The notes beneath the pieces were generated by a model. It saw nothing but the letters and a program-made list of their open reading frames with translations, did no database searches and had not been told where the DNA came from. Below, piece after piece: positions 1-64,000 of a DNA stretch of 64,000 bases. Numbering within the stretch: position 1 is the first letter of the stretch; every line of letters begins with the position of its first letter. Made by a program: the position numbers and the translations under genes. The DNA lies in assembly GCA_900318535.1 (NCBI GenBank), contig ONKU01000003.1:124001-188000 (forward strand), read 5' to 3'. The stretch comes from an uncultured Prevotellaceae bacterium (GTDB lineage: Bacteria > Bacteroidota > Bacteroidia > Bacteroidales > Muribaculaceae).

Positions 1-738
1 AGGGAAGAGGTAACCTATGCTATTGATCCTGAGCGCAATACTATCACGATGCTTGACAGTGAGGGTGATATGAATGCTCCTTTCCCTTACAACTGTGTGG
101 CAACGGGCTTGGTAGGCATCTGGAGTGACGACGGTTCGGTGGCTACTATCGAGTGGAACTCGACCTGGACTGCCATGGGTGAGACCGTTCCCGCTGTTCC
201 TGCCAATCCTGAGGCTGTAGACTTCTTTGACTGTGGCAGCGAGGATGGTTACACTCGTTTTGACTTCAACATCAATCTGGTGGACGTTGACGGTAATCCG
301 TTGAATCCCGACTGCTTGACCTACAGCATCTTCACCGACGAGGACGAGCTGTTCACCTTTGACAGTGAGACCTACGGCCCGCAGAATGGCTTTGACGAAG
401 ACATGACCGAGATTCCTTATGGTTACAGTGGTGAAGACTTCTACCTGCGCCGCGTTTACTTCTACCGCACCAACACGGGTGACAATCCTATGTTCACCTG
501 GCGCATCGGCATCCAGTTGAACTATACCGTTAACGGCGTGACCAACAAGTCTGACATCGTTTACCTTGAGGTGTATGACAAACCCAGCGCTGTCAATGAG
601 TTCAATGCCGGCAAGACCGTATCCAGCGTGAAGTACTTCAACCTGGCAGGCCAGGAGATGGCTCAGCCCAGCGGTCTGACCATCCAGCTGACGACCTACA
701 GCGACGGCACCACTAGCGCCACCAAGGTGATCAAGTAA
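1..738 (+). CDS. C-terminal part of a secreted protein with sorting-type tail
   Basis: The reading frame is open from base 1, so the gene starts upstream of the window; about 245 codons are visible. The product is acidic and beta-rich. It ends in a roughly 50-residue module (VNEFNAGKTV...KYFNLAGQEM...TTYSDGTTSATKVIK) that recurs almost unchanged at the ends of the proteins at 21471-22403 and 31163-33025. Such tails resemble secretion/anchoring C-terminal domains of Bacteroidetes, which suggests export, but the mechanism is inferred. The middle part aligns by eye with the C-terminal third of the 31163-33025 protein (DCG..DGYTRFDFN, then ITEIPYGY-like and YFYRTN..DNPMF segments), so the two are paralogues. 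A strong terminator follows. Confidence 0.85.
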   Translation, partial: REEVTYAIDPERNTITMLDSEGDMNAPFPYNCVATGLVGIWSDDGSVATIEWNSTWTAMGETVPAVPANPEAVDFFDCGSEDGYTRFDFNINLVDVDGNPLNPDCLTYSIFTDEDELFTFDSETYGPQNGFDEDMTEIPYGYSGEDFYLRRVYFYRTNTGDNPMFTWRIGIQLNYTVNGVTNKSDIVYLEVYDKPSAVNEFNAGKTVSSVKYFNLAGQEMAQPSGLTIQLTTYSDGTTSATKVIK

Positions 739-760
739 CCCTTGTAACAGCAAGGCAAAC

Positions 761-800
761 GAGGCGCGGCCACATCAGTGGCTGCGCCTCTTGTTTTTTT
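761..800 (+). terminator. Rho-independent terminator
   Basis: GAGGCGCGGCCAC and GTGGCTGCGCCTC form a 13-bp stem with one wobble/mismatch and a 4-nt loop, followed by TTGTTTTTTT. It ends the secreted-protein gene at 1-738. Confidence 0.9.
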
Positions 801-910
801 CAGCATTGAGTCACGCTTCAATGCCTTCTGGAGCGAAATGCGTCGAAGCAGGCCGTAGATCTGCACAAGGTCTTCGGCCTTTTTTGCCAGAAAAACGGGC
901 CTATGGGTCA

Positions 911-950
911 AAAAAATCCCGCCTGGCCCAATCGCGGGTGAGGCGGGATT
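911..950 (-). terminator. Terminator of the glp operon (minus strand)
   Basis: On the minus strand AATCCCGCCT pairs with AGGCGGGATT around a 16-nt loop and is followed by a T run. It lies about 100 nt beyond the porin stop codon, so it closes the minus-strand glp operon. Between this and the terminator at 761-800 I see no gene. Confidence 0.8.
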
Positions 951-1048
951 ACAGTGATTGATAGGAAAATAATGCTAAATATTAATCAATGATGGTAATG
1001 TATCTTGAAGTCATTTAGATTATTCGTGATGATCCGTGACATCCACCA

Positions 1049-2389
1049 TTAGAAGGTGAACTGTACGCGGGCCTGAGCCACGTGGAAGTTGCGGTCATAG
1101 GGAAGGAAGTCCTTCTGCAGGCGGTGGTAGGTGTAGTCCACCATGCACAGCACGTAGCGGTTGAAGCTGTAGTTCAGACCGATGGTGTAGCTGTTGGCCT
1201 TACCGCCACCAACGCTCGACGAAGCATAGGGCCAGTCTTCCATGTAGCCGTTGGGATAGTACTGGTTACGGCCGATAGCGAAGTATTCGCCCTCGTTGAC
1301 GTCGTTGAGGCTGGTGTAGTTGTAGCGGGCTACAATCTCCATAGCCTTGCCGTCAAGGCCGCCCAGCAGACCTTCCTGCATGTTGTAGTGGTAGGGGTTG
1401 CCAAAGAGCATGAAACCTGCCTCTACATAACCGCCGTGGAAGTTGTCGTTGCGCAGGGGGTTGGCAGCCAACCACCAGTCGTAGGAACCCCACGTGTCGA
1501 TGTTGTTGTTGCTGGCCTCCCACAGGGTGTTGCTGTCGCGCTTCTTGGTGGTGTGCTTGTACATGTACTCACCACGCACGAACAGGCGGTCGTTGTGATA
1601 CAGAACCTCGGCGCCGGCATCAAACACGTTGTTGATCCAGGGCAGATCGCAGCTAACGAACTGGTCGTCATCGTCAACATAGGTCTCAAGAGCCTGGCCC
1701 AAGTGGAGGGTTTTCTTCAAGACGTTGTTGGTCACTTCGCCGCCACCCATGTGGGCAAAGCGTACGTTGGCACCCACGTGCAGGGTCTGGTTCTCATCGG
1801 CGATGGGACGGAACAGGTAACGTCCTGCCACGGTCATGCCATTGAAACCGGCATCAATCTTGTTGTAGGCGTTCTCGGTGAACACACCCTGATAGGCCAT
1901 GAAATGGTCGCTGTTGAACTTGTAGCTGATACCCAGCTCACGACCTTCGCCCAGTGCATTGCTGGAACCGGGACGGCTGATGAAGTGGTAGCTACCCAGC
2001 GAGGTGTTGCGGGCCATGGAGCCGGCGGGGTCATTGTAGTAACCCACCTTGATGGCATGGGTGTTGTCGTTGTTGTCGAGGTGGCTGTACTGCAAGAAGA
2101 TGTTCTTCTGGGCAAACTTGCCGCCGCCAAAGCCGAAGTCGGCATAGAAATACCAGTTCTTATAGGTCATCGAGGTGCGGATGCGTGCATCGGTAATCGA
2201 GGCGCCGCTCTGCAGGGGCGTGAAGTCGCTGTTGTAGTAGGCAGCGTCGGCCATCATGCGGGCACCCACGGTGAATTTCACTTCCTTTTCAGCGTTCTCG
2301 AGCTCCAGGGTGGGGTCGGTGTCGAAGTCCTGTGCTGCTGCGGTCAGGGCGAAGACAGCCAAAAGAGGCATCAAAATATATTTTTTCAT
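1049..2389 (-). CDS. OprO/OprP-type outer-membrane porin
   Basis: 446 residues with a signal peptide (MKKYILMPLLAVFALTAAAQ) followed by alternating aromatic beta-strands and a C-terminal ...VAQARVQFTF strand ending in Phe, as in outer-membrane barrels. The pattern (ARIRTSMTYKNWYFYADFGF, the RPGSSNALGEGRELGISYKF region, YVEAGFMLFG) fits the phosphate-selective porin O/P family. It is the last gene of the glp operon, about 50 nt after the glycerophosphodiesterase gene, so a role in letting anionic glycerophosphodiesters or glycerol-3-phosphate through the outer membrane is likely. That role is inferred from position. Confidence 0.85.
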   Translation of the reverse strand: MKKYILMPLLAVFALTAAAQDFDTDPTLELENAEKEVKFTVGARMMADAAYYNSDFTPLQSGASITDARIRTSMTYKNWYFYADFGFGGGKFAQKNIFLQYSHLDNNDNTHAIKVGYYNDPAGSMARNTSLGSYHFISRPGSSNALGEGRELGISYKFNSDHFMAYQGVFTENAYNKIDAGFNGMTVAGRYLFRPIADENQTLHVGANVRFAHMGGGEVTNNVLKKTLHLGQALETYVDDDDQFVSCDLPWINNVFDAGAEVLYHNDRLFVRGEYMYKHTTKKRDSNTLWEASNNNIDTWGSYDWWLAANPLRNDNFHGGYVEAGFMLFGNPYHYNMQEGLLGGLDGKAMEIVARYNYTSLNDVNEGEYFAIGRNQYYPNGYMEDWPYASSSVGGGKANSYTIGLNYSFNRYVLCMVDYTYHRLQKDFLPYDRNFHVAQARVQFTF

Positions 2390-2439
2390 ATTAAATGAGT
2401 TGATTTAATGTTGTTAATGTTCATTACACCTGTAACGGA

Positions 2440-4122
2440 TTAGTAACCCAGACGGTCGAGGGTAGCCTTAGCATCGGGAACGGTGCTGGGAGCCTGCGAG
2501 TTGTCGTAGGTCTGACCGGGATGGAAGGGATCGGGCAGTGCGCTGTTGCAACGGAAACCGTTCTCAATCATGTACTGCAACGAGATCTCGCTGCGGTTGG
2601 TGAAGTAACCGTCCAGATAAACGGGCACGCTCTTGGAACCCTGGAAGTTGGTGAAGGGCGTTGCGGGGATGGTCAGGCGCAGCAGGTCGTCAAACATCGT
2701 GGTGTTGCCCTGTCCGTAGTAGTCCACATAGTAACCCATGTACTTGGCCATCTGTGCATAGCTGTCGAAGCTGTAGGGATGGTTGAGCATCTGGCTCTTG
2801 CGGATCATGTAGGCCTGCCAGGGCTGGTTCATCTCAGGATAGTTGTTGGGAGCGCCACTGATGGCCGGGCCCATGATGTGGGCACCGTACTCCTGTCCGT
2901 AGCGGATGAAGTCGGCATAGCCGGTGGGGGTGTCGAACGCGATGTCGGTAGCATAGGGGGGCTCGCTGATCCACAGCAGGAAGCACATGGGAACCTGGCC
3001 CTTGAACACGTCATAGGCGCGGTGCAGAGCATCGAACGAGAAGGTCTGGAGGATCACCTTACCGTTGGTGTTACCCACGTTGACCTTGCCGTTGATGTAG
3101 AAGCGCTTCTCGCCCTCAGGCTTGGTGATGATGTTCCAGCCGCACTCGGCCAGGACGTTGTAAACGCGAACCTCCATGTCCTTGGGGTTCAGCCAGCTCT
3201 CTTTGAACTCAATGTAGATACCGGGACGGTTGCCGGTGTCCTGGTCGTCAGCAACGTAGGCGTTGGCAAAGTCATACTCCACAAAGTCCATGTACTTGGC
3301 AGCGTAGCCGTAGGTCACGCTGGGATCGTCGCACTTGGCGGTCACCTTCTCGCTGTTGTAGATCTGCTCCAGGGTCATGTTGGCATATTTGTCCTTGATG
3401 CGGTAGGGAAGGATGCGCTCGCCATCAGCATTGCGGCGCAGCTTCTTACCCTCGGCAAAGGCAATCTGGTCCTGGATGGCAGAAACGTACTGACCGTCGC
3501 TGTAAACGATCTGACCGTTGCGGTAGAAACCGTTGTGGCTGGCGGCGAATGCGGGACGTGCCTCCTCGAGGCTGCTGTTGTTGAACCAGCTGCCGGCGTC
3601 GAGCATGAGGAGCTCAGCGTAGTAGTAGGACATGGTGTAGAACGTGCGGAAGTCGTTCACGTCACGCTGGTACTGGGCCTCGATGTCAGCCTCGCTGAAG
3701 TGCTGGCTGCCGTCAGCATTGCGGAAACTGCGGTAGAAGTCCTTACGGGTTGTGGGAACATAGTCGCTGAATACGTACTGGATGTTGGTGGTACGCTTCA
3801 GATTCTCGTCGTGGTTAGCGAGCACGATACCGTCCTTGGTGGCCTGCATATCGCTCTCCAGATAGTCGGCGCCCATCTCACGGGCCCAGCGCCACGATGC
3901 CTCGGTCTCCTCGGGGGTCCAGAAAATGGAACCACGGTGAGCAGCAACGGCATACAGGGGCACATAATCACGCACCTTTGCCAAATTCTCGGGCAGGACA
4001 GAAACCTCGATCCTGCGGGCATCGGTGTTCTCATTGGTGAACTGCTGTTCATCCTCACATGAGGTGAAGGTTGCAAGCACGACGGTGCTCAACAAGCCTA
4101 CTCGAACAAGATGTTTAAACAT
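2440..4122 (-). CDS. glpQ: Glycerophosphodiester phosphodiesterase, lipoprotein
   Basis: 560 residues. It hydrolyses glycerophosphodiesters to glycerol-3-phosphate and an alcohol. The N-terminus is a lipoprotein signal ending ...ATFTSC, so the enzyme is probably membrane-anchored on the periplasmic side. The GDPD core begins near residue 62 with AAHRGSIFWTPEET and continues with MGADYLESDMQATKDGIVLANHD, giving the family HR, E-x-D and H residues. A later YIEFKESW and the HIMGPAISGAP section finish the barrel. At 560 residues it is well over the usual 250-350, the excess being an insertion of about 150 residues after the HDE motif. It lies between glpT and the porin gene and supplies GlpT's substrate. 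Confidence 0.9.
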   Translation of the reverse strand: MFKHLVRVGLLSTVVLATFTSCEDEQQFTNENTDARRIEVSVLPENLAKVRDYVPLYAVAAHRGSIFWTPEETEASWRWAREMGADYLESDMQATKDGIVLANHDENLKRTTNIQYVFSDYVPTTRKDFYRSFRNADGSQHFSEADIEAQYQRDVNDFRTFYTMSYYYAELLMLDAGSWFNNSSLEEARPAFAASHNGFYRNGQIVYSDGQYVSAIQDQIAFAEGKKLRRNADGERILPYRIKDKYANMTLEQIYNSEKVTAKCDDPSVTYGYAAKYMDFVEYDFANAYVADDQDTGNRPGIYIEFKESWLNPKDMEVRVYNVLAECGWNIITKPEGEKRFYINGKVNVGNTNGKVILQTFSFDALHRAYDVFKGQVPMCFLLWISEPPYATDIAFDTPTGYADFIRYGQEYGAHIMGPAISGAPNNYPEMNQPWQAYMIRKSQMLNHPYSFDSYAQMAKYMGYYVDYYGQGNTTMFDDLLRLTIPATPFTNFQGSKSVPVYLDGYFTNRSEISLQYMIENGFRCNSALPDPFHPGQTYDNSQAPSTVPDAKATLDRLGY

Positions 4123-4165
4123 AAGCTAAATAATTTGTTATAAATGAATAATTAGATATTGATGA

Positions 4166-5590
4166 TTATTTCTCTTCGATTTTTTCGCCCTTGCGGTCGG
4201 CAACGAGGTACTGTTCCTCCTTGTAGGTCAGGGCCATGAAGAAGATGGCGCCCACGCAACCCACAATCAGCAGGATAAACGGCATGTCCCAGCCACCGGT
4301 GCTCTCGGCAACATAACCGAGTACAGAGTTGGCCAGAATGGCGGTTCCCAGCACGTAGCCCATGAAACCGGTCAAGCCGGCAGCGGTGCCTGCTGCATTC
4401 TTGGGTGCCAGGTCAAGAGCCTGCACGCCGATGAGCATCACGGGACCGTAGATGAGGAAGCCGATGGCAATCAGGCAACCGAGAACAATGCTCAGGTTGG
4501 TCATGTTCTGCCAGTAGATGACGATGGCGACAATGATGAGCGCCATGAAGATCATCGTGGGCAATGCACGACGGCCGTTGAAGACCTTGTCGCTCAGCCA
4601 GCCGCAGAAGATGGTGCCCGGGATGGCGGCGATTTCATAGGCAAAGTAAGCCCAACCGGCGTTCTTGATGTCCACACCCTGTTCGCTCAGGATGGTGGGA
4701 GCCCAGTCCAGACAGCCGTAGCGCACCATATAAATAAAGGAGTTGGCCAGTGCGATGTACCACAAGAACTTGTTGGAGAGGACGGTCTTGAAGATTTCCT
4801 TCACGCTCAGCGACTGCTCGCTCTTCTTCTCGTCATAGTTCTTGGAGGCACTGCCGCTCCACTTCTCAATCGAGGGAAGACCACAGGATTGTGGGGTGTC
4901 ACGGATGAGGATATAGGCGATGATGGCAATCAGGATGGCCACAGCGGCGGGGAAGGCGTAGGTACCGATCAGGAAGTACATTTTCTCATCGGTGCCGTAG
5001 AACCATGAGCCGAACCACATGGCACCATAGGCGGCCATTGGGCCGACGAGGGCGCCACCCACGTTGTGGGCGCAGTTCCACACGCTCATCCAGGTGCCGC
5101 GCTCCTTAATGGAGAACCAGCGCGTCATCACACGTCCGCACGGAGGCCAGCCCATTCCCTGGAACCAACCCACGAGGAAGTTGAAGGCACCCATCAGGAA
5201 CACGGCGATCCCCTTGCGCTCAGGATGACCGATGGGGTCGAGCAGGGTGATGGGAACCATCATGAACAGCATGGCGATGGCCGACAGTATCAAGCCCAGG
5301 GGCAGGAAGCGGCGCGCATTGCTGCGGTCGCTGATGCTGGCCATGACAAACTTGGAGAAGCCATAGGCAACAGCATTCATTGCCAAGGCGGTACCCAGCA
5401 TACCCTTGGTGAAGCCGAAGGGCTCGAGCATGGGAATGGCCATGGAGAAATTCTTTCTCACCAGATAGAAGCCGGCATAACCGATGAAGATGCCGATAAA
5501 GACTTGCCAACGCAGTCTCTTGTATTTGGCATCGGCTTCGGGGCCGGTCTGTTCCGGCTTATAGGCCGGGGGAGCTAAAAAACTTGCCAT
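4166..5590 (-). CDS. glpT: Glycerol-3-phosphate:phosphate antiporter
   Basis: 474 residues with about 12 membrane segments, a member of the organophosphate:phosphate antiporter branch of the MFS. Helix 1 (FIGIFIGYAGFYLVRKNFSMAIP) carries the family's Y..R-K pattern. The GWFQGMGWPPCGRVMTRWF segment matches the conserved loop/helix of GlpT/UhpT transporters. It imports glycerol-3-phosphate in exchange for phosphate across the inner membrane. The neighbours (glpABC upstream, a periplasmic phosphodiesterase downstream) choose GlpT over UhpT. Confidence 0.92.
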   Translation of the reverse strand: MASFLAPPAYKPEQTGPEADAKYKRLRWQVFIGIFIGYAGFYLVRKNFSMAIPMLEPFGFTKGMLGTALAMNAVAYGFSKFVMASISDRSNARRFLPLGLILSAIAMLFMMVPITLLDPIGHPERKGIAVFLMGAFNFLVGWFQGMGWPPCGRVMTRWFSIKERGTWMSVWNCAHNVGGALVGPMAAYGAMWFGSWFYGTDEKMYFLIGTYAFPAAVAILIAIIAYILIRDTPQSCGLPSIEKWSGSASKNYDEKKSEQSLSVKEIFKTVLSNKFLWYIALANSFIYMVRYGCLDWAPTILSEQGVDIKNAGWAYFAYEIAAIPGTIFCGWLSDKVFNGRRALPTMIFMALIIVAIVIYWQNMTNLSIVLGCLIAIGFLIYGPVMLIGVQALDLAPKNAAGTAAGLTGFMGYVLGTAILANSVLGYVAESTGGWDMPFILLIVGCVGAIFFMALTYKEEQYLVADRKGEKIEEK

Positions 5591-5655
5591 AATTACTTTA
5601 AGTTTTAGTTTTTAAATTATTGGTTTATAGTTGTATGTGATTTAATTTGAAATCT

Positions 5656-6918
5656 TTAGTCTAGCCCGTTGTCATGACGGGTGGCTTCTACGTCAAGGGC
5701 ATCGGCAATGATGCTGATGGGGTTCTCGACGGGCAAGCCGGTGGACATCTCGATCTGCCATTTGCAGGTTTCGCAGTCGGTGGCGACGGCTTCGACATGG
5801 GCATCCGCGATGTGCTTGAACAGGATGGAGCCGATGGCTTGTGAGCGCTTGTAATTCTCCTTCTTGAAGCCATAGGTGCCCGAGATGCCGCAGCATTCCT
5901 GCTCCAGCACCTGGAGATCCAGTCCCGGAATCATACGCAGCAGCTCAATGCTGTAAAGCTGCCAGCCCATGCGCTGCATGTGGCATGCAGTATGATAAGC
6001 AATGCGATGTTTATAGTTTTGCTTGAAGACTAGGTTTACTTTTTCCTCATCCACAAGATTATAGATAAACCGTGTTGCTAGGGAGATATTGCTACGGATA
6101 TCGCTGTTGTCGATGTCGAGCATCGCGGGGTACTCGTCGCGCAGGTTGAACGTGCAGCTCGAACTCGTGGTCAGCACTGTGCTGCGGTTGGTGCCCGCAG
6201 CCTGGCGGATGCTGGCGGTGTTAACGGTCGCCTGGCGCTTTGCCTGCTTATACAGGCCATTGGCGATGAGGGCGACACCGCAGCATTGCTCCTTCTCGAG
6301 CATGTGTACGCCATAACCGATGGCATTCATCACCTTAACCAGGTCCTGACCCAATTTTGGGAAGTTGTAATTCACATAGCAGCCGTGGAAATAGCTCACG
6401 TGGTTGGGGTAGGCGTCCTGCTCCTTGGCGGCATGGCGTTTGAACCAAGTAGTGAACTTTTGGCGGCTATAGGCGGGGAAAGTGCGGTGCTTGTCGATGG
6501 ACATCACGCTGTCCATCACCATTTTAGTGGGTTTGAGGCCCAAGGTCGCGTTGGCAATCGGTGCCACGAGGTTGGCCATCGTGCCCAGCAGGTCGGTGTT
6601 GGCCAGCATGGTGTCGCGCAGGGTGGCGCGATGTCCCTCGGTGGCCTTCATGCGGGCGCGCTGGATGATATCAGCGATGTGCACGCCGCTGGGGCATGCC
6701 ACTTCGCAGCGTTTGCAGTTCAAGCACAGTTTCAGCGCCTTGTCAAAATAAGCGGGATCCTTCATGCGGTAACGCTCACCATCGGGGCCGGCCTGTTTGG
6801 GGCCGGGATAGTCGGTGGTTACAGCAGCTACAGGACACACGGTCGTGCAAATCGAGCACTTGGTGCACTGTTCAAAGTTGTTTTCGCTGAGGTTGCACAG
6901 TTGCATTGGTTCAGCCAT
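5656..6918 (-). CDS. glpC: Anaerobic glycerol-3-phosphate dehydrogenase subunit C
   Basis: 420 residues. Two 4Fe-4S binding motifs occur near the N-terminus: Cys 18, 21, 24, 28 (CTKCSICTTVCPV) and Cys 65, 68, 71, 75 (CLNCKRCEVACPSG). Two CCG domains follow, one with EKEQCCGVAL (about residue 210) and one with EQECCGISGTYG (about residue 342). GlpC anchors the GlpAB dimer at the inner membrane and passes electrons from glycerol-3-phosphate to menaquinone. It is separated from glpB by about 100 nt holding a hairpin. Confidence 0.93.
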   Translation of the reverse strand: MAEPMQLCNLSENNFEQCTKCSICTTVCPVAAVTTDYPGPKQAGPDGERYRMKDPAYFDKALKLCLNCKRCEVACPSGVHIADIIQRARMKATEGHRATLRDTMLANTDLLGTMANLVAPIANATLGLKPTKMVMDSVMSIDKHRTFPAYSRQKFTTWFKRHAAKEQDAYPNHVSYFHGCYVNYNFPKLGQDLVKVMNAIGYGVHMLEKEQCCGVALIANGLYKQAKRQATVNTASIRQAAGTNRSTVLTTSSSCTFNLRDEYPAMLDIDNSDIRSNISLATRFIYNLVDEEKVNLVFKQNYKHRIAYHTACHMQRMGWQLYSIELLRMIPGLDLQVLEQECCGISGTYGFKKENYKRSQAIGSILFKHIADAHVEAVATDCETCKWQIEMSTGLPVENPISIIADALDVEATRHDNGLD

Positions 6919-6972
6919 AATATCCCATTAAAAAATCATCAATCAAATCGTTATCTATACTATCTTAAATCT

Positions 6973-7000
6973 TCACTTGAAGAAAACTCGTTTCAAGTGA
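6973..7000. other. Intra-operonic hairpin between glpB and glpC
   Basis: TCACTTGAA (6973-6981) and TTCAAGTGA (6992-7000) are perfect inverted repeats 10 nt apart. There is no T run on the minus strand, so it does not look like a terminator. It could be an mRNA processing or stability stem, or a protein-binding palindrome. Confidence 0.5.
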
Positions 7001-7017
7001 GATGGAAGTTGGCCATT

Positions 7018-8265
7018 TTATTTGCCGCACAGGATGTTGCGGGCCACGGCGAGAGCCGTCAGCAGTGACACACCCGTGCCGTCACCCATCTTGATGGCAT
7101 CGTGTCCGCTCAAGATGGAGCCGATGGCATGCAGGTTGGTGATGGGCTTGCCCTGTTTGAGGCAGTGCAGGCTGCTGTCGGTGGCGACACCGTAGCGGAA
7201 ATAAGCTTGCGGCTCCATCACGCCAAAGCGGGTCCACTGCTCGCGGTCGGCATCGGCATCGACGTCGAGGTCGAATATGGGCTCGAAAACACGCTCGTAA
7301 TTGGCGGCCAGGCCGCGGCTGACGAATGAGCCTGTGGCAAGCACGAAGTTGTTGGCCCTGAGTGGCATGCCGTCCAGCTTGGCTGTGGTGACGTTCAGCA
7401 GTTTGTCACCCTCGAAGCTGCCGCCGATGGCGTTGTCGCCCGTCAGATAATTGCCTCCCAGCATCTTGAAGTAGTGGCGCAACAGGGTGTGCATCCTCAT
7501 GCCGGCAACGGCAGGGGGCAACGTGGCGACAAGTCGCAACGGCTTGTTGCACATGCCTTGCAGTGTCTTGAAATCGTTGTCGTCGGTCTGCCCCAGCACA
7601 CTGGGCAGGATCACCAGGTCGGCATCGGCCGCGAGGGCGTTGATCTGATCGGCCACGCGCTGCAGGGCATTGTTGCTCACCAGGTGCTTGGCCAGACTGG
7701 TGGCTCGCATCTCGCTAGGACTGCGGCGCAGTGAAGTGATGTCGTCGGTAGTAAACTCAATCGACTGGACGTCAAAGCCCAAGGTGCGCAGTCCTTGTGC
7801 CAGCATGCCGTTGGGCTGGTCAAAGAAGCCGCGGATGCACATCAGCGCCACACGCTTGGCGGGCAGGCTGTTCAGGTCGTCGATACGCAGGTTCTCGCTC
7901 AGGGTGAGCCATGCGGGCTTGGCGATGCCCATCGGGGTGATACGCCAGTGGTTGGCGTCGGCATTGCCCTCCATCTCGATGCCTGCGTCGGCCAGCAGTT
8001 GCTTGGCCTCGTCGGCGATGTCGGCAAGACGCTCAGCGCCGATTTTGCTGTAAGGGTGGCTCTGGGGCAGGGTAGAGATGGCCTCCAACGGGGCTATCAC
8101 GTCCTTGCCATCGACATTACCCAGCAGCTCCATCGAGCCGCCGTTGAACATCAGCGTGCTCTGCCCTCCAGCGACGATAGTGACGCGTTGGCCGCGCTTG
8201 GCGAGCGCGATGCCGCAGGTGAGACCACTCAGGCCTCCGCCCATGATAACGGTGTCCATTCTCAT
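7018..8265 (-). CDS. glpB: Anaerobic glycerol-3-phosphate dehydrogenase subunit B
   Basis: 415 residues. The N-terminus is a flavin dinucleotide-binding fold (TVIMGGGLSGLTCGIALAKRG). The end carries the matching GSILSGHDAIKMGDGTGVSLLTAL, typical of FAD-binding GlpB. It is the flavoprotein partner of GlpA in the anaerobic dehydrogenase. Its start codon overlaps the glpA stop (ATGA), implying translational coupling. Length fits the family. Confidence 0.92.
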   Translation of the reverse strand: MRMDTVIMGGGLSGLTCGIALAKRGQRVTIVAGGQSTLMFNGGSMELLGNVDGKDVIAPLEAISTLPQSHPYSKIGAERLADIADEAKQLLADAGIEMEGNADANHWRITPMGIAKPAWLTLSENLRIDDLNSLPAKRVALMCIRGFFDQPNGMLAQGLRTLGFDVQSIEFTTDDITSLRRSPSEMRATSLAKHLVSNNALQRVADQINALAADADLVILPSVLGQTDDNDFKTLQGMCNKPLRLVATLPPAVAGMRMHTLLRHYFKMLGGNYLTGDNAIGGSFEGDKLLNVTTAKLDGMPLRANNFVLATGSFVSRGLAANYERVFEPIFDLDVDADADREQWTRFGVMEPQAYFRYGVATDSSLHCLKQGKPITNLHAIGSILSGHDAIKMGDGTGVSLLTALAVARNILCGK

Positions 8266-9905
8266 TGCACGTCCTCCTTTCCTTGCATGTCAACAGCCTT
8301 GTCCAGGCCGCACAGTCCCTCGTAAATGGTTGCGGTGAGTTGCGCCTCGCGCAGGGTGTCGCCCCAGGCGACGGGCCGCATGCCCTTCCAGCGCTCGTCG
8401 AGGAAGGCGGCGAGGTCTTCCTGGGCGCTCTTCACGTCGTGCTGGAACTCGCCCAACAGTGATGCGGCTCGGCAGGAACACAACTTGCCTTGGCAGGTGC
8501 CCATGCCCACGCGTGTGCGTCGGCGCAGGTTCACCAGATTGTGTACGTGCAGCTGGTGCACGGCATATTTGATTTCGCCCACGGTGACGCCTTCGCACTC
8601 GCACACCAGGGCGTTGTCGATGTCATTGTCCTTGTCGATACGGGCAGCGAGCGAGCCGTGACGGCCGATAGCGGCACGCTGGCCGAAGCTGTAACGCTTC
8701 GTCAGGTCGCTCTGGCTGGGTGCCCCTTCTTCCGAGCCGGGCAGCGGCTGGCTGGCGGTGACGCAAGGCGCGGTGTTGCCCAACTTGGCGCATACGGCGT
8801 TGGTGGCGATTTCGGCCATCAGGCGGTAAGTCATCATTTTGCCTCCCGTGATGGTGATCAGGCCGGCCACGCCGTCGCGGGTCTCATGATCCAGGCAGAC
8901 GATGCCGCGGCTGATGCTGCGGCCGCTGGGATCGTCGTCGCTGGCAACCAGCGGTCTAACACCTGCATAGGCGCGGATCACCCTGGTCGTGGCCAGTGAC
9001 GGAGCGAGTTTGATGCCCTCTTTGAGCAGGATATCCACCTCCTCGCGGGTCACGCGCATGTCGTCGACGGTCTCGATGGGGATGCGGTCGCTGGTGGTGC
9101 CGATGACGCAAACCGTATCGTCAGGCACCAGAATATCGGCATTGGCAGGCTTGCGGCAACGGTTGATGACCATCTGGTTCACGCGGTGGCCAAAGATGAG
9201 CAACGCACCGCGGGCGGGGAACATCGAGATGTTGGCGCCTGCCATCTGAATGATGCGCTGACCCCAAATGCCTGCTGCGTTGACCACCACGCGGCCTCGC
9301 ACCTCGACACGGCTGCCGTCGCGCTTGTTGAGCAGCTTCACGCCCTCGACGCGGTTCTGGTTGATCACCAGTCCCTCTACCTCATGGTAGTTGAGCGCCT
9401 CGGCGCCATGCAGACGTGCATCAAGCAGGTTGGCCACGGTCAGACGGAACGGGTCGATTGACGCGTCAGGGATGCGAACGGCCCCTATCAGCTCGGGGTT
9501 GACGGCCGGTTCGATGCGGCGTGCTTCGGCCGGGTCGATGACATCGGCGCGGATGCCGGCACGCTGGCATGCCTCAACAAAGGTCCGCTGGTACTGCAGG
9601 TCATCCTCGGGTAGGGTGATGAATAGTCCGTCGGTCTCCTCGACGCAGTGGCGGGCGATGCGGCGCAGGATCATGTTCTCGCTGATGCACTCGCTCGCAC
9701 TCTCGCTGTCGGTCACGGCATAGCGGGCGCCGCTGTGCATCAGACCGTGGTTGCGGCCTGTCGCTCCGGTGCTGTAGTCATTGCGCTCCACGAGCAGGAC
9801 GCTCAAGCCGCGCAGGGCGCAATCTCTCGCGGTGCCAGCGCCCGTAGCGCCGCCACCGATGATGATCACGTCATATTCTTTTTTGTAAATGTCGGTTGTT
9901 ACCAT
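8262..9905 (-). CDS. glpA: Anaerobic glycerol-3-phosphate dehydrogenase subunit A
   Basis: 547 residues from the ATG at 9905; a GTG two codons upstream is also in frame. It oxidises glycerol-3-phosphate to dihydroxyacetone phosphate. The FAD motif IIIGGGATGAGTARDCALRG lies near the N-terminus, with the GlpA/GlpD family segment TGATGRNHGLMHSGARYA after it. The C-terminus has a BFD-type 2Fe-2S module (CECEGVTVGEIKYAV, then GTCQGKLCSC), which separates anaerobic GlpA from aerobic GlpD. First gene of a six-gene operon with its own promoter and a candidate operator. Confidence 0.94.
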   Translation of the reverse strand: MVTTDIYKKEYDVIIIGGGATGAGTARDCALRGLSVLLVERNDYSTGATGRNHGLMHSGARYAVTDSESASECISENMILRRIARHCVEETDGLFITLPEDDLQYQRTFVEACQRAGIRADVIDPAEARRIEPAVNPELIGAVRIPDASIDPFRLTVANLLDARLHGAEALNYHEVEGLVINQNRVEGVKLLNKRDGSRVEVRGRVVVNAAGIWGQRIIQMAGANISMFPARGALLIFGHRVNQMVINRCRKPANADILVPDDTVCVIGTTSDRIPIETVDDMRVTREEVDILLKEGIKLAPSLATTRVIRAYAGVRPLVASDDDPSGRSISRGIVCLDHETRDGVAGLITITGGKMMTYRLMAEIATNAVCAKLGNTAPCVTASQPLPGSEEGAPSQSDLTKRYSFGQRAAIGRHGSLAARIDKDNDIDNALVCECEGVTVGEIKYAVHQLHVHNLVNLRRRTRVGMGTCQGKLCSCRAASLLGEFQHDVKSAQEDLAAFLDERWKGMRPVAWGDTLREAQLTATIYEGLCGLDKAVDMQGKEDVQ

Positions 9906-9946
9906 AAACACAATTATTCGATGTAGCAGAATAAATCGGGTTTTCT

Positions 9947-9956
9947 AGTTTCGCTG
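9947..9956. promoter_or_regulatory. Candidate operator at the glpA start site
   Basis: AGTTTCGCTG on the plus strand, that is CAGCGAAACT in the direction of glpA, straddles the predicted glpA start site. The same CGAAACT core in the same relative orientation sits just after the divergent regulator promoter (10250-10260). It is a likely binding site for the DeoR-type regulator; inferred from symmetry. Confidence 0.45.
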
Positions 9957-9987
9957 CAAAGTTACGTATCGTTTTTGAATTGACAAA
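9957..9987 (-). promoter_or_regulatory. Promoter of the glp operon
   Basis: On the minus strand TTTG (9984-9987), a 19-bp spacer and TAACTTTG (9957-9964) match the Bacteroidetes -33/-7 consensus exactly. Transcription should begin near 9950, about 45 nt before the glpA start. Confidence 0.75.
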
Positions 9988-10093
9988 ATATTTTCATATT
10001 ATTTTTTGATTTCTGCTATTAGAGTTTGTCTTAAATTATTGATATATTGACAAATATAGAGATTTCAACTTGGTAGAACCATAAAAAACAATA

Positions 10094-10181
10094 GTTTCGT
10101 TTGTGTTTTGATGATATTTCGTTTTGTTCTGAAAAAGAAAGCGATTTTGGTGAATTTGCACTTGTTTTTTGTTTCGTTCTG
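10094..10181. promoter_or_regulatory. Three TTTCGTT boxes in the divergent glp intergenic region
   Basis: GTTTCGTTTG (10094-10103), ATTTCGTTTTG (10116-10126) and GTTTCGTTCTG (10171-10181) are near-identical direct repeats. With the boxes at 9947 and 10250 this makes five copies in 310 bp, the only gene-free DNA between glpA and its presumed regulator. Confidence 0.45.
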
Positions 10182-10211
10182 ATGATTTTCGAAAGATTTT
10201 TTGTGATTTTC

Positions 10212-10242
10212 TTTGGCGGTATCTATCTTTTGTTTACTTTTG
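10212..10242 (+). promoter_or_regulatory. Promoter of the DeoR-type regulator
   Basis: TTTG (10212-10215), a 19-bp spacer and TACTTTTG (10235-10242). The predicted start near 10249 coincides with the box AAAACGAAACT (10250-10260), which would allow autoregulation. The leader before the ATG at 10278 is about 29 nt. Confidence 0.7.
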
Positions 10243-10277
10243 CCGCATCAAAACGAAACTTATTAAGCCCAAAAGCC

Positions 10278-11042
10278 ATGACAAAGGAGGAACGTCACGA
10301 GATGATCATGGAGGCGCTGATCAAGCATGGATCGGTGCAAGTGTCTGATTTGGTGTCGATGCTCGACGTCAGTGCGGTGACGGTGCGTAAGGACCTTACC
10401 GACCTGGAAAAGAGCGATAAACTGTACCGCAGTCACGGCAAGGCCGTGCTGGTCAATCCTTATATCAACAATCGCTCGGTGAACGAGAAAGAGCGCCTGT
10501 CCACCGACGAGAAACACGCTATCGGACGCGAGGCGGCACGTCTCATCACGCGTGACGACAGCATTGCCATTGCCTCAGGCACAACGGTTCATGCCCTGGC
10601 CCGCAACATCCAGCCGATTCACAAGTTGACGGTGGTTTCGGCATCGCTGGCGGTGAGCAACATCCTGTCGCAGCATGAGAACATCGACATCATCCAGCTG
10701 GGTGGCATGTTGCGACACAGCAGCCTGTCGGTAGTGGGCGAGTATGCTGCCGACATCCTGTCGCAGTGCTCTTTCAGTAAACTTTATTTGGGGGTGGACG
10801 GTATCGACTTTGAGTTCGGCATCACGACAACGGACATGCGTGAGGCGACATTGAACCAGAAAATGATTGCTGCTGCCCAAAAGACTATCGTCCTAGCCGA
10901 CAGCAGCAAGTTCGGCAGGCGTGGCTTTGCCAAAATTGCTGACATCGATGCGGTGGATATCATCATCACCGACGCCGGCATTTCGCCCAAGGTTGTTAAG
11001 AGGATTGAAGACCTGGGCATCGAACTCATCGTCGCCCAATAA
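10278..11042 (+). CDS. glpR: DeoR-family transcriptional regulator, likely GlpR
   Basis: 254 residues from the ATG at 10278. The frame stays open to 10101, but that extension would read through the promoter and operator boxes and is rejected. The N-terminal DeoR winged helix (EERHEMIMEALIKHGSVQVS, then LDVSAVTVRKDLTDLEKSD) is followed by the sugar-phosphate sensor domain with ASGTTVHALARNI, LGGMLRHSSLSVVG and LADSSKFGRRGF, all family landmarks. Its divergent position suggests it represses the glp operon and responds to glycerol-3-phosphate. That effector is inferred from GlpR of other bacteria. Confidence 0.85.
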   Translation: MTKEERHEMIMEALIKHGSVQVSDLVSMLDVSAVTVRKDLTDLEKSDKLYRSHGKAVLVNPYINNRSVNEKERLSTDEKHAIGREAARLITRDDSIAIASGTTVHALARNIQPIHKLTVVSASLAVSNILSQHENIDIIQLGGMLRHSSLSVVGEYAADILSQCSFSKLYLGVDGIDFEFGITTTDMREATLNQKMIAAAQKTIVLADSSKFGRRGFAKIADIDAVDIIITDAGISPKVVKRIEDLGIELIVAQ

Positions 11043-11082
11043 ACCGTAGTAAGGATTCTAGAGACTTAGATGGTCTAGGGAC

Positions 11083-12087
11083 CTATTGATTAACCCTTTT
11101 GGCAAACGGGGCATTGCTCCACACGACAAGGCTGCCGCTCACGGTGTCGGCACTGATGGTCATCACTCCCAGGTCGTTACGCTTGCCCATCATGTTTTTC
11201 ACGTTTTCTTCTCCCATCACCATGCAGGCCGTTGCCCAGGCGTCGGCCGTCATGCAGTCGTTGGCAATGACAGTCACGCTCAGCAATGTGCCCGTGCGGC
11301 TGTCGCCCGTGTGCGGGTCGATGATGTGTGATAGCTTGTTCCCTTCCTCGATGCGCCACTTGCGGTAGTTGCCGCTGGTGGCCACGGCACCGCTGTCCAG
11401 CGTGAGCACCAGTGCACTCTCGTGGCTGTCGGCCTCATCGTCACTTGGCATGTCCACCGACACGTGCCATGGCTTGCCATGGTTGTTCACGCCGCTGGCC
11501 ATGACCTCGCCACCAATCTCGACGAGCCAGTTTTCCGCTCCGTTGCGAGCGAGCATCCGTCCTATCTCGTCACAGGCCATGCCCTTGGCAATGGAGCTGA
11601 AGTCAAGCATTACGCGCGGGTCAGATTTCAACAGGGTGTCGCCATGCAAAGTCACTTTGTCCATCCCGACGAACTGCAGCAGGCTGTCGAGCTGGGCACG
11701 GGAGGGCAGGGTACCGCTCTTGTAACCGAATCCCCAGGCATTGACCAGTGGCATCACCGTCGGGTCGAAAGCGCCGCCGCTTTCGCGCCAAATCTCGCGC
11801 GAGGCGGTCAACAGGCGTTGCAGATGCCCGTCGGTGCGGGTAGTCTTGTTCTCGTTGATGGCACTGATGAGTGAGGCTTTGTTGTAGGGCGACACGCTCA
11901 TGTCCAGGTTGCCCAGAATGAGCTGGATGCTGTCGCCCAGGTCATTACGGGCCTCATAGGTGATGTGGTACTCGGTGGTCCACACCACGCCCTCGTGGGT
12001 GAAAAAACGCTTTCGGTCACGCGAGCAAAACATCGCCACGATGGCGACGATGAGCGCGATCAATATGGCGGCATATCGTCTGTTCAT
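11083..12087 (-). CDS. apbE: FAD:protein FMN transferase
   Basis: 334 residues. One N-terminal membrane/signal segment (AAILIALIVAIVAMFCSRD) puts the enzyme in the periplasm, possibly as a lipoprotein. The ApbE core includes DPTVMPLVNAWGFG, LDFSSIAKGMACDEIG and VEIGGEVMASG, with the later TADAWATACMVMG carrying the metal-binding T/D. It attaches FMN covalently to Thr of target flavoproteins such as Nqr or Rnf subunits. It follows two outer-membrane barrel genes closely and is convergent with the regulator at 10278-11042. No Nqr/Rnf genes are in the window. Confidence 0.9.
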   Translation of the reverse strand: MNRRYAAILIALIVAIVAMFCSRDRKRFFTHEGVVWTTEYHITYEARNDLGDSIQLILGNLDMSVSPYNKASLISAINENKTTRTDGHLQRLLTASREIWRESGGAFDPTVMPLVNAWGFGYKSGTLPSRAQLDSLLQFVGMDKVTLHGDTLLKSDPRVMLDFSSIAKGMACDEIGRMLARNGAENWLVEIGGEVMASGVNNHGKPWHVSVDMPSDDEADSHESALVLTLDSGAVATSGNYRKWRIEEGNKLSHIIDPHTGDSRTGTLLSVTVIANDCMTADAWATACMVMGEENVKNMMGKRNDLGVMTISADTVSGSLVVWSNAPFAKRVNQ

Positions 12088-12123
12088 GACCTTATGTCGT
12101 CGATTTGACGTGTTTTTTTGAAA

Positions 12124-12747
12124 TCATTTCAGGAACCAGGTAACGTTAAAGTACCAGGTGCGGTTCTTGGCCACGTTCTCGTCAAGCATCTTGGTGTGGA
12201 ACGACTGTCCGATGGAGAAGTTGTAGCCGCCGCGCAGCTGCACACGTTCCATCAGCTCACAGCCCAATCCCATGTCCAGATACACACTCACGGGCGAGTA
12301 CTTATTGATATCGCCGTGATTGCCGTGCATCAGGAAAGAGAACTGCGGTCCCACAAAGACCATCGGCATGATGGTGCTCTCAGCACCGCCCAGGCGGTTG
12401 TACTTGAACTTGAGGTGCAGGGGCACGTCCAGGTAATGCATCGACACCATTTCGTCGCCGAAACCCTGAGATTCCCAAATGGTGCGTTCGCCATAGTTGA
12501 CCTTGCCCTGCTTGAGGGTGTAGAGCAGTGAGCCCTCGACGCCAAAGCCGATGCCGCTGAAGTTCATTTCGCCGGTCACACCCAGCTGCGGCCCCAAGGC
12601 ACGCTTGCTGGGCACGATGTCGTGCTGCTTGAAGTGAACCTCGTTGATGGTAGCGCCGGCGGTGATGCCCCAGCGCGATGTGGTTTGTCCTAAGGCGGCT
12701 GCAGTGGCAATGAGTAGGGTAGTGATGAATAAGATGATTTTCTTCAT
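12124..12747 (-). CDS. Outer-membrane beta-barrel protein (PorT-like)
   Basis: 207 residues. The signal peptide (KKIILFITTLLIATAAALGQ) is followed by RWGITAGATINEVHFK, a G-rich first strand, and alternating strands with VFVGPQFSFLMHG. This is the small porT/OmpX-like barrel class common in Bacteroidetes. It is a paralogue of the next gene upstream (12794-13387): both share an RLGLRGG/WGITAGA start, DVPLHLKFKYNR/DIPLMARYRL and a GPQFSF/GPSFSV motif. Stop codon lies 36 nt before the apbE start. Function unknown. Confidence 0.75.
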   Translation of the reverse strand: MKKIILFITTLLIATAAALGQTTSRWGITAGATINEVHFKQHDIVPSKRALGPQLGVTGEMNFSGIGFGVEGSLLYTLKQGKVNYGERTIWESQGFGDEMVSMHYLDVPLHLKFKYNRLGGAESTIMPMVFVGPQFSFLMHGNHGDINKYSPVSVYLDMGLGCELMERVQLRGGYNFSIGQSFHTKMLDENVAKNRTWYFNVTWFLK

Positions 12748-12793
12748 ATATTTCTTTCTTTATTTAGATTCCGTTGAGGCTGCTGTATCGATC

Positions 12794-13387
12794 CTAGAAG
12801 AGCCAGGCGGCAGTGACAGTCCAGTAATGGTCTCTGCCTTTTACCTTTTCGCCCGTATATTCGCGGTCAATATAGCTCATGGCCTTGGAGATGCCGATGC
12901 CGTAAGAAGCTGTCAGGCGCAGGTGGTTCAGCAGATCGGCTCCCAGTCCAGCGTCCCACGAAAGGTAGGTCTTGCGGCTCTTCATATTGTCGGTTGCATT
13001 CTCTTTAAACAGGACGGAGAACGACGGCCCGGTGAAAGCGATGGGGGCGAAGTAACGCTCCACGCCAGGCAATGGCAGGCGGTAACGCGCCATCAGGGGG
13101 ATGTCGATGTAGTGGCGCTTGAACATGACGTTTCCGTCGGTGAGGCGGTTCTCGCGATGGGTGTACATCACACTGGCTTCGATGCCCAGGCCGGTCACGG
13201 GAATGGCTAGGTCAAGCACCAGTCCGCCGCAATAGCCCACGCGGTTGTCGCTGTCAATGATTTCACGGTCAAAGCGCAATTCGCCCAGCGTCATGCCGCC
13301 GCGTAAACCCAACCGCACTTGTGCCGTCGCGGTCGATGCCATCACCAGGGTAAGGATGACGATAAGGATTGTCCTGTTCATCTTCAT
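12794..13387 (-). CDS. Outer-membrane beta-barrel protein (PorT-like)
   Basis: 197 residues with a signal peptide (TILIVILTLVMASTATAQ) and a small barrel. It opens with RLGLRGGMTLGELRF and continues with GGLVLDLAIPVTGLGIEASV, typical of porT-family proteins. Two starts are possible, 13387 and 13381. It is the first of three minus-strand genes (two barrels and apbE) that probably share a transcript. The tandem arrangement suggests a local gene duplication. Confidence 0.75.
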   Translation of the reverse strand: MKMNRTILIVILTLVMASTATAQVRLGLRGGMTLGELRFDREIIDSDNRVGYCGGLVLDLAIPVTGLGIEASVMYTHRENRLTDGNVMFKRHYIDIPLMARYRLPLPGVERYFAPIAFTGPSFSVLFKENATDNMKSRKTYLSWDAGLGADLLNHLRLTASYGIGISKAMSYIDREYTGEKVKGRDHYWTVTAAWLF

Positions 13388-13504
13388 TGTCCATTTATTT
13401 TATTTCAAACCCCAAAACTACACATAATTTTTCAATCTGCAGTCCGCTTTAACCCTTTTTCATATTTTTAGCCGCCCGATGCCCTTGTTTGGGCTAGGGA
13501 GAGA

Positions 13505-13538
13505 AAAAGAAAAATCCCACACCATAACGGTGCGGGAC
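13505..13538 (-). terminator. Terminator after tRNA-Val
   Basis: On the minus strand TCCCGCACC, a 4-nt loop, TGGTGTGGGA and TTTTTC. It is located 11 nt after the tRNA 3' end. Confidence 0.8.
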
Positions 13539-13548
13539 CTTCATCGGG

Positions 13549-13623
13549 TGGGCAGTGAGGGATTCGAACCCCCGACCCTCTGCTTGTAAGGCAGATGCTC
13601 TGAACCAACTGCGCTAACTGCCC
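13549..13623 (-). tRNA. tRNA-Val (anticodon TAC)
   Basis: 75 nt, complete cloverleaf on the minus strand. The acceptor stem is GGGCAGT/ACTGCCC with discriminator A, the anticodon loop is CTTACAA within TCTGC/GCAGA, and the T arm carries GGTTCGAATCC. CCA is not encoded. Confidence 0.95.
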
Positions 13624-13644
13624 GTGTTGCTGTCAAAAGCGATG

Positions 13645-13675
13645 CAAAGGTACTGCTATTTTTGAAACCACCAAA
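13645..13675 (-). promoter_or_regulatory. Promoter of tRNA-Val
   Basis: On the minus strand TTTG (13672-13675), a 19-bp spacer and TACCTTTG (13645-13652), ending 22 nt before the mature 5' end. Confidence 0.75.
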
Positions 13676-13686
13676 AAAAATCGCAC

Positions 13687-13722
13687 TTTTTTTTCAAAAA
13701 AAGACGTTTTTTTTCAAAAAAG
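13687..13722. repeat. Tandem T8-C-A6/7 motif
   Basis: TTTTTTTTCAAAAAAA at 13687 and TTTTTTTTCAAAAAA at 13707 are two copies 20 bp apart, upstream of the tRNA-Val promoter. The phased A/T tracts could bend DNA or act as an upstream promoter element. Confidence 0.5.
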
Positions 13723-13829
13723 GCCATTTTTCAGCCCTCTCAAGGGGCTTTTTCGCGAAAAAACGACTAACTTAGCGGTCTTGAATTACGAGAATCTCTA
13801 GTCAACTATTAAACAACAATTCAATAACG

Positions 13830-14378
13830 ATGAAGACAAGTTATGTTTTTTTGGCCGATGGCTTTGAGGAAGTCGAGGCCCTGACGTGTATTGACGTGAT
13901 GCGTCGCGCGGCAATGCCCGTTGTGACGGTGTCCATTCACCCCGATTTGGCTGTTACCGGAGCCCATGGCGTGACAGTGATGGCCGATAGCCTGTTCGAT
14001 GACAACGATTACAGCGATGCCGAGTGGCTCGTGTTGCCCGGTGGCATACCCGGAGCTCCCAATCTGGCAGCTCACGAGGCATTGTGCGATCTGCTCACCG
14101 CTCAGGACGAGCGAGGTGGCAAGATAGGCGCCATTTGCGCTTCGCCGGCAGTGGTGCTGGCTCCGTTGGGCATCCTTCAGGACCGTAATGCCGTGTGCTA
14201 TCCCAGTATGGAGCAGGGCATCGAGGGTGTGAACTGGACGACCGGTGCGGTGGCCGTCGATGGCAACGTCGTGACCGGTAACGGTCCCGCTGCCGCAGCG
14301 CCGTTTGCGCTGGAAATGGTCGCTCAAAGCTTAGGCCGCGGCGCTGCCGATCAGGTCGCCGCCGGCATGCTCTTATAA
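13830..14378 (+). CDS. yajL: DJ-1/YajL family protein
   Basis: 182 residues, the family's usual length. The opening YVFLADGFEEVEALTCIDVMRRA holds the conserved Glu that hydrogen-bonds the nucleophile. The nucleophilic Cys sits in GAICASPAVVL. LVLPGGIPGAPNL is the conserved glycine-rich strand. DJ-1/YajL proteins act in oxidative-stress protection and have been assigned chaperone or deglycase roles, which are disputed. It stands alone between the tRNA and the dockerin-tailed genes. Confidence 0.88.
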   Translation: MKTSYVFLADGFEEVEALTCIDVMRRAAMPVVTVSIHPDLAVTGAHGVTVMADSLFDDNDYSDAEWLVLPGGIPGAPNLAAHEALCDLLTAQDERGGKIGAICASPAVVLAPLGILQDRNAVCYPSMEQGIEGVNWTTGAVAVDGNVVTGNGPAAAAPFALEMVAQSLGRGAADQVAAGMLL

Positions 14379-14426
14379 TATAATGTGGAAAGATGCTATC
14401 GCAAAGACAATTTTTGAGGTAAATAG

Positions 14427-14457
14427 TTGTAGAATCAAAAAAAAGTGTTTACATTTG
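14427..14457 (+). promoter_or_regulatory. Promoter with long leader
   Basis: TTG (14427-14429), a 20-bp spacer and TACATTTG (14450-14457), leaving a leader of about 110 nt before the ATG at 14577. The leader is A/T-rich and I see no clear riboswitch fold in it. Confidence 0.6.
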
Positions 14458-14576
14458 CCACATCTTTTGAAAAAAGGCCCACATTGTCCCCGAAATCAAT
14501 GGATAATAATCATTTCATTAACACAAATCTTTTTATTAACATATTAATTATTAACTAATTCTAGATCTACTGATTT

Positions 14577-15986
14577 ATGAAAAAATTTTTAGCACTTCTG
14601 TTTGTGTGCGCTGGCCTGACCGCCATGGCTGCACCTCACGTTAACAAGGCTGAGCTCACCCAGGCCAACAAGGGCCAGATGGTGATGAAGGCCAACAACC
14701 TGACCAACAATCTGACCGCTGGCGTAACCAAGAACTTCATGGAGGCCGCCAAGAAGAACGTCCAGATGAACCATGCCACCAACCTGGTGAACAAGCGTGC
14801 TCCCCGTCGCTTGAGCAATGAGGAAATCATTAACATTCCTTATGTATGCTTCCTGTATGCCTATGACGTGCTGGGTGATGAGCCTGTAGAGGCTGATCCC
14901 TATTTCGCTGGTGGCGGAGCTCACTGGTATCCCGATACCAGCCAAGGTCTGTACTTCGCTGGCCTTTACTGGGACCAAGATGGCAGCACCTACTATCTGC
15001 CTCTTGACATCGACTACGCCACGGGTGAGGTAGCTCTGAAATGGGGCATTCTGCTTGACGACGATACCGTAAGCACCCAACCTGGTGGCCGCAACCGCAC
15101 TGACACCATTACCTACTCCATGTTGGTTTCTCAGGCATACTGGGAGAACCAGGAGCAGACCAATTGCAAGGGTACCCTTTATGAGGACGGCTCGATCATC
15201 TTTGACGACAACTACGTTTACTACTTTGAGCAGCTGGTACAGACGTATCGAAACAACCAGCTGAGAACATCCGACACCACCGTTATTGCTACCATGTTTG
15301 TAGGTACCGAGATTCTCGCTGCCAATGGCGTTATGACCTACAACAATGAGCAGGACGGCAAAGCAGAAGATTCCCCCGTTTACATGTTCCAGGAAGGTGA
15401 CGTACTGACTGTCGGTAACATGTGGAACTATGGCGTTCCCACCTGCAAGATGACCCTGGTTGAGGGCGGCAAGGCGCTGTATGAGTGCGCAGAGTTCAAT
15501 CCTGAGGACTCGATTACCTATCTGTCGAACCCCATCTGGGACGTTAACGACAGTTGGATTGCTGGTGGTCTTGGCATGTTCTATCCCGTAGGCTCCTATG
15601 AGCTGGATGAAGAAGGCTACATCATTGACTACACTTGGGGCTTCGAGGCTGACGCAACTCCCGATGAGATCACTTGGCCTTACACCATGCCTAGCAACGG
15701 CTACCACTTCCTCTATGGCTATGAGAACAACGTCCTGAAGTACACCAACGGTAACAAGTTTGAGCTCCCCGGTGGAGGCTTCACCCGCGGTGACGTGGAC
15801 AACGACGGTAATGTTGCTATCGCTGACGTGACCGCACTGATTGATGCTCTGCTGAGTGGTAACTTTGATGACGGTGACGAATTCAGCAGCGATGCCGCTG
15901 ACTGCGATCTGGATGGTGAGATTGCCATCGCTGACGTGACCACCCTGATTGACTACCTGCTGAGTGGCAACTGGCCCGCTGAGTAA
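14577..15986 (+). CDS. Secreted protein with dockerin-like C-terminus
   Basis: 469 residues with a signal peptide (KKFLALLFVCAGLTAMAAP). The middle is a beta-rich, aromatic region with no domain I can name (repeated W/Y/G patterns such as GGGAHWYPDTSQGLYFAGLY). The last 65 residues are two EF-hand-like dockerin type I repeats: GDVDNDGNVAIADVTALIDALL and CDLDGEIAIADVTTLIDYLL. These bind Ca2+ and in clostridia dock onto cohesins, but no cohesin is seen here. The neighbouring 16154-17332 protein has the same plan and a shared region before the tail (LLWDLTVPS../ITWPYTMPSNGYHF). The gene is monocistronic with its own promoter and terminator. Confidence 0.8.
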   Translation: MKKFLALLFVCAGLTAMAAPHVNKAELTQANKGQMVMKANNLTNNLTAGVTKNFMEAAKKNVQMNHATNLVNKRAPRRLSNEEIINIPYVCFLYAYDVLGDEPVEADPYFAGGGAHWYPDTSQGLYFAGLYWDQDGSTYYLPLDIDYATGEVALKWGILLDDDTVSTQPGGRNRTDTITYSMLVSQAYWENQEQTNCKGTLYEDGSIIFDDNYVYYFEQLVQTYRNNQLRTSDTTVIATMFVGTEILAANGVMTYNNEQDGKAEDSPVYMFQEGDVLTVGNMWNYGVPTCKMTLVEGGKALYECAEFNPEDSITYLSNPIWDVNDSWIAGGLGMFYPVGSYELDEEGYIIDYTWGFEADATPDEITWPYTMPSNGYHFLYGYENNVLKYTNGNKFELPGGGFTRGDVDNDGNVAIADVTALIDALLSGNFDDGDEFSSDAADCDLDGEIAIADVTTLIDYLLSGNWPAE

Positions 15987-16014
15987 TCATCCAGAGTGAC
16001 AAACATTAAAAAAA

Positions 16015-16047
16015 GACAGGACCTTCACAAGGGTCCTGTCCTTTTTT
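16015..16047 (+). terminator. Rho-independent terminator
   Basis: GACAGGACC, an 8-nt loop, GGTCCTGTC and CTTTTTT, 29 nt after the stop at 15986. Confidence 0.92.
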
Positions 16048-16153
16048 ATATTAAGGAGACGTAAAAGTGAAAAAAGAGGTTAAAATGGGCTGAGTATCGA
16101 AAATAAAACAGTAATTTTGTAGTTTGAAAAAACATCAATAACTATATGTCAAA

Positions 16154-17332
16154 ATGAAGAAAAGAATGTTAGCATTGTTGAGCGTGAGCACGCTCGTTGC
16201 CGCAATGGCTATTGCGGCCCCCGCTCAGCTGTCCGGCTCCCGCATCTGCCTGTTGTACCAGTATCAATGGGACCAGAATACTGGAGTGGTAACTCCTGGA
16301 GACCCGTTTGTGACAGGCGGATGGACCACAACTATCGTTGGCAACGGCGACGGCACAATGACGCTTCAAGGGGGATTGTCCATATATCCTATCGACCAGC
16401 CCATGCGGGTTGACCTTGCTGCAGGTACAGTAACCCTCAAGGTGACGGGCGAGCCTTTTGGCAGCACGTCAGGAACCAAAACGGTAACATCCGGCCCGAC
16501 AACAGTGACGGTCGATAGCACACGCTACTACTATTTCGTGAACGAGGATTGGTTGCTGCATCATGGCGCCTATGCCGACGTGCACGGCACTATCGAGGAC
16601 GACGGTTCGATTGTGATTGCCGCAGGCTATGGTTACTATATTGAGACTGTGCGCACGAAGACCACGCGCACTGGCAGCCGCGTGACAACTGTCACCGATT
16701 CTACCCGCACATTCTCGCCCATCATGCGCGATACTCGCCTGCAGATGTCTAACGCATATCACGAGTATGCCGACGAAAGGGGCGGTGCTACTCACGTTGT
16801 CGAGGTGTATATTCATCAGTCGGCCGACACGGTTTATGTGACCAACTTATACGGCTTCGGATGGCGCGACAATTACATGCTGCTGGATGCTGACGGTGTG
16901 CTGACCTTCCCGGGCCAGGCTTTCCGTGATATCAACGATGCGCAGAATCCCGATGGTGATGGCGTATGGTACAATACGACACTCAATGGCAATAATGCCG
17001 TGATGGGTAACACCGGAACGGCCAGCAAGGATGAACTCTTGTGGGACCTGACCGTGCCTAGCGACGGTGACGGCCTGTGGTGGGGATATACCGATAATAA
17101 GCTCTACTACAGCGACGGCAGCAAGTTTGTCATCCCGACGGTTCCTCAACCCTACACTGTGGGAGATGTGAACGGTGATGATCAGGTGAATATCGCTGAC
17201 GTCACTGCACTTATCGACTATCTGCTGGGCAGCGGTTCGGTTAATGTCGATGCCGCTGATGTCAATGGCGATGGCACGGTGAACATCGCCGACGTAACGG
17301 CTCTGATTGACAAACTTCTGAGTGGCGAATAA
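16154..17332 (+). CDS. Secreted protein with dockerin-like C-terminus
   Basis: 392 residues with a signal peptide (RMLALLSVSTLVAAMAIAAP) and a beta-rich body of unknown fold. It ends in two dockerin type I repeats (GDVNGDDQVNIADVTALIDY and ADVNGDGTVNIADVTALIDK). Asp/Asn ligands of the calcium loops are intact in both. It has its own likely promoter (TAATTTTG near 16111) and terminator, so it is not co-transcribed with the 14577 gene even though the two are clearly related in domain order. Function unknown. Confidence 0.8.
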   Translation: MKKRMLALLSVSTLVAAMAIAAPAQLSGSRICLLYQYQWDQNTGVVTPGDPFVTGGWTTTIVGNGDGTMTLQGGLSIYPIDQPMRVDLAAGTVTLKVTGEPFGSTSGTKTVTSGPTTVTVDSTRYYYFVNEDWLLHHGAYADVHGTIEDDGSIVIAAGYGYYIETVRTKTTRTGSRVTTVTDSTRTFSPIMRDTRLQMSNAYHEYADERGGATHVVEVYIHQSADTVYVTNLYGFGWRDNYMLLDADGVLTFPGQAFRDINDAQNPDGDGVWYNTTLNGNNAVMGNTGTASKDELLWDLTVPSDGDGLWWGYTDNKLYYSDGSKFVIPTVPQPYTVGDVNGDDQVNIADVTALIDYLLGSGSVNVDAADVNGDGTVNIADVTALIDKLLSGE

Positions 17333-17381
17333 TCCCATCGGCAAGATATAACTCAAAAAGGCTGCGTCTTGCAGCAGTGGG

Positions 17382-17413
17382 GGGACGGTTCTGATTTGAG
17401 CCGTCCCTTTTTT
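17382..17413 (+). terminator. Rho-independent terminator
   Basis: GGGACGGTTC, a 6-nt loop, GAGCCGTCCC and TTTTTT. Confidence 0.92.
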
Positions 17414-17523
17414 ATGCCTTTACTTGTCGGTGTGCGTTTTGTGCTGGCGCGGGCCTGTTCTTGAGCATTACTTTTGTTCTGGTTTTACACATTGTAAATC
17501 CGCTAAATGTAACTTAATTGACC

Positions 17524-19515
17524 ATGAAAAACAGAAAAATGAATGAACTCCGGGTTATTCCCCGGGGAATGATGCCGCGCACCAATGGCGAGGCGGCACG
17601 GCCAGGTGAGGCTGGCCTGGCGCAGAACATGCGCGAGCGCGAAGAATCCCTGCAAGTGACGGGACAGCCTACGGCGATTGCCGCGATTGGCAGTGATGAA
17701 CGTTTGCTGACGATGAGTGGTGACCATGTGGTGAGTTGCCGTGCCGGTGGTACCGTGCTCATCGACGGCGAGGTGGTGACAAGGGTGGACTCGCAAGTAG
17801 TGGCAGCACATGCTATCGGCACCGTGATGGTGATTGTCGCCCGTGGCGGCCTTACCTATCTGCTGCCTGATGGCAACAGTTGGATTGTGCTCAATCCGGC
17901 TGATGCCGTGCCTCAGCTGAGCTTTGGCGTGAGCACTCAGGTCAGCTACGCCGAAATCAGTGCTGTTGTCTTTGCCGAACCTTACAGCCAGTGGCGTGCA
18001 CCGCTGGCTGAGGCTGACCGCTTGACCCTGACAGGCATGTTGCGCTCGGCGTGGAATGCCTTGGAAAGTGATGCCCGTGCCCAAGGACGCCACACGGCGC
18101 CGATGCTCGTACGTTGGGCAGTGCGCTTGCTGGATGACACCTACCTGTGGGTGAGTGACCCTGTGAGGGTGGGCGACGTGACCCTCGCCAATGCAAACCG
18201 CATCAGCACCCTGGTGGACAGTGGCAGCAGCGGCTTCACGGGCACCCAGGCGACGACCCTGCCGATGACGCATTACCGCTTGACCATCGGCATGACGGGC
18301 GCCATTGCTGCTCCGTGGCAAGCGCTGGTCAAGAGCATCGACGTGCTGGCCACCAACGAGGCGCAACTTCTCAGCGCAAGCCGTGAATTGGATTACCGAT
18401 GCCTGACCCGTACCAGCGGCACAAGGGAATATGTGCTGGAAATGGGCCTGGCCCGGCGTAGTGCAGATGCGATTTCCTGGGAACTCGCCGCATCGCCATG
18501 GAGGCTGATTGCTACAGCCAGTGCCGCATCGCAGCCAGGCACGGCCTCGTTTACCGTTCCTGTCGAGACGATGAAACTCACTGCAGCCCAATGTGCCGCT
18601 CTGGCGAGCCCGATTACGGTAGATGACGTAGTGTGCTCGACGGCAGCGGGTGGGCGCCTGTATTGCTGCACAGCAGCTGGCGAAGTCGTGGTGAGCGCGC
18701 CGGGCAATGCCCTGATCGAAGTGCACCGCCGCAGTGTCCTCGGGGCGAAACCACTGGCCATGGCGGTGGTGACAAGGCCGCTGTATTCAGGTGGTTTCGG
18801 ACGTTATCCCGTGTATGTGTTCACCGACGATGGCATTTATGCCATCCCGCAGCGCGCATCGGACCGGTTGGGCGAGGCGCGGCTGGTGGACCGCACGGTC
18901 ATCACCGCCGGTGTCGCTCCTGTCGAGGGCGACGGCGACATTTGGATGATGTCGCGTCACGGGCACTTGTGCCGTTTGAGCGGCTCTCGGCTCACTGTTG
19001 TATGCCGCGATGTAGATTGCCGAGCAATGGCCTGGTGCAATGCCTACTGCGAATTATGGCTATTGCCTGATGCGGGCAGTCCGGTGGTGATGATGCCGAG
19101 CGGAGCGATAAGCATGCGCACCGTTGCTGCTGGACAGCTGTATAGCGATGCACGCCATTCCCTTGCTGTGACTGCAACCGGGGCGGTGTTGGATTTGGAA
19201 CAGGAGCAGCCAGCCATGATGGATGTGGCTTGGCACAGTCATCCCGTCAGCCTGGATGCGCTGATGGACCATCCAGTCAAGCGCGTCGTGTGGCATGTGG
19301 TGAGTGATGATGCCGAATTGTCGCTGCACGTCAGGGGACAGCGTGGCATCATGTCACAGGATCGTGACGTGAGTCTCATCACCGTGCATGGTGCTATCGA
19401 CCAGCCCCTGGCATCGCCCACGATGTCGGTTCATGCCCGCACTTTGATTTTCTTGCTCGACGGCACAGCCCGCACCGGAACATTACTCCTGCCTACCATT
19501 GTCTATTACAGTTAA
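17524..19515 (+). CDS. Phage-virion-like protein coupled to a terminase gene
   Basis: 663 residues from the ATG at 17524 (a TTG two codons upstream is in frame). There is no signal peptide or membrane segment. The N-terminus (PRGMMPRTNGEAARPGEAGLAQNMRERE.SLQVTGQP) looks like the start of phage tail or connector proteins that list the parts of a particle. The rest is a long series of short beta-strands with W/G turns (for example VYVFTDDGIYAIPQ, GDIWMMSRHGHLCRLSG), which fits a propeller or other all-beta fold. Its stop overlaps the terminase start by one base (TAATG), so the two are translated together. I cannot name the family; a structural or packaging partner is inferred. Confidence 0.6.
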   Translation: MKNRKMNELRVIPRGMMPRTNGEAARPGEAGLAQNMREREESLQVTGQPTAIAAIGSDERLLTMSGDHVVSCRAGGTVLIDGEVVTRVDSQVVAAHAIGTVMVIVARGGLTYLLPDGNSWIVLNPADAVPQLSFGVSTQVSYAEISAVVFAEPYSQWRAPLAEADRLTLTGMLRSAWNALESDARAQGRHTAPMLVRWAVRLLDDTYLWVSDPVRVGDVTLANANRISTLVDSGSSGFTGTQATTLPMTHYRLTIGMTGAIAAPWQALVKSIDVLATNEAQLLSASRELDYRCLTRTSGTREYVLEMGLARRSADAISWELAASPWRLIATASAASQPGTASFTVPVETMKLTAAQCAALASPITVDDVVCSTAAGGRLYCCTAAGEVVVSAPGNALIEVHRRSVLGAKPLAMAVVTRPLYSGGFGRYPVYVFTDDGIYAIPQRASDRLGEARLVDRTVITAGVAPVEGDGDIWMMSRHGHLCRLSGSRLTVVCRDVDCRAMAWCNAYCELWLLPDAGSPVVMMPSGAISMRTVAAGQLYSDARHSLAVTATGAVLDLEQEQPAMMDVAWHSHPVSLDALMDHPVKRVVWHVVSDDAELSLHVRGQRGIMSQDRDVSLITVHGAIDQPLASPTMSVHARTLIFLLDGTARTGTLLLPTIVYYS

Positions 19516-21401
19516 TGACCATGGGCAACACATTATTTAATATAAAGGATATTCTGGCCGAGAACGAGCGGCGCATATCGGCGCTTGAGGACGACCTCTA
19601 CCAGCCGCTGACCGGCATTGGCTGCTGGGGCGACAGGGTAGAGGCGGGTGGTTGCCTAGTGCCGCGCGAGGTGCTCGCCCGCTGTCCCGATTATCTGTCG
19701 CTCAATCCTGTGGGGCAGGAAAGGCAACGCATCAAGGAGGATTTTGAATTCTGGTGCGCCCGATGTGTGACCATCAAGGACAAGATGAGCAGCTGCAATG
19801 TGCCGTTGGTGCTCAACCGTCCCCAGCGGCGGCTGTTGGCATTGATGGAACGTCAGCGCGTGGCGGGTCTTCCTGTGCGTGTCATCCTGCTCAAGGCGCG
19901 CCAGTGGGGCGGCTCCACACTGGTGCAGATGTACATGGCCTGGATGCAGCTGGTGCGACACACGGGCTGGAACAGCCTGATTTGTGGCCATGTGCACGCT
20001 ACCAGCAAGAACATCAAGCGCATGTACAACCTGTTGCTGCGGCATTATCCCCGCGAACTGCTCGACGACGAAGCTGTAGTGCCGCGGTTTACCAAGCTGG
20101 AAGGCCAGCCCAACGTGCAGCAGCTCGGTGAACGTGATTGCTTGGTGATTACCGGCAGTTCGCGCAGTGAGGATGCCGTGCGCGGCTATGATATAGCGAT
20201 GGCGCACCTCAGTGAGGTGGCCTTTTGGCAGGAAAGCGCGATGCACAGTCCTGACGATGTGGTGCGCAGCGTGTGCGGTAGCATAGCCCTGAAACCCGAG
20301 ACCGTCATCGTGCTCGAATCCACCGCCGATGGTGTGGGCGACTATTTTCATGACGAGTGGCTGAGGGCAGAACAGGGTTTGAGCGACAAGGAGCCGCTGT
20401 TCGTGCCGTGGTACGAAATCGAGATGTACTCTAAGGCGGTCGAGGACCCATTAGCACTGTGGCAGGCGATGGACAGCTATGAGCACGAGTTGTGGGATGC
20501 GGGACGCACGCTGGAACAGATCAACTGGTATCATCACAAGCGCAAAGAGTACCGCAATCACCAATTGATGATGGCCGAGTACCCCAGCAGTGCCAGCGAG
20601 GCTTTTAGCACGACGGGTAACTGCCCGTTTGACCGCACGATGTTGGATAAACTGTCGATGACGTGCGACCTGCCGCCCGTGCTGGTGGGGGACATTCAGG
20701 GCGATGGACAGGAAGGAGCCGCCGCCAAGCAGAACATCCATCTGGTGAAACTCGAGAAAGGGCTGCTCAAGGTATGGGAAATGCCCGAGTTGGGCACACC
20801 CACGAGGGTGCGCTATGTGGTCGTGGTGGATGTGGGCGGCAGGGCCGACACGAGCGATTACTCGGTGATTGCCGTGTGGCGTGTGGCCGACTCCTGGCGC
20901 CGCGCTGCCATCGTGGCACAGTGGCGCGGACACATCGACCATGACAAACTGGGGTGGAAATCGATGCAGCTGGCCAAGTTCTACAACAACGCCGCATTGG
21001 TCATCGAGAGCAACACGCTCATCAACGAGGCCGCCAGGGCAGGCGAGAGCGAGTACATCATGCAGGCGGTGTACAGGGTATATGGTCGCCTCTACAAGTA
21101 TGGCGGCAAGAACTTGGGCTTCCACACCAACGTCAAGACCAAACGCAAGGCCATCACTGCGCTCATCGAGGCGGTGAGAGACGGCAAGTACATCGAACGC
21201 GACATCGAGGCCGTGAACGAAATGAGGGATTATCAGGAAATCAACAGCCGTTATGCTGCCCGTCCCGGCAAGCACGACGACATACTGATGACACGCGCCA
21301 TCGGGTTGCTGGTGATGCAGGAACAGGCTGCGACAACCAGGGATAATCCGCCACCGGCTCACTTATCGGCGGATGGATGGATGAGTGAGCCGGTGCGATA
21401 A
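19515..21401 (+). CDS. Terminase large subunit-like ATPase/nuclease
   Basis: 628 residues. Terminases cut phage DNA and drive it into the capsid. The ATPase motor has a Walker A-type KARQWGGST (127-135), a Walker B region AMAHLSEVAFW with catalytic Glu 234, and the coupling motif LESTADG (268-273). The RNase H-like nuclease has its three acidic positions: Asp 439 (VVVVDVGG), Glu 498 (ALVIESN) and Asp 588/589 (GKHDDI). All motifs look intact, so the enzyme could be active. An ATG at 19521 is an alternative start. No small terminase, portal, capsid, tail, integrase or lysis gene is nearby, and a terminator follows directly. It is either a domesticated pair or a prophage relic that kept its reading frames. 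Confidence 0.82.
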   Translation: MTMGNTLFNIKDILAENERRISALEDDLYQPLTGIGCWGDRVEAGGCLVPREVLARCPDYLSLNPVGQERQRIKEDFEFWCARCVTIKDKMSSCNVPLVLNRPQRRLLALMERQRVAGLPVRVILLKARQWGGSTLVQMYMAWMQLVRHTGWNSLICGHVHATSKNIKRMYNLLLRHYPRELLDDEAVVPRFTKLEGQPNVQQLGERDCLVITGSSRSEDAVRGYDIAMAHLSEVAFWQESAMHSPDDVVRSVCGSIALKPETVIVLESTADGVGDYFHDEWLRAEQGLSDKEPLFVPWYEIEMYSKAVEDPLALWQAMDSYEHELWDAGRTLEQINWYHHKRKEYRNHQLMMAEYPSSASEAFSTTGNCPFDRTMLDKLSMTCDLPPVLVGDIQGDGQEGAAAKQNIHLVKLEKGLLKVWEMPELGTPTRVRYVVVVDVGGRADTSDYSVIAVWRVADSWRRAAIVAQWRGHIDHDKLGWKSMQLAKFYNNAALVIESNTLINEAARAGESEYIMQAVYRVYGRLYKYGGKNLGFHTNVKTKRKAITALIEAVRDGKYIERDIEAVNEMRDYQEINSRYAARPGKHDDILMTRAIGLLVMQEQAATTRDNPPPAHLSADGWMSEPVR

Positions 21402-21412
21402 TATTATGATGC

Positions 21413-21447
21413 AAAAAAAACCGAGAGCTTATTGCCCTCGGTTTTTT
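21413..21447. terminator. Bidirectional terminator
   Basis: AAAAAACCGAG and CTCGGTTTTTT pair as an 11-bp stem, with T runs on both strands. It separates the plus-strand terminase module from the minus-strand gene ending at 21471. Confidence 0.85.
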
Positions 21448-21470
21448 GTTGGTTTTATGTCAAGTGTTGA

Positions 21471-22403
21471 TTACTTGATCACCTTGCAGGTGCTGGTAGT
21501 ACCATCGTTGTAGGTGGTAACCATGATGTTAACGCCCTCGAAGGGAACGTTGCTCTCCATACCGGCAACGTTGAAGTACTTCACGTTGTTAACGGTTTTC
21601 TGAGCCAGGTTCTCAACAACTGCAGTGCTGCCCCACATGGCTACGCGGTTGAACTGCATGTAGCGGTTCTCAACGTCGCGGCCACCAGTGCCGTAGAAGA
21701 AGATCTCGGGGGTCTCACGCAGGGTGAGGAGGGTGTTACCAATGATCATGTCGCCATTGATGCGGCCTTCTACCTGATCCTGGTTCTTGTTCTGTACAGT
21801 GATACCGAAGAGCTTAGCATCCTTCTTCAGGGCACCGTTAGCAGCATACATGTTAGGATTCTTTGCCGAGAAGTGAGTGCCATAAGCATTTGAGTTGAAG
21901 CAGGTGAAGGTGTAGACGTCGTAGTTAATACCGTCAATCACCTTGACAGCGCTCTTCTTTGCCCAGTCTAAGGTGCTGGAACCGGGCAGACGGTCACCCT
22001 GCAGATATTTAATCTCATTGTATTCCTCATCGAGGTCAACAATGATTTCAACAGTCTGGGGCATGTAGACGTCGAACTGGAATGAGTTATAAGTAATCTC
22101 GTTGTAAGGAGTACCGGGCTTGTAGTCTTGGGGAGCCAGGTTCTGGATGTCCTCGTTCTGGTAGATCTCGTCGTCGTTCAGGTAAATCCAAACAACTTGG
22201 GGAGTACCACCCTTGAACGATACCACGTTGTCCTGGGTCTCAGGAGTGCCCATGTCATCATAGGTGCCACGTACGAAGAAGTGATCCTGGGTAGGAGTAC
22301 CAACCTTGAAATCTACATACTCACCGTTGGTCACTTCCTGTGCGAAAGCAGACAGACCGAGCGATGCGGCAGCAGCGAAAAGAAGTAAATTTTTAATCTT
22401 CAT
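21471..22403 (-). CDS. Secreted protein with sorting-type C-terminal domain
   Basis: 310 residues with a signal peptide (KNLLLFAAAASLGLSAFAQ). The body is a beta-rich domain I do not recognise. The C-terminus (KTVNNVKYFNVAGMES...GVNIMVTTYNDGTTSTCKVIK) is the same module as in the proteins at 1-738 and 31163-33025. The shared tail, present on otherwise different proteins, suggests a common export or surface-attachment route. The upstream 286 bp (22404-22689) is A/T-rich and has no gene that I can see. Confidence 0.8.
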   Translation of the reverse strand: MKIKNLLLFAAAASLGLSAFAQEVTNGEYVDFKVGTPTQDHFFVRGTYDDMGTPETQDNVVSFKGGTPQVVWIYLNDDEIYQNEDIQNLAPQDYKPGTPYNEITYNSFQFDVYMPQTVEIIVDLDEEYNEIKYLQGDRLPGSSTLDWAKKSAVKVIDGINYDVYTFTCFNSNAYGTHFSAKNPNMYAANGALKKDAKLFGITVQNKNQDQVEGRINGDMIIGNTLLTLRETPEIFFYGTGGRDVENRYMQFNRVAMWGSTAVVENLAQKTVNNVKYFNVAGMESNVPFEGVNIMVTTYNDGTTSTCKVIK

Positions 22404-22689
22404 AGTTTAATGAGTTAAAATTGTTAGTAATAATGTTAATTAATATTTTTTGTTTTTTTGTTCTAATCCATAATTGCCATAACACCCAAGTCTTCCTTTT
22501 GGCAAAAGGAATCAAAATGGTGCATAAAAGGCTGAAAATTAGGAAAATACGCACAAAATGCGCGGTTTCTCCCGCTTTTCAGAGTACAATATTACGAACT
22601 TTTTTTGAACTGGCAAAATTTTTTTGAAAAATCGCTGAAAAAAACTATTAACAACTCCTGTGGCAATGGCGTGAGTGGAGCTGTTCAGG

Positions 22690-22824
22690 TCATTTCAGCT
22701 TAAAGTTTTTGTTGGCCATTGCGGCAAGCTGGCGAAAACGCTTATACCAGCCCGGCGGGGTGGCGGGGTGCCATTTGGGCATGCGCGTGGCCGGACGGCC
22801 GGTGTTGAATGGCTTTTTGATCAT
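22690..22824 (-). CDS. Small basic ORF coupled to the DUF6048 gene
   Basis: 44 residues beginning MIKKPFNTGRPATRMPKWHP and ending ANKNFKLK. The ATG overlaps the stop of the upstream gene as ATGA, the same coupling used elsewhere in this cluster. It is very basic (12 Lys/Arg) with three Pro-rich turns and two Trp, and has no signal peptide. The body has a PPGWYKRFRQLAAMANKNF segment that could form an amphipathic helix. There is no known family that I can name. The in-frame junction and position argue that it is expressed; chance cannot be excluded for 45 codons. Confidence 0.5.
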   Translation of the reverse strand: MIKKPFNTGRPATRMPKWHPATPPGWYKRFRQLAAMANKNFKLK

Positions 22825-23687
22825 GGTTTTGCTGGCTCGGTTGAGCCCTGGCGATGCAGGGGCAGGACGTAATAGATGCTCAATGAGAGGCCGAGTGAGC
22901 TGCTGCGGGGCCCGTAACCGGGTATGAACCAGGGCCGTGAGTGGTCACTCTTGCCGTAGTTGAAGATGCCGTGATAGCGGATCATCCATCCCAGCGAGAT
23001 GGGGCCCATGAGCTTGACGCGCAGGCCGGCACCGGCTTCGCCCCACAGGGCGTGAGAATGTTCACCGGTGATATCGCCTGACAGCTCCTCGTGCCAGTAA
23101 CTGCTGGGGTAGTACACATCGGTCACATCGTAGGAGAAAGTGCTGTAACCTAGCCTGACACCCAGGAATGCCTGATAATCAGGGCTGTTCTTGAACAGGA
23201 AATTGTAATTGGCACCCACCTTGAAATAGGGCGACGGTTTGCCGCGGTAGGTGAAGTTCATGTCGTCAGGCTTGGATTTGGCCCATCCCAGGCCCAGCTC
23301 GACGGTGGGCTGCAGGCGGTTCCACATGTTGAGTGTGGCATTCACGTCGACACTGGCATAGTTTTGGCCAAAGGCCATGAACAGCGGCTCGGCAAAATTG
23401 AGGCCCAGCGCCAGGTCGGTCAGCAGCGGGTAGCGCTTGTAGGCCTTGCGCAACGAGTCCTTGCGGGCTTCGTTGATGGCTGCGGTAGAGTCGCCGCTGA
23501 TGTATTGCTGGATAATCTTTTCGTCGGTGCCCTTGGGTGGTGACTTGACCTGGTTGGTCTCGGGCTTGACAGGGGTTACATGACGTTTGTCCGGCTCCTG
23601 CGCGCTGGCAGCAGCAACCATCGCTGTAAGGACAAGAAAGACCATCAAACGCCTGTAAAACGATATGTTATCCATCAGTGCACTCAT
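22821..23687 (-). CDS. DUF6048 family outer-membrane-type protein
   Basis: 288 residues with a signal peptide (MVFLVLTAMVAAASAQ) after a short N-terminal lead. A charged linker is followed by barrel-like strands (LALGLNFAEPLFMAFGQNYASVDVNATLNMWNRLQPTVELGLG..., GEAGAGLRVKLMGPISLGW, SSSLGLSLSIYYVLP). This matches the Bacteroidetes family DUF6048. It overlaps the DUF6452 gene by ATGA, and these two families are regularly adjacent in Bacteroidetes. Role unknown; an envelope function is probable. Confidence 0.75.
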   Translation of the reverse strand: MSALMDNISFYRRLMVFLVLTAMVAAASAQEPDKRHVTPVKPETNQVKSPPKGTDEKIIQQYISGDSTAAINEARKDSLRKAYKRYPLLTDLALGLNFAEPLFMAFGQNYASVDVNATLNMWNRLQPTVELGLGWAKSKPDDMNFTYRGKPSPYFKVGANYNFLFKNSPDYQAFLGVRLGYSTFSYDVTDVYYPSSYWHEELSGDITGEHSHALWGEAGAGLRVKLMGPISLGWMIRYHGIFNYGKSDHSRPWFIPGYGPRSSSLGLSLSIYYVLPLHRQGSTEPAKP

Positions 23688-24175
23688 AGCGAGAAATTGG
23701 TGAAATAGATGCGCAGGGCGGGAGTGCGCGAGTTGGTGACCAGTGGGGTGATGACCACCACCGAGTCGATGCCGTTGATGGTGCAGCGCACATCATGCAA
23801 GTTGAAGTTGTACATCGCACCGCATTCTGCCGAGTGGAAATAGGCGATGGGCTCATAGTCCAGGGTGAGCGTGTCATGCAGCTGCTGCGCCATCGCGGTA
23901 CCGACACCCACCCATCGCGAGATGGCATAGCGGGTGGTGCCCACGCTGGCGCGCAAGGGCAGATACACCTCTTTGAGAGCGCTGGAGTCGGCTAGCAGGC
24001 TGTCGCCCGGAGCTCCGATGCCCATGATGGTCAAGCCGGTAATCGTCTGTTGGCCGTTGCCCAGATAAAAGGCGGCCAGCGGCAGGCTGCTACCGTTGTC
24101 GTAGCAGCTGTCGTCGTTGCATGCTGTCAGACACAGGGCAGCCAGGACGAGGACTATGGGCAGCAGGAATCTCAT
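23684..24175 (-). CDS. DUF6452 family lipoprotein
   Basis: 163 residues. The signal ends in a lipobox (LAALCLTAC), giving a lipoprotein. The rest contains FYLGNGQQTITGLTIMGIGAPGDSLL and a final YNFNLHDVRCTINGIDSVVVI segment typical of DUF6452. Its start overlaps the glycosyltransferase stop by one base (TAATG), and its stop overlaps the DUF6048 start. Four genes from 25221 down to 22690 therefore form one translationally coupled unit. Confidence 0.75.
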   Translation of the reverse strand: MRFLLPIVLVLAALCLTACNDDSCYDNGSSLPLAAFYLGNGQQTITGLTIMGIGAPGDSLLADSSALKEVYLPLRASVGTTRYAISRWVGVGTAMAQQLHDTLTLDYEPIAYFHSAECGAMYNFNLHDVRCTINGIDSVVVITPLVTNSRTPALRIYFTNFSL

Positions 24176-25221
24176 TACAGTGTTTCGACAGTGACCTTTT
24201 CGGGAGTGACGGGAATGGCTGCGGACAGCTCGCCGGTGGAGCGGGTCGCCTCGATGGCAGGAGCGTCACTGGTGATTTCCTCACCGATCTCGTAGTGGTT
24301 GCGGTCGTTGCTGTGGCGGATGATGAGTTCGCCCAGGAAACCCGTGAGGAAGAGCTGTGTACCCAGCAGCATCGATGTCAATGACAGGTAGAAGTAAGGC
24401 GAATCGGTCACCAGACGGTAGCTGTTTCCGCTGTACATGTTGTAGAGCTTGAGGGCGCCAACGACAATGACGGCGATGAAGCCCAGCAGGAACATCAGGC
24501 TGCCCAACAGGCCGAAGAAGTGCATCGGCTTGACACCGAACTTGGCCTGGAACCACAGCGTCAACAGGTCCAGATAGCCGTTGACAAAGCGGTCAAGTCC
24601 AAACTTGGTCGTGCCGTACTTGCGTGCACGGTGTTTTACCTCTTTCTCTCCAATGCGGGTGAAGCCGGCGACTTTGGCCAGATAGGGCACATAGCGGTGC
24701 ATGTCGCCATACACCTCGATGTGCTTGACGACCTCCTTGCGATAGGCCTTGAGGCCGCAGTTGAAGTCGTGCAGGTTGTGGATGCCGCTCACACGACGCG
24801 CCGTGGCATTGAACAGCTTGGTGGGAATGGTCTTGCTCAGCGGGTCGTAGCGTTTCTTCTTCCAGCCGCTCACCAGGTCGTAGTCATCCTGAGTGATCAT
24901 GCGGTAGAGCTCCGGAATCTCGTCGGGGCTGTCCTGCAGGTCGGCATCCATGGTGATGATGACATTGCCGCGGGCCCGATCAAAACCCGTGTTCAGCGCC
25001 GGCGACTTGCCGTAGTTGCGACGGAAGGAGACGCCTTTCAACCTAGGGTTGCGCTGGTGCAGGTCCTTGATGACCTCCCATGAGTCGTCGGTGCTGCCGT
25101 CGTTGATGAACAGCACCTCGTAGGAGTAGCCGTTTTCGTCCATGACGCGTTCTATCCACTCGGCCAGCTCGGGGAGCGATTCGGCCTCATTATATAGCGG
25201 TACGATAACTGAAATGTCCAT
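24175..25221 (-). CDS. Family 2 glycosyltransferase, DPM1/GtrB type
   Basis: 348 residues. The N-terminal GT-A domain starts DISVIVPLYNEAESLPEL and has the metal-binding VIITMDADLQDSPDEIPE. The HRYVPYLAKVAGFTRIGEKEVKHRARKYG region is typical of polyprenol-phosphate sugar transferases. Two hydrophobic segments near residues 225-255 and 270-300 anchor it in the inner membrane. Proteins of this type transfer a sugar from a nucleotide to undecaprenyl phosphate. The C-terminal 40 residues are soluble and acidic. Confidence 0.88.
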   Translation of the reverse strand: MDISVIVPLYNEAESLPELAEWIERVMDENGYSYEVLFINDGSTDDSWEVIKDLHQRNPRLKGVSFRRNYGKSPALNTGFDRARGNVIITMDADLQDSPDEIPELYRMITQDDYDLVSGWKKKRYDPLSKTIPTKLFNATARRVSGIHNLHDFNCGLKAYRKEVVKHIEVYGDMHRYVPYLAKVAGFTRIGEKEVKHRARKYGTTKFGLDRFVNGYLDLLTLWFQAKFGVKPMHFFGLLGSLMFLLGFIAVIVVGALKLYNMYSGNSYRLVTDSPYFYLSLTSMLLGTQLFLTGFLGELIIRHSNDRNHYEIGEEITSDAPAIEATRSTGELSAAIPVTPEKVTVETL

Positions 25222-25293
25222 GTCTCGTGTTGTGATGTATATCTTTGGTTATCTTGACGTTAACTCTATTGCTCGTGTTGTGGTGAGAGGGTG

Positions 25294-25842
25294 TTATTGT
25301 TCACGTTTGCGGTGCTTGTCAGGCAACTGCCGCTGTGCAATCAGGGCAGTGAGGGCGCTGATCAGCGAGCCCGTGAAAGTGACGAACCAGAAGACGCTGG
25401 TCACCATCTCGATGGGTGTGGGCAGCAACTTCTCGTCGATGGCAAACTGGAGCGTCTTGAGCATTTCGCTGTCCTTCATCTGCGGCAGCGTTTTGTACAG
25501 GTCCACTGCTGCCTGTGCCTGGTCGTAAATGAAGCTGGGACGGATGTACTGCAGCACCAAGAAAACGATGAAACTGCAAATCAACGTGCCCAGGATGAAC
25601 AGCAAAATTCCCAGCATCCACAGGCCCGAATACTCGGTAAACCCATCGTCCTGGATGAACCGGCGGCGCTGGAAGTAGTAGGTTACAAATGGCGTGCCAA
25701 GCAGCAGGACCATGAACAAGAAGTGCAGCGGCAGGAACCAGTCGGCGAAGATGGATGCTATCGCCGTGCACGACATGTACAGGCCAAAGGGGACTCCCCA
25801 CTCGCCAGCCTGCTGATAGATGCTCTTCTTGGATTCCGTCAT
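25294..25842 (-). CDS. DUF4199 family membrane protein
   Basis: 182 residues from the ATG at 25842; the frame extends 14 codons further, but that would cross a TAATTTTG promoter element. Four membrane segments (FGLYMSCTAIASIFADWF, LHFLFMVLLLGTPFVTYYF, LGILLFILGTLICSFIVFLVL, and one near FWFVTFTGSLISALTAL) fit DUF4199. The gene lies 72 nt upstream of the GT2 gene on the same strand, a pairing also found in other Bacteroidales. Function unknown. Confidence 0.75.
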   Translation of the reverse strand: MTESKKSIYQQAGEWGVPFGLYMSCTAIASIFADWFLPLHFLFMVLLLGTPFVTYYFQRRRFIQDDGFTEYSGLWMLGILLFILGTLICSFIVFLVLQYIRPSFIYDQAQAAVDLYKTLPQMKDSEMLKTLQFAIDEKLLPTPIEMVTSVFWFVTFTGSLISALTALIAQRQLPDKHRKREQ

Positions 25843-25967
25843 AACAAACGGCAAAATTACGCATTTTCCACGACAACAGGCCAAGTTTAGCGGATTTTTT
25901 TAATTTGTACTGGGTCAAACCAAATAATAGTAGTATTTTTGCAATCGTTGAACCTTAAAAAAGTAAT

Positions 25968-28862
25968 TTGCTTGTGTCGATAAGCCGGATCCCGCATATA
26001 GGGCATGATGCCGCGTCGCGGGTGGCCGCCATTGTGCTGGCCGCTTTGCTGGCCGTGGTGGTGGGCTCGTGCCGCCACAACGCCAGTTGCAGCCATGATT
26101 CCGACGAGCATTATGTTCAGGTGAACAGCTTTCTCAAGAACGTGGGCGACATGGACTCGCTGGCGGCATGGGTTCAACGCTACCATGACCAGGGCGATGC
26201 CGTGGGTGAAATCATAGCATTGAAGTATTACGGTCGAGAGCTCAGGCACCGGTCGCGCTTCGACGAGGCGATTGCCGTGCATGAGAAGGGGCTTGAAATG
26301 GCCACTGCTGCCTGCGACACGCTAGGAATCGTCGCCATGCTGAATAACCTGGGCTCAGATTATCGGCACAAGGGTAACCTGAGCAAAGCCAACGGTTTCT
26401 ATTACAAGGTGTTGCAAATCGAGCCGTCCTTTAGTGAGCAAGATTGCAAGGAGTGTGTCAATGAACGGTTCATGGCGCTCAACGGAATCGGTAACATCGA
26501 GTTGGAACTGCGTCATTATGCCCAGGCCGACAGCCTGTTCCATCAATCGCTCAGGGGCGCTCGGTCGTTGGACAGCCATCGGGGCATAGCCGTCAACTGT
26601 GCCAGCCTGGGAGACCTCAAGCGCGCCCTTGGCGAAACCGATTCGGCCTGGCTGTACAACAACGAGGCGCTGAAGTACAACCGGTTGTTGGGCAGTAAAA
26701 ACGGCGAGGCGCAATGCCATCTGAATTTTGGTGAACTCTATGCCGATGATCGCAATTACTCGCATGCCGAGGCCGAGTTCAAGCTGGCCTATGATGAATT
26801 CAAGGAGCAAGGTGATGCTTATAACTGGCTGGAAGCCTGTCTGTCGCTTGTGGACATGAATATCAAAATGGGCGAGACCGATGAGGCAAGGCGTTATCTG
26901 CAGGAAGCCGAGGCCAAGGCCCTGCACATCAACAGCATGGAGCAACAAGCCAAAGTGTACGACATGTACTTCGACTTGGCGATGAAGGAGGGCGATGTGA
27001 AGCGGGCCTTGGACTACCACCTCAAGAGCGGCGAGATGTATGACAGCATTTACGGCCTTGAAAAGAACAACGAAATGCGTCATCAGATTGCTGAATATGA
27101 GGCCAATGTCAAGAAGGGCGAGATGAACGTCCTGAACAAGGACATCAAGCGTCTGCACCGCACGCGCAACCTGATGGGACTGTTCACCATCCTGCTCATT
27201 GTCATGGCGGGAGCCATTATAGCGGCTTTGCTTTACGCGACACGCGTTCGCTTGCGCACCCAGCGGCTGATGCGCCAGGTCGAAGAGACGCGCTCGTTGT
27301 TCTTTACCAACGTGGTGCACCAGTTGCGCACCCCTTTGACGGCCATCATGGGCGCCACCGACGGCATCGTTGCCCAAGCGGCATCGCAGGACGACGCTGC
27401 CGCGGCCCGTCAGCGCGAGAATGTGGAGATCATCGAGCGTCAGGGCAACCACCTGCTGCTGTTGGTGGACCGCATTCTGGAGGTGGGTAGCGTGCGCAGC
27501 GCCCTCAAGGGGCCTGACTGGCGTACTGGCGACGTGGTGGGCTACCTGCGCATGATCGTCGAGAGTTACCGCGAGTCTTGTGTCAACCGGCAGATTGAGC
27601 TCACCTATGCCTCTAACGAGAAGGAGGCCGAGGCCGACCTCGTCCCGCATTACCTCAACACCATTGTGGGCAACCTCATCGAGAACGCCATCAACTACAG
27701 TAAAGACTATTGCAAGATCAACGTCACGTCGCATGTTGAGAATAATCAGCTGATTATCAAGGTGTCGGACAACGGCATCGGCATCGGGGCCGATGACCTG
27801 CCGCATGTGTTCGAGGCATTCTACCGTGCTGCACCCGCCGAGCAGCTGTGCGAGGGCGTCGGCATCGGTTTGACGGTGGTGCGCGACATGGTCACTGTAA
27901 TGGACGGCAGTGTCGTCGTTGAGAGCACGCTAGGCAAGGGCTCGGTATTCACCGTGATGTTGCCTTGCCGTTACCGCCAGCATGAGTCCCTGAAACGGCT
28001 TGAAATGGTGGTGGATCCGGTGCGCAACGTGGTGCGCAAGCAGATCCAACCAGTCGACAATCATGATACTGTCCAACCCGGTGAGGGCAGACCTGTTGCG
28101 CTCATTGTAGAGGACCATGCCGACGTGGCGCGCCTGATTGGTGCGGCATTAGGCCAGGCTTTTGAAGTGCATTTTGCTTCTAACGGAGAGCAGGGACTGG
28201 CGCATGCCGTCGAGCTGATACCCGACCTCATCATCACCGATGTGAAAATGCCGTATATGGACGGATTGGAAATGTGCAGGCGCGTGAGGGAATCGCGCCA
28301 TTTGCGCCACATTCCGGTTATCGTGCTCAGTGCACGCACCAGCGACGTTGACCGCATCCGCGGCATCGAGGCAGGAGCCGATGCCTATATGGTTAAGCCC
28401 TTCGCTGCCGATGAATTGAGAATTTTGGCAACAAAATTATTGGAAAACAGAAAAATACTCAAAGAAACTTATAGTAATACTATAAGCGTTAAGGAGGCCG
28501 TTCCCGAGATCGAGGATTCCAGTCAGATGGATGATGATGAGTTCTTGGCTGCTTTTGCCGGGCTGGTGGATCAGCAGATGGCAGATGGCGTTGTCCGCAT
28601 GAATTTGGGCAAGATAGCGGTTCAGCTCAAGATGGGCGAAAGCCAGCTCAGGCGGCGCATTCTCGAGTTGACAGGCAAGAGTGCGGCTTCCTACATTCTC
28701 CAGTTGCGCCTTGAAAAGGCCATGCGCCTGCTGTGTGACCGTCCCACGATGCTCATTGGCGATGTGGCCGAGCAGTGCGGATTCAGCGATGTGGCCTATT
28801 TCTCGCGCGTCTTCCGTCAGCATTACAAGGTGACCCCCACCCAGGCCCGAAACTCGCGCTGA
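25968..28862 (+). CDS. TPR-containing hybrid two-component sensor/regulator with AraC output
   Basis: About 964 residues; the start is uncertain (TTG at 25968 or GTG at 25974), since no in-frame ATG occurs early. An N-terminal hydrophobic segment ends in VVVGSC. TPR repeats span residues 60-390 and probably lie in the periplasm. A membrane helix (TILLIVMAGAIIAALLY) is near 405. The HisKA box FTNVVHQLRTPLTA has the phospho-His near 453. HATPase motifs are NAINYSKDY and SDNGIGIG. A receiver domain near 715-830 has phospho-acceptor IITDVKMPYMDG and Lys in YMVKPF. The C-terminus is an AraC-type helix-turn-helix. It resembles hybrid two-component systems, but the sensor is TPR instead of beta-propeller, and no polysaccharide locus lies beside it. 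Confidence 0.88.
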   Translation: MLVSISRIPHIGHDAASRVAAIVLAALLAVVVGSCRHNASCSHDSDEHYVQVNSFLKNVGDMDSLAAWVQRYHDQGDAVGEIIALKYYGRELRHRSRFDEAIAVHEKGLEMATAACDTLGIVAMLNNLGSDYRHKGNLSKANGFYYKVLQIEPSFSEQDCKECVNERFMALNGIGNIELELRHYAQADSLFHQSLRGARSLDSHRGIAVNCASLGDLKRALGETDSAWLYNNEALKYNRLLGSKNGEAQCHLNFGELYADDRNYSHAEAEFKLAYDEFKEQGDAYNWLEACLSLVDMNIKMGETDEARRYLQEAEAKALHINSMEQQAKVYDMYFDLAMKEGDVKRALDYHLKSGEMYDSIYGLEKNNEMRHQIAEYEANVKKGEMNVLNKDIKRLHRTRNLMGLFTILLIVMAGAIIAALLYATRVRLRTQRLMRQVEETRSLFFTNVVHQLRTPLTAIMGATDGIVAQAASQDDAAAARQRENVEIIERQGNHLLLLVDRILEVGSVRSALKGPDWRTGDVVGYLRMIVESYRESCVNRQIELTYASNEKEAEADLVPHYLNTIVGNLIENAINYSKDYCKINVTSHVENNQLIIKVSDNGIGIGADDLPHVFEAFYRAAPAEQLCEGVGIGLTVVRDMVTVMDGSVVVESTLGKGSVFTVMLPCRYRQHESLKRLEMVVDPVRNVVRKQIQPVDNHDTVQPGEGRPVALIVEDHADVARLIGAALGQAFEVHFASNGEQGLAHAVELIPDLIITDVKMPYMDGLEMCRRVRESRHLRHIPVIVLSARTSDVDRIRGIEAGADAYMVKPFAADELRILATKLLENRKILKETYSNTISVKEAVPEIEDSSQMDDDEFLAAFAGLVDQQMADGVVRMNLGKIAVQLKMGESQLRRRILELTGKSAASYILQLRLEKAMRLLCDRPTMLIGDVAEQCGFSDVAYFSRVFRQHYKVTPTQARNSR

Positions 28863-28868
28863 CAGCCC

Positions 28869-29252
28869 TTAACGGTAGGTGCGGATGGGCGGGTCGATCG
28901 CGTCGGGATAAAAGCGGATGTCGAAGTCGTCGGGTGGGGTGCCAACAATAATCATCACGTCAAATTGCACCGTCATCGGTAATGAATAGTGCTCAATGTA
29001 GCCATTGGCGGCATTGACCAGGTTGCGTATTTTGGCTTTGTTGATCGATTCCATGGGATCGAAGTCCTCGTCGCTGGCGCGGGTCTTGACCTCGACGATG
29101 TGCAGGCAGTTCTCGTCAGGCTCCTGGGCCACAATGTCGATCTCGAGATGTCCCAATCGCCAGTTGGTTTCGCGCACGATAAAGCCGTGCTCAATCAGGA
29201 AATCGCAGGCAATGCGTTCTCCAATTTTTCCCATTGTATTGTGCTTTGCCAT
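28869..29252 (-). CDS. YraN/UPF0102 family nuclease-like protein
   Basis: 127 residues. The opening GKIGERIACDFLIEHGFIVRETNWR and the motifs LEIDIVAQ and LHIVEVKTRA form the Holliday-junction-resolvase-like fold with catalytic E, D and E-x-K residues. Length fits YraN. Its precise role is unclear in any organism. It ends seven bases from the convergent end of the two-component gene. Confidence 0.9.
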   Translation of the reverse strand: MAKHNTMGKIGERIACDFLIEHGFIVRETNWRLGHLEIDIVAQEPDENCLHIVEVKTRASDEDFDPMESINKAKIRNLVNAANGYIEHYSLPMTVQFDVMIIVGTPPDDFDIRFYPDAIDPPIRTYR

Positions 29253-29285
29253 AGCGATATTATTGCGTGTTATTAAAGTGATTCT

Positions 29286-30587
29286 TTAATCCTTTTTCGG
29301 TCCGTGTCCGGCACGCTCTCCCCAGCGTGATTGCTGGCGTGCCGTCATCTGGTTTTCGGCCGGGTTGTCTTGGGGGTGCCACAGCTGCGGATGGTTGAGC
29401 TCCTCGGGCATGTACTGCTGGTTGACGAAGTGGCCGGGGTAGTCGTGGGCATAACGGTAATCCTTGCCGTAGCCCAGCTGTTTCATCAGCCCGGTGGGCG
29501 CGTTGCGCAGGTGCAGCGGCACGGGGGCGTTGCCCGTTTGCTCGACCAGGGCAAGCGCGTCGTCAATGGCCAGATAGGCACTGTTGCTCTTGGCGCTGGT
29601 GGCCAGATAGATAGCACATTCGCTCAAGGGGATGCGGCCCTCGGGCCACCCGATCTTGTTGATGATGTCAAACGTGGCGTTGGCCAGCAGCAGGGCATTG
29701 GGGTTGGCCAGGCCGATGTCCTCGGCAGCCAGGATGCACAGGCGGCGGGCGATGAACTTGGGATCCTCTCCGCCGGCAATGAGCCGTGCCAGCCAGTAGA
29801 CGGCCGCGTCGGGGTCGCTGCCGCGGATGCTCTTGATAAACGCGCTGATGATGTCGTAGTGCATCTCTCCGCCCTTGTCAAAGGCGAGCGGGTTCTGCTG
29901 CAGGCGGCTGGTGACGATGTCGTCGTTGATGACCATGGGCTCGCCGTCATGGAGCGATTGCAATATCAGGTCCAGGATGTTGAGCAGTTTGCGGGCATCA
30001 CCGGCGGCAAAACGCAGCAGAGCTTCGGTCTGTTCGACTCGCACATCGTGCTCCTTGAGCAGTTTGTCGGTCTTGAGGGCATGGTCCAACAGTTGCAGCA
30101 GGTCGTCGCGGTCCAGAGGGTTGAGCACATACACCTGGGCGCGCGAGAGCAGGGGACGGATGACCTCGAACGAGGGATTCTCGGTCGTGGCGCCGATGAG
30201 CGTGACCGTGCCGTGTTCCACAGCACCCAGCAGCGAGTCCTGTTGTGACTTGTTGAAGCGGTGGATCTCGTCGATGAACAGGATGGGGCGGCCCTTGGCA
30301 AACACGCTGCGCGCGTCGGCCTGACAGCGGTCGAGCACCTCGCGCACGTCCTTCACGCCCGAGGTCACGGCACTGAGTGTGTAAAAGGGCACCTGGGTCT
30401 GCTCGGCTATGATGCGCGCCAGGGTGGTCTTGCCGACACCGGGCGGTCCCCACAGGATGAACGATGAAATGCTGCCGCTCTCAATCATGCGGCGGATGAC
30501 GGCGCCCTCGCCCACGAGGTGTCGCTGCCCGATGTAGTCATCGAGCGTGCGGGGACGCAGGCGTTCGGCTAGAGGTTCGTAACTCAT
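29286..30587 (-). CDS. rarA: Replication-associated recombination protein A
   Basis: 433 residues. AAA+ clamp-loader-like ATPase with Walker A GPPGVGKTTLARII (about 46-60), Walker B PILFIDEIHRF and sensor 1 LIGATTENPSFEV. It also has the C-terminal tetramerisation region with the family phrase AEDIGLANPNALLLA. It opens DNA at stalled forks and gaps. The C-terminus is extended by a basic tail. It is followed by yraN on the same strand and preceded by the fRMsr gene, 9 nt away. Confidence 0.94.
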   Translation of the reverse strand: MSYEPLAERLRPRTLDDYIGQRHLVGEGAVIRRMIESGSISSFILWGPPGVGKTTLARIIAEQTQVPFYTLSAVTSGVKDVREVLDRCQADARSVFAKGRPILFIDEIHRFNKSQQDSLLGAVEHGTVTLIGATTENPSFEVIRPLLSRAQVYVLNPLDRDDLLQLLDHALKTDKLLKEHDVRVEQTEALLRFAAGDARKLLNILDLILQSLHDGEPMVINDDIVTSRLQQNPLAFDKGGEMHYDIISAFIKSIRGSDPDAAVYWLARLIAGGEDPKFIARRLCILAAEDIGLANPNALLLANATFDIINKIGWPEGRIPLSECAIYLATSAKSNSAYLAIDDALALVEQTGNAPVPLHLRNAPTGLMKQLGYGKDYRYAHDYPGHFVNQQYMPEELNHPQLWHPQDNPAENQMTARQQSRWGERAGHGPKKD

Positions 30588-30596
30588 AATGAATGA

Positions 30597-31058
30597 TCAT
30601 TTAAGCGCATGGCGGGAGATGACGCCGGCAATCTCTTCGAGCCAGCGGGCGTCCACGTCGTCAAAGGTGGCCAGCTCCCTGCTGTCGATGTCCAGCACTC
30701 CCGCCACATGGCCGTCGTGGTTGTGCAGGGGCACGACAATCTCGCTGCGCGACTCGCTGCTGCACGCGATGTGTCCCGGGAACTGTTCCACATCAGGAAC
30801 CACAAGAGTGCGGTTCTGGTCCCACGCGGTGCCGCACACGCCGCGGCCGCGCTTGATGTTATAGCACGCCACGGGGCCCTGGAAGGGGCCCAGCTGCAGC
30901 TGGTCACCGTTGACGAGATAGAATCCCGTCCACCACCAGCCCATGGTCTCGTGCAGCAGGGCGGCGGCATTGGCCAGCTGCCCCATGATATTGTTCTCGC
31001 CCTCGATCAGGCTCTCGACCTGCTTGACGAGCAGGCGGTAGGTCTCGTTCTTGTCCAT
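30597..31058 (-). CDS. msrC: Free methionine-(R)-sulfoxide reductase (GAF domain)
   Basis: 153 residues, a single GAF domain. The catalytic cysteines are seen in RGRGVCGTAW and PGHIACSSESRSEIVVPL, the two landmark segments of fRMsr/YebR. It reduces free methionine-R-sulfoxide with thioredoxin. The family's usual length is 150-165. It probably shares a transcript with rarA. Confidence 0.88.
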   Translation of the reverse strand: MDKNETYRLLVKQVESLIEGENNIMGQLANAAALLHETMGWWWTGFYLVNGDQLQLGPFQGPVACYNIKRGRGVCGTAWDQNRTLVVPDVEQFPGHIACSSESRSEIVVPLHNHDGHVAGVLDIDSRELATFDDVDARWLEEIAGVISRHALK

Positions 31059-31103
31059 ACCACAAAGTTACATCATTTGACGCAATCCTGCAAGCGCAGT
31101 CCA

Positions 31104-31137
31104 TAAAAAAAGTGGAGACGCGATTGCGTCTCCACTC
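31104..31137 (-). terminator. Rho-independent terminator (minus strand)
   Basis: AGTGGAGACGC and GCGTCTCCACT form an 11-bp perfect stem with a 4-nt loop, followed on the minus strand by TTTTTTTAT. It ends the 31163-33025 gene. Confidence 0.93.
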
Positions 31138-31162
31138 TAAAGCTTGAAGCTAAGAATTGTGA

Positions 31163-33025
31163 TTACTTCACAACCTTAACAGCGCTGGTGGTACCGTCGG
31201 TGTAGGTGGTCACCTTGATGGTCATGCCGCTGGGCTGTGCCATCTCCTGACCGGCTACGTTGAAGTAGCGTACGTTAGCAACGGTCTTACCGGCGTTCAT
31301 CTCGTTCACGCTGCTGGGAACCTCATACAACCAAACGATGTTGCTGGCGTTCTTCTCACCGTCAACGGTGTAGAATACCTGGATACCGATGTTACCATCG
31401 TGATCGTCGTCGCGAACGAACAGAGGATTGTCGTTCTCGTTGGTGCGATACATGTAAACATAGTAGTCGTTGAAGTCAACGGCGCTGCTGTAGAGCTCGT
31501 AGGGAACCTCGTCGATGTCCTCAACCAGGTCGTAGGTGTAATCTACAGCGGGGAAGGTGAACTGATAAACGTTGCCCTCGCCGTCGTTGATCCACAGAGC
31601 ATAGCTCAGGAACTCGGGATCGAGGATGTTGCCGTCAACGTCGGTGGTGGGCAGGGTGAAGTAGAAGCGGCTGAAGCCACTCTCGTCACCACAGTCATAC
31701 CACTCGTCAGCGGTGGGATCAGCGGGAACGGCAGCAACAGCGGGAGTCTTCAGCGTACCGATGGCTTCCTCGTTGTTGGCGAACTCAATCGAAACGAAGT
31801 CCAGGTTATCGCTGTAGTAAGCAAACATACCGGTAGTGCTAGCCCACTCGGGGAAGTCGGCATCGAGGTTGCCCTCGCCGTTCAGCAGATAAACCTTGTC
31901 GCCGTCGATCTGGAACTGGATCTCGGTAGCGCGGTCGTCGAGCTCAGAGCCCAGGTAGTAGTCATCCTCGCCGTCACCGTCTTCGTCACCATTGGTGTAG
32001 GCATAGGTGGAACCCCAGCCAAGGACGATGCCATAGGCATAAGCATCGCTCCACATCAGGTACTGGCCGGTGGGAACGGTGATGATGCCGGTCTCGGGAT
32101 CATACTCACCCTTTACCCAGCTGTTGTAGCTGTCAACCCACCATACGGGATTCAGGATGTAAGCCTCGTTGGTCTCGGGATCAATAGCAATCTGGAAGGT
32201 GCCGTCGGTGTAACCGGCAGATACACCAAACATGCTGCTAGCGATGTAACCGGTGCTGCGCCAGTAGGTGTTAACCTCGCAGTTCTCGGGGATCTCAGTG
32301 ATTACAGTGGGCATCTCGGGCTCGGGCTCGGCCTCAAAGTCACCGATGGTGATGTCATCGACGTTCAGACGGAACATGTCGGTCACGTTGTGGTGAACGA
32401 TAGCAAGGCTACCCTCCAGACCCTCATACTCGCTCAGGTCAAATTCGTAAGCCTTCATCACGCCGGTAGCGGTGATGTCCTCACCAAGCTGTACCCACTC
32501 CGAGTTGGCGCTGGTGTAGATGTAAACACCGAATACTTCAGCTGCATAGCTGGGATCCTGACCGCAAGCATAGAATGCGAATGAGCCGTGCAGGGGCACC
32601 CAGGGCGATACCAGCCAGTTGTCGGGGGTCAAGGCCGTGTAGGTGGGGTTGTCATAGCTAGCGGATGACATTACATAGGCACCGCTGTGGGTGGTGAGAC
32701 CTTCACCAGTGATAAGTTCCCAGTTGAAACCGTCACCGTCCTCATCGAGAACTACCCAGTCGTTTACCTGAGCCTCATCCTCAAAGTCCCAGAAGTAGGT
32801 GTCACCATCCTTCAAGGCGTGGTTGCTTTTCGTGATGAATGACTCAAAAGCGTTGAGCTGCATGCTGGGCATAACCTTTGCATCGCCCTTCTTGAACATC
32901 ATGGACTGACGGTTCATAGCCTTCAGATCCTTCACGTTGGCCTTAGTGTTGTTGGTCAACTTTACACCTGCCGAAGCACCAACAGCAACAGCAGCTGCGA
33001 TCAATAGTACTAAGAATTTCTTCAT
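31163..33025 (-). CDS. Large secreted protein with choice-of-anchor-like domain and sorting tail
   Basis: 620 residues. The signal peptide (KKFLVLLIAAAVAVGASAG) is followed by a domain around residues 75-235 that looks like a choice-of-anchor J / MAM-like jelly roll (YFWDFEDEAQVNDWVVLDEDG, then PDNWLVSPWVPL, ending LNVDDITIGDFE). A long acidic beta region follows, sharing the section before the tail with the protein at 1-738. The last 50 residues (VNEMNAGKTVANVRYFNVAGQEM..., ending TTSAVKVVK) are the common sorting-type module. Acidic, with many Asp/Glu, fitting a secreted surface protein. Substrate or partner unknown. The 193 bp upstream (33026-33218) is A/T-rich with no gene. Confidence 0.82.
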   Translation of the reverse strand: MKKFLVLLIAAAVAVGASAGVKLTNNTKANVKDLKAMNRQSMMFKKGDAKVMPSMQLNAFESFITKSNHALKDGDTYFWDFEDEAQVNDWVVLDEDGDGFNWELITGEGLTTHSGAYVMSSASYDNPTYTALTPDNWLVSPWVPLHGSFAFYACGQDPSYAAEVFGVYIYTSANSEWVQLGEDITATGVMKAYEFDLSEYEGLEGSLAIVHHNVTDMFRLNVDDITIGDFEAEPEPEMPTVITEIPENCEVNTYWRSTGYIASSMFGVSAGYTDGTFQIAIDPETNEAYILNPVWWVDSYNSWVKGEYDPETGIITVPTGQYLMWSDAYAYGIVLGWGSTYAYTNGDEDGDGEDDYYLGSELDDRATEIQFQIDGDKVYLLNGEGNLDADFPEWASTTGMFAYYSDNLDFVSIEFANNEEAIGTLKTPAVAAVPADPTADEWYDCGDESGFSRFYFTLPTTDVDGNILDPEFLSYALWINDGEGNVYQFTFPAVDYTYDLVEDIDEVPYELYSSAVDFNDYYVYMYRTNENDNPLFVRDDDHDGNIGIQVFYTVDGEKNASNIVWLYEVPSSVNEMNAGKTVANVRYFNVAGQEMAQPSGMTIKVTTYTDGTTSAVKVVK

Positions 33026-33218
33026 AAAAGTAATAAAGATTTAGTTAATAATAAAGTGATTAAACACGAGTGTATCTCTACTTATTTCAGCCAGTTAGCG
33101 CTTGAATCTCGCGAATGGTAGTTATTAAATCGTGATACTGAAGCGTTAACTCACTGCAAAGTAACAAAAAATATTTAGAATAATCTAAATTTTTTAGAAG
33201 TTTTTTTAAAAGAATTAA

Positions 33219-34340
33219 TCATAAGGAATCAGCAACCTTGGTGACGGCTTGACGTACGGCTGCCCCCACGCGCATGAGTGTTCCTGCTGTGTCCATGGCT
33301 TGTTCGATGCTGAGACCGTCACTCACGGCTATCGCTGCGATTAACCCAATGGTTGAGGGGGAAATATCGGGGGTAATGGCACCGCATATGGCTATCACGG
33401 GAATGCAGCGCTCACGAGCCATATTGATGACGTGGCCGGGAGCCTTGCCCATGAACGTCTGCCGGTCGAGGCGCCCCTCACCGGTAATGACCAGGTCGGC
33501 ATCGGTGAGGATGTCTGGCAATCCGCTGTGTTCCAGCACATAGGGCGCTCCTGGCAGCAATTCGCATGACAACAGGTGCATCATGAGTGCGGGGATGCCG
33601 CCAGCGGCTCCGCAGCCCGCCATGCAGGCGATATCATGGCCGACGATGGCCGCCACGTGTTGCATGCCGCGCTCTAACTGTTCTACCTGTTGTGGCGAGG
33701 CCCCTTTTTGCGGCGCATACACGGCAGCCGTGCCGCGAGGGCCGCACAGCGGGTTGTCCACGTCGGTCAGTAGGGTAAAGCTTGTGTCATGGACCTCTTG
33801 GGGAATGCCGTGGGTCTCGATGTGGCCGATGTGTTCAAGGGATGCGCCGCTGGGAAAGAGGTAATGTCCCTCATGGTCAAGAAATTCGGTGCCCAGGGCG
33901 CTCAAGATGCCCATGCCGGCATCACAAGTCGCCGAGCCCCCCAGGCCCAGCACGATGTGGCGGCAGCCGCGCTCCATGGCGTCTCGCATCAGCAATCCCG
34001 TGCCCAGCGTGGTGGCTCGCATCACGTCGCGTGAGTCGGGCGGTATCAGGGCGAGTCCGCTGGCGGCTGCAGTCTCGATCAGGGCGGTGCCGTCGTCGGT
34101 GATAAAGTAGCTGGCGTTGACGGGGTTGAGGTGGAGTAGAGGGGCAGGAGCGTTGATGGCAGTCCATTGTCCCTGGCATGACGAGGCCAGCACGGTGGTC
34201 GTGCCGTCGCCGCCGTCGGCAATGGGGACGGTGGCGGTAGTAACGCAATCAAGGCCACGCAAACTCTCTTGCGCGGCCTCGTTGAGCTGTTGGGCCGTCG
34301 CCGACCCTTTGAACTTGTCAAAAGCCAGGACGACCTTCAT
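33219..34340 (-). CDS. glxK: Glycerate kinase (GlxK/GarK family)
   Basis: 373 residues. It phosphorylates D-glycerate with ATP to 2-phosphoglycerate (the usual product of this family). The start KVVLAFDKFKGSATAQQLNEAAQ has the conserved substrate-binding D-x-x-K/F-K-G. PIADGGDGTTTVL, GLGGSATCDAGMGILSALG and DLVITGEGRLDRQTFMGKAP are the family's signature stretches, all intact. It stands as a single gene on the minus strand. Confidence 0.92.
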   Translation of the reverse strand: MKVVLAFDKFKGSATAQQLNEAAQESLRGLDCVTTATVPIADGGDGTTTVLASSCQGQWTAINAPAPLLHLNPVNASYFITDDGTALIETAAASGLALIPPDSRDVMRATTLGTGLLMRDAMERGCRHIVLGLGGSATCDAGMGILSALGTEFLDHEGHYLFPSGASLEHIGHIETHGIPQEVHDTSFTLLTDVDNPLCGPRGTAAVYAPQKGASPQQVEQLERGMQHVAAIVGHDIACMAGCGAAGGIPALMMHLLSCELLPGAPYVLEHSGLPDILTDADLVITGEGRLDRQTFMGKAPGHVINMARERCIPVIAICGAITPDISPSTIGLIAAIAVSDGLSIEQAMDTAGTLMRVGAAVRQAVTKVADSL

Positions 34341-34368
34341 GTTTCATCTAAAACTTTAAGTTTTGTAC

Positions 34369-35256
34369 TTAATCTACCTTGACAACAAGGAAGTTAGACT
34401 TTTCCCAGAAGCGGTGGGCGTCTTTGATGTGCAGCGTCTTGACGTTGCCATGGTCCACGATCTCGTAGGAGTCCTTGGGGTGGTTGGTCATCAGTTGGGC
34501 CTTGTTGCTGTGCAGGGGAATCTCGTTCAAGGTGCGGCGGTCGGCCTTGGTGAAGTAGGACATCTCGAAGTCGCCCTCCAGGATCTTGGTCTTGCGCAGG
34601 AAGCCCGTCTCGATGATTTTGTTGGCCTTGAGCTCCTTCTTGGAGCCGATGACGTAGTAGCACGTGTTCAGGTTGTCCACCTCATGGGTGAGCTGCTTGG
34701 TCTCCTGTACGGCAGCCTCCTTCTCGCGGGTGACGTTCTTGGTGACGGTGTTGAGCGAGTCCACACTCTGGTTCAGGTTCTTGATCTGGATGTGGGCGGC
34801 TGCAAGCTGCTCGGTCAGGCCGTTGATGGTCTTCTGCTGGTCTTCGAGCTGAGCCTTCAGGTTGTCGATGGACTTCTGCATCGTGGCGTTGTAGTTGGTG
34901 GACTGCTTCAGGCGGCGTTCCAGGTCGGCCAGACGCTGTTTGTGCTTGTTGATAGACTGCTGGATGAGGACGATGTCGTCACGCAGCTGCTTCTTGCGGT
35001 CGGGCGTCTCGCCGTTCAGGTTGTTCACCGACACGATGTCTTCGAGTTCCTTGATCTGCTGCATGCCGTCGGCGATGTCGCCCATGAGCTGCATCAGGCT
35101 GTCCTTTTCGGCATTGGCCGTGTTGATGGAGTCTTGCAGCGCGGCATTGATGGAATCCTGGCGCATGGCCTCTTGTTCCAGTTGGTTAGTACGCTGGCAG
35201 GCGGGCATGACAGCCAGACCGACCAGTACCCAAATAAATATTGAAATACGTTTCAT
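34369..35256 (-). CDS. Coiled-coil lipoprotein
   Basis: 295 residues from the ATG at 35256. The lipoprotein signal is KRISIFIWVLVGLAVMPAC. Residues 25-190 are heptad-rich coiled coil with many Gln, Lys and Asn (EQEAMRQDSINAALQDSINT, later KSIDNLKAQLEDQQKTINGL). A globular C-terminal domain starts with CYYVIGSKKELKANKIIETG and ends VKTLHIKDAHRFWEKSNFLV. I know this type as a Bacteroidetes envelope lipoprotein of undetermined role. It sits between glycerate kinase and rsmI on the minus strand. Confidence 0.75.
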   Translation of the reverse strand: MKRISIFIWVLVGLAVMPACQRTNQLEQEAMRQDSINAALQDSINTANAEKDSLMQLMGDIADGMQQIKELEDIVSVNNLNGETPDRKKQLRDDIVLIQQSINKHKQRLADLERRLKQSTNYNATMQKSIDNLKAQLEDQQKTINGLTEQLAAAHIQIKNLNQSVDSLNTVTKNVTREKEAAVQETKQLTHEVDNLNTCYYVIGSKKELKANKIIETGFLRKTKILEGDFEMSYFTKADRRTLNEIPLHSNKAQLMTNHPKDSYEIVDHGNVKTLHIKDAHRFWEKSNFLVVKVD

Positions 35257-35303
35257 AATTGTCAATATTTTAAATTAGTATGTATTCTCTCTTAAAGTGA
35301 TAG

Positions 35304-36038
35304 TTAAACTTTTGCCTGCTTGCCCTTGAAGGCGGCATATTTATCGACCTTGACGGCAGCCTCGCTCGGGCGGCCCGCCACCACGATGACGATTTCGCCA
35401 CGCGGGGCATTGGCGGTGAAATAGTCCACCAGTTCACCCAGGGTGCCGTTGTGGGTGGTGTTGTGCAACTTGCTGATCTCGCGCACGACACTCGCCTCAC
35501 GGTCGCTGCCCATGACCTGGGCAAGCTGTTGCAGGGTCTTGAGCAGCCTGACGGGCGATTCATAAAAGACCATCGTCAGTTCTTGCTCCTTGAGCAGATC
35601 AAGGCGGCTTTGGCGGCCTTTCTTCTGCGGCAGGAAGCCCTCGAACACAAACCGGTCGCAGGGCAGTCCCGAGTTCACCAACGCCGGAACAAAGGCGGTG
35701 GCACCCGGCAGTGTCTCGACCTCGACGCCGTGGCGGCGGCACTCGCGTGAGAGCAGGAAGCCCGGGTCGCTGATACCGGGTGTGCCGGCGTCGCTGATGA
35801 GTGCCATCACAGCGCCTCCCAGCAGTTGCTCCACCACGCCGGCGGCAGCCTCATGCTCGTTGAACTTGTGGTGGCTGCGGGTGGGTGTGGTGATGCCGAA
35901 GTGCTTGAGCAGCACGCCGCTGGTGCGGGTGTCCTCGGCAAGGATGAGATCCACGCTGGACAACACCTCGATGGCGCGCGGCGTCATGTCGGACAGGTTA
36001 CCGACGGGAGTGGGCACTATGTATAGTTTACCTGCCAT
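35304..36038 (-). CDS. rsmI: 16S rRNA (cytidine1402-2'-O)-methyltransferase
   Basis: 244 residues. Tetrapyrrole methylase fold: LYIVPTPVGNLSDMTPRAIE, then LILAEDTRTSGVLLKHFGI, and the SAM-binding ALISDAGTPGISDPGFLL. It methylates the ribose of C1402 in 16S rRNA. The family C-terminal segment that often ends in a KxxA region is short here. The gene lies 15 nt after the acidic-protein gene. Confidence 0.92.
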   Translation of the reverse strand: MAGKLYIVPTPVGNLSDMTPRAIEVLSSVDLILAEDTRTSGVLLKHFGITTPTRSHHKFNEHEAAAGVVEQLLGGAVMALISDAGTPGISDPGFLLSRECRRHGVEVETLPGATAFVPALVNSGLPCDRFVFEGFLPQKKGRQSRLDLLKEQELTMVFYESPVRLLKTLQQLAQVMGSDREASVVREISKLHNTTHNGTLGELVDYFTANAPRGEIVIVVAGRPSEAAVKVDKYAAFKGKQAKV

Positions 36039-36053
36039 CAGGTCGGGGATAGG

Positions 36054-36959
36054 TCACTTCTGGAAATGGTTGCGCACAATGGCCATGAAGTCCTTCACAA
36101 CCTCGTTGTCGCGGTCCCAGTTCAGCTGGCTGTAGAAGTAGAGTTCAGCGTTGCCGTAGCTGGTCATCACCTCGATGTGCTCGATGGCGGTGTCCATGGC
36201 GTTGGCGCTACCGGCAAACAGTTCGCGCTGGAAGCGGAAACGGTCGTTCAGCGAGATGGCCTTGCGGATGTCCTTGGACAGATGGCGCTGCAGTTTCTCG
36301 TCGACGCGCAGCGGGGCGGCAGGTGACTCTTCCTCGGGGAACTCGGTGGGAACCGGCGGAACGGGCATCTCGTCCTCGGGTTCGGGCACGCTATCATCCT
36401 CGGCCTCAATGAATTCGACCTCGATGTCAGGACCGTCCTCGGCTTCGGGAACTACGTCAGGATCGGGCTCGGGTTGAGGCTCGTCGCTGGTGTCGTCGAG
36501 TGGCGTGGACGGTGTAGCAGGGGTGGCCGGGGCCTCTGAGGGAGCGTTGAAGGGCGGGGGAGTGGTCACGTGCTTGGGCTCCTCGTAATTCAGTTCAAAG
36601 ACTTCCTTGAACTCCTCGCCGTTGTCGTGCTGCCAGGTCTCGTCGGCGTCATAATCCTGCTCGGGAAGCGCATCAGTGGCAGTCTCGGTGACAGGTTCAG
36701 CTGCGGGCTCGAGAGCCGGTTCGTCAACGGGCTCGGGAGCAGGCTCAGTGGCCTGAACGGGTTGCTCGGCCGCGGGTTCGGCCTCCGTCTCGTTCTCGGG
36801 GAAGGCCACGCCGCACATCTCGGCGAGCTCGCGCACCTTGCGCTGGATCTTATTGGTGATGACTTGGGGCGTGTTCTCCTCACCCAGGCGGCGGGTGACG
36901 AGCATCAGTCCCTCAATCTCATAGACATGAGACAGCATTTTCTCAATCGACATATTCAT
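36054..36959 (-). CDS. Acidic Pro/Glu-rich protein with conserved C-terminal domain
   Basis: 301 residues from the ATG at 36959 (36953 is also possible; a longer frame to 36998 would begin inside a perfect palindrome and is rejected). The N-terminal 45 residues are helical (EKMLSHVYEIEGLMLVTRRL). The middle, roughly 45-210, is a low-complexity Glu/Pro/Ala linker. The C-terminal 75 residues are compact (SLNDRFRFQRELFAGSANAM...YGNAELYFYSQLNWDRDNEVVKDF) and resemble a Bacteroidetes-specific conserved domain. There is no signal peptide, so it is cytosolic. Role unknown; co-location with rsmI is the only clue. Confidence 0.7.
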   Translation of the reverse strand: MNMSIEKMLSHVYEIEGLMLVTRRLGEENTPQVITNKIQRKVRELAEMCGVAFPENETEAEPAAEQPVQATEPAPEPVDEPALEPAAEPVTETATDALPEQDYDADETWQHDNGEEFKEVFELNYEEPKHVTTPPPFNAPSEAPATPATPSTPLDDTSDEPQPEPDPDVVPEAEDGPDIEVEFIEAEDDSVPEPEDEMPVPPVPTEFPEEESPAAPLRVDEKLQRHLSKDIRKAISLNDRFRFQRELFAGSANAMDTAIEHIEVMTSYGNAELYFYSQLNWDRDNEVVKDFMAIVRNHFQK

Positions 36960-36978
36960 AATCGTCTGTTTTATTGGG

Positions 36979-37000
36979 CCTTGGCAAAATTTTGCCAAGG
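36979..37000. repeat. 22-bp perfect palindrome
   Basis: CCTTGGCAAAATTTTGCCAAG with its final G is a perfect palindrome 20 bp upstream of the acidic-protein start. A close relative, CTGGCGAAAAATTTTGCCAG, overlaps the -33 element of the tRNA-Gly promoter (55391-55410), and a half copy lies at 22610-22620. It may be a protein-binding site. Confidence 0.55.
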
Positions 37001-37051
37001 ATTTGCTTTACATTGAACCTGCAAGTTTAGGTATTTTTTTTGAAACACCAA

Positions 37052-38500
37052 CTATTTTCCTTCGAAAAGATTGCAAAGGAAGGTGCCTATCTGTTCGCGG
37101 ATGCCAGCCTGGGAACAGGTGAAATTGTTGACCAGCACGGCAAAGGCGTAGTGCGGCTCCTCGGCAGGATAGTAGCCCACATAGCACTGCACGTGGCGCA
37201 TACTGCCCGACTTGAGCACGATCAGGTCGCTCAGGGGGTTGGACTTCAGCGTGTTACCGGCACGTCCAGCGGCTTTGGGCATGAGATCGCACAGGCGCAC
37301 GCCGTCAAAGCGGCGGTGGGCCATCATGGTGAGCAGGTCGCCAAAGAAATTTACGGGAGCCTTGTTGGCACGTGCCAGTCCGCTGCCGTCGCGCATGAAC
37401 AGGGACTCGGCGCTGACGCCTTGCTGCTCCAGCCAGCGTTTGACGGCTGCCACGCCGATGGCATCCAGGTTGGAGGGCATGTGCTCCTGATCTTTCACTT
37501 CCCACTCGCGGGTGCCAATGGCGCGCAGCAGGGCGTGGGCAAACATGTTGTCGCTGCGGTCCAGCAGCGAGGTGATGATCTCGGTCAGTTCGGGCGACTT
37601 GTGCACCACGAGCAGGGTGCGTGTGGACGCTTGTGTGCCTTCACTTGCTTCGATATCAGGGGTATAGCGGATATCCGTGGCCCTGAGCAGTGCTCGCTCA
37701 ACGCTGTCCTCGAGCATGGGCGCCGGGATGGGGTTGGCATAGGTGTCCTTGTAGCTCTTGCCTGTCGTCTCGCCCGTGAGTACCAGGGCGGGAACGCTAT
37801 AGTTGAGGTATGGAGTGATGGCGTTGCGGCCACGGCTGCCACGGCAACGGCTCACGACCTTCATGCCCGGTACGTCAGGCGTGAACGACGATTGTGACAC
37901 ACGGCCACGGGAGTCGAGGGTATAGCCCACGGTCACGAGATTGTCGTGATAGCTCAGGCCGTGGACGGCGGTGCCGTAGCCGTAGGCCAGGTCGCCCACA
38001 TCCCAAGCCTCGTCGAAGAATGGATAAGCATAGAGGCTGTCGTCACCAATCACGGCTCCTTCCACCCAAGTGATGCCACGGGCACGCAGGGCGGCGACGA
38101 TTTCATCGACGATGTTGGCCTGGCAGGGCAGGAATACCGATCCCAACGTCGGGTCGCCCGTGCCGCGTATCACGATGTTGCCCTTGAAATGCCCATCCTC
38201 GACTGTGCCGTCGAGATAGACAGGCGTCTCGAAGCGGAAGTGCGGCCCCAGCATGCCTAGGGCGGCCGACGACACGACGGTCTTCATCGTCGAGGCGGTG
38301 ATATTGGCCTGTTCGGGTCGGTAGCTGGCAATGGTCTTGGCGCTGTCCAGGTCAATGACCGTCACGCCCACCGATGCGTATCGCAACGTGCTGTTAGCCA
38401 CAAACTTGTCCACTGCTTCCTGAGCAGTGTCGGCGTGGAGTTGCCATGCCGATACCAAGGTAACCAGGAGGGTGGAGAGAATTGTGATGGTTCTGTTCAT
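37052..38500 (-). CDS. dacB: D-alanyl-D-alanine carboxypeptidase/endopeptidase (PBP4)
   Basis: 482 residues with a signal peptide (TITILSTLLVTLVSAWQLHA). The penicillin-binding triads are present: S-T-M-K (near residue 72, in ITASTMKTVVSS), S-D-N (in LLDRSDNMFAHAL) and K-S-G (in IVLKSGSMRHVQ). Length matches the PBP4/DacB class with its inserted domain. It trims or cleaves peptidoglycan cross-links in the periplasm. KSG replaces the commoner KTG, which is seen in this class. Monocistronic by spacing. Confidence 0.92.
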   Translation of the reverse strand: MNRTITILSTLLVTLVSAWQLHADTAQEAVDKFVANSTLRYASVGVTVIDLDSAKTIASYRPEQANITASTMKTVVSSAALGMLGPHFRFETPVYLDGTVEDGHFKGNIVIRGTGDPTLGSVFLPCQANIVDEIVAALRARGITWVEGAVIGDDSLYAYPFFDEAWDVGDLAYGYGTAVHGLSYHDNLVTVGYTLDSRGRVSQSSFTPDVPGMKVVSRCRGSRGRNAITPYLNYSVPALVLTGETTGKSYKDTYANPIPAPMLEDSVERALLRATDIRYTPDIEASEGTQASTRTLLVVHKSPELTEIITSLLDRSDNMFAHALLRAIGTREWEVKDQEHMPSNLDAIGVAAVKRWLEQQGVSAESLFMRDGSGLARANKAPVNFFGDLLTMMAHRRFDGVRLCDLMPKAAGRAGNTLKSNPLSDLIVLKSGSMRHVQCYVGYYPAEEPHYAFAVLVNNFTCSQAGIREQIGTFLCNLFEGK

Positions 38501-38525
38501 ATATAAATAATGTAGAATAATAGCG

Positions 38526-38855
38526 TTAATGTCGGGCGCGCTTCATGTAGCGGCGCCAGGAATAAGGGCGGCGTGAATTGAGGTAATCCAGATTGCGCTG
38601 GTTGGCATAGGCTTCGCGCTCAAACGAGATGTTGCGGTAAGCGTTGCCGCGCATGGGCAGCCGCACCATCCACTCTATCACGTAGGCCAGATAAAAGAAC
38701 ACGAATAGCATCTCGCGCTGTTGAGCACTGTGGATGCGCTCGTGGTTCATCATCTCATTGCTCAGGTAAACGCCAGGATGCACAAAAAGCACCCCCAGCA
38801 AATTGACAGCCGAGAATCCATGAAAAGGCAAAAAGGATGTCCGCACAATTTTCAC
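38526..38855 (-). CDS. Small membrane protein with HExxH motif
   Basis: 109 residues from a GTG at 38855; the frame stays open to 38981, but the extra 42 residues look random and cross a TAACTTTG promoter-like element at 38861-38868. The real start is uncertain. The core has MMNHERIHSAQQREMLFVFF, where HERIH is an HExxH zinc-protease motif, a following hydrophobic helix (VFFYLAYVIEWMVRLP) and FEREAYANQ, whose Glu could be a third ligand. It would be a very short metallopeptidase-like protein, as seen in a conserved Bacteroidetes family. Activity is unproven. Confidence 0.65.
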   Translation of the reverse strand: MKIVRTSFLPFHGFSAVNLLGVLFVHPGVYLSNEMMNHERIHSAQQREMLFVFFYLAYVIEWMVRLPMRGNAYRNISFEREAYANQRNLDYLNSRRPYSWRRYMKRARH

Positions 38856-39049
38856 AGCGGCAAAGTTACACAATTTTTGGCTATCGGTTTTCAGTTTACA
38901 GCAGTAAGTTATAGACAAGGAAGGGCATTTAACATGTTTTTGGAGCCAAAAACCATCAGAAAACAGCAATTTATTGCCCATTATTATGGTTTTTTAAGCT
39001 AAATGGTGTATTTTTGCCGCTGTAAATAATAAAAGATAGCTTGGAGAAT

Positions 39050-39622
39050 ATGGAAAGAGCGGTAAAAGTATTGGTATTGGCATTATTATATGTCTTGGCA
39101 GTTTGCATCGTGGAACTGGTGGGTTTCTACCATCCGTTCTTCTGGACCTATAGCGCCGTGTTTGCTGCGGTACTTGCAGCATGGCCCTACTTCAAGCTGT
39201 GCCAGAGCCATCCCATTCCTGGCATGGCCATCCTGTGTGCCATCCTGCTGCTGATTGTGAATTTCATCTTCGGGCAGGGACATGAATACTTTGCTTTAGG
39301 CTGCTTCGGCTTTGGTTGCATTGCCGAGGGTCTGCGCAAGTTCTTTGGCAACTATCGTGGTGTTAAAGGTGTGATTTCCAGCTATGTGGTGATGTCGCTG
39401 ATCCCCTTCAGCAAGAGCATCGTGCTGTGGATTGACTATGACACGGCGATGGATTTGATTATCAGCAGGATGGGTGACATTTATGCTGCAGTGATGGGCC
39501 GCATGCTCTCCAAGTACATGTTTATGGCAATGGTGGCACTCACCGTTATTCTGGCTTTCATCACCATCTGGATGCTCACCCGCGACTGGCATCCCCGCGA
39601 TCGCTACGGCTACCCTGATTGA
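39050..39622 (+). CDS. Putative ECF-transporter S-component-like membrane protein
   Basis: 190 residues from the ATG at 39050 with about six hydrophobic segments (LVLALLYVLAVCIVELVGF, YSAVFAAVLAAWPYF, MAILCAILLLIVNFIFG, FALGCFGFGCIAEGLRKFFG and others). The order of helices, with GNYRGVKGVISSYVVMSLI, resembles the MptD/Trep_Strep family of substrate-binding membrane subunits for ECF importers. No ECF ATPase or T component is adjacent. Substrate cannot be told from the sequence. Confidence 0.55.
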   Translation: MERAVKVLVLALLYVLAVCIVELVGFYHPFFWTYSAVFAAVLAAWPYFKLCQSHPIPGMAILCAILLLIVNFIFGQGHEYFALGCFGFGCIAEGLRKFFGNYRGVKGVISSYVVMSLIPFSKSIVLWIDYDTAMDLIISRMGDIYAAVMGRMLSKYMFMAMVALTVILAFITIWMLTRDWHPRDRYGYPD

Positions 39623-39629
39623 TGCGCCG

Positions 39630-41633
39630 TCACTCGGCGATTGGTTGCAACTTGCTGGGTGATGACGGGGAAATGTTCTCCCCCTCGATTTCCTTATCGA
39701 TAGATTCAAATTTGCTGTGCTGGCTCTTGTACTCCGGCACAAACTCCTTCATGGCAAAGATCATGCCGTGGATGTCGCCCTTGCTTGCCAGGCTGATGAT
39801 CTTGTCGATGTTGTAGCACACGTCCTTGTAGTTGTAGGTCCTGACCTTGGCAATCATGATTTTCTTGTTCACGGTGGCAGTGGTCTTCTCCTTGTCGTTG
39901 AGCAGCTCCTCATAGAGTTTCTCGCCGGGACGCAGGCCGATTTCCTCGATCTTGATGTCCACGTCGGGCTTGAGGCCAGCCAGCGAGATCATGCGGCGTG
40001 CCATGTCGTAGATCTTGACAGGCTCGCCCATGTCAAAGATGTAAATCTCGCCACCGCTGCCCATGCAGCCGGCTTCCAGCACGAGCGAGCAGGCCTCGGG
40101 AATGGTCATGAAGTAGCGGATAATCTCCTTGTGCGTGACCGTGACGGGACCGCCTGCAGCAATCTGCTTGCGGAACAGGGGGATGACTGAACCGTTGCTG
40201 CCCAGCACGTTGCCAAAGCGTGTGGTGATGAACTGGGTCTTCTTGCCCTGCTTCTTGCTGGCTTCAAAGAAAAGTGACTGGCAATAAATCTCGGCCAATC
40301 GCTTGGTGCAACCCATGACATTGGTGGGGTTCACCGCCTTGTCGGTCGAGATCATCACAAATTTATATACGCCATACTTCAATGCCATGTCGGCGACATT
40401 GCGTGTGCCCATCACGTTGGCCAGGATGGCCTCAGAGGGATTGATTTCCATCATCGGCACGTGCTTGTAGGCTGCGGCATGGAATACGTAGCAAGGACGG
40501 AACTTGGCAAAGGCTTCCTCGACGCGGCTGCGGTTGCGCACATCACCCATGAACAGCTCGATATTGGCATTGGGATAGTTTTTCTTCATGTCCAGTGAGA
40601 TGTCGTGCATGGGCGTCTCGGCCTGGTCAAAAAGCACAATCTTGCTGGCGCCGTAGTTGGCTACCTGACGGACGATCTCGCTGCCGATGGAGCCGCACGC
40701 GCCGGTGATGAGTACACACGCGCCGTTGATGTGCTCCTTGACGAGCGGATTGTTCAGCACGATGGGGTCTCGGCCCAGCAGGTCCTCGATCTGCACCTCC
40801 TTGATGAAGGTTGAGATGTTCTCGTTGCTGTCTTTGTCCTGCTCAAACTCGGCCACCTTGTTCATGGCGAGCAGTGAGATGTCGTTCTTGATGAAAAAGT
40901 CGGCAAATCCGCTGGACATCAGGTTGTTGCTCTTGGCATCAAAAATCAGGGCATCGATGTCGTTCTTGGCAAACATCTCGGCCATTGTTGACGGGTCAAA
41001 GCGATAGACCTTGAAGCCGTTGATCTCGTTGTTGTCTTGCCGGGCCTTGATGCTGAGCAGGCCGACGGGCAGGTACTTGCCGCCAATCTCGCCCTTGAGT
41101 GCGTTGGCCAGGAATACCGAGCCAAACGAGGTACCCAGCACGAGCACACGCTTGCGCCCCTTGGTGGCGCTGTTCATGCGCATGTATAAGTACTTGATGC
41201 ACAGGCGCTCAATCATCATAATCGAGAACGTCAAGGCCCCGGTGACCAGGATGTCCCAGAACTTGAGGCTGGTGGTTCCCCACAGGCCGATTCTTGCCAG
41301 ATTGATGCCCACCAGCAACGCGATGGACACTGCGACGACCATGAAGATGCGGTACAGGTCCTCGATGACCGAGAGCCTGATGACGCAAGTATAACTCTTT
41401 GATATATAGCTTACAAGGAAATAGATGAAAAGTACCAGCGCTCCGTTGATGAGGATGTCGTTGCGACTGGTCAAGGTGCCTGAAGAGTAGATGTCTGCCA
41501 CAACTGTAGCTGAAAAGCAAACCAGCACAATAATCATGTCAAGCAGCAGGATGATCCATCGTGGTGTTGACTTGACCTTGAATGTGCGGAATAGTTTCAG
41601 GTCTAATATCTTGTTGATGAGTTGCTCAATCAT
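39630..41633 (-). CDS. Membrane-anchored UDP-sugar epimerase/dehydratase (CapD/WbpM family)
   Basis: 667 residues. Four N-terminal membrane helices (residues about 25-150) precede a CoA-binding-like segment (RVLVLGTSFGSVFLANALKG). An extended SDR domain follows, with the NAD motif LITGACGSIGSEIVRQVANYG and the catalytic stretch KFVMISTDKAVNPTNVMG. These proteins convert UDP-GlcNAc for capsule, O-antigen or glycoprotein synthesis. The usual SDR Tyr-x3-Lys is replaced by the class's altered motif, as in WbpM. It is a lone gene here, without a polysaccharide cluster. Confidence 0.9.
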   Translation of the reverse strand: MIEQLINKILDLKLFRTFKVKSTPRWIILLLDMIIVLVCFSATVVADIYSSGTLTSRNDILINGALVLFIYFLVSYISKSYTCVIRLSVIEDLYRIFMVVAVSIALLVGINLARIGLWGTTSLKFWDILVTGALTFSIMMIERLCIKYLYMRMNSATKGRKRVLVLGTSFGSVFLANALKGEIGGKYLPVGLLSIKARQDNNEINGFKVYRFDPSTMAEMFAKNDIDALIFDAKSNNLMSSGFADFFIKNDISLLAMNKVAEFEQDKDSNENISTFIKEVQIEDLLGRDPIVLNNPLVKEHINGACVLITGACGSIGSEIVRQVANYGASKIVLFDQAETPMHDISLDMKKNYPNANIELFMGDVRNRSRVEEAFAKFRPCYVFHAAAYKHVPMMEINPSEAILANVMGTRNVADMALKYGVYKFVMISTDKAVNPTNVMGCTKRLAEIYCQSLFFEASKKQGKKTQFITTRFGNVLGSNGSVIPLFRKQIAAGGPVTVTHKEIIRYFMTIPEACSLVLEAGCMGSGGEIYIFDMGEPVKIYDMARRMISLAGLKPDVDIKIEEIGLRPGEKLYEELLNDKEKTTATVNKKIMIAKVRTYNYKDVCYNIDKIISLASKGDIHGMIFAMKEFVPEYKSQHSKFESIDKEIEGENISPSSPSKLQPIAE

Positions 41634-41861
41634 ATATTGTCGTTATAATGTTTTCATGTGCCTGAATGGTAGGCCGTTAGTTAATATGTGCTATGGGAAA
41701 TCATAGTTAAAAGGCCAGTATCAGACCTACAAAAGTAATTCTTTTATTTCAATTAGCAACAATCTGCCGAAAAAAACGTTTCTAGCTAAAATAATGGCTT
41801 GAGATTGCTTGTGTGACCGATAAAATGAGTAATTTTGTAGGTTTGAAACAATAATGTTGAC

Positions 41862-43034
41862 ATGAGTGACTTTTCTCATAGAATGAGTTTTGCGGTTGTC
41901 GTTGCCATCAGTCTGGTAATGACGACATTGTGCACGTCCTGCTTTGGCGACGAGCCTGACGGCTGTGAAGCTGATATCGAGGTGGTGACCCTGCATGTCT
42001 CCAGCCCTGAGGATTTCTTCTTCCAGGCGACCGACTCGATGCAGGTTGTCTTCTCGACCGACAGCGTCGTCACGTTTGCCGTGCGCAGTGGCGCCGATGT
42101 GAGTGCGCTTTCGCCTGTGCTCACCTTGTCGACGGGCGCTACAGTGGAGCCCGCCAGCGGCAGCACGCACGACTTCAGCCAGGGACCGGTCATTTACACC
42201 GTCACCTCCGAGGACGGCAAGTGGCAGCGCCGTTACCGCGTGAACGTGGTGCCCACAATGGTGACCGTGACCGACACGTTGAGATACGACTTCGAGCACT
42301 ATGAACTGGAAACGGCAACGCAGCGCTATTACATGTGGCACAACACGTTGCCCGACGGCTCGCTGGGCAACGACTGGGCGACCGCCAATGCCGGTTACCG
42401 CATCTCGATGAGTACCGCTGCACCCATGGACTATCCCACCACACCGCTTGCCCAGGGCTATGACGGGGCAGCCGTGTGCCTGATGACGCGCGACACGGGC
42501 CCCTTTGGCCGCATGGCCAACAAGCGCCTGGCCGCCGGCAACATGTTCCTGGGTACCTTCGACATCAGGATCGCTATGAGCGACCACCTGCATGCCACCC
42601 GCTTCGGCATCCCGTTTACCGACCGTCCCGACCGTTTCACCGGCTACTACACCTTTGAACCGGGCCCCACGGTGCAGGACTTCTATGGTAATCCCATTGT
42701 CGGCCGCACCGACTCGGCCGACGTGTATGCCGTGTTCTACCGCAACCATGACACAGCAGGCAACGAGGTGGTGCTGTACGGTGATAATGTCCTGTCGAGC
42801 GACCTGATTGTAGCCGTTGCCGAACTGGATTATGTGGCTCCCACAAGCCAATGGACCGCATGGGATGTGAAGTTTGAATACCGAGAGGAAGTGGACGAAC
42901 AGCTGCTCGCTAACCGTGGCTACAGTCTGGCCATTGTGTTCTCGTCGAGTTCGGCTGGTGGAGACTTCATCGGTGCCATCGGCAGCCGGTTGTGTGTGGA
43001 CAAGGTGCGGCTGATTTGTCGACATGAGGAATAA
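41862..43034 (+). CDS. PCMD-domain lipoprotein
   Basis: 390 residues. The lipoprotein signal ends VMTTLCTSC. A small beta domain (EVVTLHVSSPEDFFF...ATVEPASGSTHDFSQGPVIYTVTSEDGKWQRRYRVNV), like the DUF5018/Ig-type module, is followed by a putative carbohydrate metabolism domain (PCMD): YDFEHYE, NDWATANAGYRIS, RLAAGNMFLGTFD. It opens the five-gene plus-strand cluster, with TAATTTTG at 41830-41837 as a likely -7 element. The PCMD family is linked to surface glycan or peptide handling in Bacteroidetes, but no biochemical role is known. Confidence 0.75.
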   Translation: MSDFSHRMSFAVVVAISLVMTTLCTSCFGDEPDGCEADIEVVTLHVSSPEDFFFQATDSMQVVFSTDSVVTFAVRSGADVSALSPVLTLSTGATVEPASGSTHDFSQGPVIYTVTSEDGKWQRRYRVNVVPTMVTVTDTLRYDFEHYELETATQRYYMWHNTLPDGSLGNDWATANAGYRISMSTAAPMDYPTTPLAQGYDGAAVCLMTRDTGPFGRMANKRLAAGNMFLGTFDIRIAMSDHLHATRFGIPFTDRPDRFTGYYTFEPGPTVQDFYGNPIVGRTDSADVYAVFYRNHDTAGNEVVLYGDNVLSSDLIVAVAELDYVAPTSQWTAWDVKFEYREEVDEQLLANRGYSLAIVFSSSSAGGDFIGAIGSRLCVDKVRLICRHEE

Positions 43035-43068
43035 ATGAGTTAAAAAAGAGACACAGGAGATTATATTA

Positions 43069-43821
43069 ATGTCTATAAAAAGAATCATATCTGTCACATT
43101 GTTCCTCGCCGTGATGGCGTTGGGTGTGAATGCTTCGGTGCTCGACAGCATCCGCTTTGATGCCCGTCTGGGCTATGCCCTTGGTGGCACGATTCCCACC
43201 CACATCGGCAAGGAGATACGTGGCATCAACAGCTACTACCCAGGCTTCAACTTCACCGTGGCTGCCGAGGTGTCCTATCCGTTGAGCCAGCATTGGTCAC
43301 TGCACTCGGGGCTGCGCTTCGAATTGGGAGGCATGGACGCCGATAGCCGTGTGAAGAACTATGACATCGAGGTCGTGCGCGGCGACGAGTCGCTCAGCGG
43401 CATCTTCAACGGCAATGTGCGCATCAAGAGCGCACAACGCCGCATCACATTGCCCATTCAGGCCATGTACAGCATCAACGACAAGTGGAACGTGCGCGGC
43501 GGCGTGTTCATGGGCTGGCTCACCAATAGGCGTTTCTGGGGATGGGCCTACGACGGTTATCTGCGTGAGGGCACTCCCGTGGGACCCAAAATTGAGATGG
43601 GAACTGAGCCGGGCGACCGTGGCGACTTTGATTTCGACGCCAATATGCGCCACATGCAGTGGGGTATCGATTTTGGGGTCGATTGTCGGATTTGGCGCCG
43701 CTGGGGCGCGTTTGCCGAGCTGACCTACGGCCTGAGTAACATTTTCAAAAGCGATTTTCACTCGGTGCAGCCCTTGCGCCCGCTATACGGCACCTTGGGC
43801 ATCGTGTACCGCATCAAATAA
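43069..43821 (+). CDS. Outer-membrane beta-barrel protein
   Basis: 250 residues with a signal peptide (ISVTLFLAVMALGVNAS). Small barrel: FDARLGYALGGTIPTHIGKEI, GFNFTVAAEVSYPLSQHWSLHSGLRFELGG, AQRRITLPIQAMYSIN, ending PLYGTLGIVYRIK. The plan is that of porT/OMP_b-brl_2 proteins. It sits 34 nt after the PCMD lipoprotein and 27 nt before the calycin/PCMD gene, so it is probably the outer-membrane partner of those surface proteins. Confidence 0.8.
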   Translation: MSIKRIISVTLFLAVMALGVNASVLDSIRFDARLGYALGGTIPTHIGKEIRGINSYYPGFNFTVAAEVSYPLSQHWSLHSGLRFELGGMDADSRVKNYDIEVVRGDESLSGIFNGNVRIKSAQRRITLPIQAMYSINDKWNVRGGVFMGWLTNRRFWGWAYDGYLREGTPVGPKIEMGTEPGDRGDFDFDANMRHMQWGIDFGVDCRIWRRWGAFAELTYGLSNIFKSDFHSVQPLRPLYGTLGIVYRIK

Positions 43822-43848
43822 TGAAATTGAAAATTTAATGAACATACA

Positions 43849-45336
43849 ATGAAGAGAATTATTTTTACTTTTTGTCTGGCATTGATTGCCTTCGTTTCTA
43901 TTCAAGCCGAGTCTTTTACTGGCGACATCATCGTCACCTTTAATGGCGAAAATTACCCGGCCGTTGTAACTGTTAACATTACGCCTAACGAGAAAGGCCT
44001 GTACGACTTGGAACTGCAAGTTCCCGTCATCGACAATTTGACCGTGAACATGTATGATGTACCTGCTGCTCGTAATGGTAATGTCACTGTTTATAGCGCA
44101 GTGCGCGACGTGGAGACCCCCTATGGTTCCATGCGCACCTCGCTGTTCGCCCGCTCGGTTGACGGCTTTGCTGCTGCCAACCTGGCTATTGAACAATATG
44201 GTGTTACCATGTGGTTCAACACCGTGGGTGACCACTTCCAGTTGCCCAACAGCGACATGGAAGCATGGACAAATAGTAACGGCGAGCCCGACCGCTGGCA
44301 CGGCTTCAAGACCGCTACCGGTACTTATGCCGGCATTTCGGCTGGCTTGGTCAAACTCGAGCAGAGCGATGATGTGCGTAGCGGCGCGACAGGTCACAGT
44401 GCTGTGATGACTGCCAACTCACTTGCCGGTATCGTTGCTAACGGCACGATGACCAATGGCCGCCTCAATGCCGGCTCGATGAGTGCTACCAGTACTGCCA
44501 ACCATGCTGAGATGGACATGGCCAACGGCACAGACGATTTCTACATGCCATTGTATGCCAAGCCCGACAAGTTCAACGTGTGGCTGAAGTACACCCAGGG
44601 CACTGCCAGTGCTAACAACAAGGCGAGTGTGAGCGTCAAGACCTTTGACGGCACCTATTATCAGGAGCCCTGCGACAAGGAATACACCAACCTCTCGGGT
44701 AGCATCGTGGGCACCCCGATTCCCGCTGGTGACTGGACCCAGTACTCGTTCCCCTTCGACTACGACAGCTATGCTGCTAACAATGCAGCCAGTGAGGCCA
44801 TCTTCGTTACTTTCTCCACCAACGGTAACCCTGGGCAGGGCAGCAAGAACGATGCCCTCTACGTTGATGATATGGAGCTGGTTTATCTGGCCGACATGAC
44901 CGACCTGCGCTACCAGGGCACTACCATCGAGGGTTGGGATCCTGCCGTGACCGCCTACACCATGCAGCTGACCAGTGTGCCCAGTCTTGACGACTTCACT
45001 GCCGACGTCACTGGCGCCAGCGCCGTTGTCACCAAGTCGATGGAGCAGAACGAGGACGGTACTTACCGCATTGCCATCAGTGCCATCCCCGGTGACTTGC
45101 AGAACGCTACCTGCTATGTGATTACCGCTACCGTTGCCTCCTCGTTCAAGCGTGGTGACGTGAACAACGACGGAACTGTTAACATCAGCGACGTGACCTC
45201 ATTGATCGACTATCTGCTGAGCAACAACAGCGAGGGTATCAACATGCAGGCTGCCGACGTCGATGGAAACACCACGATCAACATCAGCGACGTGACCTCC
45301 CTGATCGACATGCTGCTCTCGGGCAATGTGAACTAA
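43849..45336 (+). CDS. Secreted calycin-like / PCMD / dockerin protein
   Basis: 495 residues with a signal peptide (IIFTFCLALIAFVSIQA). Residues 20-125 look like a calycin-like beta-barrel (FTGDIIVTFNGENYPAVVTVNITPNE...). Residues 130-345 look like a second PCMD domain (FQLPNSDMEAWTNSNGEPDRWHGF, KFNVWLKYTQG, DALYVDDMELVY). A linking beta domain follows (about 350-430). Two dockerin-like repeats end the protein (GDVNNDGTVNISDVTSLIDYLL, VDGNTTINISDVTSLIDMLL). This fusion joins three modules that elsewhere in the cluster occur on separate proteins. Confidence 0.78.
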   Translation: MKRIIFTFCLALIAFVSIQAESFTGDIIVTFNGENYPAVVTVNITPNEKGLYDLELQVPVIDNLTVNMYDVPAARNGNVTVYSAVRDVETPYGSMRTSLFARSVDGFAAANLAIEQYGVTMWFNTVGDHFQLPNSDMEAWTNSNGEPDRWHGFKTATGTYAGISAGLVKLEQSDDVRSGATGHSAVMTANSLAGIVANGTMTNGRLNAGSMSATSTANHAEMDMANGTDDFYMPLYAKPDKFNVWLKYTQGTASANNKASVSVKTFDGTYYQEPCDKEYTNLSGSIVGTPIPAGDWTQYSFPFDYDSYAANNAASEAIFVTFSTNGNPGQGSKNDALYVDDMELVYLADMTDLRYQGTTIEGWDPAVTAYTMQLTSVPSLDDFTADVTGASAVVTKSMEQNEDGTYRIAISAIPGDLQNATCYVITATVASSFKRGDVNNDGTVNISDVTSLIDYLLSNNSEGINMQAADVDGNTTINISDVTSLIDMLLSGNVN

Positions 45337-45377
45337 GAACACGATTAAAAAACAGTAATAGCATTATCGAGAAAACG

Positions 45378-45917
45378 ATGAACAAATTATTATTGACTCT
45401 GGCAGCCATGTGCTGCACTCTGGCGCTGAGCGCTACTAACTATACCTGCCACCTCAAGGTGACGGTTAACGAAACTGTTTCTGAGCAGGACGAGGTTCCC
45501 GTCGAGGTCGTTGGCAATAACGGTATTTATACCTTGACTCTCAAGAACTTCGTACTCGTTGCCGAAGGCATCCCCTTGCCTGTGGGCAACATCGAGGTAT
45601 CGGGTATTGAGGGCGTTGACGCATACGGTTACACGACCATCACCTTCAATTCGCCAATCACCATCACTGCCGGTGACGACCCCAACTACGACTTCTGGAT
45701 GGGTCCCGAGCTGGGCGAGGTGCCCCTGGACATGACTTCCCGTTTCACCGACACCGCCCTGAATGCCAACATCGACATTAGCCTGGAACTGCTCAATCAG
45801 GTGATTGGTGTGGAACTCTTTGGTGTAGCACCCGCTCTCGAGGGTGACGTGAACAAGGATGGCGAGGTCAACATCGCTGACGTCAACAAGATCATTGACA
45901 TCATCCTCACCGACTGA
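45378..45917 (+). CDS. Secreted calycin-like protein with single dockerin repeat
   Basis: 179 residues. The signal peptide is KLLLTLAAMCCTLALSA. The body resembles a calycin-like barrel (YTCHLKVTVNETVSEQDEVPVEV, then IYTLTLKNFVL) and matches the first domain of the preceding gene product. The end carries one dockerin-type repeat only (GDVNKDGEVNIADVNKIIDIIL). A dockerin normally needs two, so this may be a dimerising or degenerate tail. Spacing (41 and 35 nt) places it in the same operon. Confidence 0.75.
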   Translation: MNKLLLTLAAMCCTLALSATNYTCHLKVTVNETVSEQDEVPVEVVGNNGIYTLTLKNFVLVAEGIPLPVGNIEVSGIEGVDAYGYTTITFNSPITITAGDDPNYDFWMGPELGEVPLDMTSRFTDTALNANIDISLELLNQVIGVELFGVAPALEGDVNKDGEVNIADVNKIIDIILTD

Positions 45918-45952
45918 TTAGACGACAAGAACCTGAATAAAACGATAGTAGA

Positions 45953-46465
45953 ATGATGAAGAAGTTTATCTATATGGCCGCTTTGCTGATGGTTGCAGCA
46001 TTGACGCTGACTGCTTGCGGCGACGACGAGCCTAAGGTGAAGACCACGGCGACAGCTACCTACAACATGACCTTCTCGCAGGATTTGCTGGAGGCCTGCA
46101 ACGTGTTCATTACCTATAAGGCCGAGAATGGCCGCAATGTCATGGAGGCAGTCAATTCGGTATGGTGGACTAAGTCCGTGACCAGCGACGACTTCCCTGC
46201 CGAGTTTGGCGTGATGTACAAGTTCAGCACCAAGTCTGACGCCGAATTGGTTAAGGAGAAATATGACTTGAAATGTGAGCTTAAATTCAATGTCGTGACC
46301 TCCAAGGGTGCCAGCTATTCCAATACGGTGACCATCATCGATGCCACTGGCGTTCCCAACAACAAGGTGGTAAGCGAGCTCAATAAGTATAGCGGCAAGT
46401 CAACCGGCTTCAGGGTGACTGAGAAGGGCATCGTTTCTGAGGCCAACAACCTGAAGTACGAATAA
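45953..46465 (+). CDS. Hypothetical lipoprotein
   Basis: 170 residues. The lipobox is ALTLTAC after a signal segment (FIYMAALLMVAALTLTAC), followed by GDDEPKVK. The rest is a beta-rich domain (ATYNMTFSQDLLEACNVFITYK, VKEKYDLKCELKFNVVT) I do not recognise. It is the last gene of the 41862-46465 cluster and is closed by a terminator. Confidence 0.75.
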   Translation: MMKKFIYMAALLMVAALTLTACGDDEPKVKTTATATYNMTFSQDLLEACNVFITYKAENGRNVMEAVNSVWWTKSVTSDDFPAEFGVMYKFSTKSDAELVKEKYDLKCELKFNVVTSKGASYSNTVTIIDATGVPNNKVVSELNKYSGKSTGFRVTEKGIVSEANNLKYE

Positions 46466-46490
46466 GTCATCAAGACCTACTGATACTAAA

Positions 46491-46519
46491 AGCGCCGGCA
46501 CATGCCTGGCGCTTTTTTT
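46491..46519 (+). terminator. Terminator of the surface-protein cluster
   Basis: AGCGCCGGCA, a 2-nt loop, TGCCTGGCGCT (one-base bulge) and TTTTTTT. It lies 14 bp before the left end of the repeat element. Confidence 0.9.
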
Positions 46520-46524
46520 GTCGT

Positions 46525-46922
46525 TAATCTACCATTAGTGTCCGGTAAAGAGATTAAACATCGTCACAATTCACTATATATGTGTCGAATAAGCCTTTCT
46601 GCTATATGATGGGCTTGGCTTTTGCCTCGTAGAGGCAGGTCGGGTCGAAGACTCGACTTTTATGGAAAACACCATGCAAGCTCATCGAAGATGAGCGCAG
46701 CTTGGTGGCAGCCATGTCAAGTGGAAAGTGCGTCGTAGACGAACTTCCACATCCGTCAAAAGCCTGTCAATCACAAAGTTCCTCTTCGAGGCACCTGCAA
46801 TGTTCAGCTCATGGACCAAGCTGCGAACCTCTTCGAGGTTCTTGCATGGTCTTTATCATTGAAATCGGTTCTTTGAACCGCTAACATCTTCGATGTTTCC
46901 CTGGACACTAATGATAATCTAC
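46525..46922. mobile_element. 382-bp MITE-like element with terminal inverted repeats and 8-bp flanking duplication
   Basis: The element spans 46533-46914. Its left end CATTAGTGTCCGG (46533-46545) and right end CTGGACACTAATG (46901-46913) are inverted copies differing at one base. TAATCTAC stands directly outside on both sides (46525-46532 and 46915-46922), as expected of a target-site duplication. No gene of any length lies inside. The interior is a large imperfect inverted repeat made of short hairpins: for example CCATGCAAG...CGCAGCTTGGT at 46672 is mirrored by ACCAAGCTGCG...CTTGCATGG at 46815. A non-autonomous transposable element is the simplest reading; the transposase family that moves it is unknown. 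It ends about 115 bp before the stop of the minus-strand lipoprotein gene. Confidence 0.7.
46624..46897. repeat. Array of eight short hairpins with 3-nt loops
   Basis: Stem/loop/stem positions: 46624-46636 (GCCTC-GTA-GAGGC), 46637-46659 (10-bp with two GU, loop GAA), 46680-46696 (GCTCATC-GAA-GATGAGC), 46721-46750 (core CGTC-GTA-GACG, extended by AAGT/ACTT and GTGGA/TCCAC), 46781-46791 (CCTC-TTC-GAGG), 46825-46841 (GAACCTC-TTC-GAGGTTC), 46866-46880 (CGGTTC-TTT-GAACCG) and 46883-46897 (AACATC-TTC-GATGTT). The left four have loops GTA/GAA, and the right four TTC/TTT, the reverse complement, as expected of a folded inverted repeat. Confidence 0.8.
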
Positions 46923-46961
46923 AGAAAATCAAGCGATACTCCATCTTGGCAACAAATCTCC

Positions 46962-47001
46962 TAAAAATAGTGTCCCTGCCAACGCATATTGACAGGGACA
47001 C
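46962..47001 (-). terminator. Terminator of lipoprotein gene (minus strand)
   Basis: On the minus strand GTGTCCCTG, a 14-nt loop, CAGGGACAC and TATTTTTAG. Its stem begins with the same AGTGTCC word as the ends of the adjacent repeat element, which may be chance. Confidence 0.75.
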
Positions 47002-47028
47002 GATAATTTGTTAAGAGAGTACTACCGT

Positions 47029-47451
47029 TTACAGATATCTCTCAATGACACTATCCTTGACACGGGTATAAACGACTGTAACAGGGTAATAGTCGTAAGA
47101 AAGCATCAATTTGTCGCCCTTTACTTCATAAGTAAATGTCTCGGTAATGCTATGACCATCGTCAGTGTAAGTCACCATAACCTTATCGCCAGAAACGGAA
47201 AATGTTCCATGTTCAACATCGACATCAGTTTCATCGAACTCGTAGTGAATATCCACTGAATGCCATTTGCCGTTTTTGGTGAATTGGACCAAATTTTCAT
47301 AGGCTTCACCGTCTTCATCATAGCCTTTAACCTGCCAAGTGCCAACGATGTCGGAATTCACGGGCTCATCCTTATCGTCACCACATGAAGTAACACCAAC
47401 AGAAACTAAAGCCAATAAAATGACTGTCAGGAAAAAATAGAATTTCTTCAT
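47029..47451 (-). CDS. Lipocalin-like lipoprotein
   Basis: 140 residues. The lipobox is VSVGVTSC after a signal segment (KFYFFLTVILLALVS). The body fits the lipocalin-like fold of small Bacteroidetes lipoproteins (IVGTWQVKGYDEDGEAY, ... FSVSGDKVMVTYTDDG, YEVKGDKLMLSYDY). It is a paralogue of the protein at 47791-48219. Ligand unknown. The 196 bp upstream contain a terminator. Confidence 0.75.
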   Translation of the reverse strand: MKKFYFFLTVILLALVSVGVTSCGDDKDEPVNSDIVGTWQVKGYDEDGEAYENLVQFTKNGKWHSVDIHYEFDETDVDVEHGTFSVSGDKVMVTYTDDGHSITETFTYEVKGDKLMLSYDYYPVTVVYTRVKDSVIERYL

Positions 47452-47588
47452 AGATAAAAAAATAATGAATTGTTAATAAAAAAGGGTTATATTTTGGTTA
47501 TGTCTTTATGCTATTCATCAACAGTTTCTTGGCAATAAGCCACTTCAGTAATCTGCGATAAAACACTTAACTTGTAAGCTATTCACAT

Positions 47589-47640
47589 TTAAAAAAGATT
47601 TCTCGCCCGGCAGTATCATACCTCTTCCGGACGAGAAATC
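47589..47640 (-). terminator. Terminator retained behind the acyl-CoA dehydrogenase remnant
   Basis: On the minus strand GATTTCTCG(TCCGG), a loop, (CCGGG)CGAGAAATC and TTTTTTA. It lies 7 bp after the remnant's stop, so it may be the original terminator of the acyl-CoA dehydrogenase gene. Confidence 0.85.
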
Positions 47641-47647
47641 CTTTACT

Positions 47648-47790
47648 TTATTGGCGCATATAGGCGGCATGGTCGGCGGGGTTGAAGCCCGCGGTGAAGC
47701 GTGCGTGACGTGCCACCTCAGCCTCGCTTACGCCGACACCCTGGGCAGCGATACCCAGGCGTGCACCGTTCATTAGCAACATCACATACT
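47648..47790 (-). pseudogene. Internally deleted remnant of an acyl-CoA dehydrogenase gene
   Basis: 47727-47790 matches 49076-49150 of the intact gene downstream (MKYVMLLMNGARLGIAAQGVGVSEA-type coding) and 47648-47726 matches its last 26 codons (48277-48357) including the stop. The two pieces are fused at the shared word GGCCTC/AGCCTC, so about 700 bp have been lost. Bases agree at roughly 85-90% by eye. This is the relic of a tandem copy, and the neighbouring lipoprotein's last codons run into it. Confidence 0.85.
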
Positions 47791-48219
47791 TCATGGTACC
47801 CATGTTGAGATCGCACTGTCATCCACACGGGTGAATGTGGGTTCTTCTCCGCCAAGAACAAGCTTCAGTTTGTCGCCCTGCACTGAATATTCGCATTCGT
47901 AGGGGCAGAGGTAGAGGTCGTAATTGGGGTTGGAATCCAAGGTGACTATCAACTTCGTCCCCGATATGGTATATGTTCCGTTAGCAACAGCAACGGTAGG
48001 CTTAAGGCCTTGGGGCGTAACTATATTAGTTTTCCACACATAATGAAATTTACCGTCTTTGGTGAATTGATAATAGATATCCCAACTATTAGCTTCATGA
48101 TCGTGTTGCCAGGTCCCGACGATGCTAGGAACCTTGGGTTCGTCGTCATTGCTACAGGCGGTAAAGCCAACGCTAAGCAAGGCCAGCAGCATGACCATCA
48201 ATGAAATGTATTTTTTCAT
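47791..48219 (-). CDS. Lipocalin-like lipoprotein, paralogue with altered C-terminus
   Basis: 142 residues. The lipobox is SVGFTAC after KKYISLMVMLLALL. The body has VPSIVGTWQHDHEANSWDIYYQF, YTISGTKLIVTL and YSVQGDKLKLVLGGEEPTFTRVDD, parallel to the 47029-47451 protein. Its paralogue ends RVKDSVIERYL, whereas this one ends RVDDSAISTWVP: the last five codons come from the junction with the acyl-CoA dehydrogenase remnant. It follows the intact acyl-CoA dehydrogenase gene by 57 nt without a terminator, so it may be co-transcribed with it. Confidence 0.75.
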   Translation of the reverse strand: MKKYISLMVMLLALLSVGFTACSNDDEPKVPSIVGTWQHDHEANSWDIYYQFTKDGKFHYVWKTNIVTPQGLKPTVAVANGTYTISGTKLIVTLDSNPNYDLYLCPYECEYSVQGDKLKLVLGGEEPTFTRVDDSAISTWVP

Positions 48220-48276
48220 AATATGATATATTTAAGCAAATACAATTCGTTTAATTGGCGAATTCGTTGTTGACAA

Positions 48277-49983
48277 TTATTGACGCATATAGGCGGCTTG
48301 GTCGGCAGGGTTGAAGTTGCCGATGAAGCGTGCGTGGCGTGCCACCTCGGCCTCACCCATGTTGACATAGACCTTGGCGCTGTCCATGAACAGGTCGGGC
48401 TCGTTGCTGGCGTCACCAATGAGCAGGTAACCCATGATGATGTGGCCGAGCATCTCGACGAGGCGACGGGCGTGGAAGGTGATGTACTCGGGATCCTCGG
48501 CGGCCTGCACCTTGGCAAAGGTTTCCTCGTACATGGCGGTCATGGCCTCGAGCTTAGCCTTCATGGGAGCGACGGCCTCGCTGTACTCGCGGGTGGCGTA
48601 CTCCTTGATTTGGTTCAGATAGGTGCCCGTGGTGACGTGGCGGATGGCGGCAACCACCTGCAACTGGGTCGTACCCTCATAGATGCTGGTGATGCGGGCA
48701 TCGCGGTAGATGCGCTCACAGGCGTAGTCACGCATGAAACCGCTACCACCGTGAATCTGCACGCAGTCGTATGCGTTCTGGTTGCAGAACTCGCTCGTCA
48801 TTCCCTTGGCCAGCGGCGTGAAGGCGTCGGCCAGGCGGTTGTAGGCCTTCATGGTCTTGCGCTCCTCGGGGGCGAGGGTGCGCTCACGGCTGATGGCCTC
48901 CAGTGACTTGTACATGTCCACAAAGCGGGTGCACTCATACAGCAGGGTGCGTGAAGCATCCAATTTGGCCTTGATGTTGGCAATCATCTCGCTCACAGCA
49001 GGGAAGTTGATGATGGCCTTGCCGAACTGCTCACGGCTGCGGGCATAGGCGATAGCCTCCTGATAGGCGGCCTCGCTCACGCCGACGCTCTGGGCAGCGA
49101 TACCTAGGCGTGCGCCGTTCATCAGAGACATCACATACTTGATGAGACCCAGCTTGCGGTCACCGCACAGCTCAGCCTTGGCATTCTTGAACACGAGCTC
49201 GCACGTGGGGCTGCCATGGATGCCCATCTTGTCCTCGATGCGGCGCACGGTCATGCCGCCGTCGCGCTTGTCATAGATGAACATCGACAGGCCGCGGCCG
49301 TCGCGGGTGCCTTCCTCGCTGCGTGCCAGCACGAGCGAGATGTCGCCGTCACCGTTGGTGATGAAGCGCTTCACGCCGTTCAGGCGCCAAGTGCCGTTCT
49401 CGTCCTGAGTGGCCTTGAGCATCACCGACTGCAGGTCGCTGCCGGCGTCGGGCTCGGTGAGGTCCATGGCCAGCGTCTCGCCCTTGCAGGTGCGGGGCAG
49501 GAAACGCTCCTTCTGGTCCTCGCTGGCAAACTCGTTGATGGTTTCGGCGCAGTCCTGCAGACCCCACACGTTGACGAATCCCGCATCGGCACGGCTCACC
49601 ATGTCGGCAGCCATGATGTAGGGAATCGACGACATGTTCAGGCCACCGTACTGGCGGGGCAGGGTGATGCCCATCAGGCCAGCCTGGTTCAGGGCCTTGA
49701 GGTTCTCCTCGGTGCCCTTGGCATAGCGCACGCGGCCGTTCTCGTGGTGAGGACCCTCCAGGTCAACATCCTTGGCGTTGGGGGCGATGATGTCACCGCA
49801 CACCTCGCCGATGATGTCCAGCACGCGCTCGTAGGAGTCCATCGCGTCCTCGAAGTCGAGGGGAGCGTAGTCGAATTTCTCGCTCTGGGTATAATCGCGC
49901 TCACGCAGGGCAACGATCTGCTTCATCAACGGATGACGCAGGTGATACTGGAGCGCTTTATTGTCGGTATAAAAGTTAGCCAT
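48277..49983 (-). CDS. Acyl-CoA dehydrogenase
   Basis: 568 residues. Family motifs include AMDLTEPDAGSDLQS (flavin/substrate loop), LNGVKRFITNGDGDI, RSREQFGKAIINFPAVSEMIA and RIYRDARITSIYEGTTQLQ, where the Glu of YEGTT is at the catalytic-base position. The C-terminus is longer than in short-chain enzymes (the extra 130 residues resemble those of larger FadE-like/AcdA proteins). It oxidises an acyl-CoA and hands electrons to the EtfAB made by the same operon. The acyl substrate cannot be told. Confidence 0.92.
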   Translation of the reverse strand: MANFYTDNKALQYHLRHPLMKQIVALRERDYTQSEKFDYAPLDFEDAMDSYERVLDIIGEVCGDIIAPNAKDVDLEGPHHENGRVRYAKGTEENLKALNQAGLMGITLPRQYGGLNMSSIPYIMAADMVSRADAGFVNVWGLQDCAETINEFASEDQKERFLPRTCKGETLAMDLTEPDAGSDLQSVMLKATQDENGTWRLNGVKRFITNGDGDISLVLARSEEGTRDGRGLSMFIYDKRDGGMTVRRIEDKMGIHGSPTCELVFKNAKAELCGDRKLGLIKYVMSLMNGARLGIAAQSVGVSEAAYQEAIAYARSREQFGKAIINFPAVSEMIANIKAKLDASRTLLYECTRFVDMYKSLEAISRERTLAPEERKTMKAYNRLADAFTPLAKGMTSEFCNQNAYDCVQIHGGSGFMRDYACERIYRDARITSIYEGTTQLQVVAAIRHVTTGTYLNQIKEYATREYSEAVAPMKAKLEAMTAMYEETFAKVQAAEDPEYITFHARRLVEMLGHIIMGYLLIGDASNEPDLFMDSAKVYVNMGEAEVARHARFIGNFNPADQAAYMRQ

Positions 49984-49987
49984 ATTG

Positions 49988-50161
49988 TTATTCTTTTTTG
50001 CCTTTGTTTCTCATTCTCATCCCTGCTCTCGCACCGATAACCGCTGCACATATCACTGCAACAGAATCAAACAGTATTCTCATCTCAGGACTGCCAGCAA
50101 AATAAACGGCAACAAGAGATGCGATACACAGGACGGCCAGAATGATATCAAAAGCTTTCAT
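49988..50161 (-). CDS. Small two-helix membrane protein in the etf operon
   Basis: 57 residues, beginning MKAFDIILAVLCIASLVAVY and ending GMRMRNKGKKE. Two hydrophobic helices (IILAVLCIASLVAVYFAG and LFDSVAVICAAVIGARAG) are separated by a short loop SPEMR and followed by a basic tail, the layout of an inner-membrane hairpin with the tail inside. Its ATG stands 2 nt after the etfA stop, and its stop 4 nt before the acyl-CoA dehydrogenase start. This tight fit between two strongly translated genes is the best evidence that it is real. No family is known to me. It may help dock the dehydrogenase or ETF at the membrane, which is speculation. Confidence 0.75.
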   Translation of the reverse strand: MKAFDIILAVLCIASLVAVYFAGSPEMRILFDSVAVICAAVIGARAGMRMRNKGKKE

Positions 50162-50163
50162 TT

Positions 50164-51192
50164 TTATTTGGAATTCTTCTTGTAGTGCTTGATGAGCCTG
50201 GGAATCACATCCTCGACGCTGCCGGTGATCACATAGTCGGCAATCGCGTTGATGGGCGCATCGGGGTCGGTGTTGATGCTGATGATGATGGAGCTCTCGT
50301 TCATGCCGGCGATATGCTGGATCTGACCCGAGATACCGCAGGCGATGTACAGCTTGGGACGCACGGTGACACCGGTCTGGCCAATCTGGCGCTCATGGTC
50401 GGTGAAACCGGCATCAACAGCAGCGCGCGAGGCACCTACCTCGCCACCCAGCACGTCGGCCAGCTCGAACAGCATGTCGAAGTTCTCCTTGCTGCCCATG
50501 CCGTAGCCGCCGGCCACGATGATGTGGGCACCCTTGATGTTCACCTTGCTCTGCTCAATCTCGCGGTCGATGATCTTCACCACCAGGCTGGCAGGGTCGA
50601 TGTACTTGTCGGGGTCGAGGTTGATGACCTCACCCTTGTAGCCCTCATCGAAGATTTCCTTCTTCATCACGCCCTCACGCACGGTGGCCATCTGGGGACG
50701 GCACTCGGGGTTGACGATGGTGGCAACGATGTTGCCACCGAATGCGGGACGGATCTGGTACAACAGGTCCTTGTATTCCTTGCCCTTGGCAGCATCGGTG
50801 TGGTCACCGATCTCGAGCGACGTGCAGTCGGCGGTCAAGCCGCTGTGCAGGCACGACGACACGCGGGGTCCCAGGTCACGGCCGATGGTGGTAGCGCCCA
50901 TGAGGCACACCTGCGGCTCGATTTCCTTGAACAGCGTGGTCACCACGCTGGAGTGGGGCAGGGAGGTGTAGGGGAACAGGCGCTCGTCCTGCACCTTATA
51001 GACAACGTCCACACCATAGGGGAACAGTTCCTGCTCGATGCCGTCGAGCTTGTCGCCCAGCACCAGAGCCTCCAGGCGGCACCCCAGACGGGTGGCCAGC
51101 TGGCGTCCCTTGGTCAACAGTTCGAGGCTGACGTCGGCAATGCGGCCCTCGTCATACTCGCAATAGACTATCAGATTATTCTTGTCTTCCAT
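50164..51192 (-). CDS. etfA: Electron transfer flavoprotein alpha subunit
   Basis: 342 residues from the ATG at 51192 (a longer frame exists but runs back across the gap to etfB). The FAD-binding C-terminal half has GAHIIVAGGYGMGSKENFDML, GASRAAVDAGFTDHERQIGQTG and YIACGISGQIQHIAGM, with the conserved Arg and Ser/Thr contacts. It pairs with EtfB to accept electrons from acyl-CoA dehydrogenases. Operon order is etfB-etfA-small ORF-acyl-CoA dehydrogenase. Confidence 0.94.
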   Translation of the reverse strand: MEDKNNLIVYCEYDEGRIADVSLELLTKGRQLATRLGCRLEALVLGDKLDGIEQELFPYGVDVVYKVQDERLFPYTSLPHSSVVTTLFKEIEPQVCLMGATTIGRDLGPRVSSCLHSGLTADCTSLEIGDHTDAAKGKEYKDLLYQIRPAFGGNIVATIVNPECRPQMATVREGVMKKEIFDEGYKGEVINLDPDKYIDPASLVVKIIDREIEQSKVNIKGAHIIVAGGYGMGSKENFDMLFELADVLGGEVGASRAAVDAGFTDHERQIGQTGVTVRPKLYIACGISGQIQHIAGMNESSIIISINTDPDAPINAIADYVITGSVEDVIPRLIKHYKKNSK

Positions 51193-51255
51193 TATTCTTA
51201 AGTTTTTTTGTTTCTTAGTTGGCCGCGGCAGAGCCACGGCACAGATCAACCTTGG

Positions 51256-52128
51256 TTAACCGATGATGTGGTCGGCGATCAGTTCTTTCACGAGGCCCTC
51301 GAGTTCGGCATCGGCGGCAGCGTCGATGCGGCGTGCTTCCTTGGCCTGGAATGCCACGTTAACGATGGTCTTTACCTTGGTGGGTGAGCCGGCCATACCG
51401 ATCTGCTCGGGGTCGGCCTCAATCTCCTTCACACCCCATTCCTTGATGGCCAGGTAGGGACGGGCATCGACAAGCGCCTGACGGTCGGCGGGAAGAGCGG
51501 CCTTCTCGCTGGGCGTCACTGCATATTTGTACTTCTGCACCAGGCGGGCGTTGCGGGGACGGCAAGCGTCGGCACTGCCGTTCACGGTCACCACCAGGGG
51601 CAGCGGGCACTCTACAGTCTCAAAGCCACGCTCGATGCGGCGCTTGATGGTGGCACGGCCGTCAGCAACCTTGATGCTCTCGGCATAGGTCACCTGGGGA
51701 AGTCCCAGTTTCTCGGCAATCTGCGGTCCCACCTGTGCGGTGTCGCCGTCGATGGCCTGGCGGCCGCCAACAATGATGTCAAACTCGCCCATGTGCCTGA
51801 TGGCCTGGGCCAATGAGTAGCTGGTGGCCAGCGTGTCGGCGCCACCCAGGGGGCGGTCGGTCAGCACCACGCCGTCGTCACCGCCACGGTACATGCTCTC
51901 GCGCACCATCTCGGCACTGCGGGGCAGGCCCATCGTCAGCAGTGTGATCGTCGAGCCGGGATGAGCGTCCTTGAGCTGCAACGCCTGTTCCAGGGCGTTC
52001 AGGTCCTCGGGGTTGAAAATAGCGGGCAGGGCGGCACGGTTGATGGTTCCGTCCTCCTTCATCGCGTCTTTACCCACGTTGCGGGTGTCTGGCACTTGCT
52101 TGGCCAGAACAATGATTCTTAAACCCAT
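51256..52128 (-). CDS. etfB: Electron transfer flavoprotein beta subunit
   Basis: 290 residues. LRIIVLAKQVPDTRNVGKDAM and RAALPAIFNPEDLNALEQAL open the protein. The nucleotide-binding GADTLATSYSLAQAI and DIIVGGRQAIDGDTAQVGPQ stretches match EtfB/FixA. It is the first gene of the operon. A TACCTTTG element (52212-52219, minus strand) is a possible -7 promoter box about 85 nt before the start. Confidence 0.94.
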   Translation of the reverse strand: MGLRIIVLAKQVPDTRNVGKDAMKEDGTINRAALPAIFNPEDLNALEQALQLKDAHPGSTITLLTMGLPRSAEMVRESMYRGGDDGVVLTDRPLGGADTLATSYSLAQAIRHMGEFDIIVGGRQAIDGDTAQVGPQIAEKLGLPQVTYAESIKVADGRATIKRRIERGFETVECPLPLVVTVNGSADACRPRNARLVQKYKYAVTPSEKAALPADRQALVDARPYLAIKEWGVKEIEADPEQIGMAGSPTKVKTIVNVAFQAKEARRIDAAADAELEGLVKELIADHIIG

Positions 52129-52347
52129 AGTTTTTTCTAGTATTTATGGTTGTTGTGTTGATATAATCTTTATTTACAGTAACTTGTGCACAGTTTGCAC
52201 AAAATCGACCGCAAAGGTACAAAAAAACGGGCAAACTCACCCTTGGTAACCCCTTAAAGTATATTAATAATGTGTTTTTCGTTGGAATTTGCGCGTTTTT
52301 TGTACCTTTGTGCCAGACATTAACTACCAGAAACAGCAATTTTACTC

Positions 52348-53049
52348 ATGTACACACTTAATTATCAAGTCACTACGAGCACCTGCGACAGCGAGGGCCG
52401 CCTCAAGCTCTATTCGGCGTTGCAGATGATGCAGGATTGTTCCGAAATGTGGATCGACAGTGAACCTGGCGCCAAGCAGTTCTTTGCCGACCACAATATG
52501 ACCCAGCTGCTGGCCACCCGTCAGGTCGAGGTTGTGCGTGTGCCGCACTACAAGGAGCAGATGTCGGTGACCACCACCGTCTATGAAGTGATGCCGATGT
52601 ACGGTTTCCGCAACACGTTCATCCGCGATGCCCAAGGGCAACCCTGTTACCGCACGTGGAGCATGGGTGCCTTTGTGGACCTGGCTACGGGTAAGCTGGC
52701 CCGCATCGATCCCGAGGCCATTGACACAATAACCATCGAGCCCAAGCAGGAAATGAATTACCGCGGCCGGCGCATTATCCTGCCCAAGGAGCCGGGCACC
52801 GTGCTCGACCCTGTCACTGTCATGCGCGCCGACATCGACTACAACCGCCACATGAACAACGCCAACTATGTGCGCATCGCCATGGAACTGCTGCCCGAGG
52901 GCTTTGAGGTGCGGGACATGCGCGTCGAGTACCGCATCGCCGCCAAACTGGGCGATCGGCTCGTTCCCACTGTCCACAGCATCGACGGCGGCTACATCGT
53001 CTCGCTTGCTGTCGACGGCGAGCCCAGCGCCATTATCGAGTTCCTGTAG
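52348..53049 (+). CDS. Acyl-ACP thioesterase
   Basis: 233 residues with two hot-dog domains, as in plant/bacterial FatA/FatB enzymes. The first has SEGRLKLYSALQMMQDCSEMW and MSVTTTVYEVMPMYGFRNTFI. The second carries RADIDYNRHMNNANYVRIAMEL, the conserved D-x-N-x-H-x-N catalytic pattern. It hydrolyses fatty acyl-ACP to release free fatty acids. A TACCTTTG element at 52303-52310 marks the promoter and is divergent from etfB. Single gene. Confidence 0.88.
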   Translation: MYTLNYQVTTSTCDSEGRLKLYSALQMMQDCSEMWIDSEPGAKQFFADHNMTQLLATRQVEVVRVPHYKEQMSVTTTVYEVMPMYGFRNTFIRDAQGQPCYRTWSMGAFVDLATGKLARIDPEAIDTITIEPKQEMNYRGRRIILPKEPGTVLDPVTVMRADIDYNRHMNNANYVRIAMELLPEGFEVRDMRVEYRIAAKLGDRLVPTVHSIDGGYIVSLAVDGEPSAIIEFL

Positions 53050-53173
53050 CACGGGTGGGGTAGAGAAGTAGTTATTTTTTCCTCAAAGAGGCATCAGTTT
53101 CAGGAAATGGTTGTAACTTTGCGCTAGTAAACCAACTATTATTTACTTTTTATTCAATCTAACACGTTAGAAA

Positions 53174-53932
53174 ATGAGAAAGAACATTGTTGCGGGCAAC
53201 TGGAAGATGAATACCACCGTGCCCGAGGGCGTACAGCTCGCCAAGGAAGTTTGTGAGGCAGTGGCAAATGCTGAGGGTCTGAAGTGCGACGTCATTGTCG
53301 GCGTTCCCTTTACCCACCTGACCGCCGTGCGTGAGGTCATCGACATCAACAAGGTGGGCCTGGCAGCACAGAACTGCGCCGACCACACCAGCGGTGCCTA
53401 CACCGGTGAGGTTTCGGCCCCCATGGTGGCATCGACGGGTGCCAACTACGTGATCCTGGGCCACAGCGAGCGCCGCGGCTACTATAACGAGAGCTACGAG
53501 ATGCTCAAGACCAAGGTTGACCTGGCTCTGGAGAACGGCCTGAAGGTGATCTTCTGCTGCGGCGAGAGCCTTGAAGAGCGCGAGAACGGCTCGTTCAAGG
53601 ACGTCATCGGCGCCGAGATCCGCGACTCCCTGTTCCACCTGACCGCTGAGCAGATGGCCAATATCGTTATCGCCTATGAGCCCATCTGGGCCATCGGCAC
53701 CGGCAAGACCGCCACGAGCGACCAGGCACAGGAAATCCACGCCTTCATCCGCGGCCTGCTGGCAGAGAAGTACGGTGCACAGGTGGCCGACGACACCACC
53801 ATCCTGTACGGCGGCAGCTGCAAGCCCAGCAATGCTCCCGAACTGTTTGCTAAGCCCGACATCGACGGCGGCCTCATCGGCGGCGCTTCGCTCAAGGCTG
53901 GCGACTTCATGGGCATCGTAACTGCCTTCTAA
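53174..53932 (+). CDS. tpiA: Triosephosphate isomerase
   Basis: 252 residues. [11 protein letters not shown] has the substrate Asn/Lys. The catalytic His is in [12 protein letters not shown] and the catalytic Glu in [15 protein letters not shown]. The phosphate loop [12 protein letters not shown] and the final [11 protein letters not shown] are intact. It interconverts DHAP and glyceraldehyde-3-phosphate, which is also where the product of GlpABC enters glycolysis. TAACTTTG at 53114-53121 is the likely -7 element. Confidence 0.97.
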
Positions 53933-54120
53933 GTTACTGATTTGCAACTACGGATTACGCGAACCACACGAATGATCACGATTGGTTTTTCGTTGAATTC
54001 GCGTAATTCGTGGTTTTCTGTTGTCCCTTATTCAAACAAAAACCTGAAAAAACGTACTGCCTTCGGGAAAAATACACTATCTTTGCGGCAAAATTCGATA
54101 ACAATACAACTAACGATATA

Positions 54121-54783
54121 ATGTTGAGGAAATTACACATTCGCGCCTTGTGCCTGTGCATGATGCTGATTGTCGCCATGGCAGCCAGCGCACAGCAACC
54201 GCAAATCACCGAGCGCCTGAACCGCAACGGCCAGGTGACTGTTGATGCACCCAAGGAACTCGTCAAGCGCAACAACGCCGACCTGGGCAAGCAACAGAGC
54301 TCCAGCAGCAACAAGAAGGTCAAAGAGAAAGACAAAAAGAATGTCGACCCCAAGAGCGATGAGGAAAAGCTGAACGAGCTCGACGAGGATACCACCAAGG
54401 ATTCCAAGAAAGACGAGGATAAGAAAAAAGACGAAGAGAAGAAAAAGGAGGAAGTGACGCCCAAGAAGCCCAAGCGCACCCACACCTCGCAGCAGACCAT
54501 CGAGTCGCGTGGCGTGGGATTCCGCATCCAGGCCTATACCGACAACAATCCCCGCACCGCCAAGGCCGCTGCCCAGCGGCGCGCACGCGATATCGCCATG
54601 AAGTTCCCCCAGTACCGGTCCTACATCTCCTACAAGGCCCCGGCATGGCGACTGCGCATCGGCGATTTCAAGACACAGCGCGAGGCACAGGCCGCATTGC
54701 AGCGCATCAAGAGCGTCTATCCCAAGTTTGCACGTGAAATGGTCATCGTTCGTGACCGCATAAACGTCTGGAGTAATGATTAA
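54121..54783 (+). CDS. SPOR-domain secreted protein
   Basis: 220 residues from the ATG at 54121. The signal peptide (LCLCMMLIVAMAASA) is followed by a long Lys/Asp/Glu linker of about 80 residues. The C-terminal SPOR domain (GVGFRIQAYTDNNPRTAKAA... to the end) is the type that binds glycan strands lacking stem peptides at division sites. The frame extends upstream, but the signal peptide fixes this start. Its stop overlaps the folE start, suggesting one transcript. Confidence 0.85.
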   Translation: MLRKLHIRALCLCMMLIVAMAASAQQPQITERLNRNGQVTVDAPKELVKRNNADLGKQQSSSSNKKVKEKDKKNVDPKSDEEKLNELDEDTTKDSKKDEDKKKDEEKKKEEVTPKKPKRTHTSQQTIESRGVGFRIQAYTDNNPRTAKAAAQRRARDIAMKFPQYRSYISYKAPAWRLRIGDFKTQREAQAALQRIKSVYPKFAREMVIVRDRINVWSND

Positions 54784-55369
54784 AATGAAATTCAGCGACG
54801 AGGACATCCGCCTCGCCGAAAAAATAGCCGAACATTACCGCGCCATCATCGAACTCATCGGTGAGGACCCCGACCGTGAAGGTCTGGCCAAGACTCCCAT
54901 GCGCGCCGCCAAAGCGCTCATCGAGAACACACGCGGTTACCACGAGGACGCCGACAGCATCGTCCACAGCGCCATATTTGAGCACGAGGGCAGCGAGATC
55001 GTCATTGTCAAGGACATCGAGTTCTACTCCCTGTGCGAGCACCACGTCTTGCCGTTCTTCGGCAAAGTATCCATCGGCTATATCCCTGCCGGAGGCATTG
55101 TAGGCCTCAGCAAGCTCGCCCGCATCGTCGACACGTTCTCGCGCCGTCTGCAGGTGCAGGAGCGCATGACCCACGACATCTGCGAGCTGCTCACCCGCGT
55201 GTTGCCCAACCGTGGCGTCATCGTTTATGCCGAAGCACAGCACATGTGCATGAAGATGCGCGGCGTCGAGAAACAGGATTCAACCACCATCACATTTGAG
55301 TATAGTGGTGAGTTTGAGGACATTCACCGCCAAAATGAGTTCTTCACTCTATTGGGTGTGAAAAAATAA
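54776..55369 (+). CDS. folE: GTP cyclohydrolase I
   Basis: 197 residues from the ATG at 54776, which overlaps the SPOR gene by 8 bp (a second ATG at 54785 is equally plausible). GEDPDREGLAKTPMRAAKAL, YSLCEHHVLPFFGKVSIGYIP with the zinc-binding Cys and His, and VYAEAQHMCMKMRGVEKQDS carrying the second Cys are all present. It makes 7,8-dihydroneopterin triphosphate, the first step of folate synthesis. Confidence 0.95.
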   Translation: MIKMKFSDEDIRLAEKIAEHYRAIIELIGEDPDREGLAKTPMRAAKALIENTRGYHEDADSIVHSAIFEHEGSEIVIVKDIEFYSLCEHHVLPFFGKVSIGYIPAGGIVGLSKLARIVDTFSRRLQVQERMTHDICELLTRVLPNRGVIVYAEAQHMCMKMRGVEKQDSTTITFEYSGEFEDIHRQNEFFTLLGVKK

Positions 55370-55402
55370 TTTCAAAAAAAGTGATTTTTTCTGGCGAAAA
55401 AT

Positions 55403-55433
55403 TTTGCCAGTTCAAAAAGTCGCTGTATCTTTG
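55403..55433 (+). promoter_or_regulatory. Promoter of the tRNA-Gly/Gly/Leu cluster
   Basis: TTTG (55403-55406), a 19-bp spacer and TATCTTTG (55426-55433). The -33 element lies within the imperfect palindrome CTGGCGAAAAATTTTGCCAG (55391-55410). A leader of about 40 nt with the hairpin ACCCCTGCAAAGGGGT precedes the first tRNA. Confidence 0.7.
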
Positions 55434-55479
55434 CACCGCAATTCTCGAAAGCACCCCTGCAAAGGGGTCAGAATTGACT

Positions 55480-55552
<73 letters not shown>

Positions 55553-55605
55553 CTCGTTCTTTGAACTTCACCAGAGTCGGTACTGATTACAGTACCATAA
55601 TTAAT

Positions 55606-55678
<73 letters not shown>

Positions 55679-55686
55679 CTCTTTTT

Positions 55687-55770
55687 GTCCAGGTGGCGGA
55701 ATTGGTAGACGCGCTACTTTGAGGGGGTAGTGCCCAATTGGGCGTGTGAGTTCGACTCTCATCTTGGACA
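55687..55770 (+). tRNA. tRNA-Leu (anticodon GAG)
   Basis: 84 nt, class II with a variable arm (TGCCCAATTGGGCG). The acceptor stem is GTCCAGG/CTTGGAC, the anticodon loop TTGAGGG, and the T arm GTTCGACTC. CCA is not encoded. Confidence 0.93.
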
Positions 55771-55780
55771 CAATCTAATG

Positions 55781-55814
55781 GAGGTCGCTGATTTTCGGCG
55801 GCCTCTGTTTTTTT
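55781..55814 (+). terminator. Terminator of the tRNA cluster
   Basis: GAGGTCGC, a 9-nt loop, GCGGCCTC and TGTTTTTTT. Confidence 0.88.
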
Positions 55815-56055
55815 CTCATGTGAAGAGCAACATTATGACTTTGGGTAGAATATGAGGAGGGTTATTCCTTAGGAAAAATGCACGAACAGCATGTGTATTC
55901 GTTAGAAAAAGTGTAACTTCGTGGCAATTATTCGTTCGAAAAATTGTGAACCATTGAGAATAATCAAAGGAATTGACTTCCTATCATCAAACAATCAATG
56001 GTTGGAGAATGTTTAAACGGCGAGGCGCCCCTCTTTCAAATCTAATTGACAGAAC

Positions 56056-56622
56056 ATGAAGATTGACATCCGACAAGCAAGCAGGGAGCAGGCTCTGGAG
56101 ATTGCCCGCATGATCATGTTGGCCATGACGGACGACTGCTGCCTGAGTTTCTGTGGCGACGGCTATGGACTGGATGACTTTTACAAAATGATGACCATGC
56201 TGGTAGAGCGGGAGGATTCGCAATACAGTTACAAGAACACCCGTGTTGCCCTGGACGGTGACAAGGTTGTCGGCATCTCGGTCAGCTATGATGGCTCAAG
56301 GCTGCACGAACTTCGCCGTCCTTTCCTCGAATTGGCCTTGGAACTCATCGGTAGGGATCATTCCGGCATGAATGATGAAACGCAGCCCGGAGAGCTTTAT
56401 CTTGACTCGCTGGCTGTGCTGCCTGATTATCGCCGGCAGGGAATTGCAAGGCGCCTGATACGCGTCACCAAAGAACGCGCCGACCAAATGGGCCTGCCTA
56501 GTCTTGGGCTACTGGTTGATAAAGGCAATCCCGTTGGTGAAGCACTTTATGCATCAATCGGTTTTCGATATGTAAACGACAACCACTGGGGCGGTCATGA
56601 CATGAAGCACCTGGTGCTATGA
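56056..56622 (+). CDS. GNAT-family N-acetyltransferase
   Basis: 188 residues. The acetyl-CoA-binding motif A is recognisable in YLDSLAVLPDYRRQGIARRLIRVTKERA, with the R/Q-x-x-G-x-G/A signature. It ends GFRYVNDNHWGGHDMKHLVL, as in RimI/YjgM-like acetyltransferases. Acceptor unknown. The 285 bp upstream, after the tRNA-Leu terminator, contain no gene I can support. It lies at the start of a region interrupted by repeats. Confidence 0.85.
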   Translation: MKIDIRQASREQALEIARMIMLAMTDDCCLSFCGDGYGLDDFYKMMTMLVEREDSQYSYKNTRVALDGDKVVGISVSYDGSRLHELRRPFLELALELIGRDHSGMNDETQPGELYLDSLAVLPDYRRQGIARRLIRVTKERADQMGLPSLGLLVDKGNPVGEALYASIGFRYVNDNHWGGHDMKHLVL

Positions 56623-56726
56623 AGGAAAGACGATCATGTCAAGGCCCGCCAAGAGGGCGCCAGCTAGTTTACGACAGCTCTAGCCGATAAGTCAGTCATT
56701 CGGAGCGGACGCAGACGGAGCGGAAC

Positions 56727-56758
56727 GGCCCATCGCCAGCGGGACTCGTGGGTGGGCC
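56727..56758. repeat. REP-like hairpin patch
   Basis: GGCCCA and TGGGCC are inverted repeats around GC-rich sequence. The patch 56640-56765 contains no gene, is richer in GC than the flanks and has short repeats (CGGAGCGGA, CGGAGCGGAA). It resembles the patches at 57294-58010 and 59730-59860. Confidence 0.5.
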
Positions 56759-56777
56759 TAAATATTTGAATAGTAGG

Positions 56778-57161
56778 TTAATGCTTTCGTCGATTACTTT
56801 CGATACTATTATATGTTATTCGTGCAGGACCTCCTTTGTATTTTCTATATTTAAAAGCATCAACGGGTTTGCCGCCTCGAATTCCCTTAGTCCTGCCCTT
56901 TTTTCTGAAAAATATTTCTGATTTAGGACTTTTACTTTCTTTCTCAACATATAAGGGCGATATCAATTCATCATTATTCTCTAGATGAATTCGTGTGTGT
57001 TCCTGACGTTCTTCAATTGTATCAAGTATTTCAGTGCAACAGACTTGGCAAATGCATTTCCTGGGTTCTGCATGAACTCTTTGGAAATGCTCCCTTCTGG
57101 CCTCACTCGTGTCAGGAACCATTTGCCCGCATAATTGACACTTATGAAATCTTTTCTTCAT
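56778..57161 (-). CDS. C2H2 zinc-finger-like protein
   Basis: 127 residues from the ATG at 57161 (the frame runs on to 57293 through unlike sequence). Two finger-like units follow each other: FHKCQLCGQMVPDTSEARRE then HFQRVH, and ICQVCCTEILDTIEERQEHT then RIH, giving Cys-x2-Cys, a spacer of about 12-13 and His-x3/4-His. The C-terminal 50 residues are basic with Lys/Arg/Gly (RKKGRTKGIRGGKPVDAFKY). Fingers plus a basic tail suggest nucleic acid binding. The gene is A/T-rich compared with its neighbours, which fits transfer. No such protein is standard in Bacteroidales, and its regulation and partners are unknown. Confidence 0.65.
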   Translation of the reverse strand: MKKRFHKCQLCGQMVPDTSEARREHFQRVHAEPRKCICQVCCTEILDTIEERQEHTRIHLENNDELISPLYVEKESKSPKSEIFFRKKGRTKGIRGGKPVDAFKYRKYKGGPARITYNSIESNRRKH

Positions 57162-57240
57162 ATTTTTTGTTTGATATGCTTCGTTTATCTGATACAAAAA
57201 TACAAATAATTCTATTATCAATAAACTATAATATGCTTTT

Positions 57241-57537
57241 TTAATGGCGACTGGGCAACGGGAACCGAGCGAAGCGAGTTTCCCATTGCCCAATCGACTG
57301 TTTCCTCAAAAGGTATTTTCCCATGAGCACGAGCGCGAGCGCAGCGAGAATGGCCCATGGCCACCAGGTGATAATGGGAGGCTTGTAGATGCCCACGGTG
57401 TCACGGGCGTAATGATCTGTCATTTCCATCGTGCGGTGCGAAGCGACGCTGTCGACCTGGCGGGCGCACCGCGAAGCGTTGCGCTCGGCCAAGTCTGACT
57501 TATCGATGGACGCGCGTTTGCCCTTCAAGACAACCAT
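57241..57537 (-). CDS. Possible remnant of a small membrane protein
   Basis: An open frame, start uncertain (ATG at 57537 or earlier). Near its end it has KPPIITWWPWAILAALALVL followed by MGKYLLRK, a convincing membrane helix after TWW, as seen in small holin- or spanin-like proteins of Bacteroidetes prophages. The last 19 residues run into a long hairpin (57252-57292), suggesting loss of the original stop. The upstream half looks random. Low confidence; it may be a decayed gene. Confidence 0.3.
   Translation of the reverse strand: MVVLKGKRASIDKSDLAERNASRCARQVDSVASHRTMEMTDHYARDTVGIYKPPIITWWPWAILAALALVLMGKYLLRKQSIGQWETRFARFPLPSRH
57252..57292. repeat. Long REP-like hairpin
   Basis: TGGGCAACGGGAA and TTCCCATTGCCCA form a 13-bp stem with one GU, with CGAGCGAAGCGAG in the loop. 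It is the best-formed of the palindromes in the gene-poor stretch that follows. Confidence 0.6.
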
Positions 57538-58010
57538 GTTTGCAGCATGCAGACGTGGTTGGCTTGTCCCCTGGAGCCTTAGCCGACGTGCCAGGATGAA
57601 CGAAGTGGACGAGTGTGCCATGGGACTGGCAGCATCGATACCTCCGAGCGCAGCGAGAACGCTGGGCTTGATTGAGGAGCGTGCATCAAATCGAGCGTAG
57701 TGAGACCTGATGCGTCAGCGACGAAACGAGCCGTGCGTGTGAGGTCTCGATGCGGACAGACAGCCCGATAAGGCACTCTCGGTAACGGAGTGATCCCGAC
57801 ACGGCGGTAACGGCGGCATCGCCATCGATGAGCGGTGGGAACAGGGAAATTGCCGCCGGGCGAAGTCGCCCAACGGCATGAGGCTGTAACGGAGCAGCTC
57901 AATCCAGCCAGCGCAGCCGGCTGGTTGAAGTGCGGAGCGTGAAGCAGCCGAATACAACTCCGTGACCATAGCGAATGTAATCCCCTGGTGCTTGCGGGCA
58001 ATGTCGCCAA
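57538..58010. repeat. Gene-free stretch of REP-like repeats
   Basis: No convincing gene. Short recurring words occur: GAGCGAAGCGAG/GAGCGCAGCGAG/GAGCGTAGTGAG (57266, 57333, 57645, 57693) and GGTAACGGAG/GGTAACGGCG/TGTAACGGAG (57781, 57806, 57886). The 20-mer GCCATCGATGAGCGGTGGGA (57821-57840) occurs again at 59813-59832. Open frames across it have the Arg/Ser/Pro bias of chance frames in GC-rich repeats. Confidence 0.6.
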
Positions 58011-59189
58011 CTACGGTTCCTTGGGTGGCAGGCTTTGGAAGTTTCGTGTTGCCCACACTTGAAGGAGAAACACGATGCTGAAAACGGCACCCACCTTATA
58101 CGGGCCGAGGATATCTTCGACTCCGAATAGTGCCCTGGACAACGGCATCACAATGAGGGGCGACACAAATTGCCCCAGGTATAGGGCTGCGGACAGCAGC
58201 GGCATGACCGTTGTGGCGGAGTCTCGACCGCCCTTGATGCTGGCGATTGTATTCAGATAGGGTACTCCTACTCCTGTGGCGATGCCGATAAAGGCTGATC
58301 CAAGAATGGCCATCGCCATGGTGGGAACAAGGTAAGCCGTATAGCCCGAAAGGAAAAATAAGGGAGCAAAGTATTTGATGGACATCCTGAACCTGCGCAT
58401 CAGCGCTCCGAAGGCAAGTCCTACAAAGAACGCCACGACATCAAGTCCCACCATGATCATCGTTATCGCCTCGGCCGATAGCCCTGTCTGCCGGCTGGCG
58501 ATGATGGCGAAGTTGGTGGGAAAGATGAAGAACAGGATCATCAGCAGCAACATGCCTGTTACCGAGGGATGAAACTTCAGCAGTTGACTGGGCTTGAAAG
58601 GTGTACCATGCTGGTTTGATGAACCCAATTGCGCATCGGGCAGCCACAACCATACCATCACCACTGCAATCAAGCCTATCAGATAAACCAGGAAAGCATA
58701 ATTCCATTGTATTGTCGCAAGCAGGCCAGCCAGCAACGTGGCAATCACGCCGCCCATCTGGTTCATGGCTGCCGATAACCCCATGAGCCTTGCTTGCTGT
58801 TCAGGAGGGAAATAATAAGCAAGCAGGCCCGTTGACAACGGCATGATGAGGCCAACACTGACACCCAGAAGGGCCCGCATCAGCAGCAACACATGGATCT
58901 CGTCAACGAAGAAGCACCCTGCACCCGCAGCGACATAGAGCAATAGCCCTATTGTGGCTATGGTTCGAGTGCGGACCCTTCGGACGAGTTGCAGGAAAAA
59001 GATGTTGGTGATGATAATCAGCAAGGCAGGCATGCTGACGATGAGTTGCACCAGCAGGTCGGGTGCCGAAGCGAAATGAGCCTTAATGATGCCCAGCGCC
59101 GGGGCGATGGCGGCTCCTGCCATCACGGTGAGCAGCGACATCGAAAGGATGGTAGCCGTCACCCGTTTAGAGACGTTTTTCTGTTCCAT
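58011..59189 (-). CDS. MFS transporter
   Basis: 392 residues from the ATG at 59189 (the frame extends 10 codons more). Twelve hydrophobic helices. The helix 2-3 loop is LVRRVRTRTIATIGLLLYV and motif-A-like positions are degenerate. ALLGVSVGLIMPLSTGLLAYYFPPEQQARLMG fits the drug:H+ antiporter DHA1 branch. It probably exports a small molecule. Substrate unknown. It lies in the accessory region, so its presence may vary between strains. Confidence 0.88.
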   Translation of the reverse strand: MEQKNVSKRVTATILSMSLLTVMAGAAIAPALGIIKAHFASAPDLLVQLIVSMPALLIIITNIFFLQLVRRVRTRTIATIGLLLYVAAGAGCFFVDEIHVLLLMRALLGVSVGLIMPLSTGLLAYYFPPEQQARLMGLSAAMNQMGGVIATLLAGLLATIQWNYAFLVYLIGLIAVVMVWLWLPDAQLGSSNQHGTPFKPSQLLKFHPSVTGMLLLMILFFIFPTNFAIIASRQTGLSAEAITMIMVGLDVVAFFVGLAFGALMRRFRMSIKYFAPLFFLSGYTAYLVPTMAMAILGSAFIGIATGVGVPYLNTIASIKGGRDSATTVMPLLSAALYLGQFVSPLIVMPLSRALFGVEDILGPYKVGAVFSIVFLLQVWATRNFQSLPPKEP

Positions 59190-59418
59190 TAAAATTGTCG
59201 GGAGTTTCAGCTCTACCAAGCTTTTTTTGTCGTTAGAAATCGATTCACGGTTTCAGCAAATCGGGCGCAAAATTACTAAAAACAGTGATATAAACTGATT
59301 AGACGACTTGTTAAAAAATCAAAAAACATGCCTATATACAGCGTTCACTAAAAAGGCTTTTTTTGTTAATTTTGCCATGACAACTCTATCAATAATAAAC
59401 ACTTAATACATCAAGAAC

Positions 59419-59727
59419 ATGTCAAAAACTGTAGAAATCCAGATTGAGAAATGCCGCAACCTCGTTGAGGGTTTGCGCAAACATTTGAACGGTAATGGCG
59501 CCGGTGTCACCACCGATGAAATTACCGCTATGAAAAAGGCCATGGAAGAACTCGAGGCAGCCAACACCGAGGTCGAAAGGCTGCGCGAGGAACTGGCGCC
59601 CAAAGTGAAGCACACCAATGAGCTTTTTGAACAAGTGAAAAACGCTTATTTGGAAAAGAAAGCATTAATCAAGGGGACTTATCCGCAAGAGAAATGGCTC
59701 GAATACGGAGTCCCCGACAAGCGTTAG
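59419..59727 (+). CDS. Small coiled-coil protein, DUF of Bacteroidales
   Basis: 102 residues, no signal peptide. Almost entirely helical: VEIQIEKCRNLVEGLRKHL, then EITAMKKAMEELEAANTEVE and RLREELAPKVKHTNELFEQV, and it ends LIKGTYPQEKWLEYGVPDKR. It is a compact conserved protein type in Bacteroidales, with no known function. Its -7 element could be the TTAATTTTGCC region near 59370-59380. It is flanked by repeats and reads towards the nitrite-reductase cluster. Confidence 0.65.
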   Translation: MSKTVEIQIEKCRNLVEGLRKHLNGNGAGVTTDEITAMKKAMEELEAANTEVERLREELAPKVKHTNELFEQVKNAYLEKKALIKGTYPQEKWLEYGVPDKR

Positions 59728-59812
59728 CCTATCGTATATTCGCCAAGAAGTCGCTGGAGCGCGCTGATGCGTTTCGGCGACTTCACTATTTGTCGGCGAT
59801 AATGTCGGCAGG

Positions 59813-59832
59813 GCCATCGATGAGCGGTGGGA
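59813..59832. repeat. Second copy of a 20-bp repeat
   Basis: GCCATCGATGAGCGGTGGGA is identical to 57821-57840; both are followed by a purine-rich GNRGGG run. It lies between the coiled-coil gene and the end of the nitrite-reductase cluster. Confidence 0.75.
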
Positions 59833-59840
59833 GCGGGTTC

Positions 59841-60326
59841 TCACTGCTCCGTCAGTTGCTTGCACTTACCGACGGGTGGTTCGGTCAATGTGATACGAAC
59901 CACGGCTGTCCGTTCGAGGCTGCGAGCTATTGCATCATCAAAAGCATCCATGTGATGAGGCAGGAAACGCTGGCAAATGACTCTTAGGGCCGATATCTTC
60001 TCTTCACGTTCAGACACAAGTTCTGCCACGCCGACGGCAGTAGCAGACCTGTACTGCAAGGTGAAGTTCCCGACTTTGGAGTCGAAGGTCGGTGAGCAAC
60101 GGGTCACCGCAGAGAGGAACACAACCGGGTTATGGGCGATGCAGTCCAGTTTCTCTCCCTCCAGGGCGCAGTGAAAGTAGAACGTATTGTCACCGGTACG
60201 CGCCAACGACAATGGTAAACCGTATGGTGTTCCGTCTTCCCTGGTCATGCTGACCGTCACGAATGGGGCCTTGTCCAAGACCTCCAAGGCGAAAGCGGCA
60301 TCCCTCTCTCTGTCAGATCTTCTCAT
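59841..60326 (-). CDS. NimA-like pyridoxamine 5'-phosphate oxidase family protein
   Basis: 161 residues of the split-barrel flavin-binding fold. DAAFALEVLDKAPFVTVSMTREDGTPYGLPLSLA and YFHCALEGEKLDCIAHNP are typical of NimA-type nitroreductase-like proteins, with the flavin-binding H-C-A-x-E-G-x-K pattern. Nearby QRFLPHHMDAF is seen in many family members. It stands last in the nrf cluster, 7 nt after the YgbA-type gene, so it is likely made under nitrite/nitrate conditions. Substrate unknown. Confidence 0.82.
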   Translation of the reverse strand: MRRSDRERDAAFALEVLDKAPFVTVSMTREDGTPYGLPLSLARTGDNTFYFHCALEGEKLDCIAHNPVVFLSAVTRCSPTFDSKVGNFTLQYRSATAVGVAELVSEREEKISALRVICQRFLPHHMDAFDDAIARSLERTAVVRITLTEPPVGKCKQLTEQ

Positions 60327-60333
60327 CTTATCA

Positions 60334-60627
60334 TTACTTGTTGAATAAATGCCGAATGGCGGCGATTGGTGAATAGAGAATCATTCTGGGACCAGTCCAC
60401 CGCATGACTTCACGAATCTGTTCACGTTCGGTAGGGGGATAGCAGTGGGTGGGACAATCCTTGCAGGCGCTCTTGCTCTCCCCATAGCGGCAATGGTCGA
60501 GACGGCGGCACGCAAAGTCAGCCAGATGCTGGTATGCCTCAGGTATCGTGTCCGCCTTCAGCCGATGGCTACAATAAAGCCCAATCATCTTGCGGACGGT
60601 CTGCTTCTCTCGTTCTATTCTGGTCAT
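60334..60627 (-). CDS. YgbA-type (nitrous-oxide-stimulated promoter family) protein
   Basis: 97 residues. The family pattern shows as IGLYCSHRLKADTIP, the Cys-rich core FACRRLDHCRYGESKSACKDCPTHCYPP and the C-terminal IREVMRWTGPRMILYSPIAAIRH. Members of this family (YgbA) respond to nitric oxide/nitrosative stress. Six cysteines could bind a metal or an Fe-S cluster. Location within the nitrite reductase cluster fits a role in nitrosative stress. It is 11 nt from ccsA and 7 nt from the NimA-like gene. Confidence 0.85.
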   Translation of the reverse strand: MTRIEREKQTVRKMIGLYCSHRLKADTIPEAYQHLADFACRRLDHCRYGESKSACKDCPTHCYPPTEREQIREVMRWTGPRMILYSPIAAIRHLFNK

Positions 60628-60638
60628 TATGGGTTATG

Positions 60639-61427
60639 TCAGGAGGTATAGGTATGTACGCTGGAGCCTTGAGCTGACGGCAGGTAGTTGATGCCCCACC
60701 AGCAGACCTGCAACAGGATGAAAGCGATGGGCAGCACCCACAGGGCTGGCTTGATGGACTTGGGACGATAGATGCGATAATGGATATAGCCCAAATAAGC
60801 AAGCCAGGTAATGGCCGCCCAAGTCTCCTTGGGATCCCATGACCAATAGTGGCCCCATGCTTCTTTAGCCCACAACGCGCCGAAAAGCATGCCAAAGGTC
60901 AAGAACGCAAGACCGACATTCACCAGGTTGTCGGTAATGTCCATCTCCTTGCGCTCCAACGGACGCCCTTTCTTGAAAAACAGTTGGTAAAGCGCCATGA
61001 GTGTCGCTGCACCCAACAAGGCATAGGCGAACATATAGACGATGACGTGCGGAGCGAACCAGGGACTCTGCAAGGCAGGCATCAAGGCCTTGGAATGAAT
61101 CTCGGGCTTGAAGATGTTGATACAGATAAACACGGCCGCCAACATCGTGGAGAACGACAGGATCCACTTGTATTTCCAGCGGCTATAAACGAGAATACCG
61201 GCCAACGGCAGGAAAAATGAGTACCACAGGCGTGTCTCGCCCATCGTGCGCAATGGCGGTCGCTCGAGCGTCACCCACATGATGACGATAAACGTGAAAA
61301 ACACGGCCAAGCCCGTCAATGTTGAAGCATAGACGCCAGCCGTTTTTTCTTTCCATGCCAGGAACGCGCCTACGGCCCACAGCATGATGGCCATAATGGC
61401 AAAGTAGATGAAATAATCCCAAATCAT
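60639..61427 (-). CDS. ccsA: Cytochrome c biogenesis protein, CcsA/CcmF-like
   Basis: 262 residues with about eight membrane helices. The tryptophan-rich haem-handling motif is in WAKEAWGHYWSWDPKETWAAITW (WWD domain), and a His pair is found in WYSFFLPL and VIVYMFAYALLG contexts. It forms the haem-delivery pair with the ResB-like protein for attaching haem to NrfA and NrfH. ATGA overlap with the ResB-like gene shows coupling. Confidence 0.88.
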   Translation of the reverse strand: MIWDYFIYFAIMAIMLWAVGAFLAWKEKTAGVYASTLTGLAVFFTFIVIMWVTLERPPLRTMGETRLWYSFFLPLAGILVYSRWKYKWILSFSTMLAAVFICINIFKPEIHSKALMPALQSPWFAPHVIVYMFAYALLGAATLMALYQLFFKKGRPLERKEMDITDNLVNVGLAFLTFGMLFGALWAKEAWGHYWSWDPKETWAAITWLAYLGYIHYRIYRPKSIKPALWVLPIAFILLQVCWWGINYLPSAQGSSVHTYTS

Positions 61428-62370
61428 GGCGTCACGCGTTTTTTAGATGAATCAGGCGAAACCTCAGCAGATCGAGCTTGCCCGTTTGCGTTCGGTTTGC
61501 GCTGATTTTGAGATAACACAAACATACACAGTGCTCCTGCGAGCATCAGCCCTATGCCGATATAAACGAGCGGTAACCACGGGTCGCGCACGAGCTCAAA
61601 GATGCTGATCTGGCTCAGAGGGCCGGCAGCAGTGTCGTAGCCATACTGATAGATCTTCCACCCCTCGACCTCGACAGGCTTGTTGACGTCGATGGTGGTG
61701 TGGATGTTCTTGCCCGATTTGGTCATGATGTTCACTTCGCTGGCAAAGCGTTTGGGGCTGCCGTCGTCATATTGCTCCATGATGAACTGTTGAAGCTCAA
61801 TAGCCAAGTCCAATTCCTTGACCTGCTGGTTCTCGTCCATGACGCGCCACTCGGGTTCACCGACGGCGGTAATCATCTTCAGGCGCTGCATATCGGCATT
61901 GCCCAGCGTCGCACAGGTCAAGGCCAGGAACAGTCCCAGATGGTTGAACAGGAACGGTATATCACGCTTCCACTGGAAATGTCCCAAGCGTTTCAACACC
62001 GCAAGGCCGATGATAACGGCAATATAGACATAGATGAGCACAAAGGGCCAGAATGACAGCATGTCGTTTATCCATGTACCGTTCACTGTCTGCCGCGTGA
62101 GGCCCATGACCAGTGTCAGAATCACTGCAAAGGCAATGGCCGGTATCGCTGCTGCATAGGTGCTCAGGAATGAGAATGCATAGACCTGGCGACGCAACAG
62201 GTGCATGATGGCAATCATCACCAGGAAGCCGACGAGCACGATGCCGTTGACTGGCCACGAGAAGGCATCCCACACAACAGGACCGACGCTCAGCTCGAGC
62301 ATCAGTCCTGCGATGATTAATCCGGCGCCAATGAGGCAGCCTTCTTTAAGAGTCCACGGTTTAATCCACA

Positions 62371-62371
<1 letters not shown>
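61424..62371 (-). CDS. ResB-like cytochrome c biogenesis protein
   Basis: 315 residues with membrane helices near residues 15-35, 45-60, 70-90 and 105-130, and a periplasmic domain (MQRLKMITAVGEPEWRVMDE, KNIHTTIDVNKPVEVEGWKIYQYGYD) before a final helix (VYIGIGLMLAGALCMFVL). This is the ResB/Ccs1 family layout, shortened. With CcsA it delivers and attaches haem in the periplasm. Its start overlaps the nrfA stop by one base (TGATG). Confidence 0.82.
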
Positions 62372-63918
<1,547 letters not shown>

Positions 63919-63951
63919 AATATTGTCGTTTTTGTTATAGTCGATTATCAA

Positions 63952-64000
63952 TCATTTCTTTGAGAGGGCACCTCCCAGCCATTCGGGAACAGGGCTGGGC
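63952..64000 (-). CDS. nrfH: C-terminal end of NrfH (partial)
   Basis: The last 15 codons and TGA of a gene running off the right edge of the window; residues PSPVPEWLGGALSKK. The PVPxWL ending and its position 33 bp before nrfA suggest the tetrahaem quinol dehydrogenase NrfH. No haem motif is inside the window, so the call rests on context. Confidence 0.6.
   Translation of the reverse strand, partial: PSPVPEWLGGALSKK

Follow-up and report, generated by a model that had tools for sequence, protein, structure and literature searches.

A non-autonomous element with IS4-type ends and a Y1-type hairpin array in the genome of an uncultured Prevotellaceae bacterium

The 381 bp between positions 46533 and 46913 of the window (the whole stretch of 64,000 nucleotides analysed here, from an uncultured Prevotellaceae bacterium) are best read as a non-autonomous transposon (MITE) of the IS4 family, DUF4372 branch, carrying as a passenger the hairpin arms of a Y1 transposase gene, a reading to which we assign a probability of roughly 0.85. 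Two unrelated mobile-DNA systems appear to be combined in this one small element. Its membership among the IS4-family MITEs is well supported, and we infer that it is mobilised in trans by an IS4 transposase. The scaffold, comprising the ends, a spacer of ~61 nt and the motif GGGCTTRC, probably descended from an insertion sequence (IS) through loss of the transposase gene, while the hairpin array would be the descendant of a Y1 cassette. The evidence is computed from sequence and consists of the ends and the duplication that flanks them, empty sites of sister copies, the dispersal of relatives, the homology and order of the hairpins, a near-constant spacing within the scaffold, and compensatory changes in the hairpin arms. 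To the original prediction of an unrecognised mobile element at this place, the analysis adds a partner family, the precise position of the ends, and a passenger nested inside that belongs to another transposition system.

The element, its setting and its insertion

The inverted ends and the flanking repeat that had been described for this locus are both present exactly in the sequence (Table 1). CATTAGTGTCCGG stands at 46533 and its inverse ends at 46913, and TAATCTAC is found near both ends. The repeat noted originally is real, but the size of 382 bp and the 8-bp duplication with an offset proposed with it give way to 381 bp and a duplication of 9 bp with one mismatch; the choice between 8 and 9 bp is settled because sister copies carry perfect 9-mers. 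As predicted, there is no gene inside, the longest open reading frame wholly contained in the element encoding 60 aa (frames of at least 40 aa considered). The genes on either side are convergent. A terminator-like hairpin (arms 46488-46496 and 46508-46516, with a T run after them) stands 3' of the + strand gene at 45953-46465, and on the other side the element precedes the 3' end of a - strand lipocalin-like lipoprotein gene at 47029-47451 (PF13648), in agreement with the position between a terminator and a lipoprotein gene given earlier. Rfam has no family in the element at E values up to 1, its single weak match falling outside, and searches of plasmids and phages returned no match.

Table 1. 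Features of the element and its flanks, in window coordinates
Feature	Position	Strand	Remarks
Left copy of 9-bp target-site duplication	46524..46532	.	TTAATCTAC
Left terminal inverted repeat	46533..46549	+	CATTAGTGTCCGGTAAA
Spacer	46550..46610	+	length nearly constant in the family; sequence unconserved between cassette families
Family motif GGGCTTGG	46611..46618	+	usual form GGGCTTRC; starts 78 nt after element start
Hairpin a	46624..46636	+	GCCTCGTAGAGGC
Hairpin b	46639..46657	+	GTCGGGTCGAAGACTCGAC
Compound hairpin c	46670..46707	+	CACCA...TGGTG around GCTCATCGAAGATGAGC
Hairpin d	46726..46746	+	AAGT...ACTT around GTCGTAGAC
Short spacer	46747..46775	+	place of the Y1 transposase gene in the homologous cassette, by comparison with L030
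Hairpin d'	46776..46796	+	mirror of d; core CCTCTTCGAGG at 46781-46791
Compound hairpin c'	46814..46851	+	mirror of c; GACCA...TGGTC around GAACCTCTTCGAGGTTC
Hairpin b'	46866..46880	+	CGGTTCTTTGAACCG
Hairpin a'	46883..46897	+	AACATCTTCGATGTT
Right terminal inverted repeat	46900..46913	-	CATTAGTGTCCAGG on the - strand
Right copy of 9-bp target-site duplication	46914..46922	.	ATAATCTAC

With up to one mismatch allowed, CATTAGTGTCC has two sites in the 64-kb window, namely the two ends of the element. Two occurrences were also reached in 18 of 100 shuffles of the window, so the ends alone are not significant within 64 kb and the case for the element rests on its relatives. Among 153 distinct pairs of terminal inverted repeats (TIRs) lying 50-700 bp apart in the fetched loci, 17 are flanked by a perfect 9-bp repeat; control flanks shifted by 1, 2, 3, 4, 6, 8 and 12 bases gave 0, 0, 1, 0, 0, 0 and 1 of 153, respectively. 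Thirty-one distinct elements combine TIRs with no more than three mismatches and a duplication with no more than one. Seventeen full-length window-type copies (the window copy among them) were compared at their nominal ends: 8 or 9 of the 9 flank bases match in seven copies; one further copy reaches 9/9 after a shift of one base and two stand at 7/9, while the remaining seven, which count against the reading, match at 5/9 or fewer. Among the ten copies with at least 7/9 matching bases, L070 and L071 seem to represent a single insertion held in common.

Joined flanks of eight of the ten prepared sites were searched for empty sites in the genus genomes, two candidates being scored per genome. 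The insertion in genome G050 (L039) is absent from G054 (290/300 identical) and from G047 (283/301), and at both empty sites the 9-mer ATTTGCAAT is present once at the junction. An insertion in G054 (L040) is likewise absent from G050 (282/336 columns, gaps included), where the 9-mer has one differing base. The junction is poorly conserved in a fourth candidate (G082, 256/308), which was left unused. Comparison with empty sites, suggested when the element was first noted, was thus successful for sister copies but not for the window copy, for which none was found in the genus with two candidates scored per genome.

The ends are not unique to this locus, recurring both in the remaining genome and in relatives, and several sister copies have 9-bp duplications of their own. 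These dispersed relatives, with the duplications and empty sites of the sister copies, support the original interpretation of a transposed non-autonomous element. In its own genome (2.92 Mb in 43 contigs) the element as query yields 16 matches at eight places, which comprise, besides the element, two decayed copies of greater length, three half copies, a copy with an internal deletion and a Y1 gene cassette. In the genus, matches to the element sequence at E 0.001 or better occur in 74 of 101 genomes, the window genome being one of them; some of these matches are arms of Y1 genes and not elements, and copy numbers from this search are lower bounds, as at most six candidates per genome were scored. 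The sequence YATTRGTGTCCGG occurs 164 times in 42 of the 101 genomes, compared to 10 occurrences of a reversed control pattern, and the spaced scaffold pattern 61 times in 31 of the 101 compared to 10 control matches, although the 61 seem to include a few chance matches within genes. Beyond the genus the frequency of the spaced pattern does not exceed that of its control (18 vs 20). At five of these 18 outside matches, spread over two other genera (G142, G193, G144), the sequence around the end is of the expected kind, and one of the five, L402, is a 233-bp element with the perfect duplication ATTTTATTT and, by eye, no Y1-type array. We do not claim a separate family of TIR-less, core-only copies, since two such copies (L002 and L003) end, by eye, in decayed TIR-like text.

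The left part of one scaffold is nearly identical at seven sites of G073 (L383-L389), six of them at contig ends, which suggests recent spread of this scaffold. In G054, four contigs (C32, C39, C48 and C73; L370-L373) start within sequences closely related to the window element, which again suggests recent multiplication.

The hairpin array and the homologous Y1 transposase gene

The interior of the element is a series of local hairpins in mirror order, a b c d - d' c' b' a' (Table 1). As RNA, the element has a minimum free energy of -147.7 kcal/mol, compared to -102.5 (sd 6.0) for 100 shuffles (z -7.5). Over 23 aligned copies, 97.2% of the cells of these hairpins are paired, and 11 of the 60 hairpin pairs have changed on both sides, a number attained by none of 500 shuffles; when the hairpin partners are slid, two to eight pairs show changes on both sides. 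RNAalifold finds 12 of 73 pairs altered on both sides, with a covariation term of 0.25, which is unfavourable. In the spacer that precedes the array, length is retained and sequence and fold are not: a consensus RNA structure for these ~61 nt was rejected, RNAalifold over 35 scaffold clusters giving four pairs.

The same hairpins in the same order surround a Y1 (IS200/IS605-type) gene elsewhere in the window genome, at G000:C27:10273-10713 (PF01797; locus L030). This gene sits between hairpins d and d', and both of its arms match the interior of the window element with their order kept, the gene itself being missing from the element. The Y1 protein scores 59 bits with the NCBIfam IS200/IS605 model (cut-off 55) and 22.8 bits with the REP-associated model, below the cut-off of 80; comparison of its translation by eye finds YIINQREHH, the Y---Q--HH signature of TnpA Y1 subclass 1.2. 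At 13 of 30 genus loci of the gene the same two neighbour genes are present, and one of the two is present at one more locus, so the gene looks inherited in place. Relatives of the gene in named records come mostly from uncultured Bacteroidales, Prevotellaceae and Muribaculaceae, several of the records naming goat, sheep, roe deer or water buffalo. The genome has one other Y1 gene (G000:C18:63847-64254, locus L037), which is distant (36% identical) and has hairpin-rich flanks of another sequence type.

The window element is matched at E 1e-4 or better by 57 of the 102 flanks of 51 Y1 loci, one of the 57 (L266_DN) being a MITE that adjoins a Y1 gene. The 51 loci were also searched for a Y1 gene lying within IS4-type ends, and only weak TIR matches were found among them; the candidate L274 was rejected, having one TIR with two mismatches, none found on the other side and no duplication.

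One scaffold, its cassettes and the probable driver

The usual layout of the family is a TIR, ~61 nt without conserved sequence, GGGCTTRC, a hairpin array and a second TIR. With up to two mismatches allowed, the motif starts 76-79 nt from an element end in 25 of the 31 elements defined above; of the other six, two have it elsewhere and in four it was not found. The reversed motif at the same looseness is present in nine of the 31, none of them at 76-79. The spacing was also counted in loci fetched by TIR alone (107 distinct TIRs, both element ends among them). Here 24 distinct cases have GGGCTTR on the inner side of an exact TIR at 20-160 nt, and in 18 of them the distance is 77-79 nt. The control motifs gave one case with none at 77-79 (reversed) and 11 cases with one at 77-79 (reverse complement).

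The arrays behind this common end are of more than one kind. Y1 flanks (the 102 from 51 loci) are matched at E 1e-4 or better by 24 of the 31 TIR-bounded elements, and the other seven match none of them. Five elements (L184, L189, L209, L239 and L258) match flanks of Y1 genes ~56-61% identical to the window-type Y1, and four (L188, L253, L256 and L257) match flanks of Y1 genes ~39-41% identical to it. The match of one of the 24, L249, is to a stretch upstream of the arms of L155, outside the arms; by eye only, L249 resembles the arms of L037. As judged from these matches, a single type of MITE scaffold carries different Y1-type hairpin cassettes, and since arms of different Y1 subtypes occupy one place in different elements, acquisition or exchange of the cassette probably took place on more than one occasion. 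How many captures there were is uncertain, because in a tree of left arms the copies L002, L003, L053 and L056 fall among the arms of Y1 genes, with support that is weak in places.

The driver of the element is likely an IS4-family transposase (DUF4372 + DDE_Tnp_1), to which the TIRs and duplication lengths of genus IS point. Of the 30 loci fetched for this transposase group (L109-L138), seven are bounded by two matching TIRs and flanked by a perfect 9-bp duplication; L123, an IS with two good TIRs, has no duplication. Two of these transposases, when tested, score 254 and 177 bits with NCBIfam NF033592 (IS4 family, cut-off 115). In the window genome itself there is an IS whose ends read CATTAGTGTCCACTAAA and of which several copies are cut at contig ends; the transposase of this IS is of the DUF4372 + DDE_Tnp_1 type and of the IS4 family by NCBIfam; an open transposase frame of the IS4/DUF4372 group lies at G000:C34:645-1811. 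The original prediction had proposed looking for a transposase gene with the same ends, and such genes exist in part: IS4-family IS with ATTAGTGTCC-type ends and 9-bp duplications occur in the genus, but the ends of the own-genome IS share their first 11 bases with the element and then differ (CATTAGTGTCC-ACTAAA in the IS, -GGTAAA in the element). The continuation CCGGTAAA of the element is closer to the lineage of L125 and L123, with transposases 30% identical, than to the own-genome IS, L125 being an IS with the nearer TIR in another species. In the window genome, a search for an IS with the CCGGTAAA end found none, and the L125 protein as query found only the genome's own 30% relative and not the L125 lineage. 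The only internal sequence that points to an IS is GGGGCTTRCTTT: two of the three L125-lineage IS loci with a full-length gene have it no more than 4 nt past the stop codon of the transposase, oriented as it is in the MITEs. On this evidence the scaffold may be an IS that has shed its gene.

On this reading, a DDE transposase of the IS4 type, supplied from elsewhere in the cell, would bind the ~13-17-bp ends, excise the element and join it to a staggered 9-bp cut in the target, and repair of the cut would leave the 9-bp duplication. The passenger carried along, beginning shortly past the motif, would be the full set of hairpin arms of a Y1 gene in mirror order, with the gene absent.

It is possible, though we consider it doubtful, that two enzymes are at work, an IS4-type enzyme spreading the scaffold and Y1 enzymes loading or swapping gene-less cassettes at a putative fixed landing site just 3' of GGGCTTRC. 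This motif ends in a TTAC or TTGC word, and such words are the target type of some IS200/IS605 enzymes. A simpler history, in which a MITE captured its array once by chance and then passed it on by inheritance with no continuing link to Y1, also seems unlikely to us. It is favoured by the grouping of most window-type left arms in one cluster and by the mean identities of 0.87 among MITE arms and 0.74 between MITE and Y1 arms; however, arrays that match at least two other Y1 subtypes stand behind the same kind of end at equal distance in other elements, and small or array-less elements exist (L221 of 137 bp, as well as the 233-bp L402).

If a Y1 enzyme had inserted the element by IS200/IS605-like single-strand transposition, with the inverted ends incidental, the presence of the arm set of a Y1 gene from the same genome would be accounted for, but movement of the IS200/IS605 type is not known to make a target duplication, whereas the family shows 9-bp duplications as well as empty sites that contain a single 9-mer, and the Y1 gene, with its shared neighbours, looks inherited in place; we therefore regard this as very improbable. 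Membership of the element in IS200/IS605 is not supported, as there is no Y1 gene inside and a 9-bp duplication is present. The strong folding and compensated pairs might belong to a conserved regulatory or structured RNA element that lies between genes by happenstance. Against this, to which we give little credence, stand copies at unrelated loci, their 9-bp duplications and empty sites, and the lack of an Rfam match within the element; the empty sites contradict it as a full explanation, and the element may have a secondary role as RNA. Chance would suffice for the two ends within the window, as the shuffles demonstrate, but as a source of the inverted ends and repeat it is refuted by the relatives, with their shared ends and duplications, and can be practically disregarded.

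Relation to known systems and further arrangements

The IS4-type MITE with a Y1-type passenger, as we read the element, shares features with several described systems. Like MITEs of the IS4 family (DUF4372 + DDE_Tnp_1 branch) it is short, gene-less and multicopy, with ends and duplication length common to the genus IS; unlike them, most of its interior is a Y1-type hairpin cassette and not recognisable IS sequence, and the distance from the end to GGGCTTR is near-constant in its family, at 77-79 nt. BrickBuilt of Porphyromonas gingivalis is described as a Bacteroidetes MITE with IS-like TIRs and a second kind of repeat inside (PMC4596501). The window element too is a Bacteroidetes MITE with a second repeat kind inside, but the interior reported for BrickBuilt is a 23-nt minisatellite, its matches are to the IS5 family and its flank repeats vary in length among copies (PMC4596501). 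TIMEs, the MITEs derived from Tn3, provide a case in which a MITE scaffold gained a foreign module (TIME-RES), although there the family is Tn3 and the module, as described, is a site-specific recombination system and not a hairpin array (PMC4133298).

For the passenger, the closest descriptions are of tyrosine transposases. TnpA Y1 subclass 1.2 is characterised as low in copy number and as lacking, in general, the terminal structures typical of IS200 (PMC6006769). The homologous Y1 gene resembles it in its Y---Q--HH signature and in being one of two Y1 genes in its genome; unlike in that description, it is flanked by mirror-ordered arms, and gene-less sets of such arms occur in MITEs. Palindromes beside a tyrosine transposase gene, mirrored and with gene-less copies elsewhere, are also features of the REP, BIME and REPIN sequences with their RAYT genes (PMC3733652; see also PMC3116915, PMC2817692). 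The present case differs from them in the DDE-type TIRs and 9-bp duplications of the unit that is dispersed. Judged on the association of palindromes with a tyrosine transposase, kinship with REP/REPIN may exist, and the cassette would be drawn from tyrosine transposase systems of this kind. In the literature, largely open-access and at the level of titles and abstracts, we found neither a MITE with Y1-type hairpin cassettes nor DUF4372 mentioned together with a transposase.

MITEs and REP-like hairpin arrays are usually held to be separate, moved by different chemistries, and here one small element appears to unite both, while in different species arrays of several Y1 subtypes occupy the same layout. 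The system may provide the opportunity to ask how gene-less hairpin arrays spread and why their pairing persists, as well as whether Y1 genes described as lacking the properties of an IS still act on DNA elsewhere in the genome. Should two enzymes cooperate as outlined above, inherited Y1 genes of low copy number would have in the scaffold a permanent carrier for the spread of their hairpins.

Several other arrangements were seen around hairpin arrays and Y1 genes. At L062 (G038:C82, ~1471-1830) a gene-less, window-like hairpin array lies, by eye, between a different inverted pair, GTAACTATTCAGCGATT / AATCGCTGAATAGTTAC. Three Y1 loci of the 57-61% subtype (L278, L266 and L260) have, also by eye, outer inverted text like GGCTCACCCGATAAAA...TTTTATCGGGTGAGCC, possibly a second type of TIR around hairpin arms. 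The Y1 gene cassette at L065 (G085:C115) has long inverted text beyond its hairpin arms when inspected by eye, and at L157 (G072:C6) short tandem units like TTCGAAGACGCTACTGTGG lie beside the Y1 gene, both upstream and downstream.
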